In this document: piece by piece, positions 1-28,187 of the stretch
Numbering within the stretch: the first letter of the stretch is position 1
Layout: each line of letters opens with the position of its first letter
Source: a virus
Virus record (IMG/VR): IMGVR_UViG_3300023118_000008
Location: 1 to 28,187 of that record
DNA: 28,187 nucleotides
Reading direction: 5' to 3' (one strand)
Notes under the pieces: generated by a model
What the model was told of the DNA's origin: nothing
The model's database searches: none
The model's input: only the letters and a program-made list of their open reading frames with translations
Position numbers and translations under genes: made by a program

Positions 1-41
1 TTTATACTATTGTCTTTACATTCCTTTTCTTTGCAGTCCAT
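1..41 (-). CDS. Start of a small Cys-containing protein, cut by window edge
   Basis: An ATG at 41 on the minus strand opens a frame that stays open to the window edge and encodes MDCKEKECKDNSIK. It begins three bases after the stop of the preceding gene, the usual spacing in this cluster. The two cysteines in a CKEKEC arrangement echo the Cys-rich end of that upstream gene. Only 13-14 codons are visible, so function cannot be given and the call rests on position and the open frame. Confidence 0.35.
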   Translation of the reverse strand, partial: MDCKEKECKDNSI

Positions 42-44
42 ACT

Positions 45-374
45 TTACCATTCTATTTTTGGTGCACATTCTCTTAGGATCTTAAATTCATCACACCAGT
101 CGCATTTATTTTCCTTGTAGTGCTTTATGCAGGCTTTTATGCCGTGTTTTTTGCACTTTTTGTTTGTCTGTCTGTTCACTTCTTCTTTTATTTCATCTTC
201 AAGACATTGGTAGAAATTTTGATAGGCTTCCATCTTGAAATAATCATTAAGAAAATCTATTTCTTCTCCTATTCTGAAATGCTTGAATTTATAATACTTT
301 TGATAGTTATCTTGAGCTGTCTTTTCTATGTCATTGGAGGAGTATTTTTTGAAACTTATCTGTCCTGCTAACAT
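45..374 (-). CDS. Small protein with Cys-rich, zinc-finger-like C-terminus
   Basis: This encodes 109 residues, and I do not recognise the family. The first 70 residues are charged and probably helical. The C-terminal 35 carry cysteines at 74, 82, 91, 94 and 103 with histidines at 77 and 85, including a CDWC pair, which suggests a small metal-binding finger. The start overlaps the stop of the upstream gene by seven bases, so the two are probably translated together. It lies at the far end of the virion gene cluster, after the 740-residue structural gene, so a virion or assembly role is possible but unproven. Confidence 0.6.
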   Translation of the reverse strand: MLAGQISFKKYSSNDIEKTAQDNYQKYYKFKHFRIGEEIDFLNDYFKMEAYQNFYQCLEDEIKEEVNRQTNKKCKKHGIKACIKHYKENKCDWCDEFKILRECAPKIEW

Positions 375-844
375 ATCCCTAAGTTTTTTGCCGAGCTGTA
401 CGCTTGAACTGCTTTTTGGTAATTACCCTCTTTTATGTAAGATTTTGCAACTTCTAAAAGCCATTTCAATTGAAAAACTGTTTCTTGCTCTTTTCTGCCA
501 AAATTTGAAAGTTCGTTAATCTTAATAATTTTTTTAGAAAGTTCAAATTCTAAGCTGTCTGTTTTTAGGTAATACTTGGTTTTATCTATATCCTCAAAGT
601 TACTTAAAACTTTTATTTCATATATGCCATCAGGTAAATCTCCACAGCCTAATCCTAAATCTTTTGCATTAATAGTGTTTATATTATTTTTGCGAAATGT
701 TAAGGTGGTGCATTTTTTTGATCCTGGTGGGATAATTTGTATATGGGATATCTTTTTTGAAGCATAAGACCAATCACTGTCATCATATACCGCTATAGTC
801 TTCGGAGAAGTGGGTAGTACGTAAAAATCTATATCAATCTTCAT
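368..844 (-). CDS. Unknown late-cluster protein, beta-rich with helical C-terminus
   Basis: This encodes 158 residues of unknown function. Residues 1-100 alternate hydrophobic and polar positions as in beta sheets. Residues 115-155 look like a helical hairpin resembling one TPR unit (LLEVAKSYIKEGNYQKAVQAY). There is no signal peptide or membrane segment. It follows the 740-residue structural gene, from which it is separated by a hairpin, and overlaps the next gene by seven bases. The mixed beta and TPR-like layout would suit a tail or head accessory protein, but that is inference from position. Confidence 0.65.
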   Translation of the reverse strand: MKIDIDFYVLPTSPKTIAVYDDSDWSYASKKISHIQIIPPGSKKCTTLTFRKNNINTINAKDLGLGCGDLPDGIYEIKVLSNFEDIDKTKYYLKTDSLEFELSKKIIKINELSNFGRKEQETVFQLKWLLEVAKSYIKEGNYQKAVQAYSSAKNLGIC

Positions 845-857
845 GAGCTTTAAAGTA

Positions 858-883
858 AGAGGGAAGCTTTTACACCTCCCTCT
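858..883 (-). terminator. Hairpin after the 740-residue structural gene
   Basis: AGAGGGA at 858-864 is an exact inverted repeat of TCCCTCT at 877-883, with a 12-base loop. It lies between the stop of the 740-residue gene and the next ATG. In the minus direction the stem is followed by only a weak T-rich stretch (TACTTTAAAG), so it may act as a partial terminator or as a 3'-end stabiliser. It resembles the GGGAGG stem after the capsid gene. Confidence 0.45.
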
Positions 884-895
884 GTTTTTTAATTA

Positions 896-3118
896 TTATA
901 CTGTGAAAGCCTTCTCTACTGGGATTCCTACCTTAGCCGCCAACTGATTGACTAAGACTTGCAAATCTTGGTGGAAGCCCACTTCTGCCCAAATTGTGTA
1001 ACTTGTGCCTATGTTTGAAGTGTGTCCTCCGCCTTGAGAGAATCCTCTATCCATTATTGTAATTTCAAAACCTACATACTGAGCAGAAAAGTTCAAATTA
1101 GAAGCCTCTCCCAATACCTGTCTTGCATACATATTATTCTTATGGCGGAATGTTCCCTCAAAATATACTCTTGAAGCCTCTTCCCATCCAAGCAAATGCC
1201 ATCCTAAATTATCTCTGTCTTGTGCCCAGCTTAATTGCTTGATTGCAAAAGGCTCGATGCTTACATAAGTTGACAAGTTGATTTCTTCTGCGTATCCTCC
1301 TGCAACCATAATTCTCACTGAAGTCTCATAGTAAGGGATTTGGTCTCTTGCAATATCGTCAGGTCTTTGGATGATAGGTTTTCCTGTAATCTTAATACCC
1401 ATAAGTCCTTCTGCATCTTCCACTACATCGATTCTTTTCCACTCAATTCCCTCATAAGCATTAGGAGCTTCTGACTTGAAAAGTTCTGTAAAGATTGGAT
1501 CGCAGTCTTCACATACGATATTTGTAGGTACTGTTGTTTGGTAAACTGTCTGACATCCTCCTTGAGAAGCTATCGGAGTAACTGCTCCTAAAGTTCCTGC
1601 TAAGTTAGTTGTCGCATTGGTAATTGTAATTCCTGTAACATCTGTATTTAAAGCTCTGAAAGTCAATACTGCCCCGTTTGCTGAAACTTCTACTCCTGCT
1701 GTTGCTAAAGCGGCTGAATGCGTTGTAACGAAGTTTGTAGCTGTAACTGTCAAGCTTGTTGCGAAAGTTGCCAAGTAATTAACTCCTTTCACTGAAACAT
1801 TTGCTGTTCCTGAAGTACCTGTCAAAGTAACTGTTCTGGTAGCAAAATCTGTGTTTGCTATTACAATTGATAATTGCGGATAAGCTAATTCTAATTCTGC
1901 CAATCTTGTACCTTCACAATCATCGTCTTGCAATTGAATTTGGTAAGTCTCTGTTGAAGCAAAACAGCTGTCTCCATCCACCCAAGCAAATTCTGTTTCT
2001 GTTGTATTGTTACATAAGTCTGAAACTGCGCCAACTAATTGGATTTCTGCTGTTTTTTGTATTGTCCCTGCATTTACAAAAGTATTAATCTCTCCAACTG
2101 TAAGCTCATTGTCTAAAACAACTGTATATGTTCCCATACCATCGCTGTTACCGACTTTTACTGCTGAAGAAGCAACTGCTCCTGGAAGTGCCTGAACTAA
2201 AGCTGCTGAGTTTCCACCGTCATCTTCTAAAGATACAGAGTAGATTACTCCGCCTGCTAATTCAGTGTATCCTGCTGGACAGTCCTCACATCCCTTAACA
2301 TAACCTCCAAAAGATTTTACATAATCTTCTAAAGTCACTCCTTGTGGCCTCATAATCGAGTAGATAGAATTGATACCTTCACGGTTCTTTAATACTACTG
2401 TATAATCATACTGCGCTTGGATTCTTGCCAAATCTGCTGGATATCCTTGGTCTTGTACAGTCAAGGTAGCAAATACATATTCTTGTCCTGTCAAAGCTTC
2501 AGCTGTTGAATCTACTAATTTTACAGAAGCTAAAGAAGTCAGAGGAATATTTCCTTGAATTGTATAGTTTTGAATGTTTCTGTAAAGTTCTTCAATAACT
2601 TCTTTCATTGACTGTCCTACTTCTCTTTGGATGTGGAACTTGGCTAAGTGTTTTTTAGTACCTGTAACGAATTCTAGAGCGTCCCCACAGAAAGCAATGT
2701 CTACTACTGAGTAACCTCCCTCTGGAATTGTCAGAGCCGAAGATGGATTGATTCCGTCATATCCGATAATCCAAGAATCAAATTCCTGTTTTTCATATTT
2801 TGGAGCAACTGTCTTGATAGCCTTAATATCCCCTAACCTGAAAACCTCAGATGAGTTTGGCTTGTTATTATATACGTTTGTCGGATTAGGAAGCTGAAAT
2901 TTTCCCATTCTCATTTCCAATTGGGCGTTAGGAGAAAGTGCTGAAATTAAATTTGCACTCAATACTGCCGCACCTGATTGTGTTCCAACCGTAATGGGTC
3001 TATCTTTTTGCACTAATGCAAACTGTCCTTGGGCTAATTTTGATCCTACCCCTGTTGTCTTTACTGCACCATCAATTGTAAAAAGGTGGCGAGATAATGC
3101 TGAATGAATACCTGGCAT
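896..3118 (-). CDS. Large virion structural protein with inserted Ig-like region
   Basis: This encodes 740 residues, rich in small polar and aliphatic residues, with no signal peptide or membrane segment. Residues 1-270 and 540-740 look like one folded unit. Between them lies a Cys-rich insertion bracketed by two near-identical motifs, CEDC at 277-280 and CEDC at 536-539. Inside it, residues 429-515 form a Thr/Ser/Ala-rich beta module starting TVTLTGTSGTAN, a type common in surface-exposed parts of phage tail and capsid proteins. Position after capsid and connector genes and its size suit a major tail protein (tube or sheath) or a head or tail decoration protein. I cannot choose between them from sequence. 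A hairpin follows the stop, suggesting a high-expression transcript end. Confidence 0.7.
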   Translation of the reverse strand: MPGIHSALSRHLFTIDGAVKTTGVGSKLAQGQFALVQKDRPITVGTQSGAAVLSANLISALSPNAQLEMRMGKFQLPNPTNVYNNKPNSSEVFRLGDIKAIKTVAPKYEKQEFDSWIIGYDGINPSSALTIPEGGYSVVDIAFCGDALEFVTGTKKHLAKFHIQREVGQSMKEVIEELYRNIQNYTIQGNIPLTSLASVKLVDSTAEALTGQEYVFATLTVQDQGYPADLARIQAQYDYTVVLKNREGINSIYSIMRPQGVTLEDYVKSFGGYVKGCEDCPAGYTELAGGVIYSVSLEDDGGNSAALVQALPGAVASSAVKVGNSDGMGTYTVVLDNELTVGEINTFVNAGTIQKTAEIQLVGAVSDLCNNTTETEFAWVDGDSCFASTETYQIQLQDDDCEGTRLAELELAYPQLSIVIANTDFATRTVTLTGTSGTANVSVKGVNYLATFATSLTVTATNFVTTHSAALATAGVEVSANGAVLTFRALNTDVTGITITNATTNLAGTLGAVTPIASQGGCQTVYQTTVPTNIVCEDCDPIFTELFKSEAPNAYEGIEWKRIDVVEDAEGLMGIKITGKPIIQRPDDIARDQIPYYETSVRIMVAGGYAEEINLSTYVSIEPFAIKQLSWAQDRDNLGWHLLGWEEASRVYFEGTFRHKNNMYARQVLGEASNLNFSAQYVGFEITIMDRGFSQGGGHTSNIGTSYTIWAEVGFHQDLQVLVNQLAAKVGIPVEKAFTV

Positions 3119-3140
3119 AATTTTGGTTTATTGTTTTTAT

Positions 3141-3797
3141 TTAATTTTGTAATCTGTTTAAGTCAGGATTAATCCTGTTTGAATTAGCCGATGTGTCAAA
3201 TTCCAAGACACATAGGTCGATAATTTTGTAAATTGATTTGTCGTCCCACTCTATTGTGAAGTCATCAAAATCTGATTCTGGATTGGTCTCTTGCATCAGT
3301 TTTATTTCCGAAGGGTTTCGGTAGTAGGACATTTTAACTTTTTCTATTGTGAAGTCGTCTTGGAATATCTCAACCATATCCGAGGAGAGAGAGTATAAGC
3401 TTTCTCTCCATAGGAAGTCTGGTTTTGTATCTGAGTTTCTTAAATATTCCGTGTAATTTTCGGGAGAGGTTTCATAGAGAAAAATCTTTTGGTTTTTGCA
3501 TTTTTCTTTTGTGGCGTAAGCCTCTATGTCTCCCAAGTCGAAAAAGTTTTGGGGTAGTTTGAATTTAGATGATTGGGCTGTCTTGGAACTTAATTCCAAT
3601 GGTTTTGAAATTTCTAGAAAAACTTGTGCTTCTCTTATATCATCACTCCCTTTCATTTCAAGTAATCTGCGGTAGTACACTATCTGCTGATTGTTCCATA
3701 GTATTTGAAACCTTCCTCTATCTGTAGATTTTGCATCATTTGTAAGGTTTTTTTCCGCCTTGGTCAAATATATTAGATAGATATCTTCTGGCCTCAT
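3141..3797 (-). CDS. Probable head-tail connector or ring protein
   Basis: This encodes 218 residues. It begins with a helical segment (MRPEDIYLIYLTKAEKN, YYRRLLE) and continues with a mixed region containing LPQNFFDLGDIEAYA and MSYYRNPSEIKL. The last motif, a YR-P-I segment late in the protein after an EIFQDDFTIEKVK strand, recalls connector and tail-completion proteins of other Bacteroidota phages, but this is from memory and not a search. It abuts the 320-residue gene with no gap, and its ATG directly follows that gene's stop. Placement between the capsid gene and the 740-residue structural gene fits a head-tail joining role. Confidence 0.55.
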   Translation of the reverse strand: MRPEDIYLIYLTKAEKNLTNDAKSTDRGRFQILWNNQQIVYYRRLLEMKGSDDIREAQVFLEISKPLELSSKTAQSSKFKLPQNFFDLGDIEAYATKEKCKNQKIFLYETSPENYTEYLRNSDTKPDFLWRESLYSLSSDMVEIFQDDFTIEKVKMSYYRNPSEIKLMQETNPESDFDDFTIEWDDKSIYKIIDLCVLEFDTSANSNRINPDLNRLQN

Positions 3798-4760
3798 TTA
3801 TTCTATATTTTCAAGTTCGTCTTGAATTGCTTTTTTAAGCTTAGAGGCTTTCTCGTCTTTTTGTATTGCCGCGTTAGCCGCCGATTTCAAGCTGTTTCCT
3901 AAAAGCAAATCTCCAAGATAATATTGACTTCTTCTATAAGTAAGCTTTTTGTTATGGTTTAGTTTGTTCAAGGCTGAAAAATATTCCATTTCAACTTTTC
4001 TATCCTTGTCATCTAACATTCCATAGGCTTCCATAAATTTCTCGCAGTTCTTTTGTCCTGTGGTCATATTGTCAAAGAAGATTGAAACTTGTGTTAATAA
4101 AGTGTCTTTATCCGTGTCTCTCGAATTTGGGAAATTAATCCATTCCAAGATTGAGTAAAGGTCATCATTTTCTTCAATTTCGTTTAGGAGGTTCATAAAG
4201 GTAAAGAATGCCTGAGCTTTGTCTTTTGCTTTTTTCTCCTTAACGTTTTGTTTTTTATTGTTGTCTACTATGCAGTATTTTGCTTTTTGGTAGAAATGGT
4301 CTTTCTCCCCTTTTTCGCAGATATGTCCTTTTTTCAAGGCTTGGAATAATTCCAAACGATGCTTGAGGTTTTTCATATCAAATACTTTACCTATGTACAA
4401 GTCCATCATAAATCCCTTATCCCCACCTTCTCCCCAAAAATCATCATTTGTAGAGTCAAGCTTTTTCTTGAATCTAGTCTCGTAAGGTTTTTGAATATAG
4501 GTAACATAGTTTTTTACTATACTTGGATCTAATCCTTCATTTGAAGCAGAATCTGTATCAAAGGATGTATCATAGCAGTCCAATTGCGAATCGTAAGGAA
4601 CTGAATGCTTTTCTCCAATGTTTGCCATAAGATATTTTGAAGTATCATATTCTGCAAAACCTTTGGGGGCGTCCATATCAGGCTTTCCTATAATTGTATA
4701 TTTGTGGTTCCCATTGACAGTAATCTCGGTGTTCGCCACTTTTAGTGTTACTTCACTCAT
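3798..4760 (-). CDS. Unknown protein downstream of capsid gene
   Basis: This encodes 320 residues, charged and soluble, and I do not recognise it. The N-terminus (residues 1-30) is beta-like (VTLKVANTEITVNGNHKYTI). The rest is mostly helical, with a Lys-rich stretch at about 160-185 and a helical C-terminus ending ASKLKKAIQDELENIE. It is the first gene after the hairpin that follows the capsid gene, so it probably depends on read-through from that operon. A tail-assembly chaperone or a head-completion protein would both fit the position, and nothing in the sequence decides between them. Confidence 0.6.
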   Translation of the reverse strand: MSEVTLKVANTEITVNGNHKYTIIGKPDMDAPKGFAEYDTSKYLMANIGEKHSVPYDSQLDCYDTSFDTDSASNEGLDPSIVKNYVTYIQKPYETRFKKKLDSTNDDFWGEGGDKGFMMDLYIGKVFDMKNLKHRLELFQALKKGHICEKGEKDHFYQKAKYCIVDNNKKQNVKEKKAKDKAQAFFTFMNLLNEIEENDDLYSILEWINFPNSRDTDKDTLLTQVSIFFDNMTTGQKNCEKFMEAYGMLDDKDRKVEMEYFSALNKLNHNKKLTYRRSQYYLGDLLLGNSLKSAANAAIQKDEKASKLKKAIQDELENIE

Positions 4761-4787
4761 TTTGTTTTGTTTTTCTCTTTTTTCTTT

Positions 4788-4822
4788 AAAAACCTCCCTT
4801 GGTTTTCTTAGGTCAAGGGAGG
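4788..4822 (-). terminator. Intrinsic terminator after the capsid gene
   Basis: CCTCCCTTG at 4793-4801 and CAAGGGAGG at 4814-4822 form a perfect 9-bp, GC-rich stem with a 12-base loop. In the minus direction the stem is followed directly by TTTTT (4788-4792 as AAAAA on the plus strand). It begins 15 bases after the stop of the probable capsid gene. Because the next gene has no visible promoter of its own, termination is probably partial, giving more capsid transcript than downstream transcript. Confidence 0.7.
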
Positions 4823-4837
4823 GTATGCTTATTCTAT

Positions 4838-6535
4838 TTAGTTATATCCTCTACGTGCTTCTTTTGCCAATTCAATCATTGCAAATTTAGAAGGGTCTCT
4901 CATCCAAGTAGAAGCAGAACCGTAAATGAAGAATGATTCTGTCATTGTTTTTCTTGAAGCCACAATGTCTTTTGCAGATTTAGAACTGTAACGTCCGTTT
5001 TCTGTTCCCCAAAATACCTTGTCTCCTTTTGGAACTACCAAGTGGATGTTTGCCTTGTCATTTCCTCCAATGTTGGTAACACCTGCTGGCATTCTACCGT
5101 TGTTAGAGTATGCTTGGTCTGTTACATCCCACATAAGTCCTGAATAAGTGGTGCTTGCAAATCCGTTAGCATTAGCTCCTTGGAATCTTCTGTCTTGAAG
5201 TCCTTGAGCAGCGTAATCTAATCCTTTGTCAACTGTGTGCTCTACTTGTCCAATTCCTGGCAAATAAACAGACTTAACTTTTACAGGCTTAAGAACTAAT
5301 TCTCCCCAGCTTCCTGAAACAGGACTAGAATCCATAATTCTTTGCGCTCCTAAAAGCGGTGCGATACGGTTGATCTGCTCGTTAAATTCATCTTGGTAAA
5401 TCATTTCAAAATTCTTCCCAAGTTCGGTACCTGTCTTGAATCTTAAAACTCTATCGATGACATCCATCATAGGGTTTTGCTTGAACACATAGTCAGCTAA
5501 AACTCCCAAGTGGCTTTTCTTCATCCCCATACGTTTAGGATATGTCAAGATAAAACCTCTTCTCATCTGATGCCACAATCCTTCATTGTATCTTACTGTA
5601 CCTTTTTCAGTTTTTAAAGTAAAACCTCTCTGCCACATTAAAGAGCGAGACATCAAAGTATTAAATTTTCTGATTGTCAAAACTTGCATCATTGAAGCTA
5701 CAGATTTAACTGTTCCTCTTCCTGGTACGTTTTGTTTTAGGAAAGCAATTTCCATTCCTTTTGCAGAATAGTCCTCAACATCTGAAATCAAATCTCTTGA
5801 ACTTGTTTTTCCCCAAGCCAGATCCACTTCATTTGCCTTCCCTGTGTAGAAAGTTTCAGCTCCCATTGGAGAACCAATTTGGAATTCAAAAGTCTGGTAG
5901 TTTGAACCTGCTTCTAGGTGAGCCAAAGCTAATTTTTCTCCATATTCCGCAACCCCGTGTCCTGTATCGATATAAGTAATATCAGATTTCAATAGAGAAG
6001 TATCATAAGTTTTTTCAGAATCATTTGTTCCTAAAACAACTGTATGTAAGAAACCTCCTGCTACTGCCTGAACTGGTTCTGCATCTGAGACTACAATAGT
6101 CATACCTTCATCATCAATGGCATTAGCTGTCAAAGTTGTATTAGGTGCAAACTCTTTGTTCAAGATAATTTGGAAAGTGGTTCCGTCAATACCTGCCAAA
6201 GGCTGGTCAGAAGTATCTCCTGTAGTTTTTGTTCTGTTGTCAGTTTCGATTGGCAAGTCATAGTGGAATTTTCCTTCCCACCCGTTCACTTCCAAAATTG
6301 CTCCTGAAGATAGGGCATCCTGATAAAAAGGAACTACCGATACATCTCCCTGTTCTCCAAATTGCCTGATTAGTCCTAAGTGGTTTCTCAGAGGATCTTC
6401 CTCATAGATGTCTTGTAAAGTGGAATAGTCTTGATATCCTTGTTGAGATACTAATGATCGTGCCGCATCTGCCGTTGTAAAAGCAACAGCCATATCAGAA
6501 TTTCTATTTCCTACATAATTAGTGTAAAAACTCAT
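4838..6535 (-). CDS. Probable major capsid protein
   Basis: This encodes 565 residues and is called as major capsid by position and composition. It directly follows an acidic scaffold-like protein and the portal, and is followed by a strong terminator. An N-terminal arm (MSFYTNYVGNRNSDMAVAFT) precedes a mixed alpha/beta body. A beta-rich insertion at about residues 120-200 could be a surface domain. A helical segment near 280-345 contains MQVLTIRKFNTLMSRSLMW, and the C-terminus carries GSASTWMRDPSKFAMIELAKEA. The length is larger than the HK97 minimum but normal for large Bacteroidota phages. The A-rich leader TAAATTAAAACAA before the ATG suits Bacteroidota translation. I cannot exclude that the 740-residue protein is the more abundant shell or tail protein. 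Confidence 0.7.
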   Translation of the reverse strand: MSFYTNYVGNRNSDMAVAFTTADAARSLVSQQGYQDYSTLQDIYEEDPLRNHLGLIRQFGEQGDVSVVPFYQDALSSGAILEVNGWEGKFHYDLPIETDNRTKTTGDTSDQPLAGIDGTTFQIILNKEFAPNTTLTANAIDDEGMTIVVSDAEPVQAVAGGFLHTVVLGTNDSEKTYDTSLLKSDITYIDTGHGVAEYGEKLALAHLEAGSNYQTFEFQIGSPMGAETFYTGKANEVDLAWGKTSSRDLISDVEDYSAKGMEIAFLKQNVPGRGTVKSVASMMQVLTIRKFNTLMSRSLMWQRGFTLKTEKGTVRYNEGLWHQMRRGFILTYPKRMGMKKSHLGVLADYVFKQNPMMDVIDRVLRFKTGTELGKNFEMIYQDEFNEQINRIAPLLGAQRIMDSSPVSGSWGELVLKPVKVKSVYLPGIGQVEHTVDKGLDYAAQGLQDRRFQGANANGFASTTYSGLMWDVTDQAYSNNGRMPAGVTNIGGNDKANIHLVVPKGDKVFWGTENGRYSSKSAKDIVASRKTMTESFFIYGSASTWMRDPSKFAMIELAKEARRGYN

Positions 6536-6552
6536 TTGTTTTAATTTATTGT

Positions 6553-7674
6553 TTATAAGGTTTTCATGTTCTTGAAGGCAGTTTCAAAACTATCTTCTTT
6601 CTTTTCGGGGATTTTTTCCGCCGTATTTGTTCTTGCTTTTATAGACAGTATTTTTTTAAATGTTCCTACTGTTGCTTCGTTTTTTGCTTTTGTGTATTTC
6701 ACGCTTTCGTACATATCTCTGTCTGATAGTAGCATTACCACTTCAAGAAATCTTTCAGGATCTTCCTGTCTGATTTTGTAAAATAGTTTTTCTGCTTCCG
6801 AAATTCCATTCTCATCATACTTGGAGGCAACTTCAAGAGTTTTTCTTTTATCGTGCTCCTTTAAGTTGAAAGCTGTGATTTTATCTGAAAGTGTTTTTCG
6901 ATAGTCTTTTCTATCTTTTTCCACTTGTTCCCTTTGTTGGGATAGGTGTAGTTTTGTAGCTTCAAGGTGGTTGTTGTAGTTGGTTTCGATTTCGTTGATT
7001 ACCTTGTCGGCTTCCTCATCGAGAGTTCCCTCCTTTAATAGCTTTGTGATTTTTTGATTGATGTAGTCATTCTCATAACCTAAGTTCTGCATTTTGAATG
7101 CTACCAAATCAATTAAAGATTTTTCATCCCTATTTTCCTTGATTTTTAAAACTGGATTTATAAGGCTTGCCTGAGTCTGTATAAGCTGGGTCAAGTCTCC
7201 CCCTTGTTTTGCAATTTCAATAAGCTTTTCGGTGTATTGGTCTATACCATCCTTGCTTATGTAATTTTTTTCAAGCTCTGCTTTTTTTTCAGCTTCCTGA
7301 GCTTCCTTAAGTTCAAGGAAAAGTTCTTTGTCTATATGTTCAAGACTTAGAATATCTACTTCCTCTTCTTCTCCTTGCTCATTTGTTATCTTAATGGCGT
7401 AATCTTCCCAATCTCCTTTTTCGACCAAAGACTTAACGAGTTCAGAATAGTCACTTCCTTTGGGTGCTTGAACTTCCTCCTGTCTTTGTTCTTCTTTTTT
7501 TATTGGCTCAGTTTTAGGACTTTCTTCTGTCAGAGTTTCCTCTTTCTTGTCGAATAGGTCATCAACTGTTTTGATTTCACTTTCTACTTTTGGTTCTTCT
7601 TTAATAATAGGCGTTTCAACTCCTAAAAATTCTCCCAAACCTTGTAAGTCTAATAATTGCGTTCCGTCTTCCAT
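6553..7674 (-). CDS. Acidic scaffold-like (head assembly) protein
   Basis: This encodes 373 residues, very rich in Glu and Lys. An N-terminal disordered acidic region (residues 15-75, many EE and KK runs) is followed by helices and likely coiled coil at about 110-150 and 225-290. The C-terminus, EDSFETAFKNMKTL, is short and basic or amphipathic, as in scaffolds that bind capsid protein through the tail end. Location between portal and capsid genes is the classical scaffold position. There is no protease motif that I can see. It has its own promoter at 7692-7722, giving a very short leader, so scaffold and capsid are probably co-transcribed at high level. Confidence 0.65.
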   Translation of the reverse strand: MEDGTQLLDLQGLGEFLGVETPIIKEEPKVESEIKTVDDLFDKKEETLTEESPKTEPIKKEEQRQEEVQAPKGSDYSELVKSLVEKGDWEDYAIKITNEQGEEEEVDILSLEHIDKELFLELKEAQEAEKKAELEKNYISKDGIDQYTEKLIEIAKQGGDLTQLIQTQASLINPVLKIKENRDEKSLIDLVAFKMQNLGYENDYINQKITKLLKEGTLDEEADKVINEIETNYNNHLEATKLHLSQQREQVEKDRKDYRKTLSDKITAFNLKEHDKRKTLEVASKYDENGISEAEKLFYKIRQEDPERFLEVVMLLSDRDMYESVKYTKAKNEATVGTFKKILSIKARTNTAEKIPEKKEDSFETAFKNMKTL

Positions 7675-7691
7675 TTTTCTTGAATGCTCTG

Positions 7692-7722
7692 CAAAGCTAA
7701 GAATGTTATTTCACTCTGCAAA
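7692..7722 (-). promoter_or_regulatory. Bacteroidota-type promoter for scaffold-capsid genes
   Basis: On the minus strand, TTTG (7722-7719) is followed after 19 bases by TAGCTTTG (7699-7692), matching the TTTG/TAnnTTTG consensus of Bacteroidota primary sigma factors. The box ends 17 bases before the ATG at 7674, so the leader would be about 12 bases long. Confidence 0.65.
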
Positions 7723-7766
7723 ATCTATAAATTGATTAGTAATTAGTTTATTTATTATTAATATAT

Positions 7767-10598
7767 TTAATTTATATTAACTGTTTTTGGTGTTAGGGCT
7801 ATTCTTTCCTTAACTGCAAGTGCTCTTTCTTTTAGGGCTATTTCTCTTGCCTTTAAACCTAGTTCTTGCATTTTTGCAAGATTGTTATTATTATCAGATA
7901 TTGCTTTTCTGTTTACATCTTCATTTTTTATATTCAGGTTGGCAACTTGAAAATCATCTTGGTTTGCTTGGTTGTAAGCTTTTTCAATTCTATCATACCC
8001 GTCAGTATTTGAAGTTTTATCCGCCGCTCTTCCAGTTGCATCAATATACTTCTCTTCTATGTCTCCCTGAATTTTCATTGCTGTCAATTCTTTTTCATGA
8101 GCATAGTCTTTATCTATTGCTTGGGTTTGAGCATCAATCTGCTGTTGGTTTAGCTGTTGCTGTCTTTCAAATTCTAATTGGCCTTGGGCTTCTTTTTGTT
8201 TTTTCATTTCTTGCGCCGCCGATTTTAGTTCAGCCAGGACAGGATTTGTGAAAAGAGTAATCAAATCGTCCAAGTCATTAACTATTGTATTGTTATTCAT
8301 TACCACATTTCTGATAGTTTCAACTATTTTTCTGTCTTTGTTATCTGTTTCGGCAACTATCCCTAATCTTCTCAAAGGGAATATTTCGCCGTCTTCTTTC
8401 ATGATATCAAGATAATAAGTATCCCCATCAGAATTTCTATAAATGGATGATTTACGTATTCCTTTATATTCACAGAATTGCGAGAAAGCCAAATGAAAGT
8501 TTATGCCTTCTGTCTTTCCATAATTGAATTTATCAAAGTAAGGCGACATCAGAGCCATAGAGCCGTTCACTCCCTGTTTAACTCCTTCTGCCGTTGCGTA
8601 GGCTTGGGGTGCTCCTAAAATTTCAGGAGAGATTCCTAGTTTATTAAATGCTTCCTGCTTATAATTTCTTGCAAATCCCCACTTAGCGGTAATCATATCC
8701 GTAAAAGATAAGTCCTGTCTTTGGAATACATTGGGGGTATTTCCTTGGGTGTTTTGACGGCTGAGGTCTAATGGCATGAGTTTTGTTGCTCTTGCCGCAT
8801 CCCACATGCTGTTCAAAGCATCCATAGTGCTTTCCCCTCTATACTCATCGGGAATTCCCGTAACATCCAAAGCGAATATTACTCCAAGCTCATCCATTGT
8901 AAGCTCTGTAATCCCGTTCATTTGAATATTATATCCAATCTGTTCGTTTATGATATGGGGGATTACTCCTGTTGAAATAAGTCCAGAAACGGGCAAAAGA
9001 ATATCAAACAAGTTAGAATCGGAACCTTTTATTTGGAAATCTGTCGGTGATACATCAAGATATAAGTCATCTTGGATAGTAAATCCGTTTCCTTTTATTC
9101 TTACATACTTCCAAGATTCGGGCTGTGGGAAATAAGTTATTGTATTTATGTAATCCGCGAAATCTTGACTCTCAAAGGCTTTTCTGATTTCTGAGATGCT
9201 TTTAGTATTTACTTTTTTTATGTCGTTTTTCTCTAGGAAGCCTTTTAGAAGTCCTTCATCGACTATGCTTAATTCTACTTGATTATATTGGTTTTCAAAT
9301 ACTACTATAGCCATCTGTTTGTAGCTTCTCCAATAGCCTTCGTCTACTTGGATTAAATCTCTCCTAAGTTCAATGTCGTGTCTTAAATATCCTTTAGGTC
9401 TGTTGGCAGAGTATCCATATTCTTCTCTTGGTACAAAACTTCTGAACGAATGTTCCTCTCCCTCTTCATCTAAGACTGTTGTAAGTCCTGCTGGATTGCC
9501 TGTAGCGTCTTCAAGCTTTTCTAGAAATTTATGTTCAAAGTAATTATGAAAAGGAGTAACTACAGGTTGAGGAATCAATGCTTTCTTGTAATCGGTTGTC
9601 ATAAATTCTGCCGAGTAGCTTCCAAAACCATAATTTTTATAATTCTTTTCACTTCCCCAGTATTCAGAGATATCTTTAATCATCTTAGGAGACATTATAT
9701 GCCCATAAGTATTGATTATTGAAGATACTGACATATGTTTTCTTCTTCCTATGAATTCTTCTTTTTGAGGGAGCTTGGTGTCAACTTCTGCTGAAAAGTA
9801 TGTTTCCTCAGGCGACCATCTTTCTATGTCGTAGGTATCAAATTTTATTTTGTAGTGTCTGAAATATCTTCCTGATAATAACATATCCATAAACTGTTCC
9901 TTATCCAGTTCTGTGAAGTTGAAATCTTTTTTATCATCTGTCAGCTTGTTTTGCGCCCACTCGACTGCTAAGACTTTAAACCCTTTTGCCACAAATTTTT
10001 CAATTTCTTCGGGCGTAAGGGACTTTACTTCTTGGTCTACGTATTCTTGGTATTGAGCCTGCTCTTCTTCTGATTGAAAATCTGTCTTGTTTACATCAAC
10101 TCCTTTTAAGAGAAGCATTCTTTCCAATTCTTCAGCGAAAAGCAATTCTGCATTTTTTCTGATCTGCTCGTTCTTGAATCTTAGAAATTCATTTGTGGCA
10201 TATTCATCCACGCTCTCAATTCTATACTTGTCATCAAGTTCTTGAAATACTGACACAAAGGCATTTAATATAATAGCCGTGAAGTCATAATGTCTCACCC
10301 ATTCGGGCGCACCGCTTTTGCTTGAGGCATCATCTCCAAATAAATCGTAATCATCTTGGAACTCTCTTATGAAGTCTGTAGCCATTCCTGAATACTCCCC
10401 ATCTTTCATTTTCCTATACTCTGCAAATTTTCTATTTCTTGCAAGCATTCTGTTCCCATAATTACAAATAGAATCTACAGTTGCTTTTTTCCAATCTGTG
10501 GTCTTTTTGCTTTTTGGGAGATACTGTATAGGAATTTCATTCCCTATTCCGCCATCTATTATGTTGAAATTGGCTAACTCGCCTTCAAATTTTGCCAT
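7767..10598 (-). CDS. Portal protein
   Basis: This encodes 943 residues and is called the portal: the dodecameric ring at the capsid vertex through which DNA is packaged. It lies directly after the large terminase and before scaffold and capsid. Residues around 650-690 (LGISPEILGAPQAYATAEGV, then GSMALMSPYFDKFNYG) match the C-terminal core and wing pattern of portals from large Bacteroidota phages. Residues 240-290 contain FDTYDIERWSPEETYFSAEV. A Gln-rich coiled coil lies at about 795-835, followed by helical, charged sequence to the end, typical of a long portal barrel. The protein is longer than most portals (400-750 residues). The gene has its own promoter just upstream. Confidence 0.75.
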   Translation of the reverse strand: MAKFEGELANFNIIDGGIGNEIPIQYLPKSKKTTDWKKATVDSICNYGNRMLARNRKFAEYRKMKDGEYSGMATDFIREFQDDYDLFGDDASSKSGAPEWVRHYDFTAIILNAFVSVFQELDDKYRIESVDEYATNEFLRFKNEQIRKNAELLFAEELERMLLLKGVDVNKTDFQSEEEQAQYQEYVDQEVKSLTPEEIEKFVAKGFKVLAVEWAQNKLTDDKKDFNFTELDKEQFMDMLLSGRYFRHYKIKFDTYDIERWSPEETYFSAEVDTKLPQKEEFIGRRKHMSVSSIINTYGHIMSPKMIKDISEYWGSEKNYKNYGFGSYSAEFMTTDYKKALIPQPVVTPFHNYFEHKFLEKLEDATGNPAGLTTVLDEEGEEHSFRSFVPREEYGYSANRPKGYLRHDIELRRDLIQVDEGYWRSYKQMAIVVFENQYNQVELSIVDEGLLKGFLEKNDIKKVNTKSISEIRKAFESQDFADYINTITYFPQPESWKYVRIKGNGFTIQDDLYLDVSPTDFQIKGSDSNLFDILLPVSGLISTGVIPHIINEQIGYNIQMNGITELTMDELGVIFALDVTGIPDEYRGESTMDALNSMWDAARATKLMPLDLSRQNTQGNTPNVFQRQDLSFTDMITAKWGFARNYKQEAFNKLGISPEILGAPQAYATAEGVKQGVNGSMALMSPYFDKFNYGKTEGINFHLAFSQFCEYKGIRKSSIYRNSDGDTYYLDIMKEDGEIFPLRRLGIVAETDNKDRKIVETIRNVVMNNNTIVNDLDDLITLFTNPVLAELKSAAQEMKKQKEAQGQLEFERQQQLNQQQIDAQTQAIDKDYAHEKELTAMKIQGDIEEKYIDATGRAADKTSNTDGYDRIEKAYNQANQDDFQVANLNIKNEDVNRKAISDNNNNLAKMQELGLKAREIALKERALAVKERIALTPKTVNIN

Positions 10599-10617
10599 AC
10601 TATGTATAAAATATCTG

Positions 10618-10649
10618 CAAATTTAAGGCTTTAGTGTCAGACTACCAAA
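10618..10649 (-). promoter_or_regulatory. Bacteroidota-type promoter for the portal gene
   Basis: On the minus strand, TTTG (10649-10646) is followed after 20 bases by TAAATTTG (10625-10618), then the portal ATG at 10598. It sits in the 71-base gap between terminase and portal genes and matches the consensus closely, allowing portal expression independent of the terminase transcript. Confidence 0.65.
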
Positions 10650-10669
10650 AGTGTAAATTTTATATTAAC

Positions 10670-13600
10670 CTAGCGTCTTGAACGATAAGTTGGTTTCAGA
10701 TTTTTTTGGTAGAAAGATTTGGTTCTCTGTATTTCTTTTCTAGCTTCTTCTTTTCTTCCTTTATATCTGTCAAACGATTTCGATGGAACCCAATGCAAAG
10801 CTTTGATTAAATATTCTAAATAAGCATACCCCCCCATAGCTCCTATTATTCTATCCACGTTGGCATTTTCTTGATAAGATATAATTTCATCCAAAAGGTA
10901 TATATCATCTATTCTTTGAACTCCTTTCAATTCTACAATTTTTATTTGCCCTGTTTCCTTGTCTTCTACTTCTATATCAAAAGTTTCATTACAGTATTCT
11001 ACAAAAAAGTCAAATATAAATCTTTTCACTGCCCTAGGAGTCCATCCAAATTTACGCTTTTCATTATTAGGTCTATTAAAACTTGAAGTAAAGTCTAAGC
11101 TGTTTGCTAAATATTTTTCTGTAAGTTGCCTAGTATCTAAAAAATCTTTAATTTTGAAATCTTCGTTTTCCCCAAAACACGTTGTTTCAAGTTGATAAGC
11201 CTCCATTAATAGCAACCACTTTTCCCAAACTGTTTTATGCTTTTCTGGGCGTATAGAAAGAGATGCTACTATCTTTTTAGAGAAAGGGTCTCCTAAAATT
11301 TCATTCTTCCAAACATAAAATGTGGCAACAGAGTCGGTGTCTGAGTCCTCTTGTTTGTAATCATCAAACCCAGCCGTATATGTACCTATTGGTACTCTTC
11401 CCTCAGGCGGATTTTCAAATATCATAAATGGGGCATCCATCACTCCTTTATAAGGGTATTCAATTAAGGGACGTTGTGAAAGCTCAACTTGTATTTTTCC
11501 GTTTGAATCTTTGTACATTTCTCTCCTTCTATCCCACAAACCCGATTCCCATAAATACTTTCTATGAGCTTTTGCTTCTGCTACAGGGAAAGGATTAACC
11601 TTGCCCGAAAGAAATATTTCAGAAGGATCTATTGGATGATAAGCAAGGAGTTTTACATAAGCTTTTTTATCACTAACCTTATTGTCTCTTTCTATATTTA
11701 TATTCTCAAGTGTTTTTTTCCAATCTGTAACACCTATCATTAGTCTTGAAAGATTGGGACATTCTTCGGCTTTTAATCCTAAGTAGTCACTCATAGACAT
11801 GACGTTCTTTTTACCAAATCTAATTGACATCTGACCTGGTAAAAATAGTCCAAAAGGCCTTTCAGTCCAAGTTTTATGTTCATTAGGGACTCCTCTGTTC
11901 AAATCGTCCCAATTCATCAAGATAACTTTATTTGCTTCAGGATTGCTTAACATTTTTATACCATCTGATGCTAATTCGTCATCGCCTCCTGTATTGAAAG
12001 TACAAAAGTTGTTTGCTAAATAGGTATGGGTATTTCCTGCTGTTAGATTATAAACTTCTTTCTTTCCTATGTACTCAACACTTTTTATGGCTCTCATTGA
12101 TAAGTTATTTAATGACTTACCTTCAAAATAACTCCCTTTCCCTTCTTTATTTAATATGAACTCAAATCCACTTGCACTTTTACGTGTCTTTGTCTTTTCA
12201 TCTAATTTTAATATTTTATCTAAACAGACCTGCTTGTGTTTGCACAATAAAGTTATATTTTCTCTAAATTTTAAAACATCGCTTCTTCTCCCAATATATA
12301 ATCTGTAGATATTTTTATTGGGAACATAACCTCCTTTTCTAAATTCTTTTACAATACTTGAATGTATTCCTAATTTATAAAGCTGATATTTAACCTCCTC
12401 TAACAGTTCTCTAAAATAACAAGTCAAAGTTACAGTTATACAATTTTTGTTTTTATCATATTTCACACTACCATCGGCATCATAATATCCAGCTAAAAGT
12501 TCACATACTGATTTTTTGTCATATTCGTGAATATTTTTAGGAAGTGTTTTAGAAGTTTTACTTTTCAATAACCCAGCCTCCCTAAAAGTAGGTAACATTC
12601 CTCTTATTCCAACATCTCGATAAATACCTCCATTTTTCATTTCAAATGTTCGGCCATCTTTTGTATCATAGTTGGTTTTTATGAATTCATATATTTCTTC
12701 GTCACCGCAGGATAATCTAAGTCCAGAATTACTTGCATTACCATCTCCAATCATTAATCCAAAAAGTCTTGCGTTGATTTCTTGTTTTTTACCCCAGATA
12801 TCTAATTTATCTAGCATGTAAAGTTTATCGCCCTTTTTTAAATCTAAGGCTTTTTTTGCTGTTATTTTTTTGCTCCGCTTCTCACTATTTAAAGGTGTTA
12901 AAAAAGAATGGTCAATACTGCATTCAATACTGTCCCCGCCTTCTGTTGTGATTTTTACACACTCTTTTTTTTCAGGAGGCTTCATCCAAGTTATAAGTTC
13001 TTTACTATATCCTTTTTCATTAAACCCTATAATCCCATCCTCTTGTTTTAAGTCTTCTATATTTATTAAATTACCTTGATTATTCCAAACTTTTGTTCCT
13101 ACACATACACAGGCTGTCAGTAGCGGTGTTGCTCTCATTACACCCTCTCCAAACAAGGCTGGTTCCAATCCTTGTAGTTGATTCATAAAAGGAAATTTGA
13201 AAGCCTCGTCTAATATAAACTCATCAATGGTAAATCCTGCCAAGGATTCACCTTTCTTTTTATTAGTTCCACCATCAAGATTCTTTACATACAAGGCGGC
13301 ATGTCTTTTACGTTTATTATCTTTAGTTCTGATACCAAATTCTTCTCCTTTACCTTCTTTAGTTTCTCCTAAAGAATCCAAGGTGAACGCTGGTTCACAA
13401 TTATCCATGTTAACTTTACAGTTGTCCATAATCTGACCTAAATCCGAAGAAGATCCTCCTGCTAATAAAATACCCATCCTGCCCAGAACTTTGGCTCTCT
13501 CAACACGAGACGCATTTAAAGTTGTCTTAGCGGCACGTCTTGTCGCAGCGATAAGTGCATATCCCTGTTCTCGACTAGCTTTAATAAAATATTCAGACAT

Positions 13601-14494
13601 AATCCACTCATTGTCCCTCAAAGGCGGTCTGTCTGTCACATCCTTGGATTTTGGATGACCGTTAACCATAACTGTTATGGGGTACTTAACTCTAAAATGA
13701 TTTATATGGTAATAAATCCAACCGTCAAAATATACTCCATCGATATCAACCCCGTCTTCAATTTTTTTAAGCTCGTCTACGTAATATTGTATTGTCTCTT
13801 TTTCCTGCTCCCAAAAATGCTTATCAGGATTCCATATAGGGGAGTTTTCATTTAATATGTGTAGATTTTTTGGCGCGGGAGAATCAAAATCTATTTTCAT
13901 TAATTTCATCTTCTCCCTAACAGCAGGAAAATCCCTAACAACCTCTTTATAGACTGCTAGGGACGCTTTCTTGTTATCAAAGAACTCAATATAGTCTGAA
14001 CCTTTATCTTCCTCTTCTACGAAGCCGTAGGAGCTTAAAATTTGGTCTACTTTTGAATACTCAGCAAATACTTCTGAATTGAACTTGGCTTCCTTACTTC
14101 TTAGGTCGTGGATTTTAATGTCAGTCTCGTCTATTTCTAAAGAGTACTTGTCACACCTTTTTAAGTGGATGTTTATTATGTTAGTGGCAAGCTTGAAGAA
14201 AGACTTAAATTTTGGATTTTTATAATCTCCTTTTGACTTGTCTATAAAAAACTTAAGTCGGTCTAGTATTTTTTTAACTAAGCCGACTTGCACTCTAAAT
14301 TCGTTATCTTTTTGGTAGAACTCATTCTCATAGTTTGATGTCTTTCCAAACATAACTATGTCTTTTTCTTCTATAAATAAAAGCTGTACATCCCTGCTCC
14401 AATCAAAATCTTCTAAATGCTGTTTCCATTTCTTGAAGCGGGGACTGTTTCTTTTTATGAACTCATCTATCTGTTCGTTGCTATTGTTTTCCAT
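10670..14494 (-). CDS. terL: Terminase large subunit precursor containing an intein
   Basis: This encodes a 1274-residue precursor. Removing intein residues 462-834 leaves a 901-residue terminase, the ATP-driven motor that cuts and packages phage DNA. The ATPase shows a Walker A of the terminase type at 317-325 (ATRRAAKTT), Walker B at 426-430 (FILDE) and motif III, TATGG, formed only after splicing joins residues 459-461 to 835. The C-terminal RNase H-like nuclease has acidic residues at D1044 (AGFDDY), E1109 or E1111 (GENED) and D1214 (NVDRIIGAM). An unusually long N-terminal region of about 290 residues precedes the ATPase. The ATG overlaps the upstream 139-residue gene by 14 bases. Without splicing, motif III is broken, so packaging should depend on intein removal. 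Confidence 0.92.
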   Translation of the reverse strand: MENNSNEQIDEFIKRNSPRFKKWKQHLEDFDWSRDVQLLFIEEKDIVMFGKTSNYENEFYQKDNEFRVQVGLVKKILDRLKFFIDKSKGDYKNPKFKSFFKLATNIINIHLKRCDKYSLEIDETDIKIHDLRSKEAKFNSEVFAEYSKVDQILSSYGFVEEEDKGSDYIEFFDNKKASLAVYKEVVRDFPAVREKMKLMKIDFDSPAPKNLHILNENSPIWNPDKHFWEQEKETIQYYVDELKKIEDGVDIDGVYFDGWIYYHINHFRVKYPITVMVNGHPKSKDVTDRPPLRDNEWIMSEYFIKASREQGYALIAATRRAAKTTLNASRVERAKVLGRMGILLAGGSSSDLGQIMDNCKVNMDNCEPAFTLDSLGETKEGKGEEFGIRTKDNKRKRHAALYVKNLDGGTNKKKGESLAGFTIDEFILDEAFKFPFMNQLQGLEPALFGEGVMRATPLLTACVCVGTKVWNNQGNLINIEDLKQEDGIIGFNEKGYSKELITWMKPPEKKECVKITTEGGDSIECSIDHSFLTPLNSEKRSKKITAKKALDLKKGDKLYMLDKLDIWGKKQEINARLFGLMIGDGNASNSGLRLSCGDEEIYEFIKTNYDTKDGRTFEMKNGGIYRDVGIRGMLPTFREAGLLKSKTSKTLPKNIHEYDKKSVCELLAGYYDADGSVKYDKNKNCITVTLTCYFRELLEEVKYQLYKLGIHSSIVKEFRKGGYVPNKNIYRLYIGRRSDVLKFRENITLLCKHKQVCLDKILKLDEKTKTRKSASGFEFILNKEGKGSYFEGKSLNNLSMRAIKSVEYIGKKEVYNLTAGNTHTYLANNFCTFNTGGDDELASDGIKMLSNPEANKVILMNWDDLNRGVPNEHKTWTERPFGLFLPGQMSIRFGKKNVMSMSDYLGLKAEECPNLSRLMIGVTDWKKTLENINIERDNKVSDKKAYVKLLAYHPIDPSEIFLSGKVNPFPVAEAKAHRKYLWESGLWDRRREMYKDSNGKIQVELSQRPLIEYPYKGVMDAPFMIFENPPEGRVPIGTYTAGFDDYKQEDSDTDSVATFYVWKNEILGDPFSKKIVASLSIRPEKHKTVWEKWLLLMEAYQLETTCFGENEDFKIKDFLDTRQLTEKYLANSLDFTSSFNRPNNEKRKFGWTPRAVKRFIFDFFVEYCNETFDIEVEDKETGQIKIVELKGVQRIDDIYLLDEIISYQENANVDRIIGAMGGYAYLEYLIKALHWVPSKSFDRYKGRKEEARKEIQRTKSFYQKNLKPTYRSRR
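11993..13111 (-). mobile_element. Intein with LAGLIDADG homing endonuclease in terL
   Basis: This is a 373-residue in-frame insertion. It begins with Cys462 (CVCVGTKVW, block A) and has block B at 523-531 (IECSIDHSF, with the conserved His at 529). It ends with block F, VYNLTAGNTHTYLANNF (814-830), then CTFN, with Asn834 last and Thr835 as the +1 extein residue. Two LAGLIDADG motifs, LFGLMIGDG (577-585) and LLAGYYDADG (666-675), mark an endonuclease domain that would cut intein-less terL copies. The residue before the terminal Asn is Phe and not the usual His; some active inteins tolerate this, but it can slow cleavage. The insertion point is ATPase motif III, a highly conserved site as expected for homing. 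Confidence 0.9.
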
Positions 14495-14900
14495 TCAGCA
14501 TTCTTTGGATGTTTGCGTAAAATGCGTCTTCCATTAACTTATGAATTTCTTCATTTACTTTTTGCAGTTTTTGGTCTTTGAATAGGTAGTAGGTTTTTGC
14601 AGGAGATATTTTTTCCATATCTTCTTTTACTTCTTGCGGGAATTCCGTTTCATTCTCTAAGATTCTATAAAGTTCTACCAAACTGCTTGACAACACAGTT
14701 ATGTCATTTATGTGTTTTGCTGGCTCTCCTTGTAATTGGAAAAATTCCTCCACCTGTTCTTTTGTTTCAAGGTTTGGAACTCTTTTTGTGAAATCTTTCT
14801 GTTTCTCAACCAGGTCTGCGTTATTATCTTCAATGAATTTTTTATATTCTTTCCAAGATTTATATTTCTCTTCAAATTTTGTTTTTAGTGTTTCTAACAT
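14481..14900 (-). CDS. Helical protein in small-terminase position
   Basis: This encodes 139 residues, almost entirely predicted helical and strongly charged. The heptad-like N-terminus is LETLKTKFEEKYKSWKEYKKF. There is no recognisable helix-turn-helix. It ends 14 bases inside the terminase large subunit gene, so the two are translationally linked. Small terminase subunits are often encoded just upstream and are short, coiled-coil-rich oligomers, so that role is possible, but the missing DNA-binding motif keeps it a positional guess. Confidence 0.6.
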   Translation of the reverse strand: MLETLKTKFEEKYKSWKEYKKFIEDNNADLVEKQKDFTKRVPNLETKEQVEEFFQLQGEPAKHINDITVLSSSLVELYRILENETEFPQEVKEDMEKISPAKTYYLFKDQKLQKVNEEIHKLMEDAFYANIQRMLNGKQ

Positions 14901-14902
14901 AT

Positions 14903-15166
14903 TTACGCTTCTTGAAATTTACCGTTTCTCCATTGTTCCCACTCTTCATCTGTACATTGTTCATCTTTAGAATCTCCATATTTTAGAAATTTTTCCGCCG
15001 AAGCATAGAGCTTTTCATCTGACATATCAAAAAAATGAGCTCCTTTAAAATTGCTTTTGTGCAAGATTGAATAAAATACATGTGCTGTTGGTACTTCAGG
15101 GTACTTTGAGAATATTTCTCCTAGAACTGTATGGAAGTTCCCTTTAAAATTTATTTCGTTTTCCAT
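14903..15166 (-). CDS. Small acidic protein, unknown
   Basis: This encodes 87 residues. It is acidic toward the C-terminus (DSKDEQCTDEEWEQWRNG) with an alpha-helical middle. I do not recognise a family. The ATG shares one base with the stop of the upstream gene (ATAATG-type junction), and its stop lies two bases before the next ATG, so it sits inside one tightly translated operon with the terminase genes. Confidence 0.65.
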   Translation of the reverse strand: MENEINFKGNFHTVLGEIFSKYPEVPTAHVFYSILHKSNFKGAHFFDMSDEKLYASAEKFLKYGDSKDEQCTDEEWEQWRNGKFQEA

Positions 15167-15474
15167 TATAATATTGTTCCTCTTAGTGTTATTTCTCCTA
15201 TTACTTTTTTGTCCGCCATAATCTTCAAGACTTTTGAAAAGCTGTTGAGTCTTTTAGAATCATAAGCTAAAGAAACATCGTATCCATAATCTGTTTTTGT
15301 TTTGTCTATTGTTGTACAAGGACAAGTTGCTATTATGTTTATTATCTCTTTTGTTTCTATTTTCAAGTCAGTTTTTAAATCGCTGTTTCTTTGCCTGTAG
15401 CCGTAATTTAAAATATGGTTTTTACCGTCTTTTGTGAATTCGACTATGTCTTTGTTGATTAGTTCTATATTCAT
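15166..15474 (-). CDS. Small beta-rich protein, unknown
   Basis: This encodes 102 residues with alternating hydrophobic residues throughout (MNIELINKDIVEFTKDGKN at the start, KKVIGEITLRGTIL at the end), suggesting a small beta barrel or sandwich. A CPC motif lies near residue 52. No family is recognised. It lies one base from the upstream gene stop and touches the following gene, so it is part of the leftward operon that begins at 17245. Confidence 0.6.
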   Translation of the reverse strand: MNIELINKDIVEFTKDGKNHILNYGYRQRNSDLKTDLKIETKEIINIIATCPCTTIDKTKTDYGYDVSLAYDSKRLNSFSKVLKIMADKKVIGEITLRGTIL

Positions 15475-15475
15475 A

Positions 15476-15712
15476 TTAAAAATTTACAGTTCCTATACTT
15501 GGCATGTAGCCTTTTTTAATGTTTTGTGGTACTATCGGTTCAAGACTAAGTTGGTTAAGCTGTTTCTTATACTCTAATGAGAAATAGTTATAAACTTCAT
15601 TTTTAGAATCTTCTATAATATCCCACTCTCTTTCTATTGGATTCCAGATATTGATATCGTTCAAGTCTAATTCAATCTCTTCTCCTGTATTTACGTCCTT
15701 AAGTCTTACCAT
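15476..15712 (-). CDS. Small protein, unknown (start chosen inside a longer frame)
   Basis: From ATG 15712 this encodes 78 residues beginning MVRLKDVNTGEEIELDLNDI. The frame stays open up to 15778, but the extra 22 residues are basic, low in sense, and lie wholly over the Cys-rich gene upstream. The chosen ATG overlaps that gene's stop by seven bases (ATGGTAA), matching other junctions here; 15721 is an alternative. The N-terminus pairs an antiparallel strand motif with acidic residues, and a C-terminal segment is helical. Function is unknown. Confidence 0.55.
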   Translation of the reverse strand: MVRLKDVNTGEEIELDLNDINIWNPIEREWDIIEDSKNEVYNYFSLEYKKQLNQLSLEPIVPQNIKKGYMPSIGTVNF

Positions 15713-16011
15713 TGTTTCCATTTGTTTTCGGGGCAATTTTCCCATTCTCCTTCTCTTGCCTTGTAATATACTGAGCAAGAATTACAAGCTGTGCAGTTGC
15801 CGAATTTGTCTTTGTGTTTTTGTCCTGTGATTAGAGAATAGAAGTTTGACATCCTTATCAAAAGTTTTTTATTTTTTGGTATCTCAGTCTCTTTCATATT
15901 TAAGCTGTTCTTGGGGCAGTTTAAACACTCTCCTATTCTCTCAGCAATCTTTTTATTGTTCTTTTGTTTTCTTATTCTTGAAAGGAGGATTCTTAAAAAA
16001 GTTTTCCACAT
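15706..16011 (-). CDS. Small Cys-rich, probably zinc-binding protein
   Basis: This encodes 101 residues. Cysteines at 29 and 32 (CLNC), 73, 76 and 79 (CTACNSC) and 93 suggest one or two metal sites. The N-terminus is basic (LLSRIRKQKNNKK). This layout, with a first CxxCP followed by a later CxxCxxC, recalls small zinc-binding proteins in other Bacteroidota phage late operons, from memory only. The start at 16011 gives a 59-base overlap with the upstream gene. The only later ATGs (codons 39 and 54) would remove the first Cys pair, so the longer form is preferred. Confidence 0.6.
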   Translation of the reverse strand: MWKTFLRILLSRIRKQKNNKKIAERIGECLNCPKNSLNMKETEIPKNKKLLIRMSNFYSLITGQKHKDKFGNCTACNSCSVYYKAREGEWENCPENKWKQW

Positions 16012-16345
16012 CTTCTACTATTTCTTCTATGTTATTTTCTCGGTATTTTGAATTCATGAGATAATCTCCACGATAAGCACTTCTTTTATCAAAATACAGA
16101 TTATTCATAAAGTATTGCAAATGTTCCGCCTCGTATTCCTGCTTTTGGCCTTTTAAATAGATATCAGATATCAAATCAAATCTTCCCATCTTTATCTTCG
16201 TAAATCCTTTTCTAGCCGAGTCTTTAGCGTACTCTTTCATAACTCTCCAAATTTCCCTGACTGCCCTTTCATCTTTTTTAATGCCTGAGTTAAGGTACTT
16301 TTGGATAATCATTTCTTCTGTTATTAGGGGGTCAACTGTTTTCAT
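15953..16345 (-). CDS. Basic helical protein, unknown
   Basis: This encodes 130 residues, charged and mostly helical. The N-terminal part reads like a small regulatory or DNA-associated helical domain (ITEEMIIQKYLNSGIKK), followed by a basic middle (KDSARKGFTKIKMGRF) and Lys-rich tail. No named family is recognised. It overlaps the upstream winged-helix gene by 14 bases and the downstream Cys-rich gene by 59 bases, so translation of the three is probably coupled. Confidence 0.6.
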   Translation of the reverse strand: MKTVDPLITEEMIIQKYLNSGIKKDERAVREIWRVMKEYAKDSARKGFTKIKMGRFDLISDIYLKGQKQEYEAEHLQYFMNNLYFDKRSAYRGDYLMNSKYRENNIEEIVEDVENFFKNPPFKNKKTKEQ

Positions 16346-16712
16346 CTATGAAATTTATCAGTAAAAGCTTTCTTTCAGAATCAGTTTCGTAAAACTCCCT
16401 TAACTTGGACAATTCTTTACTTAAAGTTTTGTTCCTTTGGTTATTAGGGTCGGCTAACAAAAAGCCTTTCTTTTGGAGCTTGCAGTTTATGGCATTTACG
16501 CTAGTTATTGTAGTATCCAAAGTTTTGACTATGTGCTTTTTTGTATTTAAGGAATACCCTCTTATGAGATACTCCCTTAAAATTTCACATTCTGTTTTTG
16601 ATAAGATATAATTTTTTTGGCATTTTGAAAACATATATATCAAACAGTCCATAAATCTGAAACTGCTGCTATAATTGAAATCAAACTTAAGTGCCGAAGG
16701 ACTTTTATTCAT
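16332..16712 (-). CDS. Winged-helix DNA-binding protein (possible regulator)
   Basis: This encodes 126 residues. Residues 38-95 look like a winged helix-turn-helix: LSKTECEILREYL is the first helix, HIVKTLDTTITSVNAINCKL spans turn and recognition helix, and KKGFLLADPNNQRNKTLS forms the wing. The pattern of a final helix ending KLQKKGFL is shared with MarR-type and phage regulator domains. It is the third gene of the leftward operon, so it could control late genes or serve in packaging. It overlaps the upstream gene by eight bases. Confidence 0.6.
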   Translation of the reverse strand: MNKSPSALKFDFNYSSSFRFMDCLIYMFSKCQKNYILSKTECEILREYLIRGYSLNTKKHIVKTLDTTITSVNAINCKLQKKGFLLADPNNQRNKTLSKELSKLREFYETDSERKLLLINFIDENS

Positions 16713-16947
16713 CTTCTGTTACCTTTCCTATGACACCCAAATCAGAGTTCATAATCCAAAGACCTTCAATGCTTTCATACTTGATCTTGGCATGCTCGTT
16801 CTTTGTAAATATTAAGACATTGTCTCCTTTTTTATAAAAGGAATCCTCTCCTGCAAATAAAACTTGCACTATGGAAGATGTTCCCGCCAAAGGTTCTGAG
16901 CTTATGTTTGATACGATTAATTTTTTTCCAGGGAATTTCAAGTTCAT
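16705..16947 (-). CDS. GroES-like mini-protein (tentative)
   Basis: This encodes 80 residues and is predicted all beta. The order KKLIVSNIS (8-16), a loop with PLAGTSS (19-25) in the place of the GroES mobile loop, IVQVLFAGE (26-34), YKKGDNVLIFTKN (38-50) and a closing strand with LGVIGKV follows the GroES barrel layout, where a GD-x-V-L motif is diagnostic. Phages such as T4 encode their own co-chaperonin for capsid folding, which would fit a late gene. Similarity is weak and the protein is shorter than host GroES (about 95 residues). It overlaps the upstream gene by an unusual 116 bases around an A7 run. Confidence 0.45.
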   Translation of the reverse strand: MNLKFPGKKLIVSNISSEPLAGTSSIVQVLFAGEDSFYKKGDNVLIFTKNEHAKIKYESIEGLWIMNSDLGVIGKVTEDE

Positions 16948-17245
16948 TTTTATGGGTGTCTATTATTGAGTTTATAGTTTGTAAAAATTCTTTTCTTCTT
17001 TGCCTGAATTGTGGTTTTTTACTAAATGGGAAATCATCGAACTCAATATAGCCTATTGACAAATCTTTATAGGTTATTATTATAAGCCCGATTCCTTCTA
17101 GGAGCCTTCTTGGAATAAAAATACCGTAATCGCCTTTCAAGTAGTAAGACATTTTTGAATTTTTCTTATCCAGCTCAAAACCTTGCAATTCCGATTTTAA
17201 AACATTTACAAATTTCGTGTAATATTGCTGCTTCACGTTATTCAT
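16832..17245 (-). CDS. First gene of the leftward operon, unknown; C-terminus doubtful
   Basis: This encodes 137 residues of unknown family. Residues 1-106 look like a normal alpha/beta protein (YYLKGDYGIFIPRRLLEGIG, LIIITYKDLSIGYIEFDDF). From Lys107 the frame runs through AAAAAAA and continues for about 31 residues of basic, Cys-containing sequence lying entirely over the start of the next gene, giving a 116-base overlap. A one-base change in that run would end the protein at once or join it to the next frame, so the final 30 residues may be an artefact or a slippage product. The promoter box lies so close to the ATG at 17245 that the mRNA may be leaderless. Confidence 0.6.
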   Translation of the reverse strand: MNNVKQQYYTKFVNVLKSELQGFELDKKNSKMSYYLKGDYGIFIPRRLLEGIGLIIITYKDLSIGYIEFDDFPFSKKPQFRQRRKEFLQTINSIIDTHKNELEIPWKKINRIKHKLRTFGGNIFHSASFICRRGFLL

Positions 17246-17250
17246 CCTGA

Positions 17251-17281
17251 CAAAGATATAAATATATATTTAACTAGGCAA
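17251..17281 (-). promoter_or_regulatory. Leftward promoter for the packaging and virion operon
   Basis: On the minus strand TTG (17281-17279) is followed after 20 bases by TATCTTTG (17258-17251). The -7 box is identical to those of the two rightward promoters nearby. Transcription would start only a few bases beyond 17251, at or next to the ATG at 17245. Confidence 0.65.
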
Positions 17282-17327
17282 GATAATTAACTAAACTTTA
17301 ACTCAATGTAAATATTCTATTTATGAA

Positions 17328-17359
17328 TTTGGTTATTTGGATTTTAGTTTGTATCTTTG
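17328..17359 (+). promoter_or_regulatory. Rightward early promoter 1
   Basis: TTTG (17328-17331), 20-base spacer, TATCTTTG (17352-17359): a close match to the Bacteroidota consensus. It ends 22 bases before the ATG at 17382. It rules out a TTG start at 17337, which would place the promoter inside the coding region. It is divergent from the leftward promoter, with about 50 bases between their -33 boxes. Confidence 0.75.
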
Positions 17360-17381
17360 CGGGAAGAAAAAAGAAATAGAA

Positions 17382-17594
17382 ATGCAAAAAGACAAGCTCG
17401 GATTCTTCGAGTATAAAGAAGTTATCTACGGTTTCTTGAATGAGCTGATTTTAAATTCTTTCGCGGAAGAAAAAATAGAAGAGATACTCTACTCTCTTTG
17501 GAACAGCTACTACACAAGCCAAGTAAAAGAAATCTCAATAAAAAGAGATGCCCAAGTTTTAGAAACGGCATTATTCTTCTTAATCAAAGGTTAA
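17382..17594 (+). CDS. Small early protein, unknown
   Basis: From ATG 17382 this encodes 70 residues (MQKDKLGFFEYKEVIYGFL at the start). It is helical and slightly acidic, with alternating hydrophobic stretches but no clear membrane segment. An in-frame TTG at 17337 would add 15 residues but lies within the promoter, so the ATG is chosen. It is the first gene behind rightward promoter 1 and is followed by a second promoter, so it is probably made early and on a short transcript. Small first early genes in phages often act on host factors; nothing here proves that. Confidence 0.65.
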   Translation: MQKDKLGFFEYKEVIYGFLNELILNSFAEEKIEEILYSLWNSYYTSQVKEISIKRDAQVLETALFFLIKG

Positions 17595-17598
17595 ACTG

Positions 17599-17630
17599 TT
17601 TGGTTTTAAGTATTTTAATTCCTATCTTTG
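17599..17630 (+). promoter_or_regulatory. Rightward early promoter 2
   Basis: TTTG (17599-17602), 20-base spacer, TATCTTTG (17623-17630). Both boxes and the spacing are identical to rightward promoter 1. It starts five bases after the stop of the 70-residue gene and faces a 160-base non-coding leader before the next ATG. Confidence 0.75.
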
Positions 17631-17636
17631 ATTATT

Positions 17637-17790
17637 ATTACGCGTGTGAAGGGGAAGTCACACAAAACATAGAATTTTAAAGGTTATAATTGTTGTAGCA
17701 CTCTTTTATAAACCACATCATAACAGTATTTAAAAATTACCCTGTTAGATAAAAACCAGTGCTACTTTAGGTTTTTATTTTTCGGGGCTT
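17637..17790 (+). ncRNA. Candidate structured RNA or leader with complementary loops
   Basis: This is the 170-base stretch between promoter 2 and the ATG at 17801, with no coding frame of note. Inverted repeats are GTGTGA/TCACAC (17644-17649 with 17658-17663); GGTTATAA with TTATAAACC (17682-17689 with 17706-17714, one bulge); TAACAG/CTGTTA (17721-17726 with 17742-17747); and ATAAAAACC/GGTTTTTAT (17749-17757 with 17770-17778). GTAGCAC (17695-17701) in the second loop is the exact complement of GTGCTAC (17759-17765) in the last loop, so the two could kiss or form alternative pairings. The last stem is followed by TTTTTCGGGGCTTTTTT, so it may act as a terminator or attenuator. No known family is recognised. 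Confidence 0.45.
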
Positions 17791-17800
17791 TTTTATTTTA

Positions 17801-18706
17801 ATGCAAAAAGTTTTCAGATTGCCATCACAATTATATTTTGATCTGTTTTCTACTCCTGAGTTATCAGGAGACAAACTTATTGCTGTTTACTCAATCTTGA
17901 AAACCTCAAGAAATGGTGAAGTAAAATATTATGCTTACAAAGCTAAAAATAATAAATTTGTTAGTGGATATTCTCTTTTGAGAGCAAAAACTAACATATC
18001 GTTGAAGACATTAAAAAAATATGTTCCTGCATTAATAGAAAAAGGTTTATGTCATTTTGACGAAAACGGAGATTTTGTATTATTAGGAAATAAGAAAGTT
18101 AAAGAATTATATACAAGAAAGCTTGTACCTGTTGTTATAGGTGAAAGTTTTCTTGATACTGCCCTAAAAGTAATGTCTGTAAGAATCCACTCGAAAGAGG
18201 GATATCAAAAGAAAGAAATTGCAAAAAAACTAACTCGAAGTGAACAACTAAAGCAAGTGGTTGATAAATCTAATACAAACGCGGGAAAAAGAGCCCTAAA
18301 GCGTTCTGTAAAGGATGAGTCAGTTATTATCGAGAAAACTGTTTTATCGTTGCAAGGATTTTCTAAATTAAAAGACGGAACTTTAGACAATAAATCTAAA
18401 GGGTATTATTGGAAGAAAAAATTAAAAGCAAAAGGGTTGGTTAAGACTTCAAGAAGATTTGAAGAAATTGAAAAAATGTCTTTCTCAGAATACCAGTATT
18501 TAAAATCTGTCTTTGGTTTGCAAAGAGCGGAGACTTACAATAATGGATTTTTGTGTAGAGAAACTATTTCTTCTTTTTCGGCGGTGGATTTAACCAAAAA
18601 GGAAATTAAATTAGAAATTAAAGTTTCTCCTAGAAAACCATCAAAGAAGCCTATCAGATTAGACTTTGATATGATTAAGTTTTGGGAAAGTGGGGCAGGA
18701 AATTAA
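17801..18706 (+). CDS. Winged-helix early protein (replication initiator or regulator)
   Basis: This encodes 301 residues. Residues 55-98 form a likely winged helix (SLLRAKTNISLKTLKKYVPA, then LIEKGLCHFDENGDFVLLG), in which helix, recognition helix and a glycine-led wing are all visible. A second helical and wing-like unit occurs around 190-235 (FSKLKDGTLDNKSKGYYWKK, then LKAKGLVKTSRRF). Two winged helices separated by a basic linker are the layout of plasmid and phage replication initiators, but also of some transcription regulators. It is the first gene after promoter 2 and the structured leader, at the origin-proximal edge of the replication cluster, which favours initiator or early regulator. 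No replication origin iterons are visible nearby. Confidence 0.6.
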   Translation: MQKVFRLPSQLYFDLFSTPELSGDKLIAVYSILKTSRNGEVKYYAYKAKNNKFVSGYSLLRAKTNISLKTLKKYVPALIEKGLCHFDENGDFVLLGNKKVKELYTRKLVPVVIGESFLDTALKVMSVRIHSKEGYQKKEIAKKLTRSEQLKQVVDKSNTNAGKRALKRSVKDESVIIEKTVLSLQGFSKLKDGTLDNKSKGYYWKKKLKAKGLVKTSRRFEEIEKMSFSEYQYLKSVFGLQRAETYNNGFLCRETISSFSAVDLTKKEIKLEIKVSPRKPSKKPIRLDFDMIKFWESGAGN

Positions 18707-18752
18707 ACCCCTTGCTTTAGTTGGTGTTAATAAAATACAGTGAGACAAAATT

Positions 18753-19016
18753 ATGAGAGAAAGTTGGAAAGACTACAAGGCTAAACTTGTATTATTAGGC
18801 TATTCGAAAGAGGAAATAAAAGCCGTAAAAGAGATTAGGGAAAAAGCTGAGCATTGTACTTTTGAGCAGTTTCGTGAACTTTATATGCAAGGCGTAGTTA
18901 AACGCACAAGAAAACTAAAGATTCCACGTAATATATATGTAACAGAAGACGGAAAATTATGGGCTTTAAGCCACTACTATAAAAGGTATGAATATGTTGG
19001 ATATTTTAATAGTTAA
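18753..19016 (+). CDS. Small protein upstream of GIY-YIG gene, unknown
   Basis: This encodes 87 residues. The N-terminus is helical (SWKDYKAKLVLLGYSKEEIKA) and the C-terminus is a beta-type segment (KIPRNIYVTEDGKLWALSHY), rich in Tyr and Arg. No family is recognised. The gap to the upstream gene (46 bases) has no consensus promoter. Its stop lies two bases before the ATG of the repeat-containing endonuclease. The tail could bind nucleic acid, but this is only suggested by composition. Confidence 0.6.
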   Translation: MRESWKDYKAKLVLLGYSKEEIKAVKEIREKAEHCTFEQFRELYMQGVVKRTRKLKIPRNIYVTEDGKLWALSHYYKRYEYVGYFNS

Positions 19017-19018
19017 TT

Positions 19019-20230
19019 ATGGGAAAATTAAAATGGACATATGAAGCTTGCAAAGAAGAGGCTTTAAAGTATACTACTAGAAATCAATATTCTAAAAATT
19101 CAGCTAGTTCATATAACTCAGCTAGAGAGCATAAATGGTTAAACGATATCTGTTCTCATATGAATTACGAACAGCTTCCCAAAAACTATTGGACTAAAGA
19201 GATATGTCAATTAGAGTCTCTAAAATATTCATCAAAAGTTGATTTCAAATTAAATTCACCAACTGCATATTCTACAGCTAGGAAGAGAAAATGGTTTAAC
19301 GAGATATGTTCACATATGGAAGTTACAAGAAAACCTAATGGATATTGGACAAAAGATAGGTGTAAAGAGGAGGCATTAAAATATACAAACTGCACAGACT
19401 TCCAAAAAAGTTGCTCAAGCGCATATAATACTTCTTTAAAAAATCAATGGTATTGTGAAATAACTAGTCATTTCGAACTAAAAGGTAATTGGTATAAAAG
19501 ATTCATTTATGCGTACGAATTTATAGATGGTAGTGTTTATGTGGGATTAACTTATAATATAGAAGAAAGGAGAATATCCCATAATATAAGCGGAAGTGTG
19601 TTTGAATACATAACTAAAACTGGTTACACATTTAATTTTGTGCAGATAACACCAGAACCTGTTGATGTTGAAGATGCTAAAAAACTAGAAGCTTATTATT
19701 TAGATAAATACATTAAAGAGGGTTGGAAACCTCTGAATAAAAATAAAGCAGGAGGAGTTGGAGGAAACAGTCTAAAATGGACAATTGAGAATTTAAGAAC
19801 AGAAGCACTTAAGTATAACTACAGAGGAGAATTTACAACTAAAAGTCCTTCCGCTTATAACGCGGCTTTAAAAAGAGGGTTATTAGATAGTATTTGTTCC
19901 CATATGACTAGAAAGCATAAAGAAAAAGCAGTATATTCTTTAGAGAAATGTATAGAAATATCTTGTAGATATACTAATATGAGAGACTTTGTAAAAGCAG
20001 AACCCGCCGCATACCACGCTGTCTTAAAAAATAAATGGCAGGAATTTCTATGTGAAACCTTAATTAGAAAAAGGAATGTTAAGAACTATTGGGATTATGA
20101 TAAATGCATAGAAATTTCTAAAGATTTTAAATCTTTTACAGAATTAAGAAATAAACATTATGGTGCGTATAAGTTAATTCTAAAAATGGGTTGGCAAGAG
20201 CGGATAAAAAATAAATTTAAAAATGATTAG
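19019..20230 (+). CDS. GIY-YIG endonuclease with six flanking DNA-binding-type repeats
   Basis: This encodes 403 residues. The centre (160-250) is a GIY-YIG nuclease: FIYAYEF (162-168), YVGLT (174-178), Arg184, His188, Glu224 in LEAYYLDKY, and PLN at 238-240, all expected catalytic positions. On each side lie three copies of a 43-residue repeat (about 6-48, 58-100, 110-152, then 254-296, 306-348, 358-400) with the pattern W-T-x-x-x-C-x-x-E-A-x-K-Y, then an aromatic, Ser/Ala-Tyr, Ala, Lys/Arg-x-x-W-x-x-x-I-C-S-H-M. Such repeats accompany phage homing endonucleases and probably bind DNA. It overlaps the helicase gene by eight bases. It could be a free-standing homing endonuclease spreading within the early region. 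Confidence 0.8.
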   Translation: MGKLKWTYEACKEEALKYTTRNQYSKNSASSYNSAREHKWLNDICSHMNYEQLPKNYWTKEICQLESLKYSSKVDFKLNSPTAYSTARKRKWFNEICSHMEVTRKPNGYWTKDRCKEEALKYTNCTDFQKSCSSAYNTSLKNQWYCEITSHFELKGNWYKRFIYAYEFIDGSVYVGLTYNIEERRISHNISGSVFEYITKTGYTFNFVQITPEPVDVEDAKKLEAYYLDKYIKEGWKPLNKNKAGGVGGNSLKWTIENLRTEALKYNYRGEFTTKSPSAYNAALKRGLLDSICSHMTRKHKEKAVYSLEKCIEISCRYTNMRDFVKAEPAAYHAVLKNKWQEFLCETLIRKRNVKNYWDYDKCIEISKDFKSFTELRNKHYGAYKLILKMGWQERIKNKFKND

Positions 20231-21602
20231 ATACCAATTAAGAGAGAATCAAAAAGAATCAGTTGAGATAGGCTTGAAAGAACTTACAAATCCAAAAGGT
20301 TGTAAATCAGTACTTTGTCTACCAGTAGCTTACGGTAAAAGCCTCTGTATATCCGAGATAGTTAGAAGGCTTCCAGAAGACGGTAATATATTATGTATGA
20401 GCCCTAACGAAGAATTGTTGGTACAAGGTATCTCAAAAATAGAGTCTTTTGGAACCGTGCCTAACGCCTATAGTGCTTCTATTAACCGAAAAGAGTTTGG
20501 TAGAGTAGTGTATGCCACAAATGGATCTGTAAGTGAGGATTTTTTAAGGCAAGCTAATATCAAGTACGTACTTTGGGATGAAGCTGACTATAGTTCTAAA
20601 GGAGGTAGTGTTTTAGCTGAGAAACTTAAAAAAGCAGGGATAAAAAACATATTAGGATTGAGCGGTACACCCGTATACCTAGAGTCAGGTCAAGATGGCT
20701 CTGTTGTAAAAATAATGACAAGGACTAAAGGCAAATTATTTAATAATATTGCCCAAGTTGTTCAAATGAAAGAAATGACTGAATTGGGATATTGGACACC
20801 TTTGAAATTTATAACAGAGAAAATAGAACAATCTGACTTAAAACTTAATTCCACAGGTGTAGAATATACCGAAGACTCAGTTGCTGAATTTAGTATAAAG
20901 AATGATATTATAGATAAAATAAAAAATAAACTTGAGATAATTGGAAATGAGTCTGTATTGATTTTTGTAAATGGTGTAAATAATGTAGAAGAAATTGCAA
21001 GAGAGACAAATTCTGTTTACGTACATTCAAAATTAAATAAGAAACTCAGAAAGGAATATGTAGAGGGATTCCTAAGTGGAAAATATAAAAGGATGGTTAA
21101 TGATTCGATTCTCCAAGTTGGTTTTGACCTGACATCTTTACAAAATATTATCGATGCAAACCCAACTGCTTCGATTAGGAACTATATACAGCGGATAGGA
21201 AGGCTTGTAAGATTACACAAGGGAAAAGAATTTGGCAGAGTATTCGACATATCAGGGAACTATCAAAGGTTTGGAGATTTAACAGAAATAACCTACGAGT
21301 ACATAAAAGGTTACGGTTGGGGATTATTCAGTGGAGATAAACTACTTACAGACGTACCTGCGGGCTCAAAAGAAATAACAACAAAAGAGTATTTACTTAA
21401 ACACGGAAAGCCTAAAAGCACTCAATTTGAATTTACAGAAGAACACAACGGTTCAGATAAACTATTGAATGGGAAATTTCAAGGGAAAAGCTTAAAACAG
21501 CTCTACTTTAGAAACAGATGGTATTTGAAATATCTTTACGAAAGTGGGTATACTTCGGCGAACAAAAAGATAGAAGAAACTTTGAAGTTAATGTTTGGTT
21601 AA
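20223..21602 (+). CDS. SF2 DNA helicase
   Basis: This encodes 459 residues with the motifs of superfamily 2 helicases: Q-like N-terminus YQLRENQKESVEIGLKE, Walker A LPVAYGKS (33-40), motif II DEAD (119-122), motif III SGT (147-149), motif V VNDSILQVGFDL (292-303) and motif VI QRIGRLVR (323-330). It resembles UvsW-type phage helicases that act on branched DNA or restart replication. The C-terminal 110 residues are poorly conserved. Start ATG 20223 overlaps the upstream endonuclease stop. It is probably active with the recombinase and NinG-like nuclease downstream. No primase motif is visible in this protein. Confidence 0.88.
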   Translation: MIRYQLRENQKESVEIGLKELTNPKGCKSVLCLPVAYGKSLCISEIVRRLPEDGNILCMSPNEELLVQGISKIESFGTVPNAYSASINRKEFGRVVYATNGSVSEDFLRQANIKYVLWDEADYSSKGGSVLAEKLKKAGIKNILGLSGTPVYLESGQDGSVVKIMTRTKGKLFNNIAQVVQMKEMTELGYWTPLKFITEKIEQSDLKLNSTGVEYTEDSVAEFSIKNDIIDKIKNKLEIIGNESVLIFVNGVNNVEEIARETNSVYVHSKLNKKLRKEYVEGFLSGKYKRMVNDSILQVGFDLTSLQNIIDANPTASIRNYIQRIGRLVRLHKGKEFGRVFDISGNYQRFGDLTEITYEYIKGYGWGLFSGDKLLTDVPAGSKEITTKEYLLKHGKPKSTQFEFTEEHNGSDKLLNGKFQGKSLKQLYFRNRWYLKYLYESGYTSANKKIEETLKLMFG

Positions 21603-21659
21603 AATCTTAGCTAATCTAAAGTTATTTGATTACTTTTACCATACAATAATAAACAAGAA

Positions 21660-21911
21660 ATGGAAGAAGTAGAAGACCAAAGAATTATGGAATTAATAGC
21701 TCCATTTTTTCTTGAAAATGATTTTTACGCGCATAAAAACAAATTCAAAAACGAAAAGTGCACCGTAACAGTAGACTTAGAAGAAGAGTACTATATTATA
21801 GAATGGAAAAATAACTGGATGTCAACTGAAAGCTTGAATCTAATGTATTTAGTTGGAGCTTTAGTTTGCCAAGGGTTAATTAAAAAAGATTTTAAATGGA
21901 AGATAAAATAA
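21660..21911 (+). CDS. Small acidic protein, unknown
   Basis: This encodes 83 residues, acidic at the N-terminus (MEEVEDQRIMELIAPFFLEN), with a beta hairpin (TVDLEEEYYIIEWKN) and a short hydrophobic helix (LNLMYLVGALVCQGL). No family is known. A 57-base gap separates it from the helicase gene, without a consensus promoter. Its end overlaps the next gene start by 16 bases. Confidence 0.6.
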   Translation: MEEVEDQRIMELIAPFFLENDFYAHKNKFKNEKCTVTVDLEEEYYIIEWKNNWMSTESLNLMYLVGALVCQGLIKKDFKWKIK

Positions 21912-21912
21912 T
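21896..21912 (+). repeat. 17-base repeated gene start, copy 1
   Basis: ATGGAAGATAAAATAAT occurs here at the start of the 63-residue gene and again at 22095-22111 at the start of the 102-residue gene. Both copies encode MEDKI followed by a hydrophobic residue, with no similarity further on. Confidence 0.9.
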
Positions 21913-22087
21913 AACATACTCAAATGTTATCGGCAATAAAAAAGGAGAGGTTAGGATTAATACGTTAGAAGACTTATTAAATTTTAGAAAAACTACAGCA
22001 AAAGGAGAAGAAATAATTATAAGTAGATGGACTTCAGAGGAAGATAATGTATTTGAATTGGAAATTTATGACTCTTATAGAGAATAA
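21896..22087 (+). CDS. Small protein, unknown
   Basis: This encodes 63 residues. It opens with MEDKIITYSNV and is mainly beta strand. Its first 17 bases are identical to the start of the 102-residue gene at 22095. It overlaps the upstream gene by 16 bases, and the next gene begins eight bases after its stop. No function can be assigned. Confidence 0.55.
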   Translation: MEDKIITYSNVIGNKKGEVRINTLEDLLNFRKTTAKGEEIIISRWTSEEDNVFELEIYDSYRE

Positions 22088-22094
22088 TAGATAT

Positions 22095-22111
22095 ATGGAA
22101 GATAAAATAAT
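22095..22111 (+). repeat. 17-base repeated gene start, copy 2
   Basis: This copy is identical to 21896-21912 over ATGGAAGATAAAATAAT, then the sequence diverges completely. It marks the preferred start of the 102-residue zinc-ribbon-like protein. Confidence 0.9.
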
Positions 22112-22403
22112 TTTAAATCATAAAGCATTAAAGTGCGACCACTGTGATTATAGAGACGATACAGTTGAAAGATATCAATATGAATCCATGATTAACAGAG
22201 CTTGTCTTCAATGTGGCGAAAATCTTTTGACTTTAGAAGATTACAATAATGTTTTGGTTTTAGAACAGGCTGTGAGAATGACTAATAATTTATCAGAGGA
22301 GCAGATCGCAGAAATGACGGCGGGAATAAGTAAAGAAACAGAAGAAAAACTTAAAACTTGGCTAGTAGATACTCATAAAGATATAACATTTACAGAAAAA
22401 TGA
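22095..22403 (+). CDS. Small zinc-ribbon-like protein, unknown
   Basis: From ATG 22095 this encodes 102 residues. Cysteines pair as CDHC (14-17) and CLQC (37-40), a classical zinc-ribbon spacing. The C-terminal half is helical and acidic (LSEEQIAEMTAGISKETEEK). An ATG 48 bases earlier is in frame but overlaps the upstream gene, and the 22095 start shares its first 17 bases with the neighbour's start, so the shorter form is chosen. It could act as a nucleic-acid-binding accessory of replication. Confidence 0.65.
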   Translation: MEDKIILNHKALKCDHCDYRDDTVERYQYESMINRACLQCGENLLTLEDYNNVLVLEQAVRMTNNLSEEQIAEMTAGISKETEEKLKTWLVDTHKDITFTEK

Positions 22404-22588
22404 AAATATTCATAACAGAAGATACAGACTCAGAAATGATTAGGATAGTTACAGAAGAGGGTAAGCATTTATTTGAAGGTAATTATTGGGATTTTGATTT
22501 CTGTGGTAAAAACATACAAAAACTTCTTAAAAACGCGGGACTAAAAGTAGAATTAACAGAATTGAATTATGATGAGTGGTACAAGTAA
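22400..22588 (+). CDS. Small protein, unknown
   Basis: This encodes 62 residues: a beta start (MKIFITEDTDSEMIRIVTEE), then an aromatic acidic turn (NYWDFDFCG), then a short helix. No family is recognised. Its ATG overlaps the upstream stop (ATGA), implying coupled translation. Its own end overlaps the next gene by 20 bases. Confidence 0.55.
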   Translation: MKIFITEDTDSEMIRIVTEEGKHLFEGNYWDFDFCGKNIQKLLKNAGLKVELTELNYDEWYK

Positions 22589-22781
22589 TATAGAATATCT
22601 TTTGGCGCAAGAAAAAACTTCAAAAGAAGAAGCACAGTTTGAACTTAACGAACTTGATAAGCTAGATACAAGCAAATTTGATGCTTTTGAGGCACAAAAA
22701 TTGGAAGAGAAAATACAAATGCTTCAACTAGAAGTAACTCTAAGAAACGGATTTATTTCAGATTTAGAAAATTTATTATGA
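22569..22781 (+). CDS. Small coiled-coil protein, unknown
   Basis: This encodes 70 residues (or 69 from the second ATG at 22572). The body is a continuous amphipathic helix (FELNELDKLDTSKFDAFEA, then LEEKIQMLQLEVTLRNGF), likely a dimeric coiled coil. The stop overlaps the following ATG (ATGA), and this junction is repeated almost exactly at 26009-26026. A structural or anti-host role is possible; nothing more can be read. Confidence 0.6.
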   Translation: MMSGTSNIEYLLAQEKTSKEEAQFELNELDKLDTSKFDAFEAQKLEEKIQMLQLEVTLRNGFISDLENLL

Positions 22782-22782
22782 A
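22765..22782 (+). repeat. 18-base repeated stop/start junction, copy 1
   Basis: TAGAAAATTTATTATGAA spans the end of one gene (last residues ENLL) and the ATGA start of the next. An identical 18-base copy lies at 26009-26026, at another gene junction 3.2 kb away. Confidence 0.9.
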
Positions 22783-22966
22783 AGAATTTAAAAGCATAGA
22801 TAAGTTTAGAATAACTGGCAGAGGCGAAGTAATAACAGTAAAGCTCGAAGATACAGACAATATAGTAGGTCAAACAGTTCTTATAGACGGAGAAGAATAT
22901 AAAGTCAGAGGAGTTGAATCTATGGGTAAAATTAAAGTTGGAAGTTTTGTAGGACTGCTTGTATGA
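22778..22966 (+). CDS. Mini-protein resembling elongation factor Tu domain II
   Basis: This encodes 62 residues, all beta. ITGRGEVITVKLED (12-25), IVGQTVLIDGEEYKVRGVES (29-48), then KVGSFVGLLV (53-62) follow, in order and spacing, the hallmark strands of the beta barrel called domain II of EF-Tu and related translation GTPases: ITGRG-x-V, G-x-x-V-x-I, K-V-x-G-V-E and G-x-x-V-G-L-L. The GTPase domain is absent. The fold could bind tRNA ends, ribosome, toxin or host EF-Tu partners, but any role is inference. It sits between a coiled-coil gene and the NinG-like gene, with four-base overlaps on both sides. Confidence 0.65.
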   Translation: MKEFKSIDKFRITGRGEVITVKLEDTDNIVGQTVLIDGEEYKVRGVESMGKIKVGSFVGLLV

Positions 22967-23394
22967 GGAAGTACAGTAAAAAATTAGACTACCAAACAGA
23001 AGATTTAGAAAGTCTAAGCATAAGTGAATTAAAGAAGTTGGCTGACTATTGGCTTAGGCAGTATTTGTTGAGGCGAGAAGGAGATGTGACTTACTATTCT
23101 TGCCCTCTAAAACAAAAATTATACACTAAAGAATATATGGAAGTCGCTCATTACATTGACCGTCAATGTATGAATACTAGATATGATTTAACCAACTGCC
23201 ATTTAATTTCTAAGCAAAGTAACACTTGGGACGCCCAAATTCCAAAAGAAGGTTATAAATCAAAGCACCATTATGATTATGAAAATTATTTAGGTGATGT
23301 TATTGTGAAAGATTTAAAGGAAAGGGGAAAGGAAATTAAGACTTTCCGAAGAGAGGATTACATTGAAGTAATAGAAAAATTTAAAAATGAGTAA
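22963..23394 (+). CDS. NinG/Rap-like recombination nuclease
   Basis: This encodes 143 residues. The core, EVAHYIDRQCMNTRYDLTN (60-78) then CHLISKQSNTWDA, matches the NinG/Rap family (AGHY-x-x-R, RF-x-x-x-N, H-x-Q-C-x-x-CN), whose lambda member promotes recombination by processing branched DNA. A helical N-terminus (ISELKKLADYWLRQYLL) precedes the core and corresponds to the expected helix. Several zinc-binding cysteines of lambda NinG are missing: the first CxxC has one Cys (YSCPLKQ) and the second is SxxS-like. The histidine motif remains, so activity may persist with a changed metal site. It stands next to the recombinase gene. Confidence 0.7.
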   Translation: MRKYSKKLDYQTEDLESLSISELKKLADYWLRQYLLRREGDVTYYSCPLKQKLYTKEYMEVAHYIDRQCMNTRYDLTNCHLISKQSNTWDAQIPKEGYKSKHHYDYENYLGDVIVKDLKERGKEIKTFRREDYIEVIEKFKNE

Positions 23395-23800
23395 AGAAAA
23401 AATACATCCTTTTCTAAGATTAACTCAACTTGTAGAAGAGTATGATGATAATAAAGAAAGTTATGACGTCCATAAACTACAAATGTTGCGAGAGGAACTA
23501 AGTATAAATTTATTTTATATGTCAGACTCAGCTTCTGTAGCTCTGAGTAATTATGATTTCGCCGAACACGCCAGAAAGACCAAGACAGCGGAAAGAGAGC
23601 AGTATTATCACACACAAGTTGGGAGTAATGGTAAAGCAATGACTGTTTCAGAAGCTCAGAACCTCGCAAGAATAGATTGTAAGGAGGAAGTAGAAAATTG
23701 TAAAGAAACATTGAGGCAGAAAAAAAGAGTCGAAATAATATTATCATCTGTCTCACAAATATTAAATTCATTAAGTACAAGAATAGCGATAACAAGATAA
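23387..23800 (+). CDS. Helical phage protein upstream of recombinase, unknown
   Basis: This encodes 137 residues, nearly all helical. It carries a central GSNGKAMTVSEAQNLA segment and ends in a Leu/Ser-rich helix (SSVSQILNSLSTRIAITR). From memory, similar helical proteins lie beside single-strand annealing or recombinase genes in other phages, so it may be a recombination mediator, but I have no firm family. It overlaps the NinG-like gene by eight bases and ends seven bases before the recombinase start. Confidence 0.6.
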   Translation: MSKEKIHPFLRLTQLVEEYDDNKESYDVHKLQMLREELSINLFYMSDSASVALSNYDFAEHARKTKTAEREQYYHTQVGSNGKAMTVSEAQNLARIDCKEEVENCKETLRQKKRVEIILSSVSQILNSLSTRIAITR

Positions 23801-23807
23801 AATAAAA

Positions 23808-24809
23808 ATGGCAAAAAAAGCAGTTAAAGAAGGTGATGAAGTTGCAATGAGTGCAATTGAAAAAATGTATGCAAAATATAAAAAATCAGATAATATCTTC
23901 CAACCACCTAAATCACTAGAGGATATTGACACTTCCGTTGAAAGATTAAAAAATCCATTTCTCTCTTTTGACAGATATTTAGGAGGAGCTCCTGCGTATG
24001 GAAAAATGACGACGTACTCAGCATTTGCTTCATGTGGAAAAACAAGTTTGGCATTAGCTTTGGCAGGAGCAAACCCCGATAAAATAATTGGGTTCAGCGA
24101 CAATGAATTCAATTGGAGTGACAGTTCGTACATATGGATAGATAAATATTTTGGAATTGAAAAAGAAAGAATCCACATCCTACAGCCTACTTATTTAGAA
24201 GAAGGGGCGGAAATGGTTGAAGATTTATGTGAGGTTGCAGATATTGTTATTTTTGATGGATTTGACTCATTAGCACCAAAAGCAGAATATCAAGCAACAA
24301 TGGAAGAACAGCAAATGGGGCTTCAAGCAAGAGCCTATAAGAAGTTTTTCAGAAGATGTATGGGTAAGATTTACAAATCTAAAGCGGCATTAATCGTAAC
24401 TAACCATTTATATGAAAATATTGGAAACCCTTATGAGCCGTTTAAAGAGCCAGGAGGAAGATCTATTCACGATTTTGCTAGTCAAAAGTTATATCTGACA
24501 AGGAGTAATGTAAAAGATAAGGATAAAAATATGACAGGACAAGATGTTAACGTAACAGTTAACAAAGATAAACTATCGGGTAACAGAGGTGCTAAATTTA
24601 GTCTTCCTTATGACAATAAGACAGGTTTTGATATTGAGTTGGATATCTTAAATAACGCGGTTGAATTAGGTATTGTGAAACAAAATGGAACTTTTTTCAG
24701 TTATGACGGTACAAATATCGGACAAGGGCAATTAAAGGCAAGAAATACTTTGGCAGAAAATCCAGAGTTAACATCAGAAATCATTTCACTTTGTAAAGAA
24801 AAATTCTAA
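23808..24809 (+). CDS. RecA/UvsX-like recombinase
   Basis: This encodes 333 residues of the RecA/UvsX family, the ATPase that pairs homologous DNA strands. Walker A is SAFASCGKTS (71-80), and Walker B is VIFD ending at D150, followed by GFDSLAPKAE, which parallels the RecA DSVAALTPKAE segment. QQMGLQARAYKKF (168-180) matches the following RecA helix, and TNHLYENIGNPYEPFKEPGG (198-217) lies at the L2 DNA-binding loop. It is shorter than host RecA and lacks its C-terminal domain, as phage versions do. The stop overlaps the next ATG. With helicase, NinG-like protein and exonuclease it forms a recombination-dependent replication or repair set. Confidence 0.88.
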   Translation: MAKKAVKEGDEVAMSAIEKMYAKYKKSDNIFQPPKSLEDIDTSVERLKNPFLSFDRYLGGAPAYGKMTTYSAFASCGKTSLALALAGANPDKIIGFSDNEFNWSDSSYIWIDKYFGIEKERIHILQPTYLEEGAEMVEDLCEVADIVIFDGFDSLAPKAEYQATMEEQQMGLQARAYKKFFRRCMGKIYKSKAALIVTNHLYENIGNPYEPFKEPGGRSIHDFASQKLYLTRSNVKDKDKNMTGQDVNVTVNKDKLSGNRGAKFSLPYDNKTGFDIELDILNNAVELGIVKQNGTFFSYDGTNIGQGQLKARNTLAENPELTSEIISLCKEKF

Positions 24810-25036
24810 TGCTACTAAACAATACAATTACAATAGAAGTAACAAATGATGGTGAAAATAATAAAGTAGCTCTTAATTCAAAGGGAGCTACTTACCTGAT
24901 GGAAATTATGACTTCTTTAGAGCTTGCTAAAAACAGTTTGATGTCAGTTATTGAACAAAAAGTCAAATCAGATAGCCCTAAAGGAGATTTTAAAGAGTGG
25001 TTGAATAATTTAAAAATAGAGGATTTAGATTTTTAA
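24809..25036 (+). CDS. Small protein after recombinase, unknown
   Basis: This encodes 75 residues. Two beta strands (ITIEVTNDGENNKVALNS) are followed by a helix (YLMEIMTSLELAKNSLMSVI) and an acidic end. The ATG overlaps the recombinase stop by one base (TAATG), so it is translated with it. It might be a recombinase partner; no family is known. Confidence 0.65.
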   Translation: MLLNNTITIEVTNDGENNKVALNSKGATYLMEIMTSLELAKNSLMSVIEQKVKSDSPKGDFKEWLNNLKIEDLDF

Positions 25037-25057
25037 TCTTTTCTCGGCAATAAAATT

Positions 25058-25657
25058 ATGTTTACAAAAATAAAAAATCTTTGGACTTTATACAAATGGA
25101 ACAAAGACGTAAATAAAATAAAAAACAAAGATAGCTTCCTAAAAACCTATAAACATTTCACTCCCAAGAGAAAAGGTTCTAATACAAGAAACCTAATAGC
25201 TTCAATCTTAAAACAGATAAGGGATTATAAAGTTTTAGGTTATTACTCCGAAGCTAAAAGTCTTTATGATGAATATTGGACTTTAGATAATCATATTCCT
25301 AGTTTTGAATACATCAGAGAAAAAGTTAAAGAGTCAGAGATTTGGTTGACTTTATTTAGGAGGGATTATCCAGTGAAAGGTACTAGGTTTTGTGAGTATT
25401 TTATAAATTCTTCGGGAGGTTTAAAGACTTTTAAATTATCAAGTGAAGAGAAATCCTATGGCTTTGTTTCCGATCCATTTGTGAATGAGTTTGGAAATTC
25501 TATATCAGAGGAAAATTTGACTCAGTTTAAGTTTGCTACAAAAGAAGAAGTTGAAAAAGAAAAATCTCGCCAAAAGAAAATTTCAGACGTAGAAAAACTC
25601 ATAAAAATAAAACAGAAAGAAGTACAAGCTTTATATAACCAAAAGAATGAGTTATGA
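25058..25657 (+). CDS. Basic protein with C-terminal coiled coil, unknown
   Basis: This encodes 199 residues. The N-terminal half is rich in Lys and aromatic residues (FTKIKNLWTLYKWNKDVNK) and helical. A middle beta part (residues 100-150) follows, and residues 155-199 form a charged coiled coil (EVEKEKSRQKKISDVEKLIK). There is no motif of known function. The ATGA junction with the next gene implies coupled translation. Confidence 0.65.
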   Translation: MFTKIKNLWTLYKWNKDVNKIKNKDSFLKTYKHFTPKRKGSNTRNLIASILKQIRDYKVLGYYSEAKSLYDEYWTLDNHIPSFEYIREKVKESEIWLTLFRRDYPVKGTRFCEYFINSSGGLKTFKLSSEEKSYGFVSDPFVNEFGNSISEENLTQFKFATKEEVEKEKSRQKKISDVEKLIKIKQKEVQALYNQKNEL

Positions 25658-26025
25658 AAAAAGAAAGAGAACAGTACTTCAAATCCCTTGGCTATAGAGT
25701 AATAACAGAGGAGGATTTTGAAAATTATTCATTATATTTTAGAATATTGGAATTCGATGTATACCAAAAAAGTACATGGTCATATCCTAGCGTGTCCCCT
25801 TATCATAAAAATTTAGAACTTTATATAAAAATTACAAAGGAAGAAGAGGATTGCGAATATTATAACTTGATATTCTACGATAAAGGAATTTTTAAAATAG
25901 ATTTATCATCCTGTAAGGCTACAGTTTACGGTACTTATGTAGATGCCGTTATTATGGATGATATTCAAAGATATTATGAACTGGAAAGTTTGGAAGAAGT
26001 AAAAGAAATAGAAAATTTATTATGA
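25654..26025 (+). CDS. Acidic protein, unknown
   Basis: This encodes 123 residues. A helical start (MKKEREQYFKSLGYRVITEE) precedes a Tyr-rich beta region (LYFRILEFDVYQKSTWSY, YNLIFYDKGIFKIDLSS) and an acidic helix at the end (ELESLEEVKEIENLL). It is not recognised. It overlaps both neighbours by four bases. The final 18-base junction repeats that at 22765. Confidence 0.6.
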   Translation: MKKEREQYFKSLGYRVITEEDFENYSLYFRILEFDVYQKSTWSYPSVSPYHKNLELYIKITKEEEDCEYYNLIFYDKGIFKIDLSSCKATVYGTYVDAVIMDDIQRYYELESLEEVKEIENLL

Positions 26026-26026
26026 A
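26009..26026 (+). repeat. 18-base repeated stop/start junction, copy 2
   Basis: This copy is identical to 22765-22782 (TAGAAAATTTATTATGAA). It covers the last codons of the 123-residue gene, its stop and the following start. Confidence 0.9.
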
Positions 26027-26330
26027 GATGGAAAATAAATATATAGCAGTAACAGAGGTGTCAAATAAAGAAGTTTATATTGAACCAAAAGCGTTACCAC
26101 TAGAGAAGTTTGTAAAAAATTTAATTTTTACTCCTATAGACCTCGGTAAACAATCAAACATACAAAAACCGTTCTTAGCTTTTGAATTATCACAAGAAAT
26201 ATTTGATTTTATAAACTCTGTTGCAACTATAACTGTACCTTTATTCGGCGAAAAAGAATATAAAATAAACGACTTGACTTTTAAAATATACCCAAAAGAA
26301 GATTACGAAAACATTCACGGAAAAATATGA
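26022..26330 (+). CDS. Small beta-rich protein, unknown
   Basis: This encodes 102 residues (an alternative ATG lies six bases later). It is mostly beta: YIAVTEVSNKEVYIEPKAL, then FELSQEIFDFINSVATITVP, then KEYKINDLTFKIYPKED. No family is recognised. ATGA overlaps occur at both ends, so it belongs to the same tightly translated series as its neighbours. Confidence 0.6.
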   Translation: MKMENKYIAVTEVSNKEVYIEPKALPLEKFVKNLIFTPIDLGKQSNIQKPFLAFELSQEIFDFINSVATITVPLFGEKEYKINDLTFKIYPKEDYENIHGKI

Positions 26331-26629
26331 AACTAGGAGAATTTATAAAAGAGTTCAGCCACAACAACATTGTGAGATTAGTCTACGATTACAAAGGTGG
26401 GCATAAATTAGTAGGCGAAGATTGGAATGATGTTTCAATGGATCATGAAATCACAAGACAGACTGGAAAGTTTAAAAATTACATAAACAATGAGGTTTTA
26501 GGCTTAGCAACTATTTTAGTCAAAGGTCACTATCCTGAAGCTTTAAATATATGCATAGAAAGGTTAGAAAACCAACCACAGTTAGAAGATTTATACGAAA
26601 AGAAAAATAAAAATTCAGATGGACAATAA
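26327..26629 (+). CDS. Conserved-type small phage protein, unknown
   Basis: This encodes 100 residues. The pattern LGEFIKEFSHNNIVRLVYDY, then GEDWNDVSMDHEI, then NYINNEVLGLATILV and EALNICIERL is one I recall from small uncharacterised proteins in many tailed phages. I cannot name a function, and this should be checked by a profile search. It is placed between small early genes and overlaps the next gene by 11 bases. Confidence 0.6.
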   Translation: MKLGEFIKEFSHNNIVRLVYDYKGGHKLVGEDWNDVSMDHEITRQTGKFKNYINNEVLGLATILVKGHYPEALNICIERLENQPQLEDLYEKKNKNSDGQ

Positions 26630-26813
26630 ATTAAAAAACGCAGTAGAAGTACTAAGAGAAGCTTTAAAAACAGATGAAGGCTACAGAATTGGATGGCAAG
26701 CTAACATTGCAATGGCTTTCAAAGATGAATATTACCGTTCTAAAAATAAGGAAGAAATTCACGAAATAGCAAATAAAGCCTCAGATAATTTTTTACAATT
26801 GTTATGTCAATAG
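26619..26813 (+). CDS. Small helical phage protein, unknown
   Basis: This encodes 64 residues, all helical: LKNAVEVLREALKTDEGYRI, then GWQANIAMAFKDEYY, then IHEIANKASDNFLQLL. The GWQANIAM-F-D segment recurs, as I recall, in small proteins of many phages of unknown role. It overlaps the upstream gene by 11 bases and the downstream one by 10. Confidence 0.65.
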   Translation: MDNKLKNAVEVLREALKTDEGYRIGWQANIAMAFKDEYYRSKNKEEIHEIANKASDNFLQLLCQ

Positions 26814-26989
26814 AAAGATCTAAAGTTTCGGAGAGAGGTATATACATAAAAGAAGGTGAGTATAATTTTACAATTTCAAATACCGAAAATAGAAGAGAAT
26901 TACTCATGTCATTTCCAAAAAGATATGATAGAGAAAAGGCGAAAAAAGAATTTCAAAGTAGATTAAATAGTTACGAGTTATGCCAATAA
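26804..26989 (+). CDS. Small basic protein, unknown
   Basis: This encodes 61 residues. A beta hairpin (GIYIKEGEYNFTISNTENRR) is followed by a basic helix (RYDREKAKKEFQSRLNSY). No family is recognised. It overlaps its neighbours by about 10 bases on both sides, as part of the same series. Confidence 0.55.
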   Translation: MSIERSKVSERGIYIKEGEYNFTISNTENRRELLMSFPKRYDREKAKKEFQSRLNSYELCQ

Positions 26990-27408
26990 AAAAACAAACA
27001 GTAAATTGGACTTTTAATGGTAAGGAGATTACTTGCTTGCAAGATTGTGAAGCTAATGCTTTAGCCTTTATTTATAAAATTTCTCTTTTAGACGGCACAG
27101 GAAGATACTACATTGGTAGAAAAACTCTTCTAAAACCAAAACATACTAAAGGTGTGAATAAAGGACTTAGCAAAGGGGAGTATTCATGGAAATCATATTG
27201 TGGATCATCTAAGGAACTCTTAAAAATTTTAAAAGACGAGAAACCTTCCTACAAAAAAGAGATTTTAAAATTTACCTTCACTAAGGCTGAAACAACTTAT
27301 GAGGAAGCAAAAAATATAATCTGCTCAGGAGCTTTGACAGACCCCTTATGTTTTAATTATTGGTTTAAAGGAACAATGTACAGTAAACACTTAGAAAAAT
27401 ACACTTAG
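26980..27408 (+). CDS. SegE-like GIY-YIG endonuclease
   Basis: This encodes 142 residues. FIYKISLLDGTGRYYIGRKT (30-49) carries both halves of the GIY-YIG motif. The following basic loop and WKSYCGSSKELL (70-81) match the SegE type of phage endonuclease, in which a CGSS motif follows. Glu104 and a final DPLCFNYWFKG (121-131) supply the expected acid and Asn. There is no separate DNA-binding domain. Genes of this type spread by cutting related phages that lack them. It overlaps the upstream gene by 10 bases and abuts the exonuclease gene without a gap. Confidence 0.75.
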   Translation: MPIKKQTVNWTFNGKEITCLQDCEANALAFIYKISLLDGTGRYYIGRKTLLKPKHTKGVNKGLSKGEYSWKSYCGSSKELLKILKDEKPSYKKEILKFTFTKAETTYEEAKNIICSGALTDPLCFNYWFKGTMYSKHLEKYT

Positions 27409-28187
27409 ATGGCAAAATATTTTTACGATTGCGAATTTTTAGAAGGAAGACAAAAAGAACAGTTTCCTATGTCCTTATTTAGAAAAGAAACTAAACCGAC
27501 GATTGATTTAATCAGTATTGGAATTGTTAGTGAAGAACAAGAAGTTGAAACTCTGAATACAGGAAGGGATTGGTCTATCATCAAAGAGTTTAAAAGTAGA
27601 GAGTACTACGCTATTTCAAAAGACTTTAATCTAAAAGAGGCTTGGAATAGATTCGATTTAGAGTATAGGCTTGTTGACGCGGGAAGAGATAAACAAAATG
27701 TAAAAGTTTATTGGATTAGAGAAAATGTCCTAAGACCTATCTTTAATGAACTTTTAGAAAGATTTAATAAAGACAGTATAAAATCACTCAATAGTAATAA
27801 TTATATTGGGTGTATCCCTAATCAAAAATTCAGGTACGATCTTCTAAAATTTCTTATAAATTATTATGGTAAAACTAACAACCAAATCGCACAAGAAGTT
27901 TTTGAATTTATAACTCAAGATGAAATAAGTTTAAAAAAGGCTAAACATTACAATGTAAATTACGAAAACATTGAACTATATGGTTATTATTCAGCTTATG
28001 ACCACGTTGTACTGTGTTGGCTATTTGGTAAAATGATAGACCTTCCAAACGGGTTTCCGATGAATACAATAGACCTAAAGCAAATTTTAGATGAACAAGC
28101 TTTGAAAGAAGTTTTAGAAAATAATCAAAAAGAGAACATAGAACAAGTATTAAACTCATGGAAAAGGTTTGACAGTTACCCCAAACA
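27409..28187 (+). CDS. DnaQ-fold 3'-5' exonuclease (Rv2179c-like), cut by window end
   Basis: The frame opens at ATG 27409, directly after the SegE-like stop, and is still open at the window end: 259 codons visible. MAKYFYDCEF shows the first catalytic motif, Asp7-x-Glu9, and is followed by IDLISIGIVSEEQEVE, the typical second strand of this group. A further motif, GYYSAYDHVVLCW with Asp198, supplies the next acid. The set matches the Rv2179c-like exoribonuclease family found in many phages, which degrades single-stranded RNA or DNA ends. The gap between the motifs (about 190 residues) is long, so an insertion domain may be present. The last catalytic motif is not in the window. Confidence 0.75.
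   Translation, partial: MAKYFYDCEFLEGRQKEQFPMSLFRKETKPTIDLISIGIVSEEQEVETLNTGRDWSIIKEFKSREYYAISKDFNLKEAWNRFDLEYRLVDAGRDKQNVKVYWIRENVLRPIFNELLERFNKDSIKSLNSNNYIGCIPNQKFRYDLLKFLINYYGKTNNQIAQEVFEFITQDEISLKKAKHYNVNYENIELYGYYSAYDHVVLCWLFGKMIDLPNGFPMNTIDLKQILDEQALKEVLENNQKENIEQVLNSWKRFDSYPK

Follow-up and report, generated by a model that had tools for sequence, protein, structure and literature searches.

An early leader RNA of putative crAss-like phages in which the terminator loop pairs with an upstream word

Layout of the early leader

What is transcribed from the short stretch that separates an early promoter from the first early gene of this phage, and could it be an RNA with a role of its own? 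A sequence-only reading had proposed here two hairpins joined by complementary 7-base loops, in front of a winged-helix gene. The window, i.e. the whole stretch of DNA analysed (28,187 nucleotides), covers positions 1-28187 of a virus record 144 kb long. Packaging and structural genes are encoded on the minus strand, early genes on the plus strand; the two groups diverge from a region at about 17.2–17.8 kb. The major capsid protein shows 30–34% identity to those of the Cellulophaga phages phi4:1 and phi17:2 and of the human-gut phage csAssE-Sib, the terminase of a near relative shows 29–34% to the terminases of the same three phages, and the portal and terminase families of the window agree with these matches. 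From the capsid, terminase and portal matches, we read the window phage as a probable crAss-like phage of Bacteroidota. The window terminase (10670-14494, minus strand) contains an intein, with Intein_splicing, LAGLIDADG_3 and intein_Nterm matches at about residues 461–832; this intein is absent from a near relative's terminase (903 aa). Two near relatives with 95% identical capsid protein are present in IMG/VR, namely G001 (also L004) and G002 (L005), and more distant records were reached via the terminase. Hereafter W denotes the window phage; L015, L022 and L046 also carry the labels G003, G008 and G018, respectively.

The features of the locus are listed in Table 1. The separate promoter proposed earlier stands: TTTG (17599-17602), a 20 nt spacer and TATCTTTG (17623-17630) fully match the Bacteroidota consensus TTTG/TAHHTTTG, for which the start position is also described (PMC6847099), and transcription is predicted to start near 17635. 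About 165 nt would thus be transcribed ahead of the ATG at 17801, in agreement with the 160 bases or so first suggested. The leader promoter and that of the small gene upstream occupy matching places in G001, G002, L015, L016 and L019; a promoter search in L022 found none. On the minus strand over the leader, a search covering the Bacteroidota type found no promoter, and an antisense RNA over the leader was rejected for this reason.

Table 1. Positions in the window of the leader and its neighbouring features.
Feature	Positions	Strand	Basis or remark
Small-gene promoter	17328-17359	+	same kind as leader promoter, about 270 bases upstream of it; conserved in the same relatives
Small gene, 70 aa	17382-17594	+	just upstream of leader promoter; 89–91% amino acid identity in G001 and G002
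Leader promoter, Bacteroidota type	17599-17630	+	TTTG-N20-TATCTTTG; same place in G001, G002, L015, L016, L019
Leader RNA, about 160–165 nt (predicted)	17635-17799	+	predicted start to U-tract end; length from promoter and terminator positions
5' hairpin GTGTGA/TCACAC	17644-17663	+	fold; private to window phage
Possible hairpin P1, upstream word in loop	17682-17714	+	fold; weakly supported
Upstream pairing word K' = GTAGCACT	17695-17702	+	exact complement of K; 1/2000 shuffles; covaries
Terminator hairpin P2	17740-17787	+	fold; covariation; L015 and L022 matched by covariance model at the syntenic place
Loop pairing word K = AGTGCTAC	17758-17765	+	flush with P2 5' arm
Linker TTTA between K and P2 3' arm	17766-17769	+	identical in all six members
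U-tract of terminator	17789-17799	+	sequence
First early gene, 301 aa	17801-18706	+	starts 13 nt past terminator stem; no family match

The anatomy of an intrinsic terminator spans 17740-17799, immediately ahead of the first early gene. The inner stem of P2 (17748-17757/17770-17779) has 10 bp and a 12-nt loop; the outer stem CCCTG/CGGGG (17740-17744/17783-17787) is followed by T6, and CTTTTTTATTTT lies directly 3' of it. A hairpin closed by G+C and a U-tract at the transcript end are found in six members (see below), and the terminator is presumed to work. A simple terminator-consensus scan of the window, with a loop limit of 8 nt, gave no match. The folding energy of the stretch alone is modest (z -1.5) and taken by itself would have led us to dismiss the finding; the evidence for the RNA is comparative.

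The pairing between K and K' extends over 8 bp, one more than first claimed. The 7-bp form is a single match in the window and arose in 0 of 100 shuffles. The inverted repeats proposed alongside it fared unequally. The last hairpin is strong, and GTGTGA/TCACAC is present in the window and absent from G001 and G002. The hairpin around 17695 (P1) is weak, being no better than chance when considered alone in the window (p=0.21); an upstream hairpin of this type reaches a combined p of about 0.01 over five members and is individually significant only in G008 and G018. Of the two joined hairpins, what holds is a terminator-hairpin loop that pairs with an upstream segment. Because the upstream hairpin is only weakly supported, a kissing loop and a pseudoknot cannot be told apart, and the contact with the terminator would be one or the other. 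Across members, the conserved feature is the loop-to-upstream pairing, with the downstream partner always inside the P2 loop.

Comparative evidence for the pairing

Both near relatives have the same promoter and leader plan as the window, with other words: TGGGAGGTT/AACCTCCCA in G001 and GTGGAAAGG/CCTTTCCAC in G002. In these two phages and in W, the word begins right behind the terminator 5' arm, and exactly four bases, TTTA, separate it from the 3' arm. The covariance model R1, built on the terminator part only and hence blind to the K:K' pairing, matched L015 with 36.7 bits and L022 with 27.4 bits. Both matches are syntenic and lie upstream of terminases with 36–37% identity. TTTA is present in both, together with a pairing of 9 bp in L015 (GTGGAAATT/AATTTCCAC) and of 8 bp in L022 (GTTGGGAC/GTCCCAAC). 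The five phages thus share a fixed order: 5' stem arm, pairing word, TTTA, 3' arm, GGGG and U-tract. A probable sixth member, L046, was obtained by a degenerate pattern scan of IMG/VR with a structure filter, and is graded so because it was chosen partly by the feature being tested. It carries TGGTGG/CCACCA in a 38 kb phage record of another, unrelated kind, where the leader precedes an HNH-like gene and a gene resembling replication-initiation proteins. The search patterns that gave L046 included TTTA, whereas for L015 and L022 it was not fixed.

Per 2000 shuffles of each leader, the match was reached once for W (all 8 positions), never for G001, three times each for G002, G003 and G008, and seven times for G018. 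Of 1287 control hairpins with T-rich tails at unrelated loci, 3 have an upstream segment complementary over 8 nt. The six-row alignment A8 was fitted manually to the structure, using N padding, and its members are few, some being related to each other. On it, all 9 pairs of the K:K' helix show double compensatory changes. All 49 cells of this helix are Watson-Crick, with no G-U, and sliding the partner by 1–3 columns loses the pairing. The terminator helices also covary. The per-member shuffles, the matches of the pairing-blind model and the hairpin control are independent of the A8 layout. Compensatory changes in the leaders of relatives, by which the proposal was to be judged, are thus abundant in the long-range helix. 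As both partners have changed together in relatives, the comparison indicates that the pairing is real.

Further cases were sought widely. The IMG/VR pattern scan (106 stretches) added L046 only, the CNACTTTA pattern (17 stretches) returned known members only, and a U-tract pattern (at least 120 stretches) gave nothing new among the matches listed. No member was present among the matches listed from a pattern scan of GTDB genomes (at least 119 stretches). In 400 Flavobacteriaceae genomes, with 13 candidates scored per genome, the covariance-model search gave four matches. All four are ordinary terminators that lack the pairing, and a prophage version was thus not seen at this depth. Matches of the model in csAssE-Sib and G013 were likewise read as plain terminators. 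The leader of L020/L021 has no matching pairing, and no loop-to-upstream pairing of this kind was seen in the early leader of phi4:1; the clade as a whole therefore does not need it. With Rfam 15, no family matched in the window, L015, L016, L019, L020 or L022, and phi4:1 gave tRNAs only; with an E-value threshold, the matches were weak chance ones.

The gene behind the leader is not the same from phage to phage. No relative was found via the downstream gene of the window in IMG/VR, among phages or in either near-relative record, where the gene at the same place is also no homologue of the 301-aa protein. The winged-helix assignment of this protein is not borne out: single-sequence AlphaFold gave a pLDDT of 32, and only a weak Sso10a motif was seen. 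At this place, G001 and G002 encode BT4734-like/PriCT primase-type proteins that are 26% identical to each other. Between these two phages the upstream small gene has 96% DNA identity and the leaders about 67%. In L015, several hundred bases without a good ORF lie behind the leader. Since the downstream gene changes and L015 has this stretch, the RNA is tied to the promoter: INDEPENDENCE from the downstream gene, it goes with the promoter and not with one gene.

Several observations on the surrounding genes are worth reporting. Compared with L004 and L005, the replication module of the window is mosaic from 17801 to about 21600, homology breaking at the leader promoter. The UvsX/RecA-like gene found at the same place looks markedly different among the three near relatives (window 23808-24809, plus strand; L004 8910-9920, plus strand; L005 2690-3685, minus strand), as does the remainder of the replication module. 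A GIY-YIG-type protein is encoded at 19019-20230 of the window (plus strand), and several repeats of the type 'ALKYTxRxxFxKxSxSAYNxALKxxW' lie around its catalytic domain. ORF-poor stretches of several hundred bases lie between leader and first early gene, all on the minus strand, in L015 (4680-5110), L016 (6140-6870), L019 (6360-7080) and L020 (6250-6800). They gave no tRNA or Rfam match and could possibly be large non-coding RNAs heading the early operon. Upstream of the leader promoter, a small acidic-looking gene (70–94 aa) with its own promoter is found in the window, L015, L016, L019, L020 and phi4:1 (gp074). The distant ones, including that of phi4:1, look like divergent positional homologues. 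The small protein of the window is a candidate partner of the leader RNA.

What the leader may do

The placement of the element between the early promoter and the replication genes, as the sequence-only reading had it, is supported, with hardly any space for another promoter. With the first gene this close behind the terminator and scarcely any space for a promoter in between, polymerase should have to read through for the gene to be expressed, which would place the element in the position of an attenuator. On balance, and with modest confidence, we favour a cis-acting RNA of the early operon in a clade of crAss-like Bacteroidota phages, working by regulated termination (attenuation). It would probably represent a new control switch for early phage genes. 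RNA polymerase would start near 17635 and make K' first. The 5' arm of the terminator and its loop would follow, and K' would capture K before the 3' arm is complete; synthesis of the 3' arm comes last, after K and the 5' arm, which gives K' the chance to take hold of the loop while the RNA is still being transcribed. K lies outside the stem, so that the K:K' helix and the terminator are compatible. In the resulting pseudoknot (or kissing complex), the contact would stack on the terminator stem, bridged by the TTTA linker. How much of the polymerase stops in the U-tract and how much reads through to the replication genes would then depend on this contact, whose state could be set by a phage protein or another RNA. 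Most likely, K:K' would tune the closing or the stability of the terminator and a phage factor would act through the contact; that the terminator works, the direction of the effect on termination and any controlling factor are what we infer.

The coupled turnover of the two words suggests a rival that we consider rather unlikely and that is the one we take most seriously. This would be self-specific feedback or immunity, in which terminated leaders build up and raise termination on newly made leaders of the same type by pairing in trans, K' (or K) of the one with K (or K') of the other. The replication genes of the phage itself, or of a like superinfecting phage, would be limited, other types being orthogonal. 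A second architecture bears on this. In L016 and L019, with terminases about 35% identical to the query, the early leaders measure exactly 112 nt from promoter to terminator and align without gaps. Outside the paired segments 77 of 84 positions are identical (92%), against 9 of 28 (32%) inside them, with a Fisher p of 1.6e-9 that is indicative, the segments having been delimited after the alignment was seen. Pairing of each upstream segment with the long terminator loop of the same phage reaches -17.9 and -16.9 kcal/mol; with the loop of the other phage it is weaker (-8.7 and -9.9 kcal/mol). Such turnover of paired segments within a conserved scaffold speaks for action in trans. So do the joint change of leader and replication module between G001 and G002 and the self-pairing of the six main members, which is stronger than cross-pairing, in most cases much stronger, and least clear for G002 versus G003. 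These two phages have most of the word in common although they are distant, which counts against a trans role, as do the strong competition from cis pairing within the same molecule and the lack of a Bacteroidota-type antisense promoter. A specificity determinant would be expected to show just this pattern, two words changing jointly in a scaffold that changes little. That the leader is a self-recognition RNA of crAss-like phages, with two words that change together and each type reading only its own early leader, is a tentative idea that we think probably goes too far. If true, feedback on the replication operon, or exclusion acting there, would be specific to the phage type; the RNA would be the phage equivalent of plasmid incompatibility RNAs and work via an intrinsic-terminator loop.

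The independence of the RNA from the following gene, and the lack of good ORFs behind the L015 leader, would also suit a free-standing small RNA, as had been suggested. The terminated product of about 160 nt would then be the active species, its 3' pseudoknot protecting it or shaping it for a host target, and read-through would be incidental. We find this unlikely: no single-stranded seed is conserved besides the pairing and the scaffold, and the first gene lies right behind the terminator in W, G001 and G002.

In the same three phages the stem ends 13–19 nt before the ATG, and in Flavobacterium structure near the start codon tunes initiation (PMC6847099). The pseudoknot could on these grounds be a translational gate that blocks or admits ribosomes, the U-tract being incidental. 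Such a gate seems improbable given that L015 and L022 have no close start codon of a clear gene and that the U-tract and GGGG are conserved.

An earlier suggestion was that the pairing replaces the last hairpin, giving a mutually exclusive terminator/antiterminator switch. In favour of this, K' is transcribed first and could intervene ahead of terminator closure, but K lies wholly in the loop in W, G001, G002, G003 and G018 and overlaps an arm by at most 1 nt in G008. With K outside the stem both structures can form together, and we have rejected this very improbable version. A DNA-level element (origin or cruciform), which the neighbourhood of replication genes might evoke, or mere chance has next to no likelihood, since both the U-tract and a conserved U-G pair are consistent with just one of the strands, the promoter-to-terminator order is fixed, and the shuffles, double changes and control hairpins make chance very unlikely.

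Relation to known leader RNAs

Little is known of early-gene control in crAss-like and other Bacteroidota phages, and the covariation support makes this leader testable with simple reporters. Within the literature searched, of which coverage was partial, no such RNA was found for crAss-like or Cellulophaga phages. As far as this literature and the sequence comparison reach, the leader would be an undescribed conserved RNA at the head of a replication operon, of the leader-terminator kind.

In phage P4, immunity is exerted by CI-RNA, a processed RNA that acts in trans in the lysogen. The likeness lies in a phage replication operon whose early leader contains mutually complementary segments within one transcript, in premature termination and in type-specific pairing. 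In contrast to P4, the complementarity shown here is in cis alone, and the phage group looks virulent; we do not class the leader with P4 immunity. Control of plasmid rep leaders by loop-loop RNA, as for RNAI of IncB/K/I plasmids and in ColIb-P9, also combines a replication-gene leader with type-specific loop pairing and, in some members, a pseudoknot (PMC10724649). The plasmid kind uses an antisense RNA from the opposite strand, whereas here that strand has no Bacteroidota promoter, and because this test fails we do not file the leader under it. The early leader of phi4:1 (Lightbulbvirus) is alike in having a promoter after the small-gene homologue, a short leader and an intrinsic terminator before the early operon, where tRNA genes follow; it differs in the pairing discussed above.

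Attenuators in leaders with an intrinsic terminator are a general kind in bacterial and phage operons. The present leader resembles them in its succession of promoter, leader, intrinsic terminator and operon. It differs in that no leader peptide, competing antiterminator stem or Rfam family was found, and in that the terminator loop is paired with an upstream word while the stem is left unused. Gating termination by an upstream word that holds the terminator loop would be unusual.
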